Under the pieces are notes generated by a model. The model was not told where the DNA came from. It searched no databases and saw only the letters and a list, made by a program, of their open reading frames with translations. Shown one piece after another: positions 1 through 64,000 of a DNA stretch of 64,000 nucleotides. The stretch covers positions 8,789,001 to 8,853,000 of the forward strand of contig NZ_CP136624.1 in the NCBI RefSeq assembly GCF_032917945.1, read 5' to 3'. The position numbers and the translations under genes were made by a program. Source of the DNA: Bradyrhizobium sp. sBnM-33. GTDB taxonomy: Bacteria; Pseudomonadota; Alphaproteobacteria; Rhizobiales; Xanthobacteraceae. The number at the start of each line of letters is the position of its first letter. Position 1 is the stretch's first letter.

Positions 1-1654
1 TGAGTGCAGTGGCTCGCACGACTGAGATACCGCCTTGCTGAAAAACATGCGGCGATGAGGCTGGAATTTTTGCGCCCGATTCAGTCTTGCGACTGGCTTC
101 ATAGCCCCACATCGCCTGTGTATCGGAAATTGCACCGACCACGTTGAGGGACGTATCCTTGAGGCCGAGATTGACGGCTTCGGCCACGATCGAGTTCAGG
201 CCGCCACGAGAAGGCATGAACACGAGGAAAAATATCGCCTTCCGCGCCTTGCGCATGAGCGAAAACAGACGATCCATGTCGGGAGGAGGCGGAGGCAGCG
301 TCTTCACGGTTTTTGCGGGTGGCTGCTCCTTGCCGGGCATATTCGGTGAAAACCAGCATTCGAATGTGCCGCCGTCGGGAAGCTTGCCTGTCACGGCTTT
401 GCGATTCTCGGCCTTGAGTTTATCGCTTTGATTGGCGTCGGATGCCTTCGCGCTCAACGGCTTTGGGACTTTCAGTTTGTCCTTGTGCAGACGCCGCCAG
501 TAAGCGAGGAACCCGGCGGCGATTTCTTCGTCATCAATACGGATGCAGTTGTTGCTCTGGCCCGCGACGCCCGACCAGGTCCAATTGGTCGAACCGGTCA
601 GGACCGATTTCGCCGTGCCGGTGTCATCGACGTAGACGATGAACTTGTTATGACCGATGTGGCCCGACCCATTGAACATTCGATGCTGCAGCTTGAATTT
701 CGTGCCGGATTTCCTGGCGAGCTTTTGCAGAACGCTGCGGGCCGCCTCATTGCGCGTGTCATAGAGCGTAATCTTCTTGCTCTTCTTGGCCGCGCTCGTT
801 TTCTTCATCGCCGATTTTGCCTTTTTGCTTTTCGGCGTCGGGTCTCCTTGCTCGTCCGCACTTGAACTGCTGCCGGCATCCGAAAGGATCAGATCAAGAC
901 GCTCCGCATTCGCCGCGAGAAAGTCCTCGAGTTGCTTATCCTCGAGCTCGTAGAGCGCCGCATGGAAGCGGCCTCCGGGCTGCGCGAAAAAGTTCTCGAT
1001 GAGTGGAAGGACTTCGCCGGCCAGATAGTTCCTCAGGAAATCGTCGGGACTTTTCAGCCGCCCCTCCAATTCGCCGGGCGTGATCCTGCCGTCCTCTTGC
1101 AGGATACGCACGATGAACTGCGTCGACAAAATGCCGTTGGTGAAGGTCGAGGTAAATGGCCCGCGGTCGCGCGGCACGTCCATAACATTCGTGCGGAACT
1201 CCGGGGTCAAAAAGCCGAGAGGGATCGGCTCGCCTTCGTAGGTGTGAAGGACTTCCTGTCTGGCTTTGCGGTCAAAGTGGCTTTCGGGCACGACCTCGAC
1301 CCTCTCCAGGCCGTCCCGCAGGTGCCCGACTGCGCGGATACAATAGCGCACCCGCAACCTCTCTTCGCGTCGCTCCAGTTTGCTACGCCTCTTGCGCAAT
1401 GTCAGGTCGCGCCAATTGAATTTCTGCACCGGCCAGACCGTCGTGTTCTGAGCCAAGCCCTCCGGGTTGTGCTGACCTTTGAAGGCCACATAGGCGGCGA
1501 GCGGCTTTGCCTCGATGACATCTCCGGCGGAGTTGAGAAATTCACGGACGATGTTGAAGCCGAGGCAGCCCGGTATGGCCGGGCCATCGATCTCCCAAGC
1601 AATGTAAGCGACCTCATTGTTGGAAAACGCGGTCGCGCGCACGATTTTGGTCAT
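1..1654 (-). CDS. Phospholipase D-like (HKD) domain protein, partial at left edge
   Basis: Reading the minus strand from the ATG at 1654, the frame stays open for 551 codons and runs off the left edge. About residues 330-350 hold an HKD-type motif: HNKFIVYVDD, then GSTNW, which fits the H-x-K-x4-D...GSxxW/N signature of phospholipase D and related nucleases. A Lys/Ser-rich linker (about 255-280) precedes it, and a proline run (PPPPPP) follows near residue 455. The stretch after that (FFLVFMPSRGGLNSIV) resembles the start of a second PLD half, whose catalytic motif would lie outside the window. The N-terminal 230 residues are not recognised. PLD family members hydrolyse or transfer phosphodiester bonds in lipids or nucleic acids; the substrate here cannot be told. 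Confidence 0.75.
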   Translation of the reverse strand, partial: MTKIVRATAFSNNEVAYIAWEIDGPAIPGCLGFNIVREFLNSAGDVIEAKPLAAYVAFKGQHNPEGLAQNTTVWPVQKFNWRDLTLRKRRSKLERREERLRVRYCIRAVGHLRDGLERVEVVPESHFDRKARQEVLHTYEGEPIPLGFLTPEFRTNVMDVPRDRGPFTSTFTNGILSTQFIVRILQEDGRITPGELEGRLKSPDDFLRNYLAGEVLPLIENFFAQPGGRFHAALYELEDKQLEDFLAANAERLDLILSDAGSSSSADEQGDPTPKSKKAKSAMKKTSAAKKSKKITLYDTRNEAARSVLQKLARKSGTKFKLQHRMFNGSGHIGHNKFIVYVDDTGTAKSVLTGSTNWTWSGVAGQSNNCIRIDDEEIAAGFLAYWRRLHKDKLKVPKPLSAKASDANQSDKLKAENRKAVTGKLPDGGTFECWFSPNMPGKEQPPAKTVKTLPPPPPDMDRLFSLMRKARKAIFFLVFMPSRGGLNSIVAEAVNLGLKDTSLNVVGAISDTQAMWGYEASRKTESGAKIPASSPHVFQQGGISVVRATAL

Positions 1655-1971
1655 GATTGAATCCCGGGATCAACGGCCAGATCGGCCAAATGACAATCGT
1701 TATGCAACTCAGAGTATAGTACTACGCCATCTGTCGCCGCACCAGTATTCCCAGTTGGAAGGCGGATGATTGGTCGTCTAGCCCGCCAAGCTTGGCAGTC
1801 CAGGTGACCAGAGGGCATGCTCCCTGAGCCTGGGTTGTTGCGCCTGCAGAGCGATTCGGCGCGAATCATACGCGAGCGGGGCATTCGCGCCGCCAACTAG
1901 CTGCAAATTTCGTAACCGCCTCTGTGGCGTGCTGATCAAGCTCCACGCCGCTTGGAGTGGTTCGCGGACTT
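1655..1971. other. Intergenic gap without a recognisable gene
   Basis: About 320 bases lie between the start of the PLD-like gene and the end of the GyrI-like gene. No convincing ORF is seen. The segment 1700-1735 is AT-richer and holds a TAGTACTATACT-like stretch on the minus strand, a possible promoter region for the PLD-like gene. The string ctacgccatc recurs upstream of the VOC gene near 11000. Confidence 0.4.
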
Positions 1972-2583
1972 TCAGTTCTGCCGCACAGGTTGGCGGATCA
2001 CCGTCTTGAGTTTTTCAGGCGCAGTCTTGCGAGGGTCGCTCAGATAGACCTCATGATGCCAACCGGCGAAGTCGTAGCCGCCCGAAGGCATGATCTCCCC
2101 GTGCAACATCGCGAGCAGCGGCCCTTCGTCGTCGTAGCTGCCCACGTGCAATGCTTGGAGGCAGAGGCCTTCCTCCAGGCTTTCGAGCCTCAGACTTTCA
2201 GGAAGTGTGCCGAGCTTCTCTCGCGCCTTGATCCTGGCAGCCAGGAAGGTTTCGTCATCCACATAGTCCGGCACCATGATCATCATGGTCCACTCCCATT
2301 CGTCCTTGCGCCGTGCGGAGAAGCTCTCAGGGTCGGGAGCTGACCAAAGTCCCTCCAATGGCATCACGACGAAGTCTTTCCCGTTTGCCTTGCAGGAGAA
2401 TTTGATCGTAAAGGCCGTCGCGTAGAGGCTCTCCACGGCCAGTTTATAAGCTTGGGCGGTGTTCGGGTCACCATGACCATCTACCATGAGGTAGGAAACC
2501 GGCGGCACATTGATCGTCACGAAGCGATTAAGGGGAGCGGTGAAGAGTGGCTTCCTCACCTTCTTTAGGTCCAGCTTTTCCAT
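1972..2583 (-). CDS. GyrI-like small-molecule-binding domain protein
   Basis: This 203-residue protein has the look of the stand-alone GyrI-like (SOUL/BRE_C related) domain: N-terminal VPPVSYLMVDGHGDPN, a central FVVMPLEGLW segment and a C-terminal YDEGPLLAMLHGEIMP-like stretch. Proteins of this family bind small molecules or inhibit gyrase, and the free-standing 200-residue form is common in soil bacteria. It ends with a typical HHEVYLSDPRKTAPEKLKT tail. The start is the ATG at 2583. It is a single gene, divergent from the following NTF2-like gene with a gap of about 125 bases. Its ligand is unknown. Confidence 0.75.
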   Translation of the reverse strand: MEKLDLKKVRKPLFTAPLNRFVTINVPPVSYLMVDGHGDPNTAQAYKLAVESLYATAFTIKFSCKANGKDFVVMPLEGLWSAPDPESFSARRKDEWEWTMMIMVPDYVDDETFLAARIKAREKLGTLPESLRLESLEEGLCLQALHVGSYDDEGPLLAMLHGEIMPSGGYDFAGWHHEVYLSDPRKTAPEKLKTVIRQPVRQN

Positions 2584-2708
2584 CTATCTCTCACAGCATT
2601 CTGAACATGTTTGGACGATCGGACTAGGTCAGCCTTACTAGACCACACTAAGCCACCTCGCGCAGAATGCATTGAGCCAAGAGAGCCATAATGAGGAGGC
2701 GGCTCCCC

Positions 2709-3140
2709 ATGGAAAAGAACGTAAAGGACTTGTTTGAGCGCTATGCGAAGCTGTTCCGAACGGCGCTTAGGGATCAAGTGGATATGGACCAAGTGACGTC
2801 TTCATACGCCACTGCATTCGTTGCTGCCTCTCCGGCTGGCGTCAGTGTCGGCCGGAATGACGAACACCTGAAGCAGATGATGCGACAGGGATTTGAAAAT
2901 TATCGCCGAATCGGCACGAAGGATATGCGACTTCGTAATGTCCGCATCGCACCTATCGACGAGCACCATTGCCTGGCGCACGTCGCTTGGACCGCCATCT
3001 ACGACCGTGGCAGCGAAGTGGATGTTTCCATTGATTTTGAGGTCCATTACCTGGTGCAGCAGCTCGAAGACACGCCAAAGATCTTTGGATGGGTGTCAGG
3101 GGATGAGCGAGCCGTTCTGAAAGAACACGGCATCATCTGA
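2709..3140 (+). CDS. NTF2-like (SnoaL fold) protein
   Basis: The 143-residue product has an N-terminal helix (FERYAKLFRTALRDQ), a helix-turn region and several beta strands (CLAHVAWTAIYDRG, VDVSIDFEVHYLVQ) in the order expected of the NTF2-like cone fold. The ATG at 2709 was chosen over the upstream in-frame ATG at 2691 because an AGGAGGC ribosome-binding site lies between them, eight or so bases before 2709. Such proteins act as small-molecule binding domains or isomerase-like enzymes; no catalytic residues are clear. Homology is judged from pattern only. Confidence 0.6.
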   Translation: MEKNVKDLFERYAKLFRTALRDQVDMDQVTSSYATAFVAASPAGVSVGRNDEHLKQMMRQGFENYRRIGTKDMRLRNVRIAPIDEHHCLAHVAWTAIYDRGSEVDVSIDFEVHYLVQQLEDTPKIFGWVSGDERAVLKEHGII

Positions 3141-3259
3141 ATTCCGCTTCCCACCCTTCACGTCCCGATGCAACCAGCAAATCTCGGCCTGTCTGCGATT
3201 TTGTGCCATACTTGCAAATAGCCTTTAGCCACATCAAGCGCTGTTTCACCGGCCCCGTT

Positions 3260-3733
3260 ATGGCTGACATGGCAGACGATACCGCTGGCGTCATTGTCCG
3301 GCCGCCGATCGCGTGGGCGCTCGCGGTGCTTGCCGGGTTCGCGCTCAACTGGCTCATGCCCTTGCCGTTCTTGCCGGCCGCGCTACCTGCAGGCTGGCTG
3401 GGTGCGATAGTGTTTTTCCTTGCGCTGGCGCTGGTCGCGTGGGCGATCTCTACCATGACCCGGGCCGGCTCGAACGTGCCCACCAACCTGCCGACCACGA
3501 CCATCGTGGAGGCTGGCCCCTACCGCTTCACGCGCAATCCCATCTATCTCGGCATGGTGCTGGGGCTCATCGGCTTGGCCAGTGCCTTCAACAGCCTCTG
3601 GCTGTTGGTGACGCTGGTGCCCTTCGCGCTAATCATCCGCTACGGTGTGATTGCCCGCGAGGAAGTGTATCTTGAGCGCAAGTTCGGCGACGTCTATCGC
3701 CGCTACTGCGCGCGGGTACGGCGGTGGCTATAG
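3260..3733 (+). CDS. Isoprenylcysteine carboxyl methyltransferase (ICMT/PEMT) family membrane protein
   Basis: This is an integral membrane protein of about 157 residues with four hydrophobic segments. The family signature is clear: GPYRFTRNPIYLGMVLGLIG, then a C-terminal REEVYLERKFGDVYRRYCARVRRWL, the SAM- and substrate-binding half shared by ICMT and phospholipid methyltransferases. The start is uncertain: ATG at 3260 fits the protein best, while a GTG at 3203 is also in frame. Bacterial homologues are commonly of unknown substrate. A GC-rich hairpin follows at 3771-3797. Confidence 0.8.
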   Translation: MADMADDTAGVIVRPPIAWALAVLAGFALNWLMPLPFLPAALPAGWLGAIVFFLALALVAWAISTMTRAGSNVPTNLPTTTIVEAGPYRFTRNPIYLGMVLGLIGLASAFNSLWLLVTLVPFALIIRYGVIAREEVYLERKFGDVYRRYCARVRRWL

Positions 3734-3770
3734 GGCTGGCGGCCAGGACCAGTGCCGGGGAACCCGTGCT

Positions 3771-3797
3771 TCGCCGTTCCCCGCAATCGCGGAACGG
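3771..3797 (+). terminator. Hairpin downstream of the ICMT-like gene
   Basis: GCCGTT and CCGC arms pair with GCGG and AACGGC around an AATC loop. No U-tract follows, so this is a possible transcription end signal rather than a classical intrinsic terminator. Confidence 0.35.
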
Positions 3798-3873
3798 CAT
3801 AGGCGCCGGTCGCCGAAAGGCGTATAATTGTTTGGTCCTTCGCGCAAATGATCAACCGCACGTGGAGGTGGCC

Positions 3874-4158
3874 ATGAAATATGTGCTGCTTGGTAATCTG
3901 AGCCCGGAGTGGGCAAGCAAGCAATCGGAGCGGGTCGACAAGGCCAAGGCAAAACTCGACAAGCTAGGCATCAAGGTCGAGTCGATCCACTATACGCAGG
4001 GCTACTACGATTTCGTCGACATCGTCGATGCCCCGAATGAGGGAGCGATGCTCGCGTTCTCCGTCTGGTACGCGACGCAAGGTCTGGGGCGGATCCAAAG
4101 CATGCCGGCCTTCGACGCCCAGACCTTCGAAACCGCGATCAAGGACGCGGCGGGCTAA
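3874..4158 (+). CDS. GYD domain-containing protein
   Basis: This 94-residue protein starts at the ATG at 3874, preceded by a strong GGAGGTG ribosome-binding site. It shows the pattern of the small GYD family: VLLGNLSPEWAS, a helix rich in Lys/Ala, then the YTQGYYDFVDIVDAP strand that carries the GYD-like core, and SMPAFDAQTF near the end. The family is a ferredoxin-like alpha-beta fold of unknown function. A TATAAT-like -10 at about 3823 suggests its own promoter. Confidence 0.75.
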   Translation: MKYVLLGNLSPEWASKQSERVDKAKAKLDKLGIKVESIHYTQGYYDFVDIVDAPNEGAMLAFSVWYATQGLGRIQSMPAFDAQTFETAIKDAAG

Positions 4159-4485
4159 GCGCCGAGGCGTGGCTCACGGCTTTCCTGCGAACCACCCGTG
4201 CCACTTCGCTTTCGCGAGCTTGGTGCGGCATCCTTTCATGCGCGGTGGCACAGAGCGCGCCGACAGAGGCCATGGTGTTTTCGCGCTCTCCAATCGCGAG
4301 AAGATGCGGGAGGGCGTTACGAATAGCTGGGCTTGCCCCGATGAAACTTGGCTCATCGGGGCTATTCCGCGTGCAATTTCGGCGGCTTGATGCGGCGATT
4401 GCGAACGACAGGTGGTCAATTAACCTCAGCCAGCGGAACTCGCACTGGTCTCGACCATTGGCTCTTCCAGAGAGGAGCCCGCCCT
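4159..4485 (+). promoter_or_regulatory. Gap containing a long hairpin before the hexapeptide gene
   Basis: No gene is seen in this 327-base gap. It contains a strong inverted repeat: GCCCCGATGA at 4335-4344 pairs with TCATCGGGGC at 4353-4362, flanked by GAATAG (4321) and CTATTC (4362-4367), which can extend the stem across a bulge. It may be a terminator for the GYD gene or a leader structure for the hexapeptide gene. Confidence 0.4.
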
Positions 4486-5094
4486 ATGCTTATCGAGCAT
4501 CAGAACAAGCGGCCGAACATCGATCCGACCGCCTATGTGGCCCCGACGGCGGTGATCTGCGGTGATGTGACGATCGGTCCACGCACGCACGTCTCGTTCG
4601 GAGCGGTGATCGAGGCGCATGGCGCGCCGGTTCGGATCGGCGCCCAGTGCGTCGTGCGCGAGAACCTCAACATCCGCAGCATGAGCCGGAACGCCGTCGA
4701 GATCGGCGACCATGTCCTAATCGGGCCGCTGTCTTCGCTCAAGGGCTGCATCGTCGAGGACGAGTGCTTTCTGGCGACGGGCGTCAAAATCTATCAGGGC
4801 GCGCTCATCAGGCGGCGCACCGAGGTTCGCATCGACGGCGTGGTCCACGTGCGCAGCGTGCTGCCGCCGAACTCGCTTGTCCCGATCAAATGGGTGGCGG
4901 TCGGCGATCCCGCCCAGATGTTCCCGTCCGACAAGCACGAGGAGATCAACGCCATCCTGCGCGAAATGAACTTCCCCGAAGAGGTCTACGGGCTGGAGCG
5001 CCAGGCCGGCAGCGGCGTTGACATGGACATGAAGGAAGTCACCCGACGCGTGACGAGCGGGCTCGGCGATCATCGCGACGATCGGGAGCTGTAG
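4486..5094 (+). CDS. Left-handed beta-helix hexapeptide-repeat protein (gamma-carbonic anhydrase-like)
   Basis: The 202-residue product starts at the ATG at 4486, just after an AGAGGAG ribosome-binding site. It is built of imperfect hexapeptide repeats (IDPTAYVAPTAVICGDVTIG, then VRIGAQCVVRENLNI, VEIGDHVLIGPLSSLKGCIV) and ends with VKWVAVGDPAQMF-like text and a C-terminal helix, the architecture of gamma-class carbonic anhydrase homologues. Only one of the expected metal-binding histidines (IGDH) is obvious, so carbonic anhydrase activity is doubtful. It is followed 60 bases later by an alpha/beta hydrolase gene in the same direction. Confidence 0.75.
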   Translation: MLIEHQNKRPNIDPTAYVAPTAVICGDVTIGPRTHVSFGAVIEAHGAPVRIGAQCVVRENLNIRSMSRNAVEIGDHVLIGPLSSLKGCIVEDECFLATGVKIYQGALIRRRTEVRIDGVVHVRSVLPPNSLVPIKWVAVGDPAQMFPSDKHEEINAILREMNFPEEVYGLERQAGSGVDMDMKEVTRRVTSGLGDHRDDREL

Positions 5095-5154
5095 CGCTCC
5101 GCTCCTGTCGCGCCGCTTGCGAGTGATCAATCGGTCAAGGAGAGGAGTTCTGAT

Positions 5155-6033
5155 ATGAACCCGGCGACGCGGCAACGATTTCGCCTCTCCGGCGGTACGG
5201 AGTTGTCCTTCATCACGGCAGGTGAGGCGTCCAAGCCCGCGGTGCTGCTCCTGCACGGCTTTCCGGGCTCGGCGGGCTATTTTCGTGAGGTCGTGCCCGA
5301 GCTGTCGCAGGCCGCATACGTGATCGCGCCCGATCTGCCCGGCTTTGGCGAATCCGACGTCCTGCCGACGGTCTCGTTTCCCGCCTTCGGTCAGGCAATC
5401 TCGGAGCTCCTGGACCGGCTCGCGATCGGACCGCGCTATGTCTACCTTCATGATTTCGGTGCGCCGGCGGGGTTTCACATCGCCATGCAGGCGCCGGAGC
5501 AAGTCCTGGGCCTCATCATTCAGAACGCCAACGCTCATCGAACCGGGCTCGGGTCGCAATGGGACCCGGTGATGGCCTATTGGTCCCATCCAGACCCGGA
5601 AAACGAGGCGGCTGCGACCGCGCATCTCACATTCGAGGGCGTGCGCAACGGGTATCTCGGCGGGATGCCGCCGGACGTGGCGGCGCGAATCCCGGCCGAA
5701 ATCTGGGAGGAGGACTGGCGGGTGATGAACTTGCCGGGCCGGATGGACACGCAGCGCGCGCTCGTCAAGGACTACGGGAACTACGTCGCCCGGTTCGACG
5801 AAATCGCCGCATATCTCGCGCGCTGGCGACCGCCTTCCCTGATGATCTGGGCACGCCACGACCCCTTCTTCGATCTCGCCGAGGTCCTGTCATGGATGCA
5901 GGCGCTGCCGAGGATGGAAGCCCATGTTCTCGACGCCGGCCACAAGTTGCTCGAGACGCACGCCAAACCGGCACTCTCTCTCATGATGGAGTTCATCAGG
6001 CGAACACAAGAGAGACCTGCGCAACGTCCCTAA
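5155..6033 (+). CDS. Alpha/beta hydrolase of the epoxide hydrolase / haloalkane dehalogenase type
   Basis: The 292-residue protein begins after an AAGGAGAGGAG ribosome-binding site. It has the oxyanion motif LLLHGFPGS (about residues 31-39), DLPGFGES, and the nucleophile elbow LHDFGAPAGF at about 99, where Asp occupies the nucleophile position as in epoxide hydrolases and haloalkane dehalogenases rather than Ser. The catalytic His is in DAGHKLLETH near the end. The natural substrate cannot be read from the sequence. It is probably co-transcribed with the upstream hexapeptide gene. Confidence 0.85.
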   Translation: MNPATRQRFRLSGGTELSFITAGEASKPAVLLLHGFPGSAGYFREVVPELSQAAYVIAPDLPGFGESDVLPTVSFPAFGQAISELLDRLAIGPRYVYLHDFGAPAGFHIAMQAPEQVLGLIIQNANAHRTGLGSQWDPVMAYWSHPDPENEAAATAHLTFEGVRNGYLGGMPPDVAARIPAEIWEEDWRVMNLPGRMDTQRALVKDYGNYVARFDEIAAYLARWRPPSLMIWARHDPFFDLAEVLSWMQALPRMEAHVLDAGHKLLETHAKPALSLMMEFIRRTQERPAQRP

Positions 6034-6225
6034 GAGACCCCATACGAGTTTATCCCAAGGCCGTTTCAGGGCGCGGGACGATTTTCTTCTGCCTTGAATC
6101 CAGAAGCGGCGATCCCGCTCTTGAACGCCCGATGCATCCGTGGCGGTTCTCTGACCGCTTGACGCGGCTCGCCGCCTGTATTCTCTTTTTGTTCTTTGGG
6201 CAAAGCGTACGAGGTCTTTCCTTTC

Positions 6226-7949
6226 ATGCATGACATTTGCACCGACGCCGGGTCGATTACCCTCTTTATTCATAATGACGACGATACGCCCGTCGAATTC
6301 GTCCGGCAGCTCCTTCGCAACGTCTTCGGCGAGTCGGAACGGGAGGCGATCGCATTCACCGCGCTGATCGAGAACAAAGAGAAGGTGGCCTGCGGCCCCT
6401 ACCCGGGCCCGGTCGCCAAGGCGCTGCTGGATTCGGCACGGCAAAGCATCAGCGCCGCCGGTCATGGTTTGCTGATCACCAGCGAAACCGCGACCACGAA
6501 AGGCGCATGCGATCTTTGCGGAGCACCGGCGACTGGCAGTGAAATCCTGCTCGCCGGCAGGACAGCGTGCCTCTGCAACGGCTGCCTGCTTGCCGTGAGG
6601 CGCGCATCGGAGGCCGTGCCTGGAGACGAGTTCAAATACGCCTGGCTCGCGCTTGACTGGCACTTTGCCGGAATCCCGCGAAACCAATTGGTGACGAGAG
6701 CGCGGCAGTTTCCCGGCCACATGCGCGCCGACGTCCAGGTCGCGGTCGACCAGTTGCTCGCCTCGCCGCTGCACTTCTTCGGCATTCACGAGGAGTATCG
6801 CTATGAGACGCTGGTATTTGCGGCCCTGATTAAGGAGGGCCGGAACGCACCCGCGCTTGCGCCGCCGCAGTACCACGACGTCGAGATCGGTGAAGCGCAG
6901 CCGGTGAAATGCCTGCATAACGGACTGTGGCTGTGCGGGGCCGGCGAGCTCCGCTACGCCGTGCTGCTATCGTTTCATCGCGAATACCAGCATGAGGCTG
7001 CGATACGCATCGAGATCGCCGTGCCGGCCGGCGCCGCCGGCGACGCATTGGTGCAACGTTCGTTCGCCGAGCTTGAAGAGGCGGTGCACGCCGCGCGTTC
7101 CTATCGCGGCAAGATCCTTTCGCTCGAAGGAGGATCAGACTATCGCGGACGGTCGAGCGGGGTCATGGTGCACCGGCTACCGGCGGTCGGACGTGATGAA
7201 GTCATCTTGCCCGAACAGACGCTGAAGCTGCTCGATCGCAACGTCATGGGCTTTGTCGGCAATCGCGCGGCGCTTCGCAAGCTGGGCCAATCGACCCGCA
7301 AGGGCATCCTGCTTTACGGCCCGCCGGGCACCGGCAAGACACGATCCGTTACCTCGCGACCAATTTGCCCGGACATACGACGTTGATCATCACGGCCGAG
7401 CAGGTGGCGTTGCTCGGCGCCTATATGAAGCTGGCGCGCCTGTTGCAGCCGACGATGGTAGTGATCGAGGACGTCGACCTCATCGCCCGCGATCGTGAAG
7501 AGATGGGATCGTGTGAAGAGCCGCTGCTCAACAAGCTGCTCAACGAAATGGACGGGCTGAAGGAAGACTCCGACATCCTGTTCGTCCTCACCTCCAACCG
7601 GCCGGAGCAGCTTGAAGGCGCGCTGGCCGGCCGGCCCGGACGCATCGACCAGGCGATCGAAGTGCCGCTGCCCGACGGCATCGGCCGCAGCAAGCTTGTT
7701 CAGCTCTATGGCAAGGACCTGCCGATGGATCAGACCATCATTGATGAGACCGTGAATCGCACGAAGGGCGTCAGCGCCGCGTTCATCAAGGAATTGATGC
7801 GGCGTATCGCGCAAGCGAGCATTTTTCGGGATGGCGGTTCGACGGTCGAATCCGGCGACATCAGCGAAGCGCTGGACGACATGTTGTTCACTGGCGGCAG
7901 ACTCAACGTCACGCTGCTCGGCGGGCCGCAGGAAATGGCAGGCTCTTGA
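6226..7949 (+). pseudogene. ClpS-like / C4 zinc finger / AAA ATPase fusion, frameshifted
   Basis: The N-terminus (residues 11-85) resembles the ClpS adaptor: HNDDDTPVEFV keeps the Asn-Asp-Asp that in ClpS holds the N-degron amino group, but the His of the ClpS pocket is not seen. Residues 95-120 form a ClpX-like C4 zinc finger (CDLC ... CNGC). A middle region of about 190 residues is not recognised. A CDC48/FtsH-type AAA module follows with GPPGTGKT at 365-372. Just after Walker A the frame breaks near 7340 (1 or 4 bases missing). The frame then continues as Walker B (MVVIEDVDLIARD), a sensor region (VLTSNRPEQ) and GRPGRID with arginine-finger residues to 7949. Either an inactivated gene or a sequencing indel. 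It may act as an unfoldase with built-in substrate recognition. Confidence 0.8.
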
Positions 7950-8014
7950 TCGGACTTGGCTTCGGAGGCGGAATAAAGCGGCATGTAACAAGTATATGCC
8001 AACGGAGCAGCGTG

Positions 8015-8238
8015 ATGCCGGAGCAGAGGCGTGTCAGGCTATTCCGCCACGGGCGAATTCAGGCGGTCCGTATTCCCGTGGAGTTCGAACTACCGGGCGA
8101 CGAGCGATCATGCATCGCGCGGGTGACCGTCTAGTGGTCGAGCCGGTCCGCAAGCGCGGACGGGTTGCTTTGCTCAAGTCGATGAAACCGATTGGAGGAA
8201 GGTTTCCTGAAATCGACGATCCCGTACCGGTGCGGTAG
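8015..8238 (+). pseudogene. VapB-type antitoxin, frameshifted
   Basis: Frame 2 reads MPEQRRVRLFRHGRIQAVRI and PVEFELPGDE, the swapped-hairpin DNA-binding N-terminus of VapB antitoxins. The frame then breaks at about 8104. One base restored after the GAG codon continues it as AIMHRAGDRLVVEPVRKRGR and ...LLKSMKPIG..FPEIDDPVPVR, the typical VapB C-terminus, ending at 8238. The ATG at 8015 has GGAGC upstream. The break is consistent with loss of one G from a GG pair, which is either mutation or sequencing error. Antitoxins of this type bind VapC nucleases and repress their own operon. Confidence 0.7.
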
Positions 8239-8246
8239 AATAGGTT

Positions 8247-8261
8247 ATGACCCGCTACATG
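8247..8261 (+). pseudogene. Possible remnant of a vapC toxin start
   Basis: Nine bases after the vapB stop, an ATG opens MTRYM and stops two codons later. VapC toxins of this branch commonly begin MTRYMLDTN, and vapB and vapC are normally this closely spaced. No PIN-domain sequence follows, so the toxin appears deleted. The evidence is only five codons plus position. Confidence 0.35.
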
Positions 8262-8303
8262 TCATGAACCCGAGGGCGTTTCAGCCAAAACCACCCTGTA
8301 CAA

Positions 8304-8549
8304 ATGTCCGACGTCGAATTGCTGGCGGCCTATGTAGAGGCACGGCGACAGTTCGTCGAAAAGAAGTTCGCGCGCGATACGCAGCGGGCGCGGCTGGAGC
8401 GGCTCAGAGCCAAAATGTCCGTCGGCAGCCCGGGCGGGGTCACCGAGCGCAACATGGCTATCGACGTTTCCGAGGAAATCGCGCGCAAGGGCACGCGAAG
8501 GCCATTGAAGCGCCTGAGGCATCCTTTGCACATCGGCGTTAGTCGATAG
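8304..8549 (+). CDS. Small charged hypothetical protein
   Basis: The 81-residue ORF encodes a highly charged, helical N-terminal half (LLAAYVEARRQFVEKKFARD, RARLERLRAKM) followed by a Gly/Ser turn and VTERNMAIDVSEEIARKG. I do not recognise the family. The composition and lack of rare codons suggest a real gene, but the Arg-rich C-terminus (RRPLKRLRHPLHIG) could be a shifted end in this region of decayed genes. It lies between the vapB remnant and coaX. No clear ribosome-binding site is seen. Confidence 0.4.
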   Translation: MSDVELLAAYVEARRQFVEKKFARDTQRARLERLRAKMSVGSPGGVTERNMAIDVSEEIARKGTRRPLKRLRHPLHIGVSR

Positions 8550-8713
8550 GCGCCAGTCCATCGAGCACGTGCACAGCGGCAGCCTCTAGCAGATCAAGAT
8601 ATTTACGCGATGCAGTTGATAAGTGGCGCGCCACGGCCGATGAAGATGGGCACTATTGCTTCCCCGCGGCGCCGCGCCCAGATAATGTGACGCTGTAACG
8701 CAGGACTTGATCA

Positions 8714-9487
8714 ATGCTTCTAGCAATTGAGCAGGGAAACACCAACAGCCTGTTCGCGGTTCACGACGGCGAGCATTGGATCGCCCAATGGCGATCGGCT
8801 ACCGAGCCTAGCCGTACAGCCGATGAATACGCCGTGTGGCTGTCGCAGCTCATGGCGATGCACAAACTTGAGCTCAGCCTTTTGAATGCCTGTGTGATAT
8901 CGAGTGTAGTGCCGCAGTCAATCTTCAACCTGCGAAACCTGTCGCGTCGTTACTTGCACGCCGAGCCGTTGATCATTGGTGAGAATACCGAGCTGGGCAT
9001 CGAGGTGCGGACCAAGAAGCCCTCGGAGGTCGGATCGGACCGTCTGGTCAATGCGCTCGGCGCACTCAAGGTCTATTCCGGGCCATTGATCATCGTCGAC
9101 AGCGGGACCGCCATCACGCTGGACGTGATCGGGAGTGATGGCGGCTTCGAGGGAGGTGTGATCGCGCCAGGCGTCCACCTGTCGATGGAGGCCCTGCACG
9201 CAGCCGCCGCGAAGCTTCCCAGAATTGCGCTGCAAAAGCCACGACGGGTGGTAGGCGATGACACGGTTAGCGCCATGCAGTCCGGTATTTTTTGGGGTCA
9301 CGTTGCGCTCATCGAAGGAATGATTGCTCGCATTAAGGCTGAGCGGAACGAAGCAATGACGGTCGTCGCCACCGGCGGTGTCGCATCGTTGTTTCACGAC
9401 GCCACCAAGGCGATAGATCACTTCGATCCCGACCTGACGATTCGCGGTCTGCTGGAGATATACCGGCGTAGTACGGGATCACGGTGA
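8714..9487 (+). CDS. coaX: Type III pantothenate kinase
   Basis: The 257-residue product matches CoaX throughout: [16 protein letters not shown] (phosphate-1 loop), [26 protein letters not shown] (phosphate-2), [15 protein letters not shown] and the C-terminal [11 protein letters not shown]. It phosphorylates pantothenate in the first step of coenzyme A synthesis and needs ammonium or potassium. The usual Asp of the D-x-GNTN loop is Glu here. In relatives coaX usually sits with birA beside the nuo genes; here it stands alone among accessory genes, so it may be a second copy. No strong ribosome-binding site precedes the ATG. Confidence 0.9.
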
Positions 9488-9497
9488 CACTGCACTC

Positions 9498-9586
9498 AAT
9501 TCGAGAACCTAACGGCTTCAATCGAAGGAGCGGCCGATTTGGCTGCGATCGCGTATTCCGAAATGGCGCGCTACGCCGGATAGACA
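9498..9586 (+). pseudogene. Possible third remnant of a serine recombinase 3' end
   Basis: The stretch from about 9498 to 9586 resembles, with gaps, the nucleotide sequence of the recombinase C-termini at 10420 and 11460. The shared pieces are a CTAACGGC-like segment, GCGGC, and CCGAAATGGCGCGC, the last identical to the bases running into the tRNA-Arg 3' end at 11525-11538. It lacks a usable frame. This is a weak, by-eye alignment. Confidence 0.3.
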
Positions 9587-9672
9587 CGACGAATACAATC
9601 TGCCGTTCCTACTTCGCTAGCGCCGCTAGCGAGCGCAGATCGCTGCGATTTCCATCCGGCGGGTCGCGAGAT

Positions 9673-10203
<531 letters not shown>

Positions 10204-10242
10204 ACCCAATTCCTTCCTCATGCGGCACATCCACGCGGTTCT

Positions 10243-10259
10243 GATTGCGTTATGCAATC
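10243..10259. promoter_or_regulatory. Inverted repeat upstream of the RibD-like gene
   Basis: GATTGC and GCAATC form a perfect 6-bp inverted repeat around GTTAT, 40 bases upstream of the ATG at 10203. The position suits an operator for a dimeric regulator, though no regulator gene lies next to it. Confidence 0.35.
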
Positions 10260-10305
10260 GGTTGTAAGCTAGATTGACTGATTTTAAATCGCAATTGGGA
10301 ACGGC

Positions 10306-10490
10306 GACGGCACGTTCGCCCGCGATCAAGTGCGCGCTGTCGCGCAGCGGGTGTAAGTCGTGAGCCGGAAAGAGGTTCGCATTCGCGAGCTGCGGAGCGA
10401 GCTGCTCCGAACGCTAACCGCCGCCTCTGGCGTAGAGGCGGCGGTGCTAGGCGTTCGTGCCTTTGAACCGAAACTAACGCGGGCGGGGCT
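10306..10490 (+). pseudogene. Serine recombinase C-terminal remnant (left copy)
   Basis: Frame reading gives DGTFARDQVRAVAQRV, a stop codon, then VVSRKEVRIRELRSELLRTL and TAASGVEAAVLGVRAFEPK. This parallels the C-terminus of the recombinase remnant at 11229-11560 (YRRDHLRAVAQRVEVV ... TELLRTLVAAAGVESAAAGV). It is a second decayed copy in the same orientation, with an in-frame stop at the Glu position after QRV. The remainder of the gene is absent. Confidence 0.7.
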
Positions 10491-10502
10491 CTCCCTGAAC
10501 CG

Positions 10503-10958
10503 TTACCGATTACTACCGAGTGGTTCTGCCAGTCCGATGAGAAGTCCTTCGGGGCCGCGGATGTAGCAGAGCCGATACAAGTCCTCGTACTGAACCACTT
10601 CGCCGACGAGCTGCGCGCCGTGCTTACGGAGTCTGGTGAGTGTTTCGTCGATGTCGCTCACTGTGAACATAGCACGCAGGTAGCCGAGGGCGTTCACCGG
10701 AGCGTTCCGGTGATCGGCGACTACAGACGGAGTGAGAAAACGCGAGAGCTCGAGGCGGCTGCGGCCGTCGGGAGTGACCATCATGGCGATCTCGACGCGC
10801 TGATTACCCAGTCCAGTGACGCGTCCGGCCCATTCTCCTTCAACCATGGCTCGTCCCTCAAGCGTCAGGCCAAGCTCGGTGAAAAAAGAGATGGCATCAT
10901 CGAGAGATTCCACCACGATGCCGACATTGTCCATTCGTAGCAACTTACTTTTAGTCAT
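10503..10958 (-). CDS. VOC (glyoxalase/bleomycin-resistance) superfamily protein
   Basis: The 151-residue protein starts at the ATG at 10958. It shows one VOC module pair: LLRMDNVGIVVESLDDAISF ... LTLEGR and a C-terminal AMFTVSDIDETLTRLRKHGA, VVQYEDLYRLCYIRGPEGLL. Vicinal-oxygen-chelate proteins bind a divalent metal and act as lyases, dioxygenases or drug-binding proteins; which applies here is not clear. The C-terminal Glu of GPEG is at the usual metal-ligand position. The gene sits between the two recombinase remnants and is probably cargo. Confidence 0.85.
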   Translation of the reverse strand: MTKSKLLRMDNVGIVVESLDDAISFFTELGLTLEGRAMVEGEWAGRVTGLGNQRVEIAMMVTPDGRSRLELSRFLTPSVVADHRNAPVNALGYLRAMFTVSDIDETLTRLRKHGAQLVGEVVQYEDLYRLCYIRGPEGLLIGLAEPLGSNR

Positions 10959-11040
10959 GATTTTGGTCGTGTCCCTGGTGATGTTGTAGCTGCTGGACGG
11001 TAGCACTACGCCATCCACGGCGCGAAGAGCTTCGGGCACG

Positions 11041-11560
11041 CTCATAGTCGTCCATTCATTCTCGCGCTTCTTCCGCGATCAGTTCCAGTTCTACGTCCGC
11101 AAGCTGGCAAAGAATGGCGTCCGCCCGATTTCAATCACGCAGGACCTCGGCGACGACCCGATGAGCGTGATGATGCGGCAGATCATGACCCCGTTTGATG
11201 AGTATCGGTCGAAGGAGAACGCAAAGCAGTGTCCGCTATGCGCGACCAGGCTCATGCGGATACCGAACGTGCCGTCGCGGCGTCAGAACGTGTTGGACCA
11301 GCCATCACGCCAGAGAGCCTACGCCGGTTCGCACTGAGTGCGCGCCGCAAGTTGCGAAGCGAAGATGGAACATACCGGCGGGACCATTTGCGCGCCGTGG
11401 CCCAGCGCGTTGAGGTCGTCAGTCCGAGCGAGATTCATATCCGTGGCACGAAACCGAACTGCTCCGGACACTTGTTGCCGCTGCTGGCGTAGAATCGGCG
11501 GCTGCTGGCGTTCGCAGCTTTGTACCGAAATGGCGCGCCCGAAGAGATTCGAACTCCTGA
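11041..11560 (+). pseudogene. Large serine recombinase, internally deleted, ending inside tRNA-Arg
   Basis: Three frames together give a resolvase-type recombinase. 11041-11225 reads LIVVHSFSRFFRDQFQFYVR and ISITQDLGDDPM...RQIMTPFDEYRSKENAKQ, the catalytic-domain end. 11229-11450 reads MRDQAHADTERA ... YRRDHLRAVAQRVEVVSPSE, the C-terminal coiled region. After one base shift, TELLRTLVAAAGVESAAAGV and RSFVPKWRARRDSNS end at 11560. The zinc-ribbon and recombinase middle, roughly 300 residues, is missing. The last ten codons lie antisense within the 3' end of tRNA-Arg, the usual picture for an element integrated at a tRNA. Confidence 0.8.
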
Positions 11561-11607
11561 CCCCCAGATTCGTAGTCTGGTGCTCTATCCAGCTGAGCTA
11601 CGGGCGC
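11531..11607 (-). tRNA. tRNA-Arg (anticodon ACG)
   Basis: On the minus strand the acceptor arms GCGCCCG and CGGGCGC pair. The D-arm contains GCTCAGCTGGATAGAGC, the anticodon loop is CTACGAA giving anticodon ACG, and the T-arm has GGTTCGA-type sequence (GAGTTCGAATC). The discriminator is G and CCA is encoded (TGG at 11531-11533 on the plus strand). Antisense frames over it give the familiar spurious RPKRFELLTPRF peptide. Confidence 0.95.
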
Positions 11608-11756
11608 GTTTTCGCTTGGCATTTGGGCTTCAGAGGCCCCGATGCGTCCGACAAAAGCCTCGGACCGTCGCGAAAGAGCGCTTTAGCTACCCGCTCCGGC
11701 TTCGCTTTGCAAGGTGGGGAAATGCGATCAGGGGGCCAATTCCGGGCGGTATTTCC

Positions 11757-11876
11757 GTCATTCGGGGACGCGCCTAGCGCAAACGTCGGATGTCCCCCTG
11801 CCCATCGGGGAATCTCGCGCCGTAACCGCTGGATTTCGGGTTCGATATTTCGCATCGCCCGGAATGACTGCGAGAC
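11757..11876. repeat. Decayed palindromic intergenic repeat
   Basis: CCGTCATTCGGGG at the left and CCCGGAATGACTGCG at the right are imperfect inverted arms around CGCGCC, GAATCTCG and GGGTTCG-type segments. It lies between the sensor kinase end and tRNA-Arg. It resembles a dispersed repeat class but is degenerate. Confidence 0.5.
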
Positions 11877-11883
11877 CAAGCGC

Positions 11884-13362
11884 TTACGCCCGCGCCCGCT
11901 CGTTGCGGACGCTCTGCAGTTCCACCGGGCGGTCGGGGATCGAAACACGGAAGGTGGCGCCGATGGTGCCTTCGACCAGGTGGATGTCGCCGCCATGGGC
12001 GCGGACCAACTCGGCGGCGATGGCCAAGCCCAGCCCGCTGCCGCCGGGGCGGCCGGAGGTCTGGAACGCCTCGAACAAGTGCTCGCGCGCCTTTGCCGGC
12101 ACGCCCGGACCGGTGTCGGACACCTCGATGATCGCGACCGAGCCTTCGCGGCGGCCGGTGATTCGGATCTGCAAGGTCGCAGCGTCGCCCTTGGGACGGC
12201 TGTCGAGCGCCTGCACCGCGTTGCGCACCAGGTTGAGCAGCACGCGAAAGAGCTGGTCGGGATCGGCGTCAATGGAGAGGCCGCGCTCGATCGCGTTGAT
12301 CCAGGTGATCGAGGCGTCGGCGGCGAGGCCAGCGGATTCGCGCACCTCGGTGACCACGGGTTCGAGCTGGATCATGCGGCGGTCGGGCTCGGCTTCCTGG
12401 GCGCGGCCGTAGGACAGCGTCGACTGGCAGAAGTCGATGGCACGCTCCAGCGAGCGCATCAGTTTCGGCGCAAAGCGCTGCACCCGTGGATCGGGCACGC
12501 TGGCCAATTGATCCGACAGCAATTGCGAGGACGCCAGAAGATTGCGCAGATCATGGTTGATCTTCGATACCGCAAGGCCCAGCGCGGCAAGCCGGCTCTT
12601 CTGGGAGAGCATCGAGACGAGGTCGCGCTGCATGTCGGACAGTTCGCGCTCGACAACGCCGATCTCGTCGCCACGCTGGCTCGGCACGATGATGCGTGCC
12701 GCGCTTTCGGGGTTTTCGTGGAAGCCGACGAGATTGGCGGTCACCCGCCGCATCGGGCGGACAAACAGATAATGCAGCGCGAGGTAAACCAGCCCCGCGG
12801 CGAGCATCGCTATCCCCAGCGAGACCAGCAGCAGATTGCGGGAAAACCGGTACATCGCCAGCCGCAACGGCTTTTCATCGACCACGACCTCGATGAAGTG
12901 GGCGCCGCCGGGCGCGGGTCCCACCACGCGGATGGTCTGGTTGCCGGTATCCACCATGGTCTCGAAGGATTCCACGATCGCGGACCACACCGTCAGGGTG
13001 CGCAGGTCGATATTGCGATCGATCGCCGCAGGCAGGTCGGCGCTGGCGAGCAGCCGGCGCTGTTGTCCCATCTTGATGGCAACCGCGCGCGCGCCGACGC
13101 TGGTCAGGATTTGACGCGCGAGCGAATCCGGGACCATTCCCAACGGCGCCGCATCCAGCACCAGGGCGGCAGTGTTGGCCGCCGCCAGACGATCGTTCAA
13201 CCGATTGGTCCAGAAATTCGCGATCGACGGCACGTAGATCATCAACAGCGCGATCATCACCAGCGGGATCGTCAGCAGCAGCAGCTTGCCGGACAGGCCG
13301 AGGCGCCGCTGGGCACGGGGCCGCGGTACTTGAGGGGTCGGCTGGTCGTCAGTCGCTGACAC
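11884..13362 (-). CDS. Membrane sensor histidine kinase
   Basis: The 492-residue protein has a transmembrane segment at about 26-44, a periplasmic sensor region, a second transmembrane segment at about 177-196 and a HAMP-like linker (RPMRRVTANLVGF). The dimerisation/phosphoacceptor helix reads KINHDLRNLLASS with His near 270. The ATPase domain has N-box FRVLLNLVRNAVQAL, G1 VSDTGPGVP and G2 GGSGLGLAIA. The GTG at 13362 with AAGGCGGAT upstream is preferred over a TTG at 13440. No response regulator lies beside it, so it is an orphan kinase by position. Confidence 0.9.
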   Translation of the reverse strand: MSATDDQPTPQVPRPRAQRRLGLSGKLLLLTIPLVMIALLMIYVPSIANFWTNRLNDRLAAANTAALVLDAAPLGMVPDSLARQILTSVGARAVAIKMGQQRRLLASADLPAAIDRNIDLRTLTVWSAIVESFETMVDTGNQTIRVVGPAPGGAHFIEVVVDEKPLRLAMYRFSRNLLLVSLGIAMLAAGLVYLALHYLFVRPMRRVTANLVGFHENPESAARIIVPSQRGDEIGVVERELSDMQRDLVSMLSQKSRLAALGLAVSKINHDLRNLLASSQLLSDQLASVPDPRVQRFAPKLMRSLERAIDFCQSTLSYGRAQEAEPDRRMIQLEPVVTEVRESAGLAADASITWINAIERGLSIDADPDQLFRVLLNLVRNAVQALDSRPKGDAATLQIRITGRREGSVAIIEVSDTGPGVPAKAREHLFEAFQTSGRPGGSGLGLAIAAELVRAHGGDIHLVEGTIGATFRVSIPDRPVELQSVRNERARA

Positions 13363-13604
13363 GAATATCCGCCTTGATATCTCTGCTTTTGGAGCCGGAC
13401 CCAAGCCCCCGGCCCAAATCGGTCGGTATCGCGATTCCAAGGATGCGTTTGGGCAACCTGGTGGTCAAATTACCGATCGCTAATGTCCTGCGGTTCCGAT
13501 GGTCCGGGTGCGCCGCTGTCTTGCCCCTGAAAACCCCACGAAAACAGATATATTCGCCCTAATTGCGACGTTTCAAAGAACGGCTGGTGTGGCAACCCCC
13601 GACA

Positions 13605-13633
13605 TTGACGAAAACAGGTCGCTCCCGTATAAG
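13605..13633 (+). promoter_or_regulatory. Sigma-70-type promoter upstream of rpmH
   Basis: TTGACG at 13605-13610 and TATAAG at 13628-13633 are separated by exactly 17 bases, about 145 bases before the rpmH start. The 413-base gap 13363-13775 holds no gene. A GGGCC-rich hairpin region follows the promoter at about 13686-13715. Confidence 0.65.
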
Positions 13634-13775
13634 CCGCGCCAATTGTCCGCGATGGCCCGGTTTCACCCGGGGGCGGCTCGCTTTGGGCCGTAAATGGCCC
13701 GTTTTCGGGCCGGCCCGCATCATCGGACGCATCTCAATCCAACAGGCAAATTGCCCGGTCAGCGGAGAACTACCC

Positions 13776-13910
13776 GTGAAGCGGACTTATCAACCCAGCA
13801 AACTGGTGCGCAAGCGCCGTCACGGCTTCCGCGCCCGTCTCGCCACCGCCGGCGGTCGCAAGGTTCTCGCAGCCCGCCGCGCGCGCGGCCGCAAGCGTCT
13901 GAGCGCCTGA
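13776..13910 (+). CDS. rpmH: 50S ribosomal protein L34
   Basis: The 44-residue basic product reads [20 protein letters not shown] and continues [20 protein letters not shown], the invariant L34 sequence. Translation starts at GTG 13776, with GGAGA about ten bases upstream; upstream in-frame sequence is not coding. L34 is an rRNA-binding protein of the large subunit. It is the first gene of the rpmH-rnpA-yidC-yihA cluster, with rnpA 27 bases downstream. Confidence 0.98.
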
Positions 13911-13937
13911 GCCGGATCCTTTCCGGAGATTTAATTC

Positions 13938-14387
13938 ATGGATCGGCTGAGGCAGCGGGCGGACTTTCTCGCCGTTGCCAATGGCACGCGGGCCAATAGC
14001 GCTGCCTTCGTGGTGCAGGGCCGGGCCCGCGAGGATGACGGCCCGATCCGAATCGGCTTCACCGTTACCAAAAAGAACGGTACTGCTACCGAGCGCAATC
14101 GCATCCGGCGCCGGCTTCGCGAACTTGTGAAGCGGCTGGACGTCATATCAATGCGACCGCACCATGATTATGTGCTGGTAGGCCGTCGCGCCGCGCTCAC
14201 CCGCGACTTCGCAACCATGCTCGACGATCTCCGCTCGGCGCTGCATCGCCTCGACCGGCAGCCGACGGGCAAGGCGTTTTCGAGCGAAGTGGATTCCGGT
14301 TCGCGTGAAGAAAACGCGTCAAAACGAAAAGTGAGGGCCTCGGTTGCGACGTCAGTCGGAACCGAAAGGGCCCGAAACCCGAATTGA
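13938..14387 (+). CDS. rnpA: Ribonuclease P protein component
   Basis: The 149-residue RnpA has the conserved core LRQRADFLAV, RIGFTVTKKNGTATERNRIR and RRLRELVKR, the RNR motif helix that binds the catalytic RNA. It assists 5' maturation of tRNAs. The protein is longer than usual: from about residue 110 (GKAFSSEVDSGSREENASKR onward) the tail is encoded by a dispersed-repeat-like sequence at about 14270-14326. Its stop overlaps a TTG in the yidC frame, but the yidC ATG is 21 bases further on. Confidence 0.95.
   Translation: MDRLRQRADFLAVANGTRANSAAFVVQGRAREDDGPIRIGFTVTKKNGTATERNRIRRRLRELVKRLDVISMRPHHDYVLVGRRAALTRDFATMLDDLRSALHRLDRQPTGKAFSSEVDSGSREENASKRKVRASVATSVGTERARNPN
14270..14326 (+). repeat. 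Repeat-like segment inside the 3' end of rnpA
   Basis: The stretch with TTTTCGAGCGAAGTGGATTC followed by GGTTCGCGTGAAGAAAACGC resembles a dispersed sequence common between genes in this family of bacteria, as I recall it. Here it is translated in frame as the RnpA tail. Confidence 0.4.
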
Positions 14388-14407
14388 ATGGCGAGACCTC
14401 AAAAACG

Positions 14408-16285
14408 ATGACCGACAACCGCAACACCATCCTCGCCGTCATTCTGTCCGGCCTCGTGCTGATCGCCTGGCAGTATTTCTACAATATGCCGCAGATGGAG
14501 CGGCAGCGCGCGCAAAGCCAGACCCAGGCTGAACTCAGCAAGTCGTCGCCGCAGACGGCGCCGGGAACGACAACGCCGCAGCCGGGCTCGACTCCCTCCG
14601 CCACCACGCCGGCCGGCCAGCCGGGCGCGGCTGCGCCCGTCGTCAGCCGCGACGCTGCGATTTCCGCTTCGCCCCGCATCAAGATCGAGACCCCGCGGGT
14701 CTCGGGAAGCATCTCGCTGAAGGGCGCCCGCATCGACGACCTGTCGCTGGAGAAATTCCGCGATACCGTCGACCCGAAATCGCCCGCGATCGTGCTGTTT
14801 TCGCCGTCAAACACCGCGCATCCCTATTACGCGGAGTTCGGCTGGGTCGCTGCCCCGGGCTCGACGGCGCGGCTTCCCGATCGCGATACAGTGTGGCAGC
14901 AGGAGGGTTCCGGCAGCCTGACGCCCGGCAACCCGGTGACGCTCAAATACGACAATGGCGAAGGCCTCACCTTCCGCCGCACCATTGCGATGGACGACCG
15001 CTATCTCTTCACTATCAAGGATGATGTTGCCAACGTCGGCAGCGCGCCGGTCACGCTCTATCCGTTCGCACTGATCTCGCGCCATGGCACGCCTGAGGTC
15101 TCGGGCTACTACATCCTGCACGAAGGCCTGATCGGCTATCTCGGCGACAAGGGCCTGCAGGAACACGGCTACAAGGCCGTCGCCGAGGCGCCCGTTCTGG
15201 GCAATGGCGCACGCGGCTTCGAGTTTAATGTAACGAATGGCTGGCTTGGCATCACCGACAAGTATTGGGCCGCGGCGCTGTTGCCCGACACGTCGGCGCG
15301 CCTCAAGGCCCGCTTCCTCGCCGAACCCGGCGCCAAGGTTCGTTATCAGGCCGACTACCTGCAGGATCCCCAGACCATTGCGATCGGCGGCACCGGCAGC
15401 GCCAATGCGCGGCTGTTTGCGGGGGCCAAGGAGGCCGGCGTCGTCGGCATCAATTTCCCGCTCGCCGGCCACGGCGGTTACAACAAGCAGCTCGGGCTGA
15501 ACCATTTCGATCTGTTGATCGACTGGGGCTGGTTCTACTTCATCACCAAGCCGATGTTCCTGGCGCTCGACTATTTTTTCCATCTGTTCGGCAATTTCGG
15601 CGTCTCCATCCTGCTGGTGACCCTGCTGATCAAGCTCCTGTTCTTCCCGCTCGCCAACAAGTCCTACGAGTCGATGGCGAAGATGAAGTCGGTGCAGCCG
15701 CAACTCGCGGCGCTGAAGGAAAAGTATCCCGACGACAGGCAGAAGCAGCAGCAGGAGATGATGGAGATCTACCGTAAGGAGAAGATCAACCCGATCGCCG
15801 GCTGTCTTCCGATCGCGCTGCAGATCCCGGTGTTCTTCTCGCTCTACAAAGTGCTGTTCGTCACCATCGAGATGCGGCATGCGCCGTTCTATGGCTGGAT
15901 CAAGGACCTCTCGGCGCCCGACCCGACCAACCTGTTCAACCTGTTCGGTCTGCTGCCGTTCGATCCGACGCATATACCGGTGATCGGATATTACCTCGCG
16001 CTCGGCGTCTGGCCGATCATCATGGGTATCACGATGTGGATCCAGATGAAGCTGAACCCGACACCGCCGGATCCGACCCAGAAGATGATCTTCGACTGGA
16101 TGCCGCTGATCTTCACCTTCATGCTGGCGGGCTTCCCGGCGGGTCTCGTGATCTACTGGGCCTGGAACAACTTGCTCTCGGTGGTCCAGCAGAGCTACAT
16201 CATGCGCAAGAACGGCGTGAAGGTGGAGCTGTTCGACAACCTCAAGGCGACGTTCGCGCCGAAGAAAGCCGCCGAGAAGACGTAA
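14408..16285 (+). CDS. yidC: Membrane protein insertase YidC
   Basis: The 625-residue protein starts MTDNRNTILAVILSGLVLIA (N-terminal membrane anchor). A Pro/Thr/Ala-rich linker and a large periplasmic beta-domain (about 60-350) follow. The conserved YidC/Oxa1 core comes next: GVSILLVTLLIKLLFFPLAN with the groove Arg-equivalent Lys, KYPDDRQKQQQEMMEIYRKE, NPIAGCLPIALQIPVFFSLY and a C-terminal hairpin. It inserts membrane proteins alone or with SecYEG. The ATG at 14408 is chosen; the upstream TTG overlapping rnpA is unlikely. Confidence 0.97.
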   Translation: MTDNRNTILAVILSGLVLIAWQYFYNMPQMERQRAQSQTQAELSKSSPQTAPGTTTPQPGSTPSATTPAGQPGAAAPVVSRDAAISASPRIKIETPRVSGSISLKGARIDDLSLEKFRDTVDPKSPAIVLFSPSNTAHPYYAEFGWVAAPGSTARLPDRDTVWQQEGSGSLTPGNPVTLKYDNGEGLTFRRTIAMDDRYLFTIKDDVANVGSAPVTLYPFALISRHGTPEVSGYYILHEGLIGYLGDKGLQEHGYKAVAEAPVLGNGARGFEFNVTNGWLGITDKYWAAALLPDTSARLKARFLAEPGAKVRYQADYLQDPQTIAIGGTGSANARLFAGAKEAGVVGINFPLAGHGGYNKQLGLNHFDLLIDWGWFYFITKPMFLALDYFFHLFGNFGVSILLVTLLIKLLFFPLANKSYESMAKMKSVQPQLAALKEKYPDDRQKQQQEMMEIYRKEKINPIAGCLPIALQIPVFFSLYKVLFVTIEMRHAPFYGWIKDLSAPDPTNLFNLFGLLPFDPTHIPVIGYYLALGVWPIIMGITMWIQMKLNPTPPDPTQKMIFDWMPLIFTFMLAGFPAGLVIYWAWNNLLSVVQQSYIMRKNGVKVELFDNLKATFAPKKAAEKT

Positions 16286-16326
16286 GAGCTGCCGCGCAAG
16301 TCAGCAGTGAAAGCACTTTCCAACCC

Positions 16327-16418
16327 CGTCATGCCCGGCCTTGTGCCGGGCATCCACGTCTTTACGGTGTTGGTAATAGAGAAAGACGTGGATGGCCGGG
16401 ACAAGCCCGGCCATGACG
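16327..16418. repeat. Palindromic repeat, family A
   Basis: The left arm CGTCATGCCCGGCCTTGTGC and the right arm ending GGCCGGGACAAGCCCGGCCA/TGACG are inverted copies with ACGTCTTT / AAGACGT inner arms. It fills the yidC-yihA gap. Confidence 0.8.
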
Positions 16419-16437
16419 ATGTATCTGGGACCTTCGC

Positions 16438-17088
16438 ATGACCGCCGAAACTGATGCGAAGCTGATCGAGGAGGGCCGAAAGCTCTTCGCCGGCGAATGG
16501 AAGTTCGTTTGGGCCTCGCCCTCGATTGAGACGCTGCCGCCGATGGCCGGCGTGGAAGTGGCGTTTGCCGGACGCTCCAATGTCGGCAAATCGAGCCTCA
16601 TCAACGCGCTCACCGGCCGCAACGCGCTGGCGCGCACCTCGCATACGCCTGGTCGCACCCAGGAACTGATCTTCTTCGAAGGACCTGACAAGGCCGGGCT
16701 GCGACTGGTCGACATGCCCGGCTATGGCTATGCCTCGGCGCCGAAAACCAAGGTCGCCTCCTGGACCAAGCTGATCCATCAATTCCTGTTAGGACGCGCC
16801 ACGCTGGCGCGGGTCTATGTGCTGATCGACGCGCGCCACGGCATCAAGGATGTCGATCAGGACGTACTAAAGACGCTGGATAAATCCGCTGTGAGCTATC
16901 AGGTGGTGCTGACGAAAGCGGATCAGGTGAAGGCCGCCGAGCTGCAAAAGAACATCGCCGAAACCACGACCGCGCTCGCCAAGCATCCGGCGGCGTTTCC
17001 GGACGTATTGGTGACATCCTCGCGCACCGGTGCCGGCATGCCGGAATTGCGCGCTGCGATGGTGCGCCTGTTGAAAGAGCGTGGCTGA
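16438..17088 (+). CDS. yihA: Ribosome biogenesis GTP-binding protein YihA/YsxC
   Basis: The 216-residue EngB-type GTPase has G1 AGRSNVGKSSLINAL (about 43-57), G2/G3 TPGRTQELIFF and VDMPGYGYA, G4 VVLTKADQVK and G5 VTSSRTGAG. It is needed for large-subunit assembly. It follows yidC after a family A palindrome, and its TGA overlaps the ATG of the DUF423 gene by one base, so the two are translationally coupled. Confidence 0.95.
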   Translation: MTAETDAKLIEEGRKLFAGEWKFVWASPSIETLPPMAGVEVAFAGRSNVGKSSLINALTGRNALARTSHTPGRTQELIFFEGPDKAGLRLVDMPGYGYASAPKTKVASWTKLIHQFLLGRATLARVYVLIDARHGIKDVDQDVLKTLDKSAVSYQVVLTKADQVKAAELQKNIAETTTALAKHPAAFPDVLVTSSRTGAGMPELRAAMVRLLKERG

Positions 17089-17459
17089 TGAACCGCGCCG
17101 GCCGCATCCTGATCGTGCTCGCTGCCATCATGGGCGCTGACGGTGTCATGCTGGCGGCCGCCTCCGCCCATGGCGCGGATGCGTCGCGGCTGATGTCGGC
17201 GTCGTCGATGCTGTTGTTTCACTCCAGCGCCGTATTAGGCGCCGTCGCATTGGCCGAGCGCGGGATCGTTCACGCGACAATCGGCATCGCGGCCGCTTTC
17301 GGCTTCGTGGTTGCGGCGGGCCTGTTCGCCGGCGATTTGACGCTGCGGCACTATGCCGGGCATGGGCTGTTTACAATGGCCGCGCCGACCGGCGGGACGC
17401 TGCTGATTGCAAGCTGGCTGGCGCTGGCGGTCGCGGCAGCCTGGCCACGGCGGGGGTGA
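17088..17459 (+). CDS. DUF423 family membrane protein
   Basis: The 123-residue protein has four hydrophobic helices and the DUF423 pattern (GADGVMLAAASAHG near the N-terminus, a HSSAVLGAVAL helix, and a C-terminal PTGGTLLIASWLALAVAA). Members such as YgdD are small inner-membrane proteins of unknown role. The start codon overlaps the yihA stop (TGATG). The IS110 element lies directly downstream, so the gene end is close to, but apparently not damaged by, the insertion. Confidence 0.8.
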   Translation: MNRAGRILIVLAAIMGADGVMLAAASAHGADASRLMSASSMLLFHSSAVLGAVALAERGIVHATIGIAAAFGFVVAAGLFAGDLTLRHYAGHGLFTMAAPTGGTLLIASWLALAVAAAWPRRG

Positions 17460-17556
17460 GAATTCCGTAGATGGGGTAACGGGCCGGCCGAACCAGCCGC
17501 ACGCTCGCTACGGCGCGATTTGGAAGCGCGCTCGCGTGCGGCTTTGCCGGGAGGCG

Positions 17557-17628
17557 GTCGTCCCTCAGACTGATGGTGTCAATAACCGGAGTCGGGCGAG
17601 CCCGCTCCAAGCATCATCGAGGGACGAC
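17557..17628 (+). ncRNA. Structured leader of the IS110 transposase, candidate bridge RNA part
   Basis: GTCGTCCCTC (17557-17566) pairs perfectly with GAGGGACGAC (17619-17628), extended by TGATG / CATCA. Inside, GGAG-T-CGGG and CCCG-CTCC form a second hairpin with a CGAG loop. The 3' arm covers the transposase ribosome-binding site, two bases before the ATG. IS110-group elements are known to encode bridge RNAs in the non-coding left end; assigning this stem to that RNA is inference. Confidence 0.45.
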
Positions 17629-17629
17629 C

Positions 17630-18664
17630 ATGTACCACTATGCCGGAATCGACGTGTCTTTGAAAAGCTCGACCATTTGCGTGGTCGATGGCGCGGGCAA
17701 GATTTTGCGTGAGGCGAAGGTGGCGAGCGAGCCGGAGGCCCTGATCGCCTGGTTTCGGTCGTTGGGGCTTTCGCTCGAGCGGATCGGCCTGGAGGCAGGT
17801 CCTCTGTCGCAATGGCTTTACGCGGCGCTGCGCGAAGCGAAGTTTGCGGTCGAGCTTTTGGAGACGCGGCACGTCCGCGATGCCTTCAAATCGATGCCGG
17901 TGAAGTCGGACCGCAATGATGCCCGCGGGATCGCGCAACTGATGCGGCTGGGCTGGTTCCGCCCGGTGCACTGCAAGTCGATCGAAGCGCAGGAGACGCG
18001 TGCGGTTCTGACGGCGCGCAAACTGCTGCAGTCGAAGCTGCGCGACGTCGAGAACAGTCTGCGTGGCGTGCTCCGGGGCTTTGGCCTGAAGGTCGGCAAG
18101 ACCACCGAATGCACGTTCGCCAGCCGTATCCGGGAGCTGGTCGCCGGCCATCCTGGACTGGAGCTGGTGGCAAAGGCGCTGCTCGAAGCCCATGCCGTGC
18201 TGCGGCGCGAGTTCAGCAGCCTGGACAAGCGAACCCAGAAGCTCGCCCGATCGCATCCGCCGGCCAGGCTTCTGATGACAACGCCGTCAGTCGGTCCGAT
18301 CGTCGCTCTCACCTATGCCGCTGCGATCGATGATCCGAAGCGATTCCGCGCATCCAAGGCCACAGGCGCGCACTTCGGACTGACCCCGAAGAAACATCAG
18401 TCGGGGCAAAAAGACTACACCGGCCGCATCAGCAAGATTGGCGATGCCTCGGTGCGGGAGGCACTCCACCAGGCCGCTCACGTCATGCTGACCAAACCGA
18501 TCAAGGGCTGCTCGGCGCTGAAGAGCTGGGCGATGCGGATCGCCAAACGCGCGGGCATGCGCAAGGCCAAGGTGGCGCTGGCGCGCAAGCTTGCCGTCAT
18601 CCTGCACCGCATGCTTGCCGACGCCAAACCGTTCAACCCGATGGCCAAGGCCACCGCAACCTAA
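17630..18664 (+). CDS. IS110-family transposase (DEDD recombinase)
   Basis: The 344-residue protein starts MYHYAGIDVSLKSSTICVVD. It has an N-terminal RuvC-like domain with the acidic residues in GIDVS, IGLEAGPLSQW and KSDRNDARGIAQLM (the DEDD set). A coiled middle part follows, then the C-terminal Transposase_20 domain (TTPSVGPIVALTYAAAIDD, GAHFGLTPKKHQSGQKDYTG) with the conserved Ser region near GDASVREALHQAAHVML. Length and motifs fit an intact enzyme. The element sits between the DUF423 gene and argB. Confidence 0.95.
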   Translation: MYHYAGIDVSLKSSTICVVDGAGKILREAKVASEPEALIAWFRSLGLSLERIGLEAGPLSQWLYAALREAKFAVELLETRHVRDAFKSMPVKSDRNDARGIAQLMRLGWFRPVHCKSIEAQETRAVLTARKLLQSKLRDVENSLRGVLRGFGLKVGKTTECTFASRIRELVAGHPGLELVAKALLEAHAVLRREFSSLDKRTQKLARSHPPARLLMTTPSVGPIVALTYAAAIDDPKRFRASKATGAHFGLTPKKHQSGQKDYTGRISKIGDASVREALHQAAHVMLTKPIKGCSALKSWAMRIAKRAGMRKAKVALARKLAVILHRMLADAKPFNPMAKATAT

Positions 18665-19086
18665 GCAAGGAGCATCGATCGATTCCGGGCGGGCCAAGAC
18701 ACCAGGCTCTCCCCGAGCGAAGTCCCTCGCCGGGACGATGGATCCGGTCAGGCCGCCATCCGGGAAGTCGGCTCACAACCACGCACCCCGTAGATTGGCC
18801 GGCCGGTTCCTCATGCACCCCAGAAGGTGACGGCCTCAGCGCCGATCCCGTACAGAAGCAAGTGCCCGGCAAGTGGACCAAGCAAGAGGGATTGACAAAC
18901 CAAGGCCCGTTACAGAAGCCCGGATGGAGCGAAGCGCAATCCGGGGCCGATGCCGCCACTTGATGGAGGTTTCCCGGATTTCGCTTCGCTCCATCCGGGC
19001 TACGGCCTTCGCGATCCCCACTTTGCGCCCTGCGCGCCAATCGGATAGAACCCGGCCCGACATTTGAGAATGGCGAGACCCGCTTC
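18665..19086. other. Gap after the transposase: IS right end and repeat
   Basis: This 422-base stretch has no gene. Its first 240 bases are probably the right non-coding end of the IS110 element. 18917-19001 is a family C palindrome, and the last 85 bases precede argB. Confidence 0.6.
18917..19001. repeat. Palindromic repeat, family C
   Basis: The arms AGCCCGGATGGAGCGAAGCG and CGCTTCGCTCCATCCGGGCT are perfect inverted copies around a short centre (GATGCCGCCACTTGATGGA). Confidence 0.85.
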
Positions 19087-19983
19087 ATGACATCAGCGCA
19101 AGATATCAGCCCGCTCGATCAGGCCCGCATCCTGTCGGAAGCGCTCCCGCACATGCAGCAATATGACGAGGAAACCATCGTCATCAAATATGGCGGCCAC
19201 GCCATGGGCGCGGAGGAAACCGCCAAGGCGTTTGCGCGCGACATCGTGCTTCTGGAGCAGACCGCGATCAATCCTGTCGTGGTGCATGGCGGCGGCCCGC
19301 AGATCGCGACCATGCTCAAGCGGCTCGGCATCCAATCGGAATTTGCCGCCGGGCTGCGCATCACCGATGCCGCCACGATCGAGATCGTCGAGATGGTCCT
19401 GGCGGGCTCGGTGAACAAGCAACTCGTCGGCTACATCAACGAGGCCGGCGGTAAGGCCGTCGGACTGTCCGGCAAGGACGGCAACATGGTGAAGGCGACC
19501 AAGACGTCGCGGACCATGGTCGATCCCGATTCAAACATCGAGAAGGCGATCGATCTCGGCTTCGTCGGCGATCCCGACAAGATCGATCTGACGCTGTTGA
19601 ACCAGTTGATCGGTTATGAGCTGATCCCGGTGCTGGCGCCGCTCGCGACCTCGCATGACGGCCAGACGCTCAACGTCAACGCCGACACCTTTGCCGGCGC
19701 GGTGGCCGGCGCGCTGAAGGCCAAGCGGCTGTTGCTTCTCACCGACGTTCCCGGCGTGCTCGACAAGTCGAAGAAGCTGATTCCGGAACTGTCGGTGAAG
19801 GACGCGCGAAAGCTGATCGCCGACGGCACGATTTCCGGCGGCATGATCCCGAAGGTCGAGACCTGCATCTACGCGCTGGAACAGGGCGTCCAGGGCGTCG
19901 TCATCATCGACGGCAAGATGCGGCACGCGGTCCTGCTCGAATTGTTCACCAATCAGGGCACCGGCACGCTGATCCATAAGTGA
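19087..19983 (+). CDS. argB: Acetylglutamate kinase
   Basis: The 298-residue ArgB phosphorylates N-acetyl-L-glutamate in arginine biosynthesis. It shows [11 protein letters not shown] (Lys-Gly-Gly loop), [16 protein letters not shown], the substrate loop [39 protein letters not shown] and the C-terminal [14 protein letters not shown]. The N-terminal extension ([20 protein letters not shown]) is that of the arginine-sensitive, hexameric type. It is separated from yihA/DUF423 by the IS110 element. A family A palindrome follows 22 bases after the stop. Confidence 0.97.
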
Positions 19984-20005
19984 TGCACGAGCGGCAAAAG
20001 AAAGT

Positions 20006-20094
20006 CGTCATGGCCGGGCTTGTCCCGGCCATCCACGCCTTTATCGGCTGCAGCAGGAAAGACGTGGATGCCCGGGTCAAGCCCGGGCATGACG
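20006..20094. repeat. Palindromic repeat, family A
   Basis: The left arm CGTCATGGCCGGGCTTGTCC and a right arm ending CCGGGTCAAGCCCGGGCATG/ACG flank inner CCACGCCTTT / AAAGACGTGG. A frame running through it (VVMAGLVPAIHAF) is an artefact, not the true start of the next gene. Confidence 0.85.
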
Positions 20095-20141
20095 AGCGGG
20101 GAACACGGCGGCCAACACGCTCCGCGTTAACTCGCATTCTG

Positions 20142-21128
20142 ATGTCATTGCCGGCCGCCGCGATGTCGCTGTTCGCTTCTTCACTGCCCGCGTTCGCCGA
20201 CTTAAAACTCTGCAACCGCATGAGCTACGTCGTCGAGGCCGCGATCGGCATCGACGAGAAATCGGCGACCGCGACGCGCGGCTGGTTCCGGATCGATCCG
20301 GCCGCCTGCCGCGTGGTGCTGCAGGGCGCGCTCACCGCCGACCGCATCCTGTTGAACGCGCGCGCACTCGGCGTCTACGGCGCCTCGCCGATCCCGCAGA
20401 ACGGCAGCGACACGCTGTGCATCGCGCCGGACAATTTCGTCATCGCCGCCGCCCGCCAATGCCGCGGCAATCAGACGCCGGCACTCTTCACGCAAATCAC
20501 GCCGACGCGGACCGACGACGGCAATCTCGTTGCCTATCTCGCCGAGGATTCCGAGTATGACGACGAGCAGGCGCGGCTCGCCGGCATCCAGCGGCTTTTG
20601 GTGATTGCAGGCTATGACGCCGCCCCGATCGACGGCGTCGACGGGCCGAAGACGCAGGCCGCATTGAGCGCCTTCTTGAAGAGCCGCGGGATGGCGACCG
20701 AAATCGTGCAGTCGCAGAATTTCTTCGCCACCATGATCGACGCTGTGCAGAAGCCTTCCTCCACCGGGCTGACCTGGTGCAACGACACGCCGCACAGGAT
20801 CATGGCCGCGGTCGCAACCGACGACGGCAAGGCGGTGACCAGCCGCGGCTGGTACCGCATCGATCCCGGCAAGTGCCTTCATCCCGATGTGATCGGTCAA
20901 CCCAAACAGGTCTACAGTTTCGCCGAAGCTGTCGACGTTGAAAACCGCGCCATCAAGTACCGGGACAAGCCGTTGAACTGGAGCGGCCCGAAGGAGCTAT
21001 GCACCCGCGACAGCAAGTTCGAGATATCCGAACAGGGCGATTGCGGCACCCGCGGGCTTGCGGCAATCGGCTTTGCGCCGGTCGATATGAGTAGCGGCGG
21101 CAAGACGCTGCGATTTGCGATGCCGTGA
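20142..21128 (+). CDS. Secreted DUF1036 domain protein with two DUF1036 units
   Basis: The 328-residue product starts at the ATG at 20142 with a signal peptide (MSLPAAAMSLFASSLPAFA). Two related units follow: LKLCNRMSYVVEAAIG...TRGWFRIDPAACRVV and LTWCNDTPHRIMAAVA...SRGWYRIDPGKC. Between them is a peptidoglycan-binding-like helix set (LLVIAGYDAAPIDGVDGPKT). DUF1036 proteins are periplasmic with no known function. The longer in-frame start at 19980 would translate the family A repeat and is rejected. Confidence 0.8.
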   Translation: MSLPAAAMSLFASSLPAFADLKLCNRMSYVVEAAIGIDEKSATATRGWFRIDPAACRVVLQGALTADRILLNARALGVYGASPIPQNGSDTLCIAPDNFVIAAARQCRGNQTPALFTQITPTRTDDGNLVAYLAEDSEYDDEQARLAGIQRLLVIAGYDAAPIDGVDGPKTQAALSAFLKSRGMATEIVQSQNFFATMIDAVQKPSSTGLTWCNDTPHRIMAAVATDDGKAVTSRGWYRIDPGKCLHPDVIGQPKQVYSFAEAVDVENRAIKYRDKPLNWSGPKELCTRDSKFEISEQGDCGTRGLAAIGFAPVDMSSGGKTLRFAMP

Positions 21129-21156
21129 TGAAACTACGCTCTCTCAAACTCTTTCC

Positions 21157-21258
21157 GTCATCACCCGCGAAGGCGGGTGATCCAGTACTCCGAGACGCCC
21201 GTTGTTACTCTCAAGGGCCGCGGCGTACTGGATGCCCCGCCTTCGCGGGGCATGACAG
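21157..21258. repeat. Palindromic repeat, family B
   Basis: The left arm CGTCATCACCCGCGAAGGCG, with GATCCAGTACTCC, is mirrored by the right arm GGCGTACTGGATGCCCCGCC ...GGGGCATGACAG. Confidence 0.85.
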
Positions 21259-21270
21259 CGAGGATGTACG

Positions 21271-21963
21271 ATGAAAACACCCCGCCCCTTCAGCCACATC
21301 GACACCTGGGTGTTCGATCTCGACAACACGCTGTACCCGCACCACGTCAATCTGTGGCAGCAGGTCGACGCGCGGATCGGTGAATTCATCAGCGCGTACT
21401 TGAAAATCTCCGCGGAAGACGCCCGCGTGATCCAGAAGGACTATTACCGCCGCTACGGCACCAGCATGCGCGGCATGATGACGGAGCATGGCGTGCACGC
21501 CGACGACTATCTGGCCTACGTCCACAAGATCGATCACTCGCCGCTGGAGCCGAACCCCGCGATGGGGGCAGCGATCGCGAAACTTCCCGGACGCAAGCTG
21601 ATCCTGACCAACGGCTCCACCGACCACGCCGGCGCGGTACTGGCGCGGCTCGGCATCGGCGAGCATTTCGAGGCGGTATTCGACATCATCGCCGCCGAAC
21701 TGGAGCCGAAGCCGGCGCCGCAGACCTATGAGAGATTCCTGCGCGTCCACGGCGTCGATCCTGCCAAAGCCGCGATGTTCGAGGATCTCGCCCGCAATCT
21801 CGTGGTACCGCATCAGCTCGGCATGACCACGGTGCTGGTGGTGCCCGACGGCGCCAAGGAAGTGGTGCGCGAGGACTGGGAGTTGGAAGGCCGCGATGCG
21901 GCTTACGTCGATCATGTGACGGACGATCTGACGGGGTTTTTGGAGCAGTTGAGCAGAAAGTAG
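21271..21963 (+). CDS. Pyrimidine 5'-nucleotidase-type HAD hydrolase
   Basis: The 230-residue HAD enzyme has motif I WVFDLDNTLYP (nucleophile Asp in FDLDNT), motif II KLILTNGST, Lys of motif III near LEPKPAPQTYERF and motif IV AAMFEDLARNL. The spacing and the NLWQQVDARIGEFISAYLKI cap helix fit the Sdt1/phm8-like pyrimidine 5'-nucleotidase group, which dephosphorylates UMP/CMP. The stop codon TAG is the first three bases of a family C palindrome. Confidence 0.88.
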   Translation: MKTPRPFSHIDTWVFDLDNTLYPHHVNLWQQVDARIGEFISAYLKISAEDARVIQKDYYRRYGTSMRGMMTEHGVHADDYLAYVHKIDHSPLEPNPAMGAAIAKLPGRKLILTNGSTDHAGAVLARLGIGEHFEAVFDIIAAELEPKPAPQTYERFLRVHGVDPAKAAMFEDLARNLVVPHQLGMTTVLVVPDGAKEVVREDWELEGRDAAYVDHVTDDLTGFLEQLSRK

Positions 21964-22045
21964 CCCGGATGGAGCGAAGCGTAATCCGGGGAATGTCTCG
22001 CAACTGGTGAACAATCCCGGATTGCGCTTCGCTCCATCCGGGCTA
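21961..22045. repeat. Palindromic repeat, family C, supplying a stop codon
   Basis: TAGCCCGGATGGAGCGAAGC and GCTTCGCTCCATCCGGGCTA are perfect inverted arms. The leading TAG is the stop of the HAD gene. A half of a family B arm (TGGATCACCCGCTTTCGCGG) follows to about 22080. Confidence 0.85.
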
Positions 22046-22156
22046 CGACGCTGGATCACCCGCTTTCGCGGGCGATGACAGCGAACCTGCCTTGACTCTC
22101 CCCCTCCAAATCCCGAAAAAGCCCCCCGCTTCGCCCGAAATCCCGAGGAAATCCCA

Positions 22157-23002
22157 ATGTCCCTCTCCGCGCTCGAATCCACCGTCAACTCCGCCTTCGA
22201 TGCCCGCGACGGCATTTCGACCTCGACCAAGGGCGAGGTTCGCGAGGCCGTGGATCACGCGCTCGAACTGCTCGACAAGGGCGAGGCGCGCGTCGCCGAG
22301 CGCGAGGCCAGCGGCAACTGGAAAGTCAATCAGTGGCTGAAGAAGGCGGTGCTGCTGTCGTTCCGCCTCAACGACATGGGCCAGATTCCCGGCGGCCCCG
22401 GTAAGGCATCCTGGTGGGACAAGGTGCCGTCGAAATTCGAGGGCTGGGGCGAGAACCGTTTTCGCGATGCGGGTTTTCGCGCCGTGCCCGGCGCGATCGT
22501 GCGCCGCTCGGCCTTCATAGCCCGTAACGTTGTGCTGATGCCGTCCTTCGTCAATCTCGGCGCCTATGTCGATGAGAGCACCATGATTGACACCTGGTCG
22601 ACCGTTGGTTCCTGCGCGCAGATCGGCAAGCGCGTGCATATTTCCGGCGGCGTCGGCATCGGCGGCGTGCTGGAGCCGCTGCAGGCCGAGCCTGTAATCG
22701 TCGAAGACGATTGCTTCATCGGCGCGCGCTCGGAGGTCGCCGAGGGCGTGATCGTGCGCAAGGGCGCGGTGCTGGCGATGGGCGTATTCCTCGGCGCCTC
22801 CACCAAGATCGTCGACCGCGAAACCGGCGAGACCTTCATCGGCGAGGTTCCTGAATACTCTGTCGTGGTTCCCGGCGCCCTGCCCGGCAAACCGCTGAAG
22901 AACGGCCAGCCCGGCCCGTCCACCGCCTGTGCCGTGATCGTCAAGCGCGTCGACGAGCGCACCCGGGCCAAGACCAGCATCAACGAGCTGCTGCGGGATT
23001 AA
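22157..23002 (+). CDS. dapD: 2,3,4,5-tetrahydropyridine-2,6-dicarboxylate N-succinyltransferase
   Basis: The 281-residue DapD carries out the succinyl-CoA-dependent acylation in lysine/diaminopimelate synthesis. Seen are the N-terminal helical domain, then [40 protein letters not shown] and [18 protein letters not shown], the left-handed beta-helix with the trimer active site. It is the first of the dapD - DUF805 - dapE group on the plus strand. Confidence 0.97.
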
Positions 23003-23072
23003 TCGAACCGGGGACTTTTCCCGCGCGACTAACGTACCGGATCGCGGGCTTCCGCCCTCCGGAGCGTTGGGC

Positions 23073-23714
23073 ATGAACTGGACCTGGTACCTGTTCCGAT
23101 TCGATGGCCGTATCAACCGCGCCAAGCTGTGGCTGGCCGGGCTGATCATGCTGGGCTTTCTGGGCACGGTGATCGTAGCAATCCAGAGCCTGTTCGGCGG
23201 ACCGACATCGATCAGCATTGGTACCAAGGACATCTTCAAGCTGGTGAATCCCGACGTCTATCGGACGCTGAAGCTGGCCGACTTCCCTACGCTCCTCGTC
23301 AAGCTGCTCGGCACCGCGCTTCTGCTATGGGTTCATCTCGCCACCTCGATCAAGCGACTGCACGACCGCGACAAGAGTGGATGGTGGATGTTGCCGTTCT
23401 TCGTGCTGCCCGGTCTCTATAACGAGTTCGCGGACCAGATGCCCGGTTATTACCTGCCGCGGCTCCTCGGCTTGATGGCACTTATTTTTGGCTTCTGGGG
23501 CTTCGTCGAGATCTACTGCCTCAAGGGCTCGCAAAAGACCAACCGGTTCGGCCCCGACCCGCTGGCGCCGCAGCCGCGGCCCGATACGCGGCCGCGCTGG
23601 GATCAGCAGAGCGAGATCGAAATGGTGCCGCACAAGGCTAATGCCCACTTTCCGAAGTTCGCGTTCCCTCGCGGCGACTATCTTTCGCGAACTTCGAAAA
23701 GCAATAGGCATTAG
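23073..23714 (+). CDS. DUF805 membrane protein with repeat-encoded tail
   Basis: The 213-residue protein starts MNWTWYLFRFDGRINRAKLW, the usual DUF805 opening. It has about four membrane helices and the RLHDRDKSGWW motif, and ends its domain with VEIYCLKGSQKTNRFGPDPL. The last 26 or so residues (HKANAHFPKFAFPRGDYL onward) are encoded by a long inverted repeat at 23637-23715 and are probably not part of the conserved domain. GGAGCG lies upstream of the ATG; the in-frame TTG at 23067 is less likely. Function unknown; members are often linked to cell envelope. Confidence 0.8.
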   Translation: MNWTWYLFRFDGRINRAKLWLAGLIMLGFLGTVIVAIQSLFGGPTSISIGTKDIFKLVNPDVYRTLKLADFPTLLVKLLGTALLLWVHLATSIKRLHDRDKSGWWMLPFFVLPGLYNEFADQMPGYYLPRLLGLMALIFGFWGFVEIYCLKGSQKTNRFGPDPLAPQPRPDTRPRWDQQSEIEMVPHKANAHFPKFAFPRGDYLSRTSKSNRH

Positions 23715-23715
23715 C
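23637..23715. repeat. Long inverted repeat at the end of the DUF805 gene
   Basis: The left arm starts GCTAATGCC and ends CGAAGTTCGCG; the right arm CGCGAACTTCG ... GGCATTAGC is its inverse. It overlaps the gene end and includes the stop codon. Confidence 0.8.
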
Positions 23716-23727
23716 AGATTCAACATT

Positions 23728-23805
23728 CTAGTGCCGCTTTTCGATTTGAAGTCCCTAACCGAACTTGCAGCTTGCGCTGTAGGGACTTCAAATCGGCGGC
23801 ACTAG
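23728..23805. repeat. Second long inverted repeat before dapE
   Basis: CTAGTGCCGC...CGATTTGAAGTCCCTA and TAGGGACTTCAAATCG/GCGGCACTAG are near-perfect inverted arms, with three extra T on the left. It lies 32 bases before dapE and could form a strong RNA hairpin. Confidence 0.85.
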
Positions 23806-23837
23806 CCCGCCGCCGGTTTGGCGTGTTAAGCCGGGCT

Positions 23838-25025
23838 ATGAATGACGCTGTTTCCATTACCCGCGAGCTCGTCCGCTGCCCTTCTGTCACCCCTGCCGAT
23901 GCCGGTGCGCTCGGCGTGCTCGAACGCCTTTTGAAAGACGCCGGCTTCGAGGTGCATCGCGTGACCTTCGGCGAACCCGGCACCGCCGATATCGACAATC
24001 TCTATGCCCGGATCGGCACCGAGGCGCCGCACATCACCTTTGCCGGCCATACCGATGTGGTGCCACCTGGCGACGAGGCCGCGTGGACGCACGGCGCATT
24101 CTCCGGTGAGATCAAGGACGGTTTCCTCTATGGCCGCGGCGCGGTCGACATGAAGGGCGGCATCGCCTGCAGCGTCGCAGCCGTATTGCAATATCTCGCC
24201 GACCACGGCGGCAAGCCCAAAGGCTCGATCTCGTTTCTGATCACCGGCGACGAAGAGGACATTTCGGTCAACGGCACCATCAAACTGCTGAAATGGTGCG
24301 CCGAGCGCGGTGAAAAATTCGATCATTGCGTCCTCGGCGAGCCATCGAATGTCGAGGTGCTGGGTGATTGCATCAAGATCGGCCGCCGCGGCTCGCAATC
24401 CGGCACGCTCTATGTCGACGGCGTGCAAGGCCATGTCGCCTATCCGCACCGCGCATCGAACCCGGTACCGGACATTTCGCGGCTGATCGTGGCGCTTTCC
24501 GACGAGCCGCTCGATCACGGCAGTGCGCAGTTCCAGGCCTCCAACCTCGAATTCACCTCGGTCGATGTCGGCAACACCGCAAGCAATGTCATCCCCGGAC
24601 AGGCGCGCGCAAAGTTCAACATCCGCTTCAACGACAACCACACCCAGGAAACCCTGCGCGCGCTGGTCGAGGAACGGCTGGCAAAAGCCTGCGGCAACCG
24701 CATCCGCGCCCGCATCGTGTGGGAGTATTCCAACTCCAACGTGTTCGTCACAAAACCCGGCGCGTTCACCGATCTCGCGGTAAGCGCGATCGAGGAAGTC
24801 ACCGGACGCAAGCCGGAGCTCTCGACATCCGGCGGCACCTCGGACGCGCGCTTCATCTCTAACTACTGCCCGGTGATCGAGTTCGGACTCGTCGGCCAGA
24901 CCATGCACCAGATCGACGAACGCACGCCGGTGTCCGATCTGGAGAAGCTGACGAAGATTTATCGCGGGGCGTTGGAGCGGTATTTTGCGTTGCTCACCGG
25001 CGTCATCATCCGCCCAGAATCGTAG
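23838..25025 (+). CDS. dapE: Succinyl-diaminopimelate desuccinylase
   Basis: The 395-residue zinc metallopeptidase starts at the ATG at 23838 ([20 protein letters not shown]). The M20 signature is complete: [12 protein letters not shown] with the first zinc His, [13 protein letters not shown] with bridging Asp, [13 protein letters not shown] with catalytic Glu, the dimerisation domain [15 protein letters not shown], and [11 protein letters not shown] toward the end. It releases succinate to give LL-diaminopimelate. The longer start at 23772 would translate the inverted repeat. The stop TAG opens a family C-like repeat. Confidence 0.97.
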
Positions 25026-25098
25026 GATGAGTAGAGCGCAGCGATACCCATCATCTCGCCGGTAACGCGATGGGTATCGCTTCGCTCCACCCATCCTA
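25023..25098. repeat. Palindromic repeat, family C-like, supplying a stop codon
   Basis: The arms TAGGATGAGTAGAGCGCAGC...ATACCCATC and GATGGGTATCGCTTCGCTCC ACCCATCCTA are imperfect inverses. The leading TAG is the dapE stop. Confidence 0.75.
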
Positions 25099-25119
25099 CG
25101 AAGCCGGCGTCGTGGTCAG

Positions 25120-25857
25120 CTAATACTCTACCCGCACCAGATACAGCCCTTCCGGCGGGGCGACGGGGCCGCAGGCGGCGCGGTTGCGGGCGGCTAAGGC
25201 CGCGGCGAGGTCGTCGGCGCTCCAGCGGCCTTCGCCGACCCATACCAATGAGCCCACCATCGAGCGCACCTGGCTGTGCAGAAACGAGCGCGCCGAGGTG
25301 AGGATCGAAACCGCATCGCCTTGCCGGATCACATCGAGCTGGTCGAGCGTCTTCTCCGGGGATTTCGCCTGGCACTCGGTGTCGCGGAAGGTGGTGAAAT
25401 CGTGCTTGCCGAGCAGCCTCTTGGCTGCGACGTCCATCGCATCCGTATCGAGATGCCGCGGCACCCGCCAGCTCCGCTTGATATCGAGAGCGAGATTGGC
25501 GCGGTGATTGGTGATCCGGTAGCGGTAGTGGCGCCGCTTGGCGGAGAAACGTGCCTCGAAATCATCGGCGACGATTTCCGCCGAAAGCACCCCGATCGGG
25601 TGCGGACGCAGATGCGCATTCAGCCCGTCGCGCAGGCGGCCCGGCGGAAACGGCTTTTGGATATCGCAATGCGCGACCTGCGCCAGCGCATGAACCCCGG
25701 CATCGGTGCGGCCCGAGCCATGGACGCGCACGTCCTCGCCGCAGATCGCCTTCACCGCAGTTTCCAACGCGCCCTGCACGGTCGGCGCGTTATCCTGGAT
25801 CTGCCAGCCGGAGAACGGCGTGCCGTCATATTCGATGATGAGTTTGTAGCGGGGCAT
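25120..25857 (-). CDS. truA: tRNA pseudouridine(38-40) synthase
   Basis: The 245-residue TruA has [20 protein letters not shown], the catalytic Asp in [26 protein letters not shown] and [19 protein letters not shown]. It modifies the anticodon stem-loop of many tRNAs. It is on the minus strand downstream of fmt, from which it is separated by a family B palindrome. It ends with YLVRVEY as typical for the family. Confidence 0.96.
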
Positions 25858-25872
25858 CTCAATCCAGTGGGG

Positions 25873-25977
25873 CTGTCATCATCCGCGAAAGCGGATGATC
25901 CAGTACGCCGCGGCATCGCGGCTCAATCTCTAAAGGCCGCAGCGTACTGGATACCCCGCGTTCGCGGGGTATGACAG
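25873..25977. repeat. Palindromic repeat, family B
   Basis: CTGTCATCATCCGCGAAAGC ... GATCCAGTACGCC is mirrored by GCGTACTGGATACCCCGCG ... GGGGTATGACAG. Confidence 0.85.
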
Positions 25978-25979
25978 TG

Positions 25980-26915
25980 CTAAGAAAACCGCGCACCAGC
26001 CTTCAGCGGCGTGCCGCGCAAGAAATCCGGCGCCTTCATCCGTGCCTTGCCTTCGCGTTGCAGTTCCAGAATGCGGATTGCGCCGTCACGGCAGGCGATC
26101 GTCAAACCATTGTCGAGCACCTCACCGGGAGCACCGGCTCCCTTCGCCAACTCACAGCGCAGAATCTTGACCCGCGCCGGCTCGCCGTCGGTGGACAACT
26201 CGCACCAGGCGCCCGGAAATGGCGACAGCCCATGAACATGCCGCAGCACCTCCCGCGCCGGTCGCTTCCAGTCGATCCGCGCCTCGGCCTTGTCGATCTT
26301 GGCGGCGTAGGTCACGCCGTCTTCGCTTTGTTTCTTGAGCTGCAACCCGCCACGCTCGAGCCCGCCCATGGCGCGCACCATCAGGTCGGCACCGAGCGGC
26401 GCCAGCGCATCGTGCAGGTCGGCCGCCGTCATGGCGTCCGTGATCGCGAGCCGCTCGGCCATCGCGACGTCGCCGGTGTCGAGGCCAATGTCCATCTTCA
26501 TCACCATCACACCGGTCTCGGCATCACCGGCCATGATAGCGCGGTTGATCGGGGCGGCACCGCGCCACCGCGGCAGCAGCGAAGCATGCAGGTTGAAGCA
26601 GCCGTAGCGCGGCGCATCGAGAATGGCCTGCGGCAGGATCATGCCGTAGGCGACAACGACGGCGGCGTCGGCATTGCGCGCGCGGAATTCGGCCAGCGCT
26701 TCCGGCGTTTTCAGCGTCGTGGGTGTCAGCACAGGTATGCCGAGCCGCCGCGCCTCCTGCTCGACGGGGGTCGGCTGCAATTGGAGGCCGCGGCGGCCGC
26801 CAGGCTTCGGCGCACGGGTGTAGACGGCTAAGACCTCGTGGCCGTGGGCCACGAGTTCGAGCAGCGTCGGCACTGCGAAATCGGGCGTGCCCATGAAGAT
26901 CAGGCGGAGTGGCAT
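25980..26915 (-). CDS. fmt: Methionyl-tRNA formyltransferase
   Basis: The 311-residue Fmt formylates initiator Met-tRNA using 10-formyltetrahydrofolate. Visible are [19 protein letters not shown], the catalytic [20 protein letters not shown] with Asn-His-Asp equivalents ([13 protein letters not shown]), and [17 protein letters not shown] followed by the C-terminal OB-like domain. It runs in the order def-fmt-truA on the minus strand, the usual arrangement in rhizobia, but with palindromes between the genes. Confidence 0.97.
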
Positions 26916-26949
26916 GAGGTAGAGATTCCCGGGAACGATTTATTTTACT

Positions 26950-27036
26950 CGTCATGGCCGGGCTTGTCCCGGCCATCCAGTCTTTGGTGCGGCAAGGAAG
27001 AAAGACGTGGATGCCCGGTCAAGCCCGGGCATGACG
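26950..27036. repeat. Palindromic repeat, family A
   Basis: CGTCATGGCCGGGCTTGTCC and the inverse ending CAAGCCCGGGCATGACG flank CCAGTCTTT / AAAGACGTGG inner arms between def and fmt. Confidence 0.85.
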
Positions 27037-27052
27037 GTGGAAAGAGTGGGGT

Positions 27053-27580
27053 CTATCCAGCCGCGCGCTTGGCGGCTTTCGTAAACTTCTTCATCACGCG
27101 GTCGCGCTTCAGCTTCGACAGGTAGTCGACAAACAGCACGCCGTTGAGGTGGTCGATCTCATGCTGGATGCAAGTGGCGAACAGGCCGTCGGCGTCCTCC
27201 TCATGCACCTTGCCGTCGAGATCGGTGTAGCGGACACGGACCCGCGCCGGGCGTTCGACCTCCTCGTAATATTCGGGGATCGAGAGGCAGCCCTCCTCGT
27301 AAACAGACATTTCCTCCGACGAGAAAATGATCTCCGGATTGATGAACACCCGCGGCTTCGGCTTGGTCTCGCCGTTCTCATCCTTCTTGGCGAGATCCAT
27401 AGTGATCAACCGCAGGGGCTCCGCGACCTGGATCGCGGCCAGACCGATGCCGGGCGCGTCGTACATGGTTTCGAACATGTCGTCGGCGAGTTTACGGATC
27501 TCCGTCGTCACCTTTTCGACAGGCTTGGAGACGAGCCGCAACTGCTTGTCCGGCAGGATGATGATTTCTCTGATGGCCAT
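27053..27580 (-). CDS. def: Peptide deformylase
   Basis: The 175-residue iron/zinc metalloprotease removes the N-formyl group from new proteins. All three motifs are present: [21 protein letters not shown] and the metal-binding [12 protein letters not shown]. The start [20 protein letters not shown] is conserved. It is the first gene of the def-fmt-truA group and is divergent from rmuC, with a CtrA-type box between them. Confidence 0.97.
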
Positions 27581-27643
27581 GATTTTTCTCTGGCGCGGGA
27601 TTTAAGCCGCTGACCTGCCGGGGTCAATGCGCCGCAGCGGGCG

Positions 27644-27658
27644 TTAAGGCGTCCTTAA
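27644..27658. promoter_or_regulatory. CtrA-type box (TTAA-N7-TTAA)
   Basis: TTAAGGCGTCCTTAA fits the full consensus TTAA-N7-TTAA of the cell-cycle regulator CtrA and is followed by C, as in known sites. It lies in the 182-base divergent gap between def and rmuC, 64 bases from the def ATG and about 105 bases before the rmuC start. Confidence 0.55.
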
Positions 27659-27762
27659 CCATGATTTTCAAGGCGGCGTTAACCACGAAAATTAGCCCGG
27701 CATTTACCATAAATGTTCCCTCTTCGTTCGCGCAAGCCAGCGAATCGGGCTACAAGGCTGAC

Positions 27763-28971
27763 ATGAATGAAATTCTCTTCACCGTCGGCGACCTGCCGAT
27801 TCACGTGGGCGAGGCGCTGGCTGGCTTCGGCGCGCTCGCATTGGTGCTGCTGCTGGCGATTGCCATCGTCATCGCCCGCTCCGGCCGCCGGGGCGCGGAA
27901 CTGGCGATGGCCCAGGCGATCCGCGCCGACGAACTGGAAGAGCGGCTGAGCGAGATGCTGCGGGCGCAGAGCGAGTCGACCGGGCGGGTTGACGCCATGG
28001 CGCAGGCGCTGGCCGGACGCCAGGCCGAGATGGCGCGCGCGGTCAACGAGCGCCTGGATTCGGTGACGCATCGCGTCGGCCAGTCGATGGAAGCGACCAC
28101 GCGCCACACCATGGATAGCTTGCGGGTGCTGCATGAGCGGCTCGGCATCATCGACAACGCGCACAAGAACCTCACCGACCTGACCTCTCAGGTGACCACG
28201 CTCCGCGACGTGCTCGCCAACAAGCAGTCGCGCGGCGCCTTCGGCCAGGCGCGGATGGAAGCAATCGTGCAGGACGGCATGCCGCAAGGCTCGTACGAGT
28301 TCCAGTACACGCTCTCGTCCGGCAAGCGGCCGGATTGCGTGGTGTTCCTGCCGGATCAGCGGCCGCTCTGCATCGACGCCAAATTTCCGCTGGAGGCGAT
28401 GACCGCGTTGCACGACGCGCGCACCGACGAGGAGCGAAAATTCGCCACGCAGCGCTTGCGCAACGACGTGATGAAACACGTCAATGACATCGCCGAGAAG
28501 TACCTGATCGCCGGCGAGACCCAGGATACGGCGCTGATGTTCGTGCCATCGGAATCGGTCTATGCCGAAATCCATGACGGCTTTGACGACGTGATCCAGA
28601 AAGCCTACCGCGCCCGCGTCGTGCTGGTATCGCCCTCACTGTTGATGCTGGCGATCCAGGTGATGCAGCAGATTTTAAAGGACGCGCGGATGCGCGACGC
28701 CGCCGACCAGATCCGCACCGAGGTGCTCAACCTCGGTGATGACCTCGGCCGCCTGCGCGACCGCGTGCTGAAGCTGCAAAAGCATTTTAGCGACGTCAAC
28801 GAGGATGTGCGGCAGATCCTGATCTCCGCCGACAAGATCGAAAAGCGCGCCGGTCGGATCGAGGAACTCGATTTCAGCAAGACCGATGCGCCGGTGGAAG
28901 TGCCACGCTTCGTCAAGAACAGCGCGCCCGAACTGTTCCCCGCCCCGCGCAAGCTGCAGGCGGGGGAGTAG
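27763..28971 (+). CDS. rmuC: DNA recombination protein RmuC
   Basis: The 402-residue protein has an N-terminal membrane helix (ALAGFGALALVLLLAIAIV), a long coiled coil (about 60-150) and the RmuC nuclease-like core: RGAFGQARMEAIVQDGMPQG, RPLCIDAKFPLEAM (PD-D/ExK-like Asp and Lys in DAKFPLE) and VFVPSESVYAEI. It limits sequence inversions. The ATG at 27763 is preferred to 27661, which lies in the CtrA-box region. Confidence 0.93.
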   Translation: MNEILFTVGDLPIHVGEALAGFGALALVLLLAIAIVIARSGRRGAELAMAQAIRADELEERLSEMLRAQSESTGRVDAMAQALAGRQAEMARAVNERLDSVTHRVGQSMEATTRHTMDSLRVLHERLGIIDNAHKNLTDLTSQVTTLRDVLANKQSRGAFGQARMEAIVQDGMPQGSYEFQYTLSSGKRPDCVVFLPDQRPLCIDAKFPLEAMTALHDARTDEERKFATQRLRNDVMKHVNDIAEKYLIAGETQDTALMFVPSESVYAEIHDGFDDVIQKAYRARVVLVSPSLLMLAIQVMQQILKDARMRDAADQIRTEVLNLGDDLGRLRDRVLKLQKHFSDVNEDVRQILISADKIEKRAGRIEELDFSKTDAPVEVPRFVKNSAPELFPAPRKLQAGE

Positions 28972-29008
28972 CGATCGTTGCGTTGCCTCGCTATCGCCAC
29001 ATATCAAG

Positions 29009-29408
29009 CTGTCATCGCCCGGCTTGACCGGGCGACCCAGTATCCCAGAGGCCGCAGTTGGGAACACACAGCTATTACGTCTACATTCTGGCCAGCCGCA
29101 TCGGTGGAACGCTTTACATCGGCGTGACGAATGGATCTGATCCGACGCATTGGCGAGCATAAGTTGAAGGTCGCCGAGAGCTTCACCAAAAGCACGACGT
29201 GACGCGGCTCGTTTTATTTCGAAATCTTCGACCAAATCGAACACGCGATCCAGCGCGAAAAGCGGCTCAAGAAATGGCCCCGAGCCTGGAAGATCTCGCT
29301 GATCGAGAAACAAAATCCGGACTGGATTGATCTTTATCCTGAAATTGCCGGGGGCGGCGGATAGGCCTCTGGAATACTGGATCGCCCGGTCAAGCCGGGC
29401 GATGACAG
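29009..29408. mobile_element. Family B palindromic element carrying a GIY-YIG gene
   Basis: Terminal arms of 45 bases (29009-29053 and 29364-29408) are inverted copies with 43 of 45 matches by eye, starting CTGTCATCGCCCGGCTTGAC and ending ...CCGGGCGATGACAG. Between them lies only the decayed GIY-YIG gene. The arms match those of the gene-less family B palindromes in this window, so this may be the parent form of the repeat. Confidence 0.7.
29058..29364 (+). pseudogene. GIY-YIG endonuclease, three frameshifts
   Basis: With shifts corrected the protein reads GTHSYYVYILASRIGGTLYI, GVTNDLIRRIGEHK, FTKKHDVTRLVYFE, REKRLKKWPRAWKISLIE and NPDWIDLYPEIAGGGG. This is a YhbQ-like GIY-YIG nuclease of about 100 residues with the YVYILAS...LYIGVT signature and catalytic Arg and Glu present. 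Breaks lie at about 29133 (extra G), 29190 (one A short) and 29213 (extra T). The start is probably TTG at 29058, and the stop uses the first base of the right arm. Confidence 0.75.
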
Positions 29409-29442
29409 TCTTTTTGTTGCAAAATCTGCTAACACCCCCTCC

Positions 29443-30807
29443 ATGACCACACCAGAATCCGCTTCGGTTTCATCTGAGAAAGCCCCCGCGCCAAACTGGC
29501 GCGAGGCCTGGGCCGTGTACCTCCAGCCGCGCGTGCTGATCGTGCTGCTGCTCGGCTTTTCGTCCGGGCTGCCATTGGCGCTGTCGGGATCGACGCTCCT
29601 GGTGTGGATGAGGGAATCCGGCGTCGATCTCGGCACCATCGGACTGTTCGCGCTGGTCGGTACGCCCTACACGCTGAAATTTGCCTGGGCGCCGCTGGTC
29701 GATGCGCTACATGTGCCGATCTTCACCCGTGCCTTCGGCCGCCGCCGTGGCTGGCTGGTGTTCTCGCAACTGCTGCTGATCGGCGCGATCCTGTTGCTGG
29801 CGCTGACCGACCCGGTGCGCTCGCCGCTGTTCGTGGCGCTCGGCGCGCTTCTGGTCGCGACCATGTCCTCGACGCAGGACATCGTGGTCGACGCGTTCCG
29901 CGTCGAGAGCCTGCCCGAAAGCGAACAAGCCGCCGGTATGGCCTCCTACGTCGCGGCCTACCGGATTGGCATGCTGGTCTCGACGGCCGGCGTGCTGTTC
30001 CTCGTAAGCGCGTTCGAGGACACCGGCATCGGGCGCAACGCCGCGTGGATGTGGGGCTATGTCGTCATGGCCGCGCTGGTGCTGATCGGCACCGTCACGG
30101 CGCTGGCCGCCACCGAGCCCGAGCAATCCGTGCGCGCGGAGGCCAAGACCCGCGACGAGGCTGCATTGTCTCGCATTATGCATGCGGCGATCGGGGCGTT
30201 CTCCGAATTTCTGACCCGCAAGCATGCTTTCGCGGCGCTGGCCTTCGTGGTGCTGTTCAAGCTCACCGACGCGTTTTCCGGCACCATGACCGCGCCGTTC
30301 GTGATCGACCTCGGCTTCACCCGCAACGACTACGCCGCGATCGTTAAGGGCGTCGGTCTCGCCGCGACCCTGATCGGCGGCTTTGCCGGCGGCTATGTGG
30401 CGCGGCGCTACTCGCTGGTCGCAAGCCTCTGGATCGGCGGCGTGCTGCAGGCGATCTCCAATCTGGTGTTTGCGTGGCTCGCCTTTGTCGGCACCAACCA
30501 ATGGGCATTGGCCGCCGCCATTTCGGCGGAAAACTTCACCGGCGCGATCGGCACCGTGATCTTCGTCGCCTATCTCTCGGCGCTGTGCCAGAACCCGTTG
30601 CATACGGCGACCCAATACGCGCTGCTCACCGCGCTGGCCGCTGTCGGGCGCACCTATCTGTCCTCCGGCGCCGGTTATGTCGCGGAGGCCACGGGCTGGC
30701 CGCTGTTTTTCGTGATCTCCGTTGCGGTCGCGGTGCCGAGCCTGATTCTGATGGCCTGGCTGCAACGGCGCGGGCATTTTGAGGCGCTGGGGCCGGTGCG
30801 GGTTTAG
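29443..30807 (+). CDS. AmpG-like muropeptide MFS transporter
   Basis: The 454-residue protein has 12 or so membrane segments. It carries the AmpG pattern near the N-terminus (VLLLGFSSGLPLALSGSTLL, VGTPYTLKFAWAPLVDAL) and SSTQDIVVDAFRVESLPESE in the first loop region, which is characteristic of the AmpG / PAT family. AmpG imports anhydromuropeptides for peptidoglycan recycling and links to beta-lactamase induction; substrate is inferred. The gene follows the GIY-YIG palindrome and precedes another family B palindrome. Confidence 0.88.
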   Translation: MTTPESASVSSEKAPAPNWREAWAVYLQPRVLIVLLLGFSSGLPLALSGSTLLVWMRESGVDLGTIGLFALVGTPYTLKFAWAPLVDALHVPIFTRAFGRRRGWLVFSQLLLIGAILLLALTDPVRSPLFVALGALLVATMSSTQDIVVDAFRVESLPESEQAAGMASYVAAYRIGMLVSTAGVLFLVSAFEDTGIGRNAAWMWGYVVMAALVLIGTVTALAATEPEQSVRAEAKTRDEAALSRIMHAAIGAFSEFLTRKHAFAALAFVVLFKLTDAFSGTMTAPFVIDLGFTRNDYAAIVKGVGLAATLIGGFAGGYVARRYSLVASLWIGGVLQAISNLVFAWLAFVGTNQWALAAAISAENFTGAIGTVIFVAYLSALCQNPLHTATQYALLTALAAVGRTYLSSGAGYVAEATGWPLFFVISVAVAVPSLILMAWLQRRGHFEALGPVRV

Positions 30808-30835
30808 TTGCTCGCCGGCATCCGCAAACCCAAAT

Positions 30836-30939
30836 CGTCGTCACCCGCGAAAGCGGGTGATCCAGTATTCCAGAACAGTTGCGATAGAGCCGAGAGAGCG
30901 CGGCGTACTGGATCGCCCGGTCGAGCCGGGCGACGACAG
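30836..30939. repeat. Palindromic repeat, family B
   Basis: CGTCGTCACCCGCGAAAGCG...GATCCAGTATTCCAGA mirrors GCGTACTGGATCGCCCGGTC ...GGGCGACGACAG. Confidence 0.85.
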
Positions 30940-30967
30940 CGGTATCTGTGGCAAGGACAACAGCTCC

Positions 30968-31387
30968 TCAGTGCTTCGTCACCACGCTCCACTTGGTGAT
31001 TACGGCCTCGCTGATCTGCCCGGCATCCTGCGCGCAGGCGACTTCGTCGACCTTGACCGAAATTTCCTTGCCGATGAAATTCTTCAATTGTGCAGCCTGC
31101 GCCTCGCTGCTGGTGACGAGCTGGAACGTCTCAGGCCCCGTTTCGAGATCGCAGAGCCCGTTCGGCGGCGGCAGCCGGCGCGGCTCGCTGATGATCTGGT
31201 AGGTGGCGGCGCGCTTCTTGCCGCCCTTCATGGCGTTGAGTTCGCCGGACAGGACGTCGCCGGCATTGATCGGCTTGCCCGGCTTCGGCGCGGGCTCGGC
31301 CTGCTGCGCCCATGCGGAAGGCGCGATCAGCGCCGCCGCCATGATGGCCGCAAAACAATAGCGCTTGCCGAATCGTGGTTTCGTCAT
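30968..31387 (-). CDS. Small secreted hypothetical protein
   Basis: The 139-residue product starts at the ATG at 31387 with a signal peptide (CFAAIMAAALIAPSAWAQQA). The mature part is rich in Lys/Pro at the N-terminus (EPAPKPGKPINAGDVLSGEL), has a conserved-looking ATYQIISEPRRLPPPNGLCD and ends with IGKEISVKVDEVACAQDAGQ. I do not recognise a family. Two cysteines (CDLE and VACA) may form a disulfide. It lies 25 bases after the end of recR on the same strand and may be in that operon. Confidence 0.6.
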   Translation of the reverse strand: MTKPRFGKRYCFAAIMAAALIAPSAWAQQAEPAPKPGKPINAGDVLSGELNAMKGGKKRAATYQIISEPRRLPPPNGLCDLETGPETFQLVTSSEAQAAQLKNFIGKEISVKVDEVACAQDAGQISEAVITKWSVVTKH

Positions 31388-31412
31388 GTCGATCAGTTCC
31401 GTTTGGTGATGG

Positions 31413-32018
31413 TTAGAACAGCGTTCGCTGCCGCATGGCAGCCGATAGCGTACCTTCGTCGAGATAATCAAGCTCGCCGCCGACAGGCACGCCATGGGCA
31501 AGCCGGGTGATCTTGACGTTGGCGTCCTGCAGGAGATCGGTGATGTAATGGGCTGTGGTCTGGCCATCAACCGTGGCGTTCAGCGCGAGCACGATTTCGC
31601 TGACTTGTGATTCGTGCGCGCGTGCGACCAGCGCGTCGATTGTCAGATCCTGCGGACCGACGCCGTCGAGTGGCGACAATGTGGCGCCGAGCACGTGATA
31701 GCGGCCGTTGGTCGCATTCGCCCGCTCCAACGCCCAGAGGTCAGCGACGTCGGCGACCACAACGATGGTCGAAGGATCGCGCCGCGGGTCGGTGCACACG
31801 GTGCAGGGATTTTGCGTATCGATATTGCCGCAGGTCTTGCAGACCTGAATCCTGTCGATTGCAACCTGCAGCGCGCTGGCCAGCGGCGTCATCAGCGCCT
31901 CGCGCTTCTTGATCAGGTGCAGAGCCGCGCGCCGCGCCGAGCGCGGCCCTAACCCCGGCAGGCGCGCCAGAAGCTGGATCAGGCGTTCGATTTCAGGGCC
32001 GGCAACGCTTGCTGCCAT
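31413..32018 (-). CDS. recR: Recombination mediator protein RecR
   Basis: The 201-residue RecR has the helix-hairpin-helix [20 protein letters not shown], the C4 zinc finger [16 protein letters not shown], the Toprim core [14 protein letters not shown] and the C-terminal [16 protein letters not shown]. It works with RecO in the RecF pathway. The start codon lies one base after the ybaB stop, so dnaX-ybaB-recR form a tight operon on the minus strand. Confidence 0.97.
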
Positions 32019-32019
32019 T

Positions 32020-32343
32020 TCAGCCGAGACCGAGAAGTCCAGGCGGCAGGCCGAGCCCGCCGGTCAGCGCCTGCATCTTTTCCATCGCCGCGGTTTCCGC
32101 TTTGCGCCGTGCGTCGTTATGCGCGGTGACAAGCAGATCCTCGAGCACTTCGCGCTCGTCGGCCTTCATCAGCGACGGATCGATCTTCACGCCCTTCACT
32201 TCCATCTTCGCGGTCATGCGCACGGCAACCAGCCCGCCGCCGGAAATGCCCTCGACCTCGAGATTGCCGAGTTCTTCCTGCATCGCCTGCATCTTGGATT
32301 GCAGCTCCGCCGCCTGCTTCATCATGCCGAGAAAATCAGCCAT
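32020..32343 (-). CDS. YbaB/EbfC family nucleoid-associated protein
   Basis: The 107-residue protein reads [20 protein letters not shown], then [20 protein letters not shown] and [20 protein letters not shown], the normal YbaB fold sequence. YbaB proteins are small DNA-binding dimers that coat or compact DNA. It sits between dnaX (24 bases upstream) and recR (one base), its conserved place in many bacteria. Confidence 0.95.
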
Positions 32344-32367
32344 TCATCCGTCCTCTCGAGAGTCCGA

Positions 32368-34224
32368 TCAGTCGTCGTCGCCGTCGGAAGTCTCGTTCAA
32401 GTCGTCAGTGATAATATTGGATTCCGGCGGCTCGGCGGCAAGCCTTCGCACCTCGACGACCTTGGCGCCGGGAAACCGCGCCAGCACCTCCTGGACGCGC
32501 GGATCGGCCTCGGCTGCGCGGGCGTGCTCGTTTCTCGCCTGCTCGTTCTGCGAGCGCAATGTCGGCTGGCCGGCCTCGTTGGAGACGATCACGGTCCAGC
32601 GCCGCCCGGTCCACAGTTCCAGCTTGCGGGAGAGGTCGTTGACCAGCCCGCGCGCCGCGTTGCGCTCCAGCGCCACTTCCAGCCGGCCGTCCTCGAATCG
32701 GACGAGGCGCATATCGGACTCCAGCGCCGTCTTGGCCAGGATATCGCGTTTCTCGCCGGCGAGCGCGACGAGTTGCGGAAAGGTGGTGATCCGCAGAACG
32801 GGCGCGGATTCGGTTTGGGCCGACGGCGCCATCTGCGGGCGCGCGGAAGCTTCCGCGCCGGAGCGGGGCGAGGCCGGCGCCCGCATCGGCGATGCAGACA
32901 TCGACGACGAACCCGGCATCGAGGACATGGTCGGGGCCGGCGCAGCCCGCGTTGGCGCCGCGCTGCCCGCGGCGATTTGCGCGCCCCCGCCGTTCTGGTC
33001 GAGCATCCGGATCGCTTCGTCCGGCGTCGGCAAATCGGCGACATAGGCGATGCGAACCAACACCATTTCGGCTGCCGCCGCCGGCCGGGTCGCAGTCTGC
33101 ACCTCGGTGATGCCCTTGAGCAGCATCTGCCACATCCGCGACAGCACCCGCATCGACAGCTTTGCGGCAAATTCGCGGGCGCGGACGCGCTCCGTCTCGC
33201 CGAAAGCGACGTTGTCGGCGGTAGCGGGAACGATCTTCACGCGGGTAACGAAATTGACGAATTCGGCAAGGTCGGACAGCACCACGACCGGATCGGCACC
33301 CACGTCATATTGGCTGCGGAATTCGCCGAAGGCGCTTGCGATATCGCCGCGCGCCAGATGCTCGAACAGGTCGATCACCCGGGTGCGATCCGCAAGACCC
33401 AGCATCTGCCGCACGGCGTCGGCACGGACAAGGCCCGCCGCATGCGCGATTGCCTGATCGAACAGCGACAGCGAATCGCGCACCGAACCTTCCGCAGCGC
33501 GGGCGATGATGCCGAGCGCCTCGGGTTCGACCTCGACACCTTCCTTTTTCGCGATGTTGGACAGATGCGCCATCAGCACATCCGCCTCGACGCGGCGGAG
33601 ATCAAAACGCTGGCAGCGCGACAGCACCGTAACAGGGACTTTGCGGATTTCGGTGGTGGCGAAGACGAATTTGGCGTGCTCGGGCGGCTCTTCCAGCGTC
33701 TTCAGGAAGGCGTTGAACGCGGCCGTCGATAGCATGTGGACTTCGTCGATGATGTAGACCTTGTAGCGGGCGCTGGCCGGCGCATAGCGCACGCTGTCAT
33801 TGATCTGGCGGACGTCGTCAACGCCGGTATGGGACGCGGCGTCCATTTCCAGCACGTCCATGTGCCGGCTTTCCATGATCGCCTGGCAGTGCACGCCGAG
33901 GTCCGGCATGTGGATAGTCGGCCCCTTCACCGAACCGTCAGGTTTTTCGTAATTGAGCGCGCGGGCGAGAATCCGCGCCGTGGTGGTTTTGCCGACGCCG
34001 CGGACGCCGGTCAGGATCCAGGCCTGCGGAATCCGGCCCGTTTCGAACGCATTCGAAACGGTGCGGACCATGGCCTCCTGGCCAATCAGGTCGTCGAAGC
34101 TCGAGGGGCGGTATTTTCGCGCCAGGACCCGGTAGGGCTTGGCGGTCTCAGGCCTGCCGCCGAGATCGAAGCCGGCCGATCCGGCGCCTTCGGGGTGATC
34201 GGGGGGAGCGCCAGCATCACTCAT
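32368..34224 (-). CDS. dnaX: DNA polymerase III subunit gamma/tau
   Basis: The 618-residue clamp-loader ATPase has Walker A TGVRGVGKTTTARILA, Walker B VYIIDEVHMLSTAAF, Sensor 1 FATTEIRKVPVTVLSRCQRF and Sensor 2 region GSVRDSLSLFDQA. The zinc-module segment reads HMPDLGVHCQAIMES, so only one of the four usual cysteines is present. A Pro/Ala/Met-rich linker and a C-terminal tau-like domain (RRWTVIVSNEAGQPTLRSQN) follow. It begins the dnaX-ybaB-recR operon, about 110 bases from the SRP RNA gene. Confidence 0.97.
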   Translation of the reverse strand: MSDAGAPPDHPEGAGSAGFDLGGRPETAKPYRVLARKYRPSSFDDLIGQEAMVRTVSNAFETGRIPQAWILTGVRGVGKTTTARILARALNYEKPDGSVKGPTIHMPDLGVHCQAIMESRHMDVLEMDAASHTGVDDVRQINDSVRYAPASARYKVYIIDEVHMLSTAAFNAFLKTLEEPPEHAKFVFATTEIRKVPVTVLSRCQRFDLRRVEADVLMAHLSNIAKKEGVEVEPEALGIIARAAEGSVRDSLSLFDQAIAHAAGLVRADAVRQMLGLADRTRVIDLFEHLARGDIASAFGEFRSQYDVGADPVVVLSDLAEFVNFVTRVKIVPATADNVAFGETERVRAREFAAKLSMRVLSRMWQMLLKGITEVQTATRPAAAAEMVLVRIAYVADLPTPDEAIRMLDQNGGGAQIAAGSAAPTRAAPAPTMSSMPGSSSMSASPMRAPASPRSGAEASARPQMAPSAQTESAPVLRITTFPQLVALAGEKRDILAKTALESDMRLVRFEDGRLEVALERNAARGLVNDLSRKLELWTGRRWTVIVSNEAGQPTLRSQNEQARNEHARAAEADPRVQEVLARFPGAKVVEVRRLAAEPPESNIITDDLNETSDGDDD

Positions 34225-34334
34225 CGGTCGATCCGCAATTGATTGTCTCTCAGGGCCGGCTTGCGGAACGGAGCAAGATCAGGCGCACGGCGCGGACCCG
34301 GCCGCTTCCATGCGCTTTTCGCTCGAAAAACAGG

Positions 34335-34431
34335 TAGGAGACTGACGAGCGACCCGATCCGGACCTCGTTAGGGCTGCTTCCTTCCGGACCTGACCCGGT
34401 TGGCGAGTGGCTCGTCCACCGCCAATCTCCC
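34335..34431 (-). ncRNA. ffs: 4.5S signal recognition particle RNA
   Basis: The minus strand contains the universal SRP Alu-less tip GTCCGGAAGGAAGCAGCC preceded by GGTCA. Outer strands GGGAGATTGGCGG...GACGAGC and GCTCGTCAGTCTCC pair over the whole length to make the single long hairpin of bacterial small SRP RNA. It lies just upstream of dnaX in the same direction. The RNA binds Ffh for membrane targeting. Confidence 0.92.
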
Positions 34432-34478
34432 GATCCCTATTTGGGGCCAAAAGGGCCGGAAAGCAAGCGGGGCTTTCC

Positions 34479-34580
34479 CTGTCATACCCCGCGAAAGCGG
34501 GGTATCCAGTATGCTGCGGCCCATCGGTGAAACGGCAGCGCCGCGGCGTACTGGATCACCCGCTTTCGCGGGTGATGACG
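34479..34580. repeat. Palindromic repeat, family B
   Basis: CTGTCATACCCCGCGAAAGC...GGTATCCAGTATGCTGC mirrors GGCGTACTGGATCACCCGCT...GCGGGTGATGACG. Confidence 0.85.
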
Positions 34581-34632
34581 CCTTGCTATGAAACGAGAGG
34601 AGTGCCCTCCAGAAGGCACTTATAGGCCCGAC

Positions 34633-35082
34633 ATGCATCGGGCATGGGAACTCTTGATGCCCTCTGACGCCTCCGCCTGGTCGCTGCATTCCCAGCTCAA
34701 GAAGGACACCATCGACATCGGCGACTTGCCGCTGTGCAAGGTGCTGGTCATCAAGGACGCGCATTACCCGTGGCTCCTCCTGGTGCCGCGCCGGGAGGGT
34801 GCGGTGGAAATCATCGATCTCGACGACGTCGCGCAGGCGCAGTTGATGACCGAAATCGCGCGGGTTTCGCGGGCGCTCAAAGAGATCACCAAATGCGACA
34901 AGCTCAATGTTGCCGCGCTCGGCAATCTGGTGCCGCAGTTGCATGTCCACGTCATCGCGCGACGCACCAGCGATGCGGCCTGGCCGCGCCCGGTCTGGGG
35001 CGTGATGCCGCCGCTGGCGCACGACGCCGAGGAAGTCCAGAATTTCATCAACGCGCTTCGCCGCAAGATCTGGTTGGGTTGA
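34633..35082 (+). CDS. HIT-family protein with a degenerate third His
   Basis: The 149-residue protein resembles the HIT family: CKVLVIKDAHYPWLLLVPRR, a helix with DLDDVAQAQLMTEIARVSRA, and VPQLHVHVIARRTSDAAWPR. The canonical His-x-His-x-His-x-x motif is HVHVIAR here, with the third His replaced by Ile; related proteins in this subgroup seem to share this. Such proteins bind or hydrolyse nucleotides. The start is ATG 34633 or the later ATG at 34657. It lies four bases before nudC, so they are likely co-transcribed. Confidence 0.75.
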   Translation: MHRAWELLMPSDASAWSLHSQLKKDTIDIGDLPLCKVLVIKDAHYPWLLLVPRREGAVEIIDLDDVAQAQLMTEIARVSRALKEITKCDKLNVAALGNLVPQLHVHVIARRTSDAAWPRPVWGVMPPLAHDAEEVQNFINALRRKIWLG

Positions 35083-35086
35083 ACAG

Positions 35087-36037
35087 ATGTCCGCATTCGA
35101 CAAGTATCCGCTGGGGAAGCCTGCTTTCGTTACCCATATTCTGGATCGCGCCGCGCATCTGCGCACCAATGACGAAAAGCTGTTCGCGCTCGAGAACCAG
35201 CGCAACGCTAGCGCCTATGTGATCTACCGCGACTCGCTCTTGGTGAAACAGGAGACGGACGGGCCGCGCGTGCTGCTCGGCATCGAAGAGGCGGTGAAGC
35301 TCGGCGCCAATCCCGGCACGATCTTTCTGGGCTTGCGCGACGGTGCGCCGGTTTTCGGCATGGGCATTTCGGCCGCGGCCGTGGAGAAGCTGATGACGCG
35401 CGACGATGTCGCCGTAACCGAGCTGCGCGGCATGGCCATGCAGGGCACCGTGCCGCCGGAACAACTCTCCGCGATCGCCATGGCTAAATCGATGGTGACC
35501 TGGCATCAGCGCCACGGCTATTGCGCCAATTGCGGTACCCGCACCGCGATGAAGGAAGGCGGCTGGAAGCGCGAGTGCCCGAGCTGCAAGGCCGAGCACT
35601 TTCCGCGCACGGATCCGGTCGTAATCATGCTGGTTACGCACGGTGATCGATGCCTGCTCGGCCGGCAGAAGCAGTTCATGCCCGGAATGTGGTCGTGCCT
35701 CGCCGGCTTCGTCGAAGCCGCCGAGACGATCGAGGACGCAGTTTGCCGGGAGATTTTCGAAGAATCCGGCATTCGTTGCACCGACGTGAGCTATTACATG
35801 ACGCAGCCATGGCCCTATCCCTCATCGCTGATGATCGGGTGCTCTGCCCGTGCGCTCAACGAGGAAATCGTGGTCGATCGCGCAGAACTCGAGGACGCGC
35901 GTTGGTTCGGTCGCGCCGAGGTCGCTCTCATGCACAAGCGCCAGCACCCGGACGGCCTGTTTGCCGCGCACCCCTTCGCCATTGCGCATCATTTGATCGG
36001 TCAATGGTTGCATGGCGGAAAAGATAACGGCGCATAG
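35087..36037 (+). CDS. nudC: NAD(+) diphosphatase
   Basis: The 316-residue Nudix hydrolase has the NudC zinc ribbon CANCGTRTAMKEGGWKRECP SC (four Cys) at about 146-168. The Nudix box is GFVEAAETIEDAVCREIFEESGI (E-x2-EE residues) near 205-228, followed by the NudC-specific WPYPSSLMIGCSA. It cleaves NAD(H) and can remove NAD caps from RNA. It follows the HIT gene by four bases; the PfkB kinase follows 48 bases later. Confidence 0.95.
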   Translation: MSAFDKYPLGKPAFVTHILDRAAHLRTNDEKLFALENQRNASAYVIYRDSLLVKQETDGPRVLLGIEEAVKLGANPGTIFLGLRDGAPVFGMGISAAAVEKLMTRDDVAVTELRGMAMQGTVPPEQLSAIAMAKSMVTWHQRHGYCANCGTRTAMKEGGWKRECPSCKAEHFPRTDPVVIMLVTHGDRCLLGRQKQFMPGMWSCLAGFVEAAETIEDAVCREIFEESGIRCTDVSYYMTQPWPYPSSLMIGCSARALNEEIVVDRAELEDARWFGRAEVALMHKRQHPDGLFAAHPFAIAHHLIGQWLHGGKDNGA

Positions 36038-36085
36038 CAGGGAACCGGCGCCTGCCAGCTCAATTGACTGGGGACTTGAATCGAC

Positions 36086-37063
36086 ATGACGGATCCACGC
36101 ATGAACTTTCAGGACAAGGCGCCGAAAATACCTCCGCGTGTCCTCTGCATCGGCATGCCGGTGCGTGACCTCACTTTTCATACGCCGGGTGTCCCCGGGC
36201 GCGGTTCCAAGGAGAACGCTACCGCATTCGACGAAATCTGCGGCGGCAACGCGCTCAATGGCGCGATCGGTATCGCTCGGCTCGGTGGCCGCGCTTCGAT
36301 CTGTGGGCCGATGGGCGATGCCAAGGAAGCATCGAGCCGCTTCATCTTCGAGCAGATGGCCCATGAGGGCATCGACACAAAACATCTCATCCACATGCCG
36401 GGGCTGGTGACGCCGATCTCGGCGGTGATGATCGATCCTTCCGGCGAGCGCACCATCGTAACCTTCCGCGATCCGAAACTGTGGCATGTGAAATTGCCCG
36501 ACTTCGATACGCTGCTGGACGACTGTGCCGCCATTCTCACCGAGAGCCGCTGCGCCGAATTCTGCACCGAGCTTTGCGCCGAGGCCGTGCGGCGCGGCAT
36601 TCCCGTGATCGTCGACGTTGATCGCGCCATGTCGCTCCGCGAAGGCCTGTTGAACGCCTCCACTCACCTGGTGTTCTCGAGCGAGCCGCTGCAGGAGACC
36701 GCAGATGTGACCGACGACGCCCAGGCATTGAAGAAGATTGCAAAATTGACCCCGTCATTTCTGGCGGGAACCCGAGGCCCGAGAGGCACGATCTGGCTCG
36801 ACGAAAACGGAGATGTTCAGGAAACCCCGGCCTTCCCGGTGCATACGGTGGACACCCTCGGTGCCGGCGACGTGTTCCACGGCGCGTTCGCGCTCGCGAT
36901 CACCGAAAAGCAGGAATTGCGGCAGGCGCTCCGATTCGCCTCCGCCGCGGCGGCGCTGAAATGCACCCGCTTCGGGGGAGCCTTCGCAGCCCCTCAACGT
37001 GGTGAAGTTGCAGAGTTTTTGAGCCACGGCCAGGCTGCCGACCGGGCACCCACTGGCCAATAA
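36086..37063 (+). CDS. PfkB-family carbohydrate/nucleoside kinase
   Basis: The 325-residue kinase has the two PfkB signatures: NALNGAIGIARLGGRASICGP near the N-terminus and DTLGAGDVFHGAFALAI near the C-terminus, with the catalytic Asp in GAGD. ATP and substrate regions (GTRGPRGTIWLDENG) are as expected. The substrate (ribose, sulfofructose, nucleoside or other) cannot be told. It follows nudC and precedes the Lrp regulator. Confidence 0.88.
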   Translation: MTDPRMNFQDKAPKIPPRVLCIGMPVRDLTFHTPGVPGRGSKENATAFDEICGGNALNGAIGIARLGGRASICGPMGDAKEASSRFIFEQMAHEGIDTKHLIHMPGLVTPISAVMIDPSGERTIVTFRDPKLWHVKLPDFDTLLDDCAAILTESRCAEFCTELCAEAVRRGIPVIVDVDRAMSLREGLLNASTHLVFSSEPLQETADVTDDAQALKKIAKLTPSFLAGTRGPRGTIWLDENGDVQETPAFPVHTVDTLGAGDVFHGAFALAITEKQELRQALRFASAAAALKCTRFGGAFAAPQRGEVAEFLSHGQAADRAPTGQ

Positions 37064-37073
37064 GCGGGCTTGC

Positions 37074-37094
37074 TATAGAAGAATTTTCTCTATA
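37074..37094. promoter_or_regulatory. AT-rich palindrome upstream of the Lrp-type regulator
   Basis: TATAGA and TCTATA arms surround AGAATTTTC, 38 bases before the regulator ATG and 10 bases after the kinase stop. A strongly AT-rich dyad at this place suits an autoregulatory Lrp/AsnC operator. Confidence 0.5.
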
Positions 37095-37131
37095 TGAGGA
37101 GATAAGACCTTTCATATGGAACATTCTTCTC

Positions 37132-37632
37132 ATGACCGAGCTCGCCGTTCAGCTCCCTGAAGCCAGCCGCCGCCTGGATGCCATTGACCGCAAGATCCTG
37201 ACCGTGTTGCAGGAGGACGCGTCGCTATCGGTCGCCGAGATCGGGGACCGCGTCGGGTTGTCGTCGACGCCGTGCTGGAAGCGGATCCAGCGGCTGGAGG
37301 CCGACGGCGTGATCCTGCGCCGAGTGGCGCTGGTCGACCAGAACAAGATCGGGCTCGGCATTTCCGTGTTCGTCTCGGTCGAGAGCTCCGACCACTCGGA
37401 AGCCTGGCTGCGCAAATTCGCCGACGCCGTCAGCGCCATGCCCGAGGTGATGGAGTTTTACCGGATGGCCGGCGACGTCGATTACATGCTGCGCGTCGTG
37501 GTCGCCGACATGGCGAGCTATGACGTGTTCTACAAAAAGCTGATCAGCGCCGTGCCGCTGAAGAACGTCACCTCGCGATTTGCGATGGAGAAGATCAAGT
37601 CGGTGACCGCGCTGCCAGTGCCGGCGGCGTAA
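37132..37632 (+). CDS. Lrp/AsnC family transcriptional regulator
   Basis: The 166-residue protein has an N-terminal winged helix-turn-helix (LDAIDRKILTVLQEDASLSV, EIGDRVGLSSTPCWKRIQRL) and a C-terminal RAM ligand-binding domain (ISVFVSVESSDHSEAWLRKF, DYMLRVVVADMASYDVFYKK). Members sense amino acids or related ligands and repress their own gene. A 21-base AT-rich dyad precedes the start. A family B palindrome follows. Confidence 0.94.
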   Translation: MTELAVQLPEASRRLDAIDRKILTVLQEDASLSVAEIGDRVGLSSTPCWKRIQRLEADGVILRRVALVDQNKIGLGISVFVSVESSDHSEAWLRKFADAVSAMPEVMEFYRMAGDVDYMLRVVVADMASYDVFYKKLISAVPLKNVTSRFAMEKIKSVTALPVPAA

Positions 37633-37659
37633 CGGGCGATCGCGCGACCATTCACTCCG

Positions 37660-37763
37660 CTGTCGTCACCCGCGAAGGCGGGTGACCCAGTATTCCAGAG
37701 ACGTCAGAGATTGAACGATAGGCCGCGGCGTACTGGGTCCCCCGCCTTCGCGTGGGACGACAG
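37660..37763. repeat. Palindromic repeat, family B
   Basis: CTGTCGTCACCCGCGAAGGC...ACCCAGTATTCCAGAG mirrors GGCGTACTGGGTCCCCCGCC ...GGGACGACAG. Confidence 0.8.
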
Positions 37764-37788
37764 TCATGACCGGGGCGACGACACTCCC

Positions 37789-39288
37789 TCAAATCTTCTG
37801 GTTATACTCACCCACTTCCGGATGCGTGCGCAGCACCGAATCCATCGCCTCGAACATGTCGCGCATGCGCTGTTCGGAAACCGGACTCTCGACCACGACC
37901 ACCAGCTCCGGCTTGTTCGATGAGGCCCGCACCAGACCCCAGCTTCCGTCCTCGACGGTAACACGCACGCCGTTGACGGTGACGAGATCGCGGATCTTCT
38001 GGCTGGCGACCTTGTCGCCCTTGTTCTGCAGCGCTTCGAAATGCTTCACCACGGCGTCGGCGACGCCGTATTTGGCCTCGTCGGCGCAATGCGGCGACAT
38101 GGTCGGCGACGACCAGGTTTTCGGCAGCGCATTTTTCAGATCCGACATCGACTTCTCAGACGCGCGGTCGAGCATTTCGCAGATCGCAATTGCCGAGACC
38201 AGGCCATCATCATAGCCGCGGCCGAACGGCTTGTTGAAGAAGAAGTGGCCGGATTTTTCGAAGCCTGCCAGCGCGCCCATCTCGTTGGTGCGGCGTTTCA
38301 TGTAGGAATGGCCGGTTTTCCAGTAGGCGGTTTTCGCGCCCTGCTTTTGCAGCACCGGATCCGTGACGAACAATCCCGTCGACTTCACGTCGACCACGAA
38401 CTGCGCTTCCTTGTGGATCGCCGACATGTCGCGCGCCAGCATCACGCCGACCTTGTCGGCGAAGATCTCCTCGCCGGTGTTGTCGACGACACCGCAGCGG
38501 TCGCCGTCGCCGTCGAAGCCCAGGCCCACATCGGCCTTGTGCGTGAGCACGGCGTCGCGGATCGCGTGCAGCATCTCCATGTCTTCCGGATTCGGATTGT
38601 ATTTCGGAAAGGTATAGTCAAGCTCGGTGTCGAGCCGGATGACTTCGCAGCCGATCGCCTCCATCACCTGCGGCGCGAACGCGCCTGCGGTGCCGTTGCC
38701 GCAGGCGACCACCACTTTCAGCTTGCGTTTCAGCTTCGGACGCTTGGTGAGATCGGCGATATAGCGCGCGGGAAAGTTCTCGTGGAATTGATAGGAGCCG
38801 CCGGCTTGGTTTTTGAAATCGGCGTTGAGCACGATTTCTTTCAGCCGCGTCATCTCGTCGGGGCCGAAGGTGAGCGGGCGGTTGGCGCCCATCTTGACGC
38901 CGGTCCAGCCATTGTCGTTGTGCGAAGCCGTCACCATCGCGACGCAGGGCACGTCGAGATCGAACTGCGCGAAATAGGCCATCGGCGTCACCGCGAGCCC
39001 GATGTCGTGCACCCTGCAGCCCGCGGCCATCAGGCCGGAAATCAACGCGTATTTGATCGAGGCCGAATAGCTGCGGAAATCGTGGCCGGTGACGATTTCC
39101 TGTTTGACGCCGAGTTCCGCAATCAGCGCACCGAGCCCCATGCCCAGCGCCTGAACGCCCATCAAATTGATTTCCTTCTCGAACAGCCACCGCGCGTCAT
39201 ATTCGCGAAAGCCGGTCGCCTTCACCATTGGCCCGGATTCGAAGTCATACGTATTCGGAACCAGCACGGATTTGGGCTTCGGGAACAT
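37789..39288 (-). CDS. Phosphomannomutase/phosphoglucomutase
   Basis: The 499-residue alpha-D-phosphohexomutase has the phosphoserine loop VTASHNDNGWTGVKMG, the metal loop LGFDGDGDRCGVV, the sugar loop AGFEKSGHFFF and the C-terminal phosphate site VRASSNKPELVVVVES. It interconverts hexose 1- and 6-phosphates for surface polysaccharide precursors. The N-terminus FESGPMVKATGFREYDARWL is usual for the rhizobial form. It stands alone on the minus strand. Confidence 0.93.
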   Translation of the reverse strand: MFPKPKSVLVPNTYDFESGPMVKATGFREYDARWLFEKEINLMGVQALGMGLGALIAELGVKQEIVTGHDFRSYSASIKYALISGLMAAGCRVHDIGLAVTPMAYFAQFDLDVPCVAMVTASHNDNGWTGVKMGANRPLTFGPDEMTRLKEIVLNADFKNQAGGSYQFHENFPARYIADLTKRPKLKRKLKVVVACGNGTAGAFAPQVMEAIGCEVIRLDTELDYTFPKYNPNPEDMEMLHAIRDAVLTHKADVGLGFDGDGDRCGVVDNTGEEIFADKVGVMLARDMSAIHKEAQFVVDVKSTGLFVTDPVLQKQGAKTAYWKTGHSYMKRRTNEMGALAGFEKSGHFFFNKPFGRGYDDGLVSAIAICEMLDRASEKSMSDLKNALPKTWSSPTMSPHCADEAKYGVADAVVKHFEALQNKGDKVASQKIRDLVTVNGVRVTVEDGSWGLVRASSNKPELVVVVESPVSEQRMRDMFEAMDSVLRTHPEVGEYNQKI

Positions 39289-39405
39289 GGGATTGCCTTG
39301 TCATGAAAGCGAGGGAACCGCAGCCATAGCGAAAGCGCAGGCCGGGCGAAAGGCGGGCCGACGCGTTTTGACGGTCAATTGCGGCGGTTTGGTAGCGGGG
39401 TAATC

Positions 39406-39924
39406 TTACTGTTCCAGCACCAGTCTGCCGTTGGCGTATTCGAAGCGCTTCAGCTTCGACAGGAACGACAGGCCGAGCAGGTTTTCGGACAGCGCCTCGT
39501 CCGGCAGCACCACCGCGTCGACATCGCGCACGACGAGGCCACCGAGTTCGATCACGGCAAGCCGCGTGCGCGCGGCCTTGATGGTGCCGTTGGCCGTGCT
39601 GACGGTCGCATTGTAGTCGCTGCGCGAGGGACGCAGGCCGAAGCGGGCCGCCGACTTTTCGTTCAGCGCCACCATCGAGGCGCCGGTGTCGACCATAAAG
39701 TTGATGCGTTGCCCATCGATGCGGCCGTCGGTCTGGAAATGGCCGCGCGCATCGCGGGGAATGTCGAGGCTGCGGCCGGAGGCTCGCGCGACGGTTTGCG
39801 CTGGAGCCATGTTTGACGACGTGCTGGCGGAGGCCGAGGCCGGCGACATCTTGTCTGCCATCTGCGCCATGTAGGTGCCGAGGCCGACCAGGACGGCGGC
39901 AAGGATCATCAGGTTACGCATCAC
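39406..39924 (-). CDS. Retropepsin-like clan AA aspartic protease
   Basis: The 172-residue protein has an N-terminal membrane anchor (MRNLMILAAVLVGLGTYMAQ), a Ser/Ala linker, and a retropepsin-like domain with catalytic Asp in INFMVDTGASMVALNEKSAA and a C-terminal LLGLSFLSKLKRFEYANGRL. This is the TIGR02281-type family of periplasmic-facing single-domain aspartic proteases found in alphaproteobacteria; targets are unknown. Confidence 0.88.
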   Translation of the reverse strand: MMRNLMILAAVLVGLGTYMAQMADKMSPASASASTSSNMAPAQTVARASGRSLDIPRDARGHFQTDGRIDGQRINFMVDTGASMVALNEKSAARFGLRPSRSDYNATVSTANGTIKAARTRLAVIELGGLVVRDVDAVVLPDEALSENLLGLSFLSKLKRFEYANGRLVLEQ

Positions 39925-40043
39925 GCCACACTCGATTGCCAGACCGCCGATATCACCACGCCAGCCGCGAAATCGCGACTAACGGCGATGACCGGGCAGG
40001 CCATTTTGACGAAAAGGATGAGCGAAGTGTTAACGGGAACAAT

Positions 40044-40135
40044 CGTCATACGCGGCTTGACCCGCGTATCCATCAATCTTCAGAAAAAGCCTCTTCTCAA
40101 GAACGATGGATTGCCGGGTTAAGCCCGGCAATGAC
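40044..40135. repeat. Palindromic repeat, family A variant
   Basis: CGTCATACGCGGCTTGACCC...ATCCAT and ATGGATTGCCGGGTTAAGCC/CGGCAATGAC are imperfect inverse arms between the protease and hrpB. Confidence 0.7.
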
Positions 40136-40146
40136 ACCCGAAACGC

Positions 40147-42747
<2,601 letters not shown>

Positions 42748-42760
42748 TATATCACCACGT

Positions 42761-42851
42761 CGTCATGCCCGGGCTTGTCCCGGGCATCCACGTCTTTCTT
42801 GTCCGGCCAGAAAACAAGACGTGGATGGCCGGGACAAGCCCGGCCATGACG
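42761..42851. repeat. Palindromic repeat, family A
   Basis: CGTCATGCCCGGGCTTGTCC and the inverse ending ACAAGCCCGGCCATGACG flank CCACGTCTT / AAGACGTGG inner arms, between hrpB and the dehydrogenase gene. Confidence 0.9.
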
Positions 42852-42872
42852 GAATTATTGGCGAGCGACGTA

Positions 42873-44189
42873 TCACACCTTCGGCTCAGGCGCCCGTCCC
42901 ACACTCTCGTAAACGAAGCCTTGCGCGGCCATGTCCTCGGGGCGGTAGATGTTGCGCAGGTCGACCACCACGGGCTGCGCCATTTCATTCTTCAGGCGCT
43001 CCAGATCAAGCGCCCGGAACTGGACCCACTCGGTGACGATCACCAGCGCATCGGCGCCGCGCGCGCATTCGTAGGGGTCGGTGCAATATTCGATCTCGGG
43101 CAGTTCCTTCTTCGCCTGCTCCATGCCGACCGGATCGTGCGCGCGCACTTTCGCGCCCATGTCGAGCAGGCCGGTGACGAGCGGAATCGACGGCGCCTCG
43201 CGCATGTCGTCGGTATCGGGCTTGAAGGTGAGGCCGAGCACCGCGACCGTCTTGCCGCGCAGGCCGCCGGTTGCGTTGGAAACCTTGCGTGCCATCGCGC
43301 GCTTTCTGATGTCGTTGACGCCGAGCACGGCCTCGACGATGCGCAGTTGCACATCATGATCCTGCGCGATCTTGACCAGCGCGCGGGTATCCTTCGGAAA
43401 GCAGGAGCCGCCGAAGCCCGGACCCGCATGCAGGAATTTTGAGCCGATGCGGTTGTCGAGCCCGATGCCGCGCGCGACTTGCTGCACGTCGGCGCCGACC
43501 TTTTCGGAGAGATCGGCAATCTCGTTGATGAAGGTGATCTTGGTGGCGAGGAACGCGTTCGCCGCGTACTTGATCAGCTCCGCGGTGCGCCGCGCCGTAA
43601 ACATTAGCGGCGCCTGGTTAAGCGACAGCGGCCGGTAGACGTCGCCGAGCACCTTGCGCCCGCGTTCGTCATCGGTGCCGACCACGATACGGTCGGGGAA
43701 TTTGAAGTCGCGGATCGCGGCGCCTTCGCGCAAGAATTCCGGATTGGAGGCGACCACGACGTCAGCCGTGGGATTGGCCTCGCGGATCAGCCGCTCGACC
43801 TCGTCGCCGGTGCCGACCGGCACGGTCGATTTGGTCACCACCACTGTGAAACCGGAGAGCGCGGCTGCGATCTCGCGTGCGGCGCTGTAGACGTAAGTGA
43901 GATCGGCGTGGCCATCGCCGCGCCGCGACGGCGTTCCGACCGCGATGAACACGGCATCGGCTTCCGCCACCGGCGCGGTCAGGTCGGTCGTAAAATCCAG
44001 CCGCTTGGCCTTGACATTGGAGGCGACCAGCGCGTCGAGGCCGGGCTCGAAAATCGGGATCTCGCCTCGGCGCAGCGCTTCGATCTTGCCGGCATCCTTG
44101 TCCACGCAGGTGACCTGGTGGCCGAAATCGGCAAAGCAGGCGCCGGATACCAGCCCCACATAGCCCGTGCCAATCATGGCGATTCGCAT
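42873..44189 (-). CDS. UDP-glucose 6-dehydrogenase
   Basis: The 438-residue enzyme oxidises UDP-glucose to UDP-glucuronate with NAD. It has MRIAMIGTGYVGLVSGACFA (Rossmann GxGxxG), ELIKYAANAFLATKITFINE, catalytic Cys in GPGFGGSCFPKDTRALVKIA, and LGLTFKPDTDDMREAPSI. The ATG at 44189 is the conserved start; a longer in-frame start at 44357 adds unrelated sequence. UDP-glucuronate feeds exopolysaccharide and surface polymers, in keeping with the phosphohexomutase nearby. Confidence 0.96.
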   Translation of the reverse strand: MRIAMIGTGYVGLVSGACFADFGHQVTCVDKDAGKIEALRRGEIPIFEPGLDALVASNVKAKRLDFTTDLTAPVAEADAVFIAVGTPSRRGDGHADLTYVYSAAREIAAALSGFTVVVTKSTVPVGTGDEVERLIREANPTADVVVASNPEFLREGAAIRDFKFPDRIVVGTDDERGRKVLGDVYRPLSLNQAPLMFTARRTAELIKYAANAFLATKITFINEIADLSEKVGADVQQVARGIGLDNRIGSKFLHAGPGFGGSCFPKDTRALVKIAQDHDVQLRIVEAVLGVNDIRKRAMARKVSNATGGLRGKTVAVLGLTFKPDTDDMREAPSIPLVTGLLDMGAKVRAHDPVGMEQAKKELPEIEYCTDPYECARGADALVIVTEWVQFRALDLERLKNEMAQPVVVDLRNIYRPEDMAAQGFVYESVGRAPEPKV

Positions 44190-44369
44190 GAAAACAATCC
44201 GTATTTGATGGTTAACGCTAATCCCGATTTGCGGGCGTCTTAGAGCATTTTTCATCAAAGGGGAAACCGGAAAAGCAGCGCAGATCCCGGCATGGCCTTT
44301 GTATGGAGAAAGAAGAAAGCAACGGATCAGGCCGAAGATGCGGCCACCTCGCGCCAAAAAGGGACACCG

Positions 44370-45422
44370 ATGACTTTAAACGGCACATCCGTCGTCACGG
44401 AACGCTCCACCCGCATCGACTGGGTGGATTACGCCAAGGGCATCTGCATCGTCATGGTGGTGATGATGCATTCGGTGCTGGGGGTCGAAGCGGCGGCCGG
44501 CCAGACCGGCTTCATGCATGCGTTCGTGATGTTCGCAAAACCGTTCCGGATGCCGGATTTCTTCCTGCTTTCGGGCTTGTTTCTCGCCGTCGTCATCGAC
44601 CGTGACTGGCGCACCTATCTCGACCGCAAAGTCCTGCACTTCGCATATTTTTATGTGCTGTGGGTGACGATCCAGTTCGGCTTCAAGGCTCCTGGCTTCG
44701 CCGCTGAATCGGGTTGGCGGCATGTCGGTGTCATGTATCTGGAATCCTTCATCGAGCCGTTCGGCACGCTGTGGTTCATTTATTTGTTGCCGGTGTTCTT
44801 CGTTGTCACAAAACTGTTGCGCGGCGCCCCGCCGCTTGCGATCTGGCTCGCGGCCGCGGCGCTCGAGATGTCGCATATCACGACCGGCTGGACCGTGATC
44901 GACGAATTCTGCGGGCGTTTCGTCTATTTCTATTCCGGTTACCTGTTTGCCAACTACGTATTCGCATTGTCGGACCGCGCGCGGGCGCGCCCGGGCTTCG
45001 CACTCGTGGGCGTCGCGTTGTGGACGCTCGTCAACGGCGCGCTGGTCGTATCCGGCTTTGACGAATGGCCGCTCGTTTCACTGGCACTCGGCTTCGCGGG
45101 CGCGGGCGCCATCATCGCCATGGGCACGCTGCTGGCACGCATGCAGTGGCTGAATTTCCTGCGCTATTGCGGCGAGCATTCCATCGTTATCTATCTCGCC
45201 TTCTTCCTGCCGATGGCAGTGACCCGAACGGTGCTGCTGAAGACCGGCTTGATTACCGATATCGGGATGGTCTCGCTGATCGTGACGGTTGCAGGCGTCG
45301 CGGGGGCGGTGGTGATCTGGCGGCTGGCGCTGGCGCTGCGAGCGAATTTTCTGTTCGAGCGCCCGGCCGCGTTCTGGATCGTGCCGAAGAAGGCCAGGCC
45401 CGCGTTGCAGCCGGCGGAGTAA
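44370..45422 (+). CDS. Acyltransferase 3 family membrane protein
   Basis: The protein of about 350 residues has around ten membrane segments and begins its domain with RIDWVDYAKGICIVMVVMMH, where the Asp/His-bearing first helix matches the acyltransferase-3 (OafA/NodX-like) family. RMPDFFLLSGLFLAVVID and TLWFIYLLPVFFVVTKLL are further conserved parts. Such enzymes O-acetylate or acylate cell-surface sugars. The ATG at 44370 is chosen; an earlier ATG at 44292 adds 26 charged residues. Confidence 0.85.
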   Translation: MTLNGTSVVTERSTRIDWVDYAKGICIVMVVMMHSVLGVEAAAGQTGFMHAFVMFAKPFRMPDFFLLSGLFLAVVIDRDWRTYLDRKVLHFAYFYVLWVTIQFGFKAPGFAAESGWRHVGVMYLESFIEPFGTLWFIYLLPVFFVVTKLLRGAPPLAIWLAAAALEMSHITTGWTVIDEFCGRFVYFYSGYLFANYVFALSDRARARPGFALVGVALWTLVNGALVVSGFDEWPLVSLALGFAGAGAIIAMGTLLARMQWLNFLRYCGEHSIVIYLAFFLPMAVTRTVLLKTGLITDIGMVSLIVTVAGVAGAVVIWRLALALRANFLFERPAAFWIVPKKARPALQPAE

Positions 45423-45440
45423 GGTGCTCGACACACCTGG

Positions 45441-45543
45441 CTGTCGTGGCCCGGCTTGACCGGGCGACCCAGTACTCCGGGCTCCCTCAGTTGAACACGC
45501 CCGCCGCGGCGTACTGGATCACCCGCCTTCGCGGGTGATGACG
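45441..45543. repeat. Palindromic repeat, family B
   Basis: CTGTCGTGGCCCGGCTTGAC...ACCCAGTACTCCGG mirrors GGCGTACTGGATCACCCGCC ...GCGGGTGATGACG. Confidence 0.8.
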
Positions 45544-45630
45544 GCTGTGGGGGTGACGACGGGTGTGTATTGGCCTCAAAATCCCGCTCCCAAGGCTGTC
45601 AATCCGCGCAAAAATCCCTAAATTTCGGCC

Positions 45631-48600
45631 ATGCCAAAATCAGCCCCCAAAGCCGCCGCGAAACCCGCTCCCGCCGCCAAAGCCCCTGCCAAGGCGCCCG
45701 CCAAAGCCCCCGCCAAAGGCGCCCATGTCTTCCTGGTCGACGGTTCCGGCTACATTTTCCGCGCCTATCACGCGCTGCCGCCGCTGAACCGCAAATCCGA
45801 CGGGCTGCAGGTCAATGCCGTGCTCGGCTTCTGCAACATGCTGTGGAAGCTGTTGCGCGAGATGCCCGAGGATAACCGGCCGACGCATCTGGCGGTCGTG
45901 TTCGACAAATCGGAGATCACGTTCCGCAACAAGCTCTATCCCGATTACAAGGCCCACCGGACAGCGGCGCCGGACGATCTGATCCCGCAATTCGCGCTGA
46001 TCCGCGAGGCGGTGCGGGCGTTCGATCTGCCGTGCCTGGAACAGGTTGGCTTCGAAGCCGATGATCTGATCGCGACCTATGTCCGCATTGCCTGCGAGCG
46101 CGGCGCCTCCGCCACCATCGTGTCCTCGGACAAGGATTTGATGCAGCTCGTGACCGATTGCGTCACCATGTACGACACCATGAAGGACCGCCGCATCGGC
46201 ATATCAGAAGTGATCGAGAAGTTCGGCGTGCCGCCGGAAAAGGTCGTCGAGGTGCAGGCTTTGGCCGGCGATTCCACCGACAACGTGCCCGGCGTGCCCG
46301 GCATCGGCGTCAAGACCGCGGCGCAACTGATCGTCGAATATGGTGACCTCGAAACGCTGCTGCAGCGCGCCGGCGAGATCAAGCAGCCGAAACGGCGCGA
46401 GGCCCTGCTCGAGAACGCCGATAAGGCGCGGATCTCGCGGCAACTGGTGCTGCTCGACGACAAGGTCGATCTCGAAGTGCCGCTCGATGACCTTGCCGTG
46501 CACGAGCCGGATGCGCGCAAGCTGATCGCCTTCCTCAAGGCGATGGAATTCTCCACCCTCACCCGCCGCGTCGCCGAATATTCGCAGATCGATCCCGCCG
46601 ATATCGAGCCGGATGCGGGAAACAAAAGTGGCGCCAGTGTCTTCGCGGTGCCGCCATCGGGCAAGAAGCCGGAGGGCTATGTTGAAGGCGCGACGCTGTT
46701 CGACAGTCCGCCCGCCGGCAAAGCTGGCACCGCGCCGGGCAAGACCGGCGGCGACAAACAGGACAAGGAGGCGAGCCACAAGGGTACGCCGATATCGCTG
46801 GCTGCGGCCCGCGCGGAAGCTGCGCGAAAGCTGCCGGTCGATCGGACCAAGTATCAGACCATCCGCACGTTCGATGAGCTCAATGCCTGGGTTGCGCGGG
46901 CCTATGACGCCGGCACTTTTGCGATCGACGCCAAAGCGAGCTCGGACGATCCGATGCAGGCCGACATCTGCGGCATCGCGCTGGCGCTGGCGCCAAACGA
47001 CGCCTGCTATATTCCACTCACGCACAAGCAATCCGGCGGCGGCGCAGGCCTGTTTGACGCTGGCCTCGCACCGGACCAGATCACGGTCGCCGAGGCGCTG
47101 GCGGGGTTGCAGCCGCTGTTGGAATCGCCGGGCATTCTCAAGATCGGCTTCGACATCAAGTTCAGCACCGTGATGCTGGCGCAGCACGGCATCACCCTGT
47201 GCAACGTCGACGACGCGCAATTGATGTCGTACGCGCTCGACGCCGGACGCAATTCACATGCGCTGGGGTCACTCGCCGAACGTTGGTTTGGCCATGCCGT
47301 GATCGGCGAAAGCGAGCTAATCGGCAACGGCAAGAGCAAGCTCACGTTCGACCAGGTCGCGATCGACAAGGCGACCGCCTACTCGGCCGAAAGCGCCGAC
47401 GTGATCCTGCGGCTGCATCGCGTGCTCAAGCCCCGGCTCGCCGCGGAGCACATGATGACGGCCTATGAGACCCTGGAGCGGCCGCTGGTCACCGTGCTGG
47501 CGCGGATGGAGCGGCGCGGCATTTCGATCGATCGCCAGGTGCTGTCGCGGCTGTCGGGCGATTTCGCCCAGACCGCGGCGCGCGTCGAGGCCGAGTTGCA
47601 GGAGATCGCCGGCGAGCCGATCAATGTCGGCAGCCCCAAACAGATCGGCGACATCATCTTCGGCAAGATGGGCATCCCCGGCGGCACCAAGACCAAGACC
47701 GGCGCGTGGTCGACCTCGGCGCAGATTCTCGATGAGCTCGCCGAACAGGGCCACGAATTTCCGAAGAAGATTCTGGAGTGGCGGCAGGTCTCAAAACTGA
47801 AATCGACCTATACGGACGCGCTACCGAATTACGTGCATCCGCAGACCCATCGCGTGCACACCACTTACGCGCTGGCCGCGACCACCACGGGGCGGCTGTC
47901 GTCAAACGAGCCGAACCTGCAGAACATCCCGGTTCGCACCGAGGACGGACGCAAGATCCGCCGCGCCTTTATCGCGACGCCCGGCCACAAGCTGGTGTCG
48001 GCGGATTACTCGCAGATCGAACTACGGCTGCTGGCCGAGATCGCCGACATCCCCGTGCTGAAGCAGGCCTTCCGCGACGGGCTCGACATTCACGCCATGA
48101 CGGCCTCAGAGATGTTCGGCGTGCCGATCAAGGACATGCCGGGCGAGGTGCGCCGCCGGGCGAAAGCGATCAATTTCGGCATCATCTATGGCATCTCCGC
48201 GTTTGGCCTCGCCAACCAGCTCGGCATCGCCCGCGAGGAAGCCTCCGCCTACATCAAGAAATATTTCGAGCGCTTCCCCGGCATCCGTGCCTATATGGAC
48301 GAGACGCGGGATTTCTGCCGCACCAACGGCTACGTCACGACGCTATTTGGCCGGAAGATGCACTACCCCGATATCAAGGCCTCCAACGCCTCGATCCGCT
48401 CCTTCAACGAGCGCGCTGCGATCAACGCGCGGCTGCAAGGCACCGCCGCCGACATCATCCGCCGCGCCATGATCCGGATGGAAGATGCGCTGGCGGAGAA
48501 GAAGCTGTCGGCTCAGATGCTGTTACAGGTTCATGACGAGTTGATCTTCGAGGTGCCCGACGAGGAAGTGGCGGCGACGCTGCCGGTGGTGCAGCACGTC

Positions 48601-48690
48601 ATGCAGGACGCGCCGTTCCCGGCGGTAGCGCTCTCGGTGCCGCTGCAGGTCGATGCGCGGGCTGCGAATAATTGGGACGAGGCGCATTAG
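45631..48690 (+). CDS. polA: DNA polymerase I with degenerate proofreading site
   Basis: The 1019-residue PolA has an Ala/Lys/Pro-rich N-terminal extension (residues 2-30). A 5'-3' exonuclease follows (FLVDGSGYIFRAYHALP, ATIVSSDKDLMQLV, GDSTDNVPGVPGIG), then a long linker, a 3'-5' exonuclease-like domain, and an intact polymerase domain with motif A VSADYSQIELRLLAEI, motif B RRRAKAINFGIIYGIS and motif C LLQVHDELIFEV. In the exonuclease domain the acidic residues are mostly gone: DAK at 433-435 (normally D-x-E), FDIKFS at 507-512 (normally ...D), and YSAES at 584-588 (normally ...D). Family B repeats flank the gene. Confidence 0.97.
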   Translation: MPKSAPKAAAKPAPAAKAPAKAPAKAPAKGAHVFLVDGSGYIFRAYHALPPLNRKSDGLQVNAVLGFCNMLWKLLREMPEDNRPTHLAVVFDKSEITFRNKLYPDYKAHRTAAPDDLIPQFALIREAVRAFDLPCLEQVGFEADDLIATYVRIACERGASATIVSSDKDLMQLVTDCVTMYDTMKDRRIGISEVIEKFGVPPEKVVEVQALAGDSTDNVPGVPGIGVKTAAQLIVEYGDLETLLQRAGEIKQPKRREALLENADKARISRQLVLLDDKVDLEVPLDDLAVHEPDARKLIAFLKAMEFSTLTRRVAEYSQIDPADIEPDAGNKSGASVFAVPPSGKKPEGYVEGATLFDSPPAGKAGTAPGKTGGDKQDKEASHKGTPISLAAARAEAARKLPVDRTKYQTIRTFDELNAWVARAYDAGTFAIDAKASSDDPMQADICGIALALAPNDACYIPLTHKQSGGGAGLFDAGLAPDQITVAEALAGLQPLLESPGILKIGFDIKFSTVMLAQHGITLCNVDDAQLMSYALDAGRNSHALGSLAERWFGHAVIGESELIGNGKSKLTFDQVAIDKATAYSAESADVILRLHRVLKPRLAAEHMMTAYETLERPLVTVLARMERRGISIDRQVLSRLSGDFAQTAARVEAELQEIAGEPINVGSPKQIGDIIFGKMGIPGGTKTKTGAWSTSAQILDELAEQGHEFPKKILEWRQVSKLKSTYTDALPNYVHPQTHRVHTTYALAATTTGRLSSNEPNLQNIPVRTEDGRKIRRAFIATPGHKLVSADYSQIELRLLAEIADIPVLKQAFRDGLDIHAMTASEMFGVPIKDMPGEVRRRAKAINFGIIYGISAFGLANQLGIAREEASAYIKKYFERFPGIRAYMDETRDFCRTNGYVTTLFGRKMHYPDIKASNASIRSFNERAAINARLQGTAADIIRRAMIRMEDALAEKKLSAQMLLQVHDELIFEVPDEEVAATLPVVQHVMQDAPFPAVALSVPLQVDARAANNWDEAH

Positions 48691-48695
48691 CTGCT

Positions 48696-48834
48696 CTGTC
48701 ATCGTCCGGCTTGACCGGACGATCCAGTATTCCAGAGCAGGATTTGTGAAGCGCAATCCGCGCCGCGTTGACCACCGCACTTCTCGGAAGAACCGCAGCG
48801 TACTGGGTCGCCCGGCCAAGCCGGGCGATGACAG
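48696..48834. repeat. Palindromic repeat, family B
   Basis: CTGTCATCGTCCGGCTTGAC...GATCCAGTATTCCAGAG mirrors GCGTACTGGGTCGCCCGGCC ...CCGGGCGATGACAG, with a longer, partly different centre. Confidence 0.8.
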
Positions 48835-48949
48835 ACGTGTATGTAGATAGGCCTCCATCACCGCCAGAAATGTCCTCGGTGCAATTGCGCAATGGAATCG
48901 CCGCGGCTCGCACGCTAGAAACGTGCGCATCCCTCCCCGCGAGTCTCCC

Positions 48950-49585
48950 ATGCCTCACATCACAACGCTGCTTGGTTTTGCCCTGGTCTCGCTCGGCATG
49001 GTGCTGACGCCGGGGCCGAACATGATCTACCTGATCTCGCGCTCGATCACGCAAGGGCCGGCGGCCGGGATCGTGTCGCTGGGTGGCGTCGCGCTCGGCT
49101 TTGTGTTCTACATGCTGTGCGCGGCGTTTGGGATCACCGCGCTGTTGTTCGCAGTGCCCTATGCTTACGACGCGCTGCGGTTTGCCGGTGCGGCCTATTT
49201 GCTGTGGCTGGCGTGGCAGGCACTGAAGCCGAACGGGCGCTCGCCGTTTCAGGTGAAGAAGCTGCAAGTCGACGGCCCGCGCAAATTGTTTGCGATGGGC
49301 TTCGTTACCAATCTGCTCAATCCGAAGATTGCAATGCTGTATCTGGCGCTGTTGCCACAGTTCATCGATCCGGCTGTGGGAAGCGTGCTGACGCAGTCGC
49401 TGGCGCTCGGCGCGATCCAGATCGTGATCAGCGTCAGCGTCAACTCGATGATCGCGCTCGCCGCCGGATCGATCGCGATGTTTCTAGGCAACCGGGCGAC
49501 GTGGCTGTTGCTGCAGCGCTGGCTGATGGGGACCGTGCTGGCGGGGCTTGCGGTGAAGATGGCGTTCGAGGCGAAGCGGGCGTGA
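48950..49585 (+). CDS. LysE family amino-acid exporter
   Basis: The 211-residue membrane protein starts MPHITTLLGFALVSLGMVLT with the LysE/RhtB signature PGPNMIYLISRSITQGPAAG. It has six hydrophobic helices and a central cytosolic loop (KKLQVDGPRKLFAMGFVTNLL NPK). Members export lysine, homoserine/threonine or other amines; substrate is unassigned. It is convergent with the glutathione S-transferase gene, with a short hairpin between. Confidence 0.9.
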   Translation: MPHITTLLGFALVSLGMVLTPGPNMIYLISRSITQGPAAGIVSLGGVALGFVFYMLCAAFGITALLFAVPYAYDALRFAGAAYLLWLAWQALKPNGRSPFQVKKLQVDGPRKLFAMGFVTNLLNPKIAMLYLALLPQFIDPAVGSVLTQSLALGAIQIVISVSVNSMIALAAGSIAMFLGNRATWLLLQRWLMGTVLAGLAVKMAFEAKRA

Positions 49586-49593
49586 CTTCTTCC

Positions 49594-49612
49594 TTCTCCC
49601 CTTGTGGGAGAA
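49594..49612. terminator. Bidirectional terminator-like hairpin
   Basis: TTCTCCC and GGGAGAA are perfect arms around CCTTG in the 36-base gap between two convergent genes. Confidence 0.4.
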
Positions 49613-49621
49613 CGAAGAAAA

Positions 49622-50248
49622 TCAATCCAACTTCGCTTCCATGCCGCGCTTGGTCGCGGGACGGGCTATCAGGACGTTGTACCAGCGCTCGACGTTCGGA
49701 AAGTCCTTCAGCTCCACCTTGTGGCGCGGGTGCCGCCAGGCCCAGCCGAGGATGGCGAAGTCGGCGACCGACAAGGCATCAGCGACGAACTCACGGCCCT
49801 CCAGCCGGCGGTCGAGAACGCCGTAGAGCCGGCGGGTTTCGGCCATGAAGCGCTTCAGGCCATAGGCGCGGTCGGTTTCGTTCTCCAGCGCGATGAAATG
49901 ATGGACCTGGCCGGGCATTGGCCCAAAACCGCCCATCTGCCACATCAGCCACTCATAGACCGGAATGCGCTCGGCCAGCGGCTTGGGCAGGAACTTGCCG
50001 GTCTTCTCGCCGAGATAAAGCAGGATCGCGCCTGACTCGAAGATGCTGACCGGCTTGCCGTCGGGGCCGTCGGGATCGACGATCGCCGGGATCTTGTTGT
50101 TCGGGCTGAGCTTGAGGAATTCGGGCGCCATCTGCTCGCCCTTGGTGATGTTCACCGGGATCACCTTGTAAGGCAGCCCCATTTCCTCCAATGCGACCGA
50201 GATCTTGCGGCCGTTCGGCGTGTTCCAGGTGTGCAGTTCGATCGTCAT
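49622..50248 (-). CDS. Glutathione S-transferase (YfcG/Ure2-like)
   Basis: The 208-residue protein starts MTIELHTWNTPNGRKISVAL. It shows the thioredoxin-fold N-terminal domain with NTPNGRK near the active site, PNNKIPAIVDPDGPDGKPVS (cis-Pro) and SIFESGAILLYLGEKTG (Glu-Ser gamma-glutamyl site). A helical C-terminal domain holds VADALSVADFAILGWAWR. This matches the Nu-class disulfide-bond reductase type. The ATG at 50248 is preceded by part of a family B arm. Confidence 0.9.
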   Translation of the reverse strand: MTIELHTWNTPNGRKISVALEEMGLPYKVIPVNITKGEQMAPEFLKLSPNNKIPAIVDPDGPDGKPVSIFESGAILLYLGEKTGKFLPKPLAERIPVYEWLMWQMGGFGPMPGQVHHFIALENETDRAYGLKRFMAETRRLYGVLDRRLEGREFVADALSVADFAILGWAWRHPRHKVELKDFPNVERWYNVLIARPATKRGMEAKLD

Positions 50249-50445
50249 TTTTTCGTACCCCGCGAAAGCGCGGTATCCACTACCCCGGAACTTCGAGGCG
50301 TTACAACAGCGGCTACGGAATACGAGCTGGCAGGCCTGCGCCGGGACGGACATTGTGCCCTGTTGACGGCGCCGGATCGGGGCTGGAATGTGCCTGAAAG
50401 CGCCGATAGATTGCGCCCCGCTTGAGAAACCCCGGGAAAACCGCC

Positions 50446-51009
50446 GTGTCCAAATCAGCCTCCCGCGCCCGTCTCGCCGAGATCATCCGCAAGCGTTCGT
50501 TCGGCCGCGGCGAGATCACGCTGGCCTCGGGCCGCAAGAGTGACTTCTATTTCAACCTCAAGCCCACCATGCTCGACCCCGAAGGCGCGGCACTGTTGGC
50601 GGAACTGACCTATGAGGCGCTGAAGGACGACAATCTCGATTTCGTCGGTGGGCTGGAGATGGGCGCCGTCCCGCTGGCGGGCGCGATCGCGCAGCTCTCC
50701 TGGCTCAAGGGCCACCCGATCGCGGCGTTTTTCGTGCGCAAGAAGCCAAAAGAACATGGCGCCCGCCTCGCAGTCGAGGGGCTGGCCAAGGGCGAGACCC
50801 TGCAGGGCAAACGCATCGTGATCGTCGAGGACGTCACCACCACAGGCGGATCGGCGTTGAAGGCCGTCGAGGCTGTGCGCGATGCCGGCGGCGAGATCGT
50901 GCTGGTGCTCACCATGGTGGACCGTGAGGAAGGCGCGAGCGAAGCCTTTGCCGAGGCAGGGCTTGAATTTCGTTCGCTGTACAAGGCGGGTGAATTTTTG
51001 AAGGCGTGA
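50446..51009 (+). CDS. pyrE: Orotate phosphoribosyltransferase
   Basis: The 187-residue PyrE makes OMP from orotate and PRPP. It has [54 protein letters not shown] (catalytic loop Lys/His region) and the PRPP motif [20 protein letters not shown]. The GTG at 50446 ([14 protein letters not shown]) is preferred; a TTG at 50422 is also in frame. A family A palindrome follows the stop. Confidence 0.95.
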
Positions 51010-51033
51010 TTGCGGTGCCCCCGCGCACACGGC

Positions 51034-51122
51034 CGTCATGCCGGGCTTATCCCGGACATCCACGACTTGACCTGCCGGCAGCGAGAAAGACGTGGATGGC
51101 CGGGTCAAGCCCTGCCATGCCG
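51034..51122. repeat. Palindromic repeat, family A
   Basis: CGTCATGCCGGGCTTATCCC ... CCACGACTT and AAGACGTGGATGGCCGGGTC/AAGCCCTGCCATGCCG are imperfect inverse arms. Confidence 0.75.
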
Positions 51123-51269
51123 AGGAGAGAGCGCGGTTCCTGGCTCACCCCCGCGTTTCTTTCGGCTCTCCCCGCCCCCGCTCACCACTCATTTACCATC
51201 CGCCGTTAAGGTTACCCGAACTGAAGCCGTCGCGCTTCAGCGCGTCTGTTGCGTTGGGTGGAGTTGGCG

Positions 51270-52079
51270 TTGCGTACAGAGTTGGCTTTTTCGCGCGCGC
51301 GGCGCCGCGCGACGTTTGTTGCCGCAGCGATCCTTTCGGGCTCTCTCGTGCTCGCGCCCGGCAGCGTTTCCGCCGAAGGCCTGTTCGATTTCCTGTTCGG
51401 CGGCGCGCCGAAGCAGCAGACGCGGCAAGCGCCGCAAGCCAATTTCTTCGCGGATCCGTTCGGTATCAATCAGCAGCCATCAGCGCCCGCCCCGGCCCCG
51501 CGCGTGGCCGGCTCCGGGCCTGCATTTTGCGTGCGAAGCTGCGACGGAAAATATTTTCCGCTGACCATGCGCGGCAACGCCTCGCCGGTCCAGACCTGCC
51601 AGGCGTTCTGCCCGGCCAGCGTCACCAAGGTGTTTTACGGCAGCAATATCGACAGCGCGACCGCCAGTAACGGCGAGCGCTATGCCGACAGCGAGAACGC
51701 CTACGCCTATCGCAAGGCGCTAAGTGCCGACTGCACCTGCAACGGCAGAAGCCCGTCCGGGCTTGCCCCGGTCGATCTCATGCTCGACACCTCGCTCCGC
51801 TCCGGCGACGTCGTCGCCACCACCGACGGCCTGGTGGCCTATACCGGCGTACGCCTTGGCGTCGACCACGCGGCGGAGTTTACGCCGGTTGCCTCCTATC
51901 CCGGCCTTACGGCGGATGTCCGCGCCCGACTCGGCGAAATGAAGGTCGCACCGGTCAGCGCCGAGATGGTCGCCGGCACCGCGCCGCTGCCCGAAGCACG
52001 GCGCGACGACGAACTGCCGACCGCCTCGATCCCGAAGACGGCCGCGCCGAAAGCGGTGAAGCGGGCGGAAGCGCGATAG
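51270..52079 (+). CDS. DUF2865 domain exported protein
   Basis: The protein of about 269 residues has an N-terminal export signal (ATFVAAAILSGSLVLAPGSV SAEG) and a DUF2865 core with cysteines: AFCVRSCDGKYFPLTMRGNA, TCQAFCPASVTKVFYGSNID and DCTCNGR. The C-terminus is disordered, Ala/Pro/Lys-rich. The start is uncertain: TTG at 51270 has GGTGGAG seven bases upstream, while TTG 51249 and GTG 51258 are also in frame. Function unknown; it is widespread in rhizobia. Confidence 0.75.
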   Translation: MRTELAFSRARRRATFVAAAILSGSLVLAPGSVSAEGLFDFLFGGAPKQQTRQAPQANFFADPFGINQQPSAPAPAPRVAGSGPAFCVRSCDGKYFPLTMRGNASPVQTCQAFCPASVTKVFYGSNIDSATASNGERYADSENAYAYRKALSADCTCNGRSPSGLAPVDLMLDTSLRSGDVVATTDGLVAYTGVRLGVDHAAEFTPVASYPGLTADVRARLGEMKVAPVSAEMVAGTAPLPEARRDDELPTASIPKTAAPKAVKRAEAR

Positions 52080-52185
52080 GGCACCCGCAATACGCCGCAG
52101 GGCCCAAACACAAAAATTGCGAAAACAACCCCATGCAAAGTAGCGTGGGCCCGGCCTCGCAGCATTCACATAGCTGACGCCAGCA

Positions 52186-52617
52186 CTACCGCCCGACGAT
52201 GACGCCGATCACGTTCGGCGCCGACAGATATTTTTCCTCGATCGTCGCGCGCGCCGCGGCGCGATTTTCCGGCGTCAGCAATCCGCGCTTCTCGGCGAGA
52301 ATCATCCAGCAATAACCCCACCAGTCCGTCAGCATACCCTGATCGTCGACGAGGTCGTAGCCCTGCTCGGCCGCAAAAATCCGCGCCTGCGCCTCATCCA
52401 GCGAATCGAGAAAGGCGTGGTCCTCGATCGAAAACAGTTCGTCGCTGAAATCATCCGTGGTGTAGCCCCACACCGACATGCAGACCGCGTTGAACTCGCG
52501 GTCGATCGCGTCGTCGTCGACGAGCTGGCGACGCGAGGCCTGATGCAGGCGCGACAGTGAGCGTGCGAAATCGGCGATGCGGGTGAGAGCGAACTGATCG
52601 AAAGCGATGGTGGACAT
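52186..52617 (-). CDS. Hypothetical acidic protein
   Basis: The 143-residue product starts at the ATG at 52617, with GAGGAC upstream. It contains RIADFARSLSRLHQASRRQL, FNAVCMSVWGYTTDDFSDEL and TDWWGYCWMILAEKRGLLTP. The pattern is globular and mostly helical, without signal or membrane segment. I do not recognise the family. It is monocistronic and convergent with the DUF2865 gene, with 106 bases between them. Confidence 0.6.
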   Translation of the reverse strand: MSTIAFDQFALTRIADFARSLSRLHQASRRQLVDDDAIDREFNAVCMSVWGYTTDDFSDELFSIEDHAFLDSLDEAQARIFAAEQGYDLVDDQGMLTDWWGYCWMILAEKRGLLTPENRAAARATIEEKYLSAPNVIGVIVGR

Positions 52618-52781
52618 GTAGTCCTCGCAAGCTCGGATGGCCATAGATGTTGTGCCGGCGTTATGCCGAATCACAATGATATATCAAAGACTTGCTAAAG
52701 TGTTCTTAATTTGTTCTAGCTTGGCGCCGAAATTTTGCCTATCAAGATTTTCTACGGCCGGTGCCGCAAGGATCGAGAAGC

Positions 52782-53012
52782 ATGGACGGGACGCAAGCCA
52801 GCCAGATCCGGACGCTGTTGCTGGAAGCGGCCGACGCGATCGATCGGGCAAATGCGATCGTATCCACTCTCGACAGCGACGACCGGGCCTTGCTTGCTAT
52901 ACCGCTCGACGAGATTTCGTCCACCTTGCATTTCGAGCTGCTGCAAAAGCTCTATCTCCGGTACCGCGGGCTTGCCGAGGAGGGCGAAGCTTGGAATGGC
53001 GCAATGGTATGA
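52782..53012 (+). CDS. Small hypothetical helical protein
   Basis: The 76-residue ORF (ATG 52782) encodes IRTLLLEAADAIDRANAIVS, TLDSDDRALLAIPLDEISST and LHFELLQKLYLRYRGLAEEG, a helical acidic protein. No family is recognised. Its frame has coding-like composition, and it is divergent from the previous gene. Its end is 17 bases from the end of the convergent secreted-protein gene. Confidence 0.5.
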   Translation: MDGTQASQIRTLLLEAADAIDRANAIVSTLDSDDRALLAIPLDEISSTLHFELLQKLYLRYRGLAEEGEAWNGAMV

Positions 53013-53029
53013 ACCGCCCGGAACTCCTT

Positions 53030-53260
53030 TCACGTCGCCGACAACAGCTTGTCGCCGCAGTAATTGGCGTAGAATTTTCCGCCACACTGGCGCTTGATCG
53101 CGGCACAGCGCGCCGCGGGTGAAGCGCCCTTCGCAACGCTGAAGGAACAACCCAGACCGTCGGCGCTCTTGCCGGACTTGCCCGCGGCAAAGGCTGCGCT
53201 GGTCGCACTCAAGCAGACGACCAACAACGCAGTGGCGGCGATCTCGATCGTCAATCTCAT
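53030..53260 (-). CDS. Small secreted cysteine-containing protein
   Basis: The 76-residue product starts at the ATG at 53260, preceded by GGGAGG. It has a signal peptide (IEIAATALLVVCLSATSAAF A) and a mature part with four Cys (LGCSFS, ARCAAIKRQCGG, ANYCGDK), likely two disulfides. No family is recognised, but the compact Cys pattern and strong ribosome-binding site support a real gene. Confidence 0.65.
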   Translation of the reverse strand: MRLTIEIAATALLVVCLSATSAAFAAGKSGKSADGLGCSFSVAKGASPAARCAAIKRQCGGKFYANYCGDKLLSAT

Positions 53261-53508
53261 GGCAGGCCTCCCGTTCTGACGGCACGCGTGTCCTTCCCGC
53301 GCACTAGCACCCGTTACCAAAATCCTAGCGATCTCTTGACTTCGTACTTCAATCATAACACCAAAGGCGGGCCGCCGGTGCCGCGAAATCGGCCCGGTCT
53401 TTGCATAAAATCATACCAGCGCAGTGCACAACATACTCCCGCGTTCTCCGGCGTTTCGATTGCCGGACAAGGCGCGTATGTTCGTTATGAGTCAACGCAG
53501 GGATCGAC

Positions 53509-56031
53509 GTGTTGCAGGAACAAATCGCAGGGAACTATCCGGCACTTGGCCAGCCGGTCGACGAACTCGCGTTGGCCGAGATCAAGGGCGCCATTCTAGC
53601 CAAGCTGCGCCTTGCGATCGGCAAGGACGCCGGCATGGCGACGCGTCGTGATTGGTACAAGGCCGCGGCGCTGGCGCTGCGCGACCGCATCGTGCACCGC
53701 TGGCTAATGGCCGAGAAGGAAAGCTACGATGCGGGCAGCAAGCGGGTCTATTACCTCTCGCTCGAGTTCCTGATCGGCCGTCTGTTCACCGACGCGCTGA
53801 ACAATATGGGCCTATTGCCGGTGTTCGAGGCGGCGCTCGGCGATCTCGGCGTCGACCTGGATGATTTGCGCAAATGCGAGCCGGACGCAGCGCTCGGCAA
53901 TGGCGGCCTCGGGCGGCTTGCGGCGTGCTTCATGGAAAGCATGGCCACGCTCGCGATTCCAGCTATCGGATACGGCATCCGCTACGATTTCGGCCTGTTC
54001 CGCCAGATCATTTCGCAGGGTTGGCAGCAGGAATATCCGGACGAATGGCTGAGCTTCGGCAACCCCTGGGAATTCTTGCGGGCGGAAGTGGTCTATCACA
54101 TTCATTTCGGCGGTTTTGTCGATCATGTCGACGACGGCGGGCGCGACCGCGCAACGTGGCGCCCGGCGGAAACCGTGCAGGCCGTCGCCTATGACACGCC
54201 GATCGTGGGCTGGCGCGGCCAACACGTGAACGCGCTGCGGCTATGGTCGGCGCGCTCGCCCGACCCGCTGCGGCTCGACGTCTTCAACACCGGCGACTAC
54301 CTCGGCGCCGTCGCCGAGGAAGCGCGGGCGGAATCGATTTGCAAATTCCTCTACCCGAACGACGAGAGCCCGGCGGGCCGCGAACTGCGGCTACGGCAGG
54401 AATATTTCTTCGTCTCGGCCTCGCTGCAGGACCTGGTCAAGCGGCACCTCGCCTCCGACGGACAGTTGCGCAGCTTGGCGTCGAAGGTCGCGGTGCAGCT
54501 CAACGACACCCATCCGAGCCTTGCCGTCACCGAGCTGATGCGCATCCTGGTCGATCTGCACAATTTCCGCTGGGACGAGGCGTGGAAGATCACGGTGGCG
54601 ACGCTGTCCTACACCAATCACACGCTGCTGCCGGAAGCGCTGGAGACCTGGCCGGTCGAACTGTTCGAGCGGCTGCTGCCGCGGCATCTCGAAATCATCT
54701 ACCGCATCAATGCCGCGCATCTGGCGCTGGCTGATCAGCGTTGTCCGGGCGACATCGAATATCGCGCGTCGGTGTCGTTGATCGACGAGAAATCCGGACG
54801 CCGCGTGCGGATGGGGCAGCTCGCCTTCGTCGGTTCGCACCGCATCAACGGCGTGTCCGCAATGCACTCCGACCTGATGAAAGAGACCGTGTTCCACGAT
54901 CTCAATCATCTCTATCCCGGCCGCATCACCAACAAGACCAACGGCATCACCTTCCGCCGCTGGCTGATGCTGGCCAACCCAAAGCTCACTGGCCTTATGC
55001 GCGAGGTCTGCGGCGAGGCCGTGCTCGACGATTTCTCGCTGCTCGAGCGCCTTGAGGCGCGCGCCAGCGACAACGCGTTCCAGCAGCGCTTTCGCGAGGT
55101 CAAGCATCACAACAAGCTGGCGCTGGCGCGGCTCATAAACGAGCGCCTTGGCGTCAAGATCGATCCGTCGGTATTGTTCGACGTCCAGATCAAGCGCATC
55201 CACGAGTACAAGCGGCAATTGCTCAATGTCGTCGAGACCATTGCGCTGTACCAGGCGATCAAGGACGAGCCGCAGCGCGACTGGGTGCCGCGCGTAAAAA
55301 TCTTCGCCGGTAAGGCGGCGGCGAGCTATCGCTACGCCAAGCTGATCATCAAGCTGATCAACGATGTTGCCGAAGTCGTCAACAACGACCCTGATGTCGC
55401 AGGAAGGCTGAAGGTCGTCTTTCTCGCCGACTACAATGTCAGCCTCGCCGAAGTGATCATTCCGGCCGCCGATCTATCCGAACAGATTTCGACCGCCGGC
55501 ATGGAGGCTTCCGGTACCGGTAACATGAAGCTGGCGCTGAACGGCGCGCTGACGATCGGCACGCTCGACGGCGCCAATATCGAAATCCGTGACCATGTCG
55601 GCGCGGAGAACATCGCGATTTTCGGCATGGAGGCCGGCGACGTCATGGTTCGGCGCAAGCAGGGCCTGGATGCGACCGATGTGATCAGCCGCTCGCCGCG
55701 GCTGGCGCGAGCCATTACCGCGATCGAGAGTGGCGCCTTCTCGCCGGACGATCGCGCCCGCTTTGCCTCGATCGGCCACGCGCTGCGCTACCTCGACCAC
55801 TACATGGTCTCGGCCGATTTCGATTCATATTACGCGGCGCAGCGCGGCATCGACGCGCGCTGGCAGGTTGTCCCGGCCTGGACCCGCGCCTCGATCCTCA
55901 ATGTCGCGCGGATGCCATGGTTCTCCTCCGACCGCACCATCCGGGAGTATGCCGAGGAGATCTGGAACGTGCCGGTGCGGGCGGCTGCGGTGGTGCCGGA
56001 GGCAGGCGCCCAGCGCGGGGCGACGCGGTAA
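53509..56031 (+). CDS. glgP: Glycogen/maltodextrin phosphorylase
   Basis: The 840-residue enzyme releases glucose 1-phosphate from glycogen. It has the N-terminal KRVYYLSLEFLIGRLFTDAL, GNGGLGRLAACFMESMATL, KVAVQLNDTHPSLAVTELMR and the pyridoxal-phosphate site EASGTGNMKLALNGALTIGT LDGAN with the PLP Lys. The full length matches GT35 family enzymes. The start is GTG 53509. It is a single gene, not next to other glycogen genes in this window. Confidence 0.96.
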   Translation: MLQEQIAGNYPALGQPVDELALAEIKGAILAKLRLAIGKDAGMATRRDWYKAAALALRDRIVHRWLMAEKESYDAGSKRVYYLSLEFLIGRLFTDALNNMGLLPVFEAALGDLGVDLDDLRKCEPDAALGNGGLGRLAACFMESMATLAIPAIGYGIRYDFGLFRQIISQGWQQEYPDEWLSFGNPWEFLRAEVVYHIHFGGFVDHVDDGGRDRATWRPAETVQAVAYDTPIVGWRGQHVNALRLWSARSPDPLRLDVFNTGDYLGAVAEEARAESICKFLYPNDESPAGRELRLRQEYFFVSASLQDLVKRHLASDGQLRSLASKVAVQLNDTHPSLAVTELMRILVDLHNFRWDEAWKITVATLSYTNHTLLPEALETWPVELFERLLPRHLEIIYRINAAHLALADQRCPGDIEYRASVSLIDEKSGRRVRMGQLAFVGSHRINGVSAMHSDLMKETVFHDLNHLYPGRITNKTNGITFRRWLMLANPKLTGLMREVCGEAVLDDFSLLERLEARASDNAFQQRFREVKHHNKLALARLINERLGVKIDPSVLFDVQIKRIHEYKRQLLNVVETIALYQAIKDEPQRDWVPRVKIFAGKAAASYRYAKLIIKLINDVAEVVNNDPDVAGRLKVVFLADYNVSLAEVIIPAADLSEQISTAGMEASGTGNMKLALNGALTIGTLDGANIEIRDHVGAENIAIFGMEAGDVMVRRKQGLDATDVISRSPRLARAITAIESGAFSPDDRARFASIGHALRYLDHYMVSADFDSYYAAQRGIDARWQVVPAWTRASILNVARMPWFSSDRTIREYAEEIWNVPVRAAAVVPEAGAQRGATR

Positions 56032-56106
56032 TTTCGGGACACGGGAATCCATTATTTCTTGCGTAATTGAATTCGTTGGGATTGCAGTGATACTGCATCC
56101 ACGTCT

Positions 56107-56223
56107 TTGCGAGGAGCGCAAGCGACGAAGCAATCCACTTCTCCGCTTGCGGCGCAATGGATTGCTTCCGCGGAGCCTGTCATCGGGCGGGCATTCGCCC
56201 AACCCGTTGGCTCGCAATGACGG
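56107..56223. repeat. Palindromic repeat of the GCGAAGCAATCC class
   Basis: TTGCGAGGAGCGCAAGCGAC...GAAGCAATCCA and TGGATTGCTTCC...GGCTCGCAATGACGG are inverse parts. It is a different family from A, B and C. Confidence 0.8.
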
Positions 56224-56268
56224 CCCCTGCGGCACCTCCGTCGCGCCTCTGAAGATCGAAGAGTATCA

Positions 56269-57087
56269 ATGCTCACCAAAGGCCCACATCTTTTCGACGA
56301 CGCCACGCAGGTCACCGCCGGCGACAGTTGCTGGCAAGGCAGGACCAGCCCGGACTATTGGGCATTTGTCGGCCCGTTCGGCGGCTGCACGGCCGCCACC
56401 ATCCTGCGCGCGCTGATGGAGCATCCGCAGCGTGCCGGCGATCCGTTGTCGCTCACGGTGAATTTCTGCGCACCGATCGCGGAGGGCGGCTTCGATCTCG
56501 ACGTGCGCCTGGCGAAGGGCAACCGCTCGAGCCAGCATTGGTGCGTGGAGATGACGCAGGGCGGCGGCGACGTCGCGACGCTGGCGACCGCGGTGTTCGC
56601 CGAGCGCCGTCCGTCCTGGTCGCATCAGCAGGCAAAATTTCCGGGCGCTAAGCCGTTTGAGCAGGCACGTTCGTTCCCGAACACGCCGATGACCTGGACG
56701 CACCAGTACGATTTCCGCTTTGTCGAGGGCGAGCCGAGTTTCTACGGCTCGCCTGCCGCGGTGCCGCTCGATGCATTCTCCAAACAATGGATCGGCGACC
56801 GCGCGCCGCGGAAGATCGACATGCTGTCGCTGATGTCGATGTCGGACGCCTTCTTCGGACGGATTTTCCTGGCTCGCCGCGAACTGGTTCCATTCGGAAC
56901 GGTGTCGCTCACGACGTATTTTCATACCGCGTCAGAAGAACTGGGGGCCGAGGATATCACCCATGTGCTGGCGGTGGCCGACGCCAGAACTTTCCACAGG
57001 AGTTATGGCGACCAGCACGGCGAATTGTGGTCGCCGTCGGGACGCCTCCTCGCAACCACGACGCAAATCGCCTATTTCAAGGCGTGA
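56269..57087 (+). CDS. Thioesterase family protein (double hot-dog, acyl-CoA thioesterase-like)
   Basis: The 272-residue protein has two hot-dog halves: GPFGGCTAATILRALMEHPQ RAG ... LTVNFCAPIAEGGFDLDVRL and QWIGDRAPRKIDMLSLMSMS DAFFGRIF...TVSLTTYFHT. It ends YGDQHGELWSPSGRLLATTT. This is the 4HBT_3/TesB-like pattern of acyl-CoA thioesterases. The substrate is unknown. It lies between two repeats and is transcribed alone. Confidence 0.85.
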   Translation: MLTKGPHLFDDATQVTAGDSCWQGRTSPDYWAFVGPFGGCTAATILRALMEHPQRAGDPLSLTVNFCAPIAEGGFDLDVRLAKGNRSSQHWCVEMTQGGGDVATLATAVFAERRPSWSHQQAKFPGAKPFEQARSFPNTPMTWTHQYDFRFVEGEPSFYGSPAAVPLDAFSKQWIGDRAPRKIDMLSLMSMSDAFFGRIFLARRELVPFGTVSLTTYFHTASEELGAEDITHVLAVADARTFHRSYGDQHGELWSPSGRLLATTTQIAYFKA

Positions 57088-57106
57088 GCACCGGGTCACT
57101 TTAGAC

Positions 57107-57207
57107 CCTCATGGTAAGGAGGCGCATCAGCGCCGTCTCGAACCACGAGGCCCCCGCCTGTGCCATTCATCCTTCGAGACGCCGCTAAGCGGCTCCTCAG
57201 TATGAGG
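57107..57207. repeat. Palindromic repeat of the CCTCATGGT...GGAGG class
   Basis: CCTCATGGTAAGGAGGCGCA...CGTCTCGAACCACGAGG and CCTTCGAGACGCCGCTAAGC/GGCTCCTCAGTATGAGG are inverse arms, a further family distinct from A-C. Confidence 0.8.
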
Positions 57208-57277
57208 TCTGACAGAAGGTGGGGAGGCACTGGCGGCTCGCGCTTTGCACCCTGCGATTCATCGAAAGGTGGCCTGC

Positions 57278-58279
57278 ATGTCCGACGCCAATGCTCCCCG
57301 CATCGCCCTGCTCGGTGTCCCCCTCGAGATCGGCGCCTCGCAGGCTGGCACGCTGATGGGACCGGCGGCGCTGCGCACCGCAGGCATCGGCCGCATCCTC
57401 GATCAACTCGGCTTTACCGTCGAAGATCATGGCGACATGCCGACGCCGGCCATTGCTCCCTCCGAGGGTCCGCCGCCGGCAAACGCCAAATATTACGACG
57501 TGATCAAAACCTGGATCCGCGCGCTCAGCGAGCGTTCGTATTTGCTCGCGCAATCCGGCGCCGTTCCGATCTTCATGGGCGGCGATCACTCGCTCTCGAT
57601 GGGATCGGCGAACGGCGTCGCACGCTACTGGCAGGAACAGGGCCGGCCGTTGTTCGTGCTGTGGCTCGATGCCCATGCCGATTACAACACGCCGCAGACA
57701 ACCGAGACCGGCAACATGCATGGCATGTCGGCGGCCTTTCTCTGCGGCGAGAGCGGCCTCGAGGGCCTGCTCGGCAACGTGCCCCGCGCCTCGATCGGTC
57801 CCGAGCGGCTCGATCTGTTCGGCATCCGCTCGATCGATCCGCTGGAGAAGAAGCTGGTGTTCGACCGCTGCGTCGCGATCGCCGACATGCGCGCGATCGA
57901 CGAGTTCGGCGTCGGCGTCCTGATCCGGCGCGTGATCGAGCGCGTCAGGGCAAGCAACGGGGTGCTGCATTTAAGCTTCGATGTCGATTTTCTAGATCCT
58001 GCGGTCGCCCCCGGCGTCGGCACCACGGTACCGGGCGGCGCGACCTATCGCGAAGCGCATCTCATCATGGAGTTGCTGCACGATTCCGGTCTGGTGCGAT
58101 CAGTTGACGTCGTCGAGCTGAACCCGTTCCTCGACGAACGCGGCCGCACCGCGCGCGTTGCGGTCGAATTGATCAGCAGCCTGTTCGGCCTGCAGATCGC
58201 CGATCGCCGCACGCCCAGCAACGCGGTCTTTCCGGACAACAGCCAAATTCGTCGAAAAAGCAGAAAGGGCGGCCCATGA
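57278..58279 (+). CDS. rocF: Arginase
   Basis: The 333-residue binuclear manganese enzyme splits arginine into ornithine and urea. Metal-binding motifs are FMGGDHSLSMG, VLWLDAHADYNTPQTTETGN MHGM and LHLSFDVDFLDPAVAPGVGT. The ATG at 57278 follows AAAGGTGG; the longer start at 57245 is not needed. A strong hairpin spans its last codons and stop. It converges on pckA. Confidence 0.94.
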   Translation: MSDANAPRIALLGVPLEIGASQAGTLMGPAALRTAGIGRILDQLGFTVEDHGDMPTPAIAPSEGPPPANAKYYDVIKTWIRALSERSYLLAQSGAVPIFMGGDHSLSMGSANGVARYWQEQGRPLFVLWLDAHADYNTPQTTETGNMHGMSAAFLCGESGLEGLLGNVPRASIGPERLDLFGIRSIDPLEKKLVFDRCVAIADMRAIDEFGVGVLIRRVIERVRASNGVLHLSFDVDFLDPAVAPGVGTTVPGGATYREAHLIMELLHDSGLVRSVDVVELNPFLDERGRTARVAVELISSLFGLQIADRRTPSNAVFPDNSQIRRKSRKGGP

Positions 58280-58290
58280 AGCCGCCCTTT
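58264..58290. terminator. Intrinsic terminator between arginase and pckA
   Basis: AAAGGGCGGC and GCCGCCCTTT are a perfect 10-bp inverted repeat around CCATGAA, including the arginase stop. Flanking A/T bases let it work in both directions for the convergent genes. Confidence 0.75.
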
Positions 58291-58314
58291 GGAGCAGTTG
58301 ATTGCGTTTGAGCC

Positions 58315-59931
58315 TTATTCCGCCGCGAGCTTCAAATCCGGCGCGGCGGCGCGGACTTCGGCGTCAACCTGGGCTTCGAACTTGGCAAAGTTCTTCTGGA
58401 ACATGCCGACCAGGCTACGGGCAGTCTTGTCGAACTCGGCCTTGTCCTTCCAGGTGTTGACCGGATTGAGGATCTCGCTGGGAACGCCCGGAAGCGCGGT
58501 CGGCACCGCGAAGCCGAAATACTTGTCGGTGCGGAATTCGACATTGCGCAACGAACCATCGAGCGCCGCGGTCAGCAGCGCGCGCGTCACCTTGATCGGC
58601 ATGCGGCTGCCGATGCCGTATTTGCCGCCGGTCCAGCCGGTGTTGACCAGCCAGCAATCGACATTGTGCCTGGCGATCAGCTCGCGCAGCATGTTGCCGT
58701 AGACGGAGGGATCGAGCGGCAGGAACGGCGAGCCGAAGCAGGTGGAGAATTCCGGCTGCGGCTCATTGCCGAGACCGCGTTCGGTGCCCGCGACCTTGGC
58801 GGTATAGCCGGACAGGAAATGATACATCGCCTGCGCCGGCGAGAGCTTTGCAATCGGCGGCAATACGCCGAAAGCGTCCGCGGCCAGCATCACGACATTC
58901 TTCGGCTGGCCGGCGCGGCCGGTGCGCGAAGCGTTCGGGATGAAGTCGAGCGGGTAGGCCGAACGGGTGTTTTCGGTCTTCGAACCGTCGTCGAAGTCAG
59001 GCACGCGGGTATCTTCGTCGAGCACCACATTCTCGAGCACGGCGCCGAAGCGGCTGCTGGCGGCGAAGATCTGCGGCTCGGCTTCCTTCGACAGCTTGAT
59101 GCACTTGGCGTAGCAGCCGCCTTCGAAATTGAAGACGCCGTCGTTACCCCAGCCATGCTCGTCGTCGCCGATCAGCGTGCGGTTGGGATCGGCCGACAGC
59201 GTGGTTTTTCCGGTACCGGACAGGCCAAAGAAAATCGCGGTGTCGCCCTTGGGGCCGACATTGGCCGAGCAGTGCATCGGCAGCACGCCCTTGGCGGGCA
59301 GGTAATAATTCAGCGTGGTGAAGACCGACTTCTTCATCTCGCCGGCATAATAAGACCCGCCGATCAGGACGATCTTGCGGGCGAAATCGATCGCGACGAC
59401 GTTCTCCGAGCGCACGCCGTGACGTTTAGGATCGGCGCGGAAGCTCGGCAGGTCGATGATGGTGAGCTCAGGCACGAAATCGCGGAGCGCCGAAGCTTCA
59501 GGCCGGATCAACAGCGTGCGGATGAACAGCGAGTGCCAGGCAAGCTCGGTGAAGACGCGGGTCTTGATCTGGAAGCTCGGATCGGCGCCGCCGTAAAGAT
59601 CCTGCGCGAACAGCGTCATGCCTTCCGCATGCTTGAGGAAGTCGGCATAGAGCGCAGCGAACTGATCCGAGGTGATCGACTGGTTGCCGGCCCACCACAT
59701 GTTCTTATCGGTGGTCGCATCGCGGACCGTGAACTTGTCCTTGGGACTGCGGCCGGTGAATTCACCGGTGTCCGCGCACAGCGCGCCGTCGGCCGACAAC
59801 ACCGCTTCGCCGGCCGCGAGTGAATATTGATAAAGCTGCGGCGCGCCGAGATTCCAGTGCACCGTCTTGAGATTTTTTAAGCCGAACTTGTCGGCACCGA
59901 AGGCACCGTTGCGTAGACCCGTCTCTTGCAC
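58315..59931 (-). CDS. pckA: Phosphoenolpyruvate carboxykinase (ATP)
   Basis: The 538-residue gluconeogenic enzyme converts oxaloacetate and ATP to phosphoenolpyruvate. It shows the P-loop [18 protein letters not shown], the Mn/substrate site [38 protein letters not shown] and [13 protein letters not shown]. The order pckA then HugZ-like gene then chvI-like gene is seen in rhizobia. A perfect FNR/FixK box lies about 175 bases upstream of its start. Confidence 0.97.
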
Positions 59932-60221
59932 GAAGAAAATCCTCCTCGAACCCGCGTTACTCGAAGCGCGCGCATGTCGCTAGACGCGTGCTGTCGCGGT
60001 GAACCCTGAATATAGCCTTCCGGCCTCGGTGCGGCGACCTATATTGATGAACGCCGTGCTTGCCAAGCCGATCCACGCGATTTGGTTTATTCCAGCGCGG
60101 AAGGTTGATTTGCATCAATCGCTTGCTGCACTGCTTTTAGCCGTTTGCCTATCATGGTTGCGCGACCATCAGGCGCGGGCTCGCCCTCGCGGAGAATGCT
60201 GCGCCGCACAATCAGAATATT
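59932..60221 (-). promoter_or_regulatory. pckA upstream region
   Basis: This 290-base gap between pckA and the TPR-CHAT gene holds no convincing gene. On the minus strand a TATATT element lies near 60010, and the FNR/FixK box is at 60105-60118. Confidence 0.5.
60105..60118. promoter_or_regulatory. FNR/FixK-type box
   Basis: TTGATTTGCATCAA is a perfect match to the TTGAT-N4-ATCAA dyad recognised by FNR, FixK and related CRP-family oxygen-response regulators. It sits about 175 bases upstream of pckA and 104 bases from the end of the TPR-CHAT gene. Confidence 0.6.
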
Positions 60222-62818
60222 TCAGTGCCCAGCACCTTCTCCGATCAGCGCAAACGGCGCCCAGAACGCCGGATAGGCATTGCGCGGTGAGGACGTATCG
60301 TTGAGATAAGCAAGCATTGCCTGACGCAACGCTTGAGCGCGGCCTAATTTGGGATCGGCCTTCATGCGGTCGAAGGTCGAAATCGAAAGCCGGGTGGCAG
60401 CTTCCGAATTGACCGCCCAATGCGAGACCAACAGCGCCCGCGCACCTGCATAGAAGAACGATCGCGCAAGGCCCGAGAGCGCTTCGGCGCCGGGCTTGTC
60501 GCCGGCGATCGTATTGCAGGCTGATAGCACCACCCAATCGGCATTGAGCTTCAACTGCGCGACTTCGCTCGCGGTGAGCAGGCCGTCATCGAACTCCGAC
60601 GGTTGTTTCGGAATGCTCAACACCAGCGACGGTTCGGCAAGGCCTTTGACGTCACCGGCCACGAGACCATGGGTGGCGAAATAGACGATGCCGTAATCGG
60701 CGAGCTGTGTGCGCTTGAGCGTGGTTTCGCTGGCATCTTCGCCGAGATGAATGTCGGCAGCCGCGACGCCGAGGTTCTTGGCAACTGCGTTCAATTCGTC
60801 GGCGGTGTCGGGCAATTGCGGCAAGGCATCCGCCAGACGCGCGCGATCGACGCCGGCACCCTGCCAGAAATCGGTGTAGGCGCCGGTCGCAAGACTGCGC
60901 GCGGCTGTCCTGGTGGGGCGATTGCCATCAGCGGGTTTCGCACCGGGGTTGAAAACGGGATCGCCAAAGCCGGTCATCGGCTTGGTGCTTTGCTCTTTGC
61001 GCGCAAACACGCGCAGCGCTTTCAGGCTCGCGGCAGACGGCAATATTGAGACCGCCTGGCGCTTCAACAACCAGGCCGCGTCACGATAGCCCTCGAATGT
61101 CTCCGGGATGGCGGCCTTCGGCCTTTCGGTCACCAGCAGATGGAACGGCAGCGCCGTCAACGCACCCGACGCCACCACCAGAAGCGACGGCTTGTCTTGA
61201 TCAACGCATCGACCGGCGCAAGCAGCGTCTCATACAGCTCATTGGCGCGCGCCAGATCGAACAGACCGGATTTTCCCGAAGCATCGCTTGCAATACCGAG
61301 ATCGAGCCCGCGGCGGAACCCAGCGATCTTCTGCGACAACGCTTCCGCCCCGCGCGGGATCAGCTTCCAGTCAAAGCTCTCGCGGGTGATCGCGATGACG
61401 TAGCTTTCTACCTCGGTGACCGCGAACAGCACCATCGCCTCGTCGCCTGACAACAGCGACTGAATTTCGTTCACCGTTAGCGGCAGCGGATTCGACAGGG
61501 CGGCGTAGTCGGGAAATTCCGCAGATAAGGTCTTTTGCAGCCACGCTCGCTCTGTCGAAATGGCGGCAAGCCGGGCTCGGGCGCGCTGCTCGGAGGCCGC
61601 GTCGCGCTTCGACCGTTCCTTCGAGACGGCCGCCAGGATCGACTTGTCCAGCGCTTCCGCTTCGCTGGCGATATCCTGATCGCGGCGAACCAGGTCGGCG
61701 AGGCGATCGCTTCCTGCAGCCAGCCGCACGGCGAGCTTGTTGACCGCGGATGCGACCGACGACTGGGTGCCGCGCTGGATCACGTTGAGCATATCGTTCA
61801 CGGCTTTGTCGCGCGGCATTAATTGCTGGCGCTCCGCGTCTGCCAGTACCGGAAGGGCAGCGCGGGGTTGCGCGTGCCCATTTCCGATCAGCCGCTGCAC
61901 CAACGGCAGCGCGTCGCCGGGACGGCCCGCCGCCTGATAGAACGACGCCAGATTGTTGGTCGACGTCGCGGTATCGGGATGGTCCGGGCCGACGGCACGC
62001 TCGCGGATGGCGAGCGCCCGCTCGAACAACGGCTGCACCTCGGCATAACGGCCCTGCCGCTCATAGAGGTCGGCGAGATTGTTCAGGGAGCGCGCCACAT
62101 CCGGATGCTCGCGGCCCAGCACTTTTTCGCGGATCGCGAGCGACCGCCGGATCAGCGGCTCGGCTTCGGCATAGCGGCGCTGGACCTTCGTGACCTGGCC
62201 GAGATTGTTCAAGAGCGTCGCCACCGCGGGATGCTCGGGGCCTGCCGCTTTTTCGTAGATCGCCAGCGCCCGTCTGAACAACGGCTCGGAATCGCCATGG
62301 CGGCCGGGCTTCTCGTAGTGCGTCGCCAGATTGTTCAGGGATTGACCGAGGTCTGGATGGCCTGATGGCAGCGATCTTTCGCGCACCGCCAGCGCGCGTT
62401 TGAACAACGGCTCGGCGTCAGCATAGCGCTGCTGCCGCTGATACAGCGCGGCCAGATTGTTCAACGTCGCCGCAACCTCCGGCGAGTCGCTCCCCACCGC
62501 CTTCTCCAGGATCGCGATGGCCCGCTTGAACAGCGGCTCGGCCTCGCTATCCCTGCCCTGGTTGCCGTAGGCCTCCGCCAGATTGTTTAGCGCCGCGCCG
62601 ACATCGCGATGCGCCGGACCGAATTTTTTCTCGAGGCTTTCGACCTGTCCCCGTGCCAGCGCGACGGCTTCCGCGTATTTTCCGGCGCGGCCAAGCTCCC
62701 TGATTTTGGAGCTGAGCGCGGCGACATCGCCTTTTTGCGCCAGCGATGGGGCGGAGAGGCACGTGCCCGACAACAGCGCGAGGCACACTGAAAATATCAA
62801 TCGATTGCGGGATTTCAT
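60222..62818 (-). pseudogene. TPR-CHAT caspase-like protein, one-base frameshift
   Basis: The gene starts at ATG 62818 with a signal peptide (LIFSVCLALLSGTCLSAPSL AQ). At least six Kinesin-light-chain-type TPR repeats follow (consensus ALNNLAxLYxxQGRYAEAEP LF), then a helical linker and a C-terminal CHAT domain with the dyad His in YFATHGLVAGDVKG and Cys in WVVLSACNTIAGD. One base is missing at about 61196: adding a G restores IKDKPSLLVVASGALTALPF. Restored length is about 865 residues. CHAT proteins are caspase/separase-related proteases; partners here are unknown. Confidence 0.85.
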
Positions 62819-62907
62819 GCGGGCTTTCGCTGTCACCTTTGCGCGGGCTTTGATTAGGTCGCGGAAACGTCCGCACCCGTTCAATCCGCGCTCAATGACA
62901 ACAAGCG

Positions 62908-63642
62908 TTAACCCTTCGCCCGCGCCTCGCCGGCCAGCCGCACCAGCATCTTGCGCAGCTCCGTGCCATTGGTCACCCGGTCCGGGAAATCCAGCCGCAG
63001 CGTCGCGCTATCAGCCTGCATGTCCAGGCCGTCGGGGTCGCAACCGGTGCAGCGCCAGTCCGCGGACTCGGCGCCCAGCAGTCTGGTCGCGTAGAGGTTC
63101 ATCGCCTCGCGGTGATCCTCGTTCATATGCTCGACGGCGCCCTGCTCGGCTTGCAGCAAATCGGCGGCATCGCCGATCTCGGTCAGAAACTGCTCAGGCT
63201 TGAGGTCGATGATGCGGCCGAATCCAGCGACCAGATGGAGGCCTGACGGGACGATCCGGAAAAACGAGAAGTCCTTGAAATCCACAAACGCTTCCGCTGA
63301 TCGATGAGCGTTGAGATAGCGCCGGCGCAGGATTTTCGCAGCTTCCCCTTGCGCCTCCTCGGCCCGGCCAGCCAGCATGATCCGCGCGCCCTCCAGGGGA
63401 TCGCCGGCGGCGCGTTCGTCCAACATCAGCGACACCCTGCTGTCGGCGAGGATGTTCTTCGTGTGCAATGCCAGCCGCGAAAGCAGCAGAATCGGCGACG
63501 CATCCGCATGGCTGGCAACGTTCACCAGCGAGCAATAGGGATCGCCGCTTTCGGGCATAAGCGTGGCCAGTGCGCCCTGCCGACACCGTCGCAGCAGTGA
63601 TCGGGCGAGTTTGGAAGCATCAAAATTTGCGGTCGGATCCAT
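62908..63642 (-). CDS. HugZ-like / pyridoxamine 5'-phosphate oxidase-fold protein
   Basis: The 244-residue protein has a split-barrel N-terminal domain (GALATLMPESGDPYCSLVNV, DASPILLLSRLALHTKNILA, DSRVSLMLDERA, IMLAGRAEEAQG). Its C-terminal DUF2470 part reads AVEHMNEDHREAMNLYATRL, CDPDGLDMQAD and VTNGTELRKMLV. This is the HugZ-type architecture associated with heme utilisation. It lies between the TPR-CHAT gene and the divergent chvI-like gene. Confidence 0.88.
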   Translation of the reverse strand: MDPTANFDASKLARSLLRRCRQGALATLMPESGDPYCSLVNVASHADASPILLLSRLALHTKNILADSRVSLMLDERAAGDPLEGARIMLAGRAEEAQGEAAKILRRRYLNAHRSAEAFVDFKDFSFFRIVPSGLHLVAGFGRIIDLKPEQFLTEIGDAADLLQAEQGAVEHMNEDHREAMNLYATRLLGAESADWRCTGCDPDGLDMQADSATLRLDFPDRVTNGTELRKMLVRLAGEARAKG

Positions 63643-63859
63643 GGTTCCTTTCCGGCCATCTTATTGCAAAAAAGGGCCTTTTCTCAGATGGTCAGGGTGC
63701 TATATGGGGGGCCTCGCGTCTCCTTGGGAGCGTTTTGCGGAACTCGGTCACACTTCAGCCCAGCTTGCATTGCTCGTTGACCGTGTACGAAGTCCATTTA
63801 TGCGGCGTCTGGCTGAACTGCCCGCCGTTTAAGCCACTCTTATTCGAAAGCAGAGGCTC

Positions 63860-64000
63860 ATGCCCACAATCGCCTTGGTCGATGATGACCGCAACATTCT
63901 CACTTCCGTATCGATCGCGCTCGAAGCCGAAGGCTATCGCATCATGACCTATACGGATGGTGCCTCGGCGCTGGACGGGTTCCGCACCTCGCCGCCGGAC
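63860..64000 (+). CDS. chvI: ChvI-like response regulator, partial at right edge
   Basis: The frame from ATG 63860 reads [47 protein letters not shown] and runs off the window. VDDDRNIL is the acidic pocket of a receiver domain; the phosphorylated Asp would lie just beyond the edge. Sequence and the pckA-linked location match ChvI, the regulator of the ExoS/ChvG-ChvI envelope and acid-stress two-component system. CAGAGG lies upstream. Confidence 0.88.

Follow-up and report, generated by a model that had tools for sequence, protein, structure and literature searches.

Decayed GIY-YIG nuclease gene between CGTC-tagged REP arms in Bradyrhizobium: a putative REP-associated nuclease system resembling RAYT/REP

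CGTC-tagged REPs were described by Di Nocera et al. (2013; PMC3733652) as units formed by a CGTC, TGTC or CCTC tag, a stem of 8–9 bp that is nearly always AT-initiated, a loop of 4–5 nt and a CCA-like tail; statements on this and the following two articles refer to the parts of each that were available to us. These REPs occur mostly as head-to-head dimers, predominate in alphaproteobacteria, including Bradyrhizobium, and comprise the neisserial dRS3 and the rickettsial RPE-4/6 elements. The 2013 survey reported them from five phyla, named Azospirillum lipoferum, Sinorhizobium meliloti, Novosphingobium aromaticivorans and the “Neisseriae” as hosts, and left the spreading agent open. Its conclusion states that they “apparently lack[s] a dedicated transposase”, and the parts available mention no transposase gene flanked by CGTC units apart from a few fortuitous associations. 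REPs with a GTAG tag are cut and recombined in vitro by the E. coli RAYT (PMC8266576), and Br-REP1 and Br-REP2 have been described as repeats of Bradyrhizobium japonicum (Hahn et al., 2016; PMC5082802). The words “GIY-YIG” and “endonuclease” have zero occurrences in the main text of the latter article, and no report joining GIY-YIG proteins to REPs or to dRS3 was found in the open-licence PMC literature (subscription papers and preprints lay outside this scope).

The window, i.e., the whole stretch of DNA analyzed, comprises 64,000 nucleotides (positions 8,789,001–8,853,000) of the 9.18-Mb single-contig genome of Bradyrhizobium sp. sBnM-33. It contains two inverted arms of 45 nt, at 29009–29053 and 29364–29408, which are complementary at 43 of 45 positions (96%), lie 310 nt apart and constitute the longest inverted pair of the window in a search up to a distance of 1.5 kb. 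The left arm (+ strand) consists of a TGTC tag, the hairpin CGCCCGG-CTTGA-CCGGGCG, with a mismatch at the stem base, a CCA tail and the inner end CAGTATCCCAGAGGCC. The right arm (− strand), of the same type, reads ATCGCCCGG-CTTGA-CCGGGCGAT-CCA, with the AT-initiated stem, the loop and the CCA tail that the CGTC-REP definition requires. In both arms CTGTC lies at the outer end and the CCA tail inside, and each arm folds into a hairpin (DNA z −3.0 and −4.0). By tag, stem, loop and tail, and as multicopy head-to-head dimers, the arms fit the description of CGTC-tagged REPs.

Between these arms a decayed GIY-YIG nuclease gene of the kind called M below (29060–29364, + strand) was found, and no other plausible gene was seen within the 310 nt. 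Its start is uncertain (TTG at 29060, by eye), and the PF01541-type remnant was recovered by HMM as two pieces in different reading frames, 29073–29135 and 29212–29346; a profile match at 29134–29355 includes a TGA. The enzyme is a GIY-YIG nuclease and belongs to no known transposase type (DDE, HuH, serine, tyrosine). Its stop codon (29362–29364) overlaps the right arm by a single base, the last of the codon and the first of the arm (by eye). The computed pair, the HMM pieces and this overlap bear out the earlier note, which had described inverted arms of 45 bp with 43 matches around a decayed nuclease gene whose stop codon borrows a base of the right arm. The neighboring ORFs at 27661–28971 (+ strand), which we take from its sequence to be RmuC-like, and at 29443–30807 (+ strand), presumably MFS/AmpG-like, served as anchors for the comparison of orthologous sites, and the flanks of the window site align with those of named Bradyrhizobium loci, among them L128, at the corresponding position.

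A total of 13 head-to-head REP pairs were detected in the window, one with a gene and 12 gene-less. Seven gene-less CGTC-REP dimers carry the CCAGTA tail of the gene-bearing pair (21157–21256, 25873–25977, 30837–30939, 34481–34579, 37660–37763, 45441–45542, and 48695–48835); the two halves of the second have different stems, and the last is the nearest in sequence to the nuclease’s own arms. The earlier note had claimed arms of identical type at seven or more gene-less places; seven dimers share the tail, but their stems vary, so they are of the same type as the nuclease arms and not identical. The other gene-less dimers belong to other CGTC families: one at 16327–16418 with GCCCGG stems and a CCACGTCTTT tail, three similar to it at 20005–20095, 26950–27036, and 42761–42851, and a family-e-like dimer at 40045–40135. 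A loose hairpin grammar gave 35 matches in the window, some plainly due to chance, compared with 6–16 across ten block-shuffled versions and 15 when the window was reversed, and the arm pattern was found genome-wide in 31 copies with up to three mismatches, while the reversed control gave none.

Other palindromes were also observed. GTAG-tagged ones (GTAGCCCGGATGGAGCG.., GTAGGATGAGTAGAGC..) lie alongside the CGTC REPs of the window at 18917–19001, 21960–22046, and 25020–25101, and a further palindromic repeat type (CCCCTTGCGGGGAGGGG / CCCCCGCAAGGGG) at 41151–41238 has like sequences at the sites of relatives (e.g., L262, L103, and L113). Small palindromic inserts were seen within REP hairpins (L039, L041, L260, and L289; L291, L293, and L312); some have a GCGCAATTGCGC core, others CAACGGGTCGCGCGAA..GCGCGCCCGATGACAGGCTC, and the latter recurs in differing palindromes, as though a smaller repeat targeted them.

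GIY-YIG genes were collected from the top-ranked PF01541 matches of 40 Bradyrhizobium genomes (used down to G029:C12:89814, with G032:C1:192163, G035:C338:3924, G037:C175:1875, and G030:C78:181 omitted within the sampled ranks), together with six matches of the window’s own genome and the window itself. The 89 genes that remained after removal of duplicates were assigned to kinds by two HMMs built on the first loci: 55 of kind M (the window’s kind), 27 of kind T (~80 aa) and seven of kind X, which have a weak M score and were separated afterwards. The own-genome UvrC (L005) was below the HMM threshold, and the two pieces of the window were counted as one M gene. A gene was considered bracketed when the inverted-repeat score across it, with flanks of 400 bp, was at least 18; this sequence-neutral score served as the main test because a strict REP grammar misses long-stem families.

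Brackets were found around 48 of the 55 M genes, none of the 27 T genes and four of the seven X genes. Random intervals were bracketed in 0 of 1946 cases in the sampled loci and in 1 of 772 in the window, and other ORFs in 12 of 261 (4/97 distant, 5/103 adjacent, and 3/61 in the window). The strict grammar (GTC, a stem of at least 7 bp, CCA) recovered REPs at 35/55 M genes, 0/27 T genes, 0/7 X genes and 0/986 random intervals. Each of the seven unbracketed M genes was accompanied by a CGTC REP, either on one flank or on both. The clade-M arrangements were REP>gene<REP or dimer-gene-dimer, with a full dimer on each side of many family-a copies, and in the arms inspected the flanking tags were CGTC or TGTC, not GTAG.

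The other two clades showed features of their own. In eight of eight clade-T loci scanned (L003, L004, L009, L013, L016, L019, L029, and L033) a tRNA gene lies within ~200 bp, tRNA-Ala in seven and tRNA-Tyr in one. The four bracketed members of clade X (L048, L055, L063, and L093), a clade that appears by eye to be nearer UPF0213, are flanked by other palindromes, mostly CCTCATCCTGAGG..TCGAAGGATG, which are perhaps a CCTC-tag variant of the CGTC REPs.

Clade-M nucleases are single-domain proteins of ~95 residues. The GIY/YIG tyrosines, an arginine and a glutamate are the catalytic residues expected in a GIY-YIG enzyme, and Y5, Y16, R26, and E63 did not vary among 19 clade-M members spanning several phyla, the window copy itself being broken. 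Two clade-M members searched against Pfam matched PF01541 (E 1.5e-18 and 2.6e-15), one of them also T5orf172, weakly, and neither matched a Y1 family; no NCBIfam family was returned for the four proteins searched. At E ≤ 0.01 the clade-M profile matched just two proteins of solved structure, the UPF0213 proteins BH0048 (PDB 1ZG2) and EF2693 (1YWL), with E values of 1.2e-8 and 5.5e-5. A RAYT or another IS transposase could in principle move the CGTC REPs, the GIY-YIG gene being a passenger, given that GTAG REPs are substrates of the E. coli RAYT in vitro (PMC8266576) and that a Y1_Tnp match exists in the genome. Nevertheless, we consider this very improbable: the sole such match (L330) sits among GTAG REPs of the GTAGCCCGGATGGAGCG kind (by eye), and CGTC units flank no transposase gene beyond the few fortuitous associations mentioned in the available parts of PMC3733652.

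The relationship between nuclease lineage and REP family was analyzed on a tree built from 84 M proteins of Bradyrhizobium, all but one of them (83) with an arm label assigned by custom regular expressions; same-site orthologues were included, and many forks were unresolved owing to the shortness of the proteins. With labels d and d2 pooled, since they are mixed at one site, the nine arm labels needed eight changes, which is the minimum, and nine changes when the unlabelled row was treated as a tenth group, compared with a shuffled mean of 44.9. Unpooled, 11 labels needed 13 changes (minimum 10), compared with a shuffled mean of 57.3 and a lowest value of 50 in 200 shuffles. Protein similarity was also correlated with arm similarity among the 40 of 55 genes with grammar REPs (Mantel r 0.763, reached in 0 of 2000 whole and 0 of 2000 within-genome shuffles), and in 213 of 260 comparisons (124.3 expected) the most similar protein in another genome also had the most similar arms. 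Restricted to different sites by a conservative and probably over-merged site clustering, r was 0.436 (0/1000 shuffles). Flank repeats were shared by 38/38 different-site pairs at a protein similarity of at least 0.9, compared with 130/4774 at 0.5–0.6. These sequence comparisons show that the arm family follows the nuclease tree, in the sense of association and co-divergence.

One genome (G211) contains ten different M nucleases, each beside different arm types (by eye), with a REP-like sequence present only downstream at one of them (L243). The recent amplification of a single element in this genome was ruled out, as the ten nucleases have differing arm sequences (by eye).

The bracket might also be a by-product of insertion preference or chance at shared intergenic hot spots, the genomes being rich in REPs and one intergenic site holding different palindrome families, GTAG included, across genomes. 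This explanation can hardly be credited: it does not fit the counts for clade T (0/27), other ORFs (12/261) and random intervals (0/1946, and 0/757 in the second set described below), it leaves the match between arm family and nuclease clade unexplained, and it is largely contradicted by their co-divergence.

The window site, next to rmuC, was compared in 30 loci read among 89 matching genomes, with both flanks present in 27. Open nuclease alleles with family-d arms were found (e.g., L102, L107, L110, L121, and L126), and two loci (L105 and L106) carried another allele with other arms. Loci without the gene held a dimer (L109), a single REP (L100 and L123), a collapse to one hairpin (L118 and L125) or, in the others, no REP by grammar. 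In G004 (L072/L127) the gene is inverted relative to rmuC between arms of the same type, which is the expected outcome of recombination between inverted arms. Read across these genomes, the rmuC site is an old one that shows loss, collapse, inversion and the exchange of alleles. The expectation of the earlier note that intact copies would have the same arms was too narrow; intact alleles exist, yet other stem types also occupy the orthologous site. A recent insertion of a parent element at the window site was ruled out, the gene being resident at the orthologous site in many species, and many M copies are vertically inherited at old sites.

For two further sites, those of L041 and L039, matches existed in 92 and 96 genomes, respectively, and the best 30 were read for each; four and three of these loci lacked a flank and were left out. 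The gene was present in one of 26 genomes at the L041 site, where 14 of the 25 others had a gene-less CGTC REP (seven dimers and seven single units), and in one of 27 at the L039 site, where the other 26 comprised 18 with a gene-less CGTC REP (14 dimers and four single units), five with a GTAG palindrome and three with neither. In the comparison of filled and empty sites suggested by the earlier note, each of these two sites has a single filled copy, and gene-less REPs in most of the other genomes. The presence of the gene in a single genome is most parsimoniously read as a gain at both sites; repeated loss, e.g., by recombination between two direct dimers, may be the alternative. At the L039 site (L288–L317) the palindrome families differ by genome (REP a, d/d2, and GTAG), a variety that suggests either that families have replaced one another there repeatedly or that the site is a hot spot.

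In A. lipoferum 4B the 617 nt that separate sufB from sufC hold a dimer-gene-dimer. Among the matches listed, 11 other Azospirillum records align with both flanks but have no counterpart of the middle part; the four that were read (three of them annotated) have spacers of 87–129 nt. A precise empty junction or a target-site duplication was not found at the sites compared, where spacers have diverged. Additionally, the point at which DNA similarity ends was located for 80 different-site pairs whose nucleases are similar: it lay within 8 bp of an outer REP tag at 42 of 144 ends (20/67 upstream and 22/77 downstream), compared with 7/144 for random positions (Fisher p 3e-8, the pairs being non-independent). 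At the remaining 102 ends the similarity stopped away from an outer REP tag, often closer to the gene.

After removal of saturated or near-identical pairs, the median pairwise dN/dS was 0.04–0.10 in five M families and 0.08 in clade T (median dS near 1), values that point to strong purifying selection on the M gene. Such selection, together with the long residence at orthologous sites in many species, would suit a domesticated housekeeping nuclease that serves its host by trimming or resolving the hairpins and cruciforms of REPs, stays beside its REP and moves nothing. We regard this role as improbable in view of the patchy presence of the gene (one genome in 26–27 at two sites), the different REP arms of the ten nucleases of G211 (by eye) and decay, as seen in the window.

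REP copies were counted in 98 genomes, arm copies being subtracted from the REP-a counts and nuclease a being scored as present at an identity of at least 80%; two genomes with fragments of this nuclease were excluded from the REP-a test, and one copy scored as present has a stop. The median number of REP-a copies was 22 in 29 genomes with nuclease a and 3 in 67 genomes without it (p 4e-4, uncorrected for relatedness). For REP-e the medians were 12 and 4 in 22 and 76 genomes with and without nuclease e, respectively (p 5e-5, also uncorrected for relatedness, with a few partial or interrupted copies scored as present). The crossed nuclease–REP pairs of a and e showed no association in the 98 genomes (p 0.38 and 0.34). 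The number of REP copies is therefore predicted by the presence of the family's own nuclease and not by that of another one, with large exceptions lacking a close nuclease (160 REP-a copies in G004 and 108 in G077, and 33 REP-e copies in G037). The earlier note had reckoned arms in genomes that never carried such a nuclease as evidence against its proposal; REP-a copies do occur in 45 of the 67 genomes without nuclease a at 80% identity or more, but these genomes may formerly have carried one.

The main rival explanation is a homing-type parasite, in which the nuclease, by cutting REPs, would have its gene copied into dimers that are already there while the REPs are spread by something else. 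It agrees with the L041 and L039 sites, at which relatives of the single gene-bearing genome have gene-less REPs, with the rmuC site, whose gene and arm types differ among close relatives like exchanged alleles, and with the full dimer on each side of many family-a copies. However, a nuclease merely consuming REPs would not predict a family-specific correlation with the numbers of gene-less REPs, and no other enzyme is linked to CGTC REPs in the 2013 survey, as far as its available parts go (PMC3733652); we hold this explanation to be unlikely, although less so than the other rivals.

The occurrence of the bracket beyond Bradyrhizobium was analyzed in a second set, which overlaps the first and was composed of the best 80 of at least 569 confirmed candidates from a profile scan of GTDB contigs and 30 loci from a class search; three loci lay too close to a contig end, and 107 were tested. 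Of the 289 alphaproteobacterial genomes in the class search, 128 had a match at E ≤ 1e-3; these matches may include GIY-YIG genes of other kinds. Brackets were found in 73/107 loci at a score of at least 18 and in 82/107 at a score of at least 16, compared with 0/757 random intervals; 34 of the 107 M genes were below 18. By source, 31/36 loci with Bradyrhizobi- titles, 1/1 from the own genome, 26/42 from other GTDB contigs and 15/28 from the class search reached 18. The question of the earlier note, whether GIY-YIG copies are always flanked by such arms, has a graded answer: mostly in Bradyrhizobium clade M (48/55), in 41 of 70 loci outside this genus, with 29 under the threshold, and never in clade T (0/27). 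Scores of at least 16 include records titled Omnitrophus, Dehalococcoidales/Dehalococcoidia, Parcubacteria, Berkelbacteria, Marinimicrobia, and Cloacimonadota, and also Nitrospirales, Nitrospinales, Myxococcales, Deferribacteres, Polaribacter, and Polaromonas, mostly MAGs with binning as deposited. The brackets outside Bradyrhizobium are not all CGTC REPs, that of L164 being of another type (by eye).

In a plasmid collection 32 records had a match, and eight were fetched. Six of these were bracketed: Azospirillum lipoferum 4B, Sinorhizobium meliloti pSymB, Novosphingobium aromaticivorans pNL2, Neisseria gonorrhoeae, Rhizobium sp. CIAT894, and Sphingobium sp. TomMM7A. The arm tails of pNL2 and TomMM7A differ from CCA, and the arms of the N. 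gonorrhoeae nuclease, GTCATTCCCGC..GCGGGAATCC, were taken for dRS3. The two records without a bracket, Photobacterium GJ3 and R. tumorigenes, each have a single tag-stem-CCA unit downstream (by eye). The bracketed copies of A. lipoferum, S. meliloti, N. aromaticivorans, and N. gonorrhoeae thus come from a species or genus named among the CGTC hosts in 2013 (PMC3733652, in its available parts). A protein profile search gave at least 7975 matches at E ≤ 1e-10 among 8000 candidates scored, a context-free number that is a sign of abundance only, and no match at E ≤ 1e-6 was obtained in phage records with one M protein as query.

Taken together, with a probability of roughly two in three, the window feature would represent, in decayed form, a system of GIY-YIG nucleases associated with REPs, similar to RAYT/REP but with an unrelated enzyme, in which each nuclease lineage has its own REP family and would cleave and mobilize it. 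The earlier note had already proposed such a partnership; the bracket far above the controls, the match between clade and arms and the numbers of own-family REPs agree with it, whereas a reading of this copy as a recently landed parent is not supported, the gene being resident at the orthologous site in many species. The pairing of each enzyme version with its own matching repeat suggests that these enzymes may spread the CGTC REPs. The nuclease would recognize its own REP hairpin when a head-to-head dimer extrudes or turns single-stranded, and would nick it near the boundary of the GTC tag or the CCA tail. Repair or strand exchange would then copy the unit elsewhere, often as a gene-less dimer and occasionally as a dimer with the gene, and new copies would frequently land where a REP already stands, so that the dispersal of the REPs would be caused by the nuclease. 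To our knowledge, GIY-YIG enzymes do not rejoin strands, and a copying step mediated by host repair is therefore presumed, which also fits the gene copies found where relatives hold a gene-less REP.

The broader proposal, that the GIY-YIG nucleases of this clade are dedicated mobilizers of CGTC REPs throughout bacteria, dRS3 included, acting in trans by cut and repair without transposase chemistry as an independently evolved counterpart of RAYT/REP, appears to us slightly favored over its denial. The mover of a common class of bacterial repeats, left open in 2013, becomes testable with one protein and one oligonucleotide. If the proposal is true, hairpin-repeat mobility arose more than once, through unrelated enzymes, and a role would be assigned to thousands of proteins annotated as nothing more than “GIY-YIG nuclease family protein” or “putative endonuclease”.

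Among known systems, the GIY-YIG homing endonucleases (I-TevI type) share with clade M the catalytic family and the condition of a selfish gene residing in its presumed target, but no intron or intein was seen here, and the target would be a multicopy hairpin instead of a single unique site. The UPF0213 proteins BH0048 and EF2693 are distant in sequence from clade M and are listed as hypothetical proteins, the listing naming no association with repeats. Arms of family h (L052, L065, L075, L085, and L097; by eye) contain the core of Br-REP1, CCGGAATCTCGAGATTCCGG, either unaltered or changed at one or two positions, whereas Br-REP1 and Br-REP2 were described as repeats only, to judge from the available parts of PMC5082802. 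With the CGTC REPs of PMC3733652 the repeats analyzed here have in common the TGTC tag, the AT-initiated stem of 8–9 bp, the loop of 5 nt, the CCA tail, the head-to-head dimers and the abundance in alphaproteobacteria; the difference is that no transposase was linked to them in that survey, as far as its available parts state, while here a specific GIY-YIG clade is bracketed by them and co-diverges with them. The RAYT/TnpA-REP systems (REPtrons and REPINs) likewise combine a nuclease gene in few copies, flanked by cognate hairpin repeats, with many dispersed gene-less head-to-head dimers, but they rely on an HuH-Y1 transposase and a GTAG tag, whereas the putative system described here pairs a GIY-YIG nuclease with a CGTC tag.
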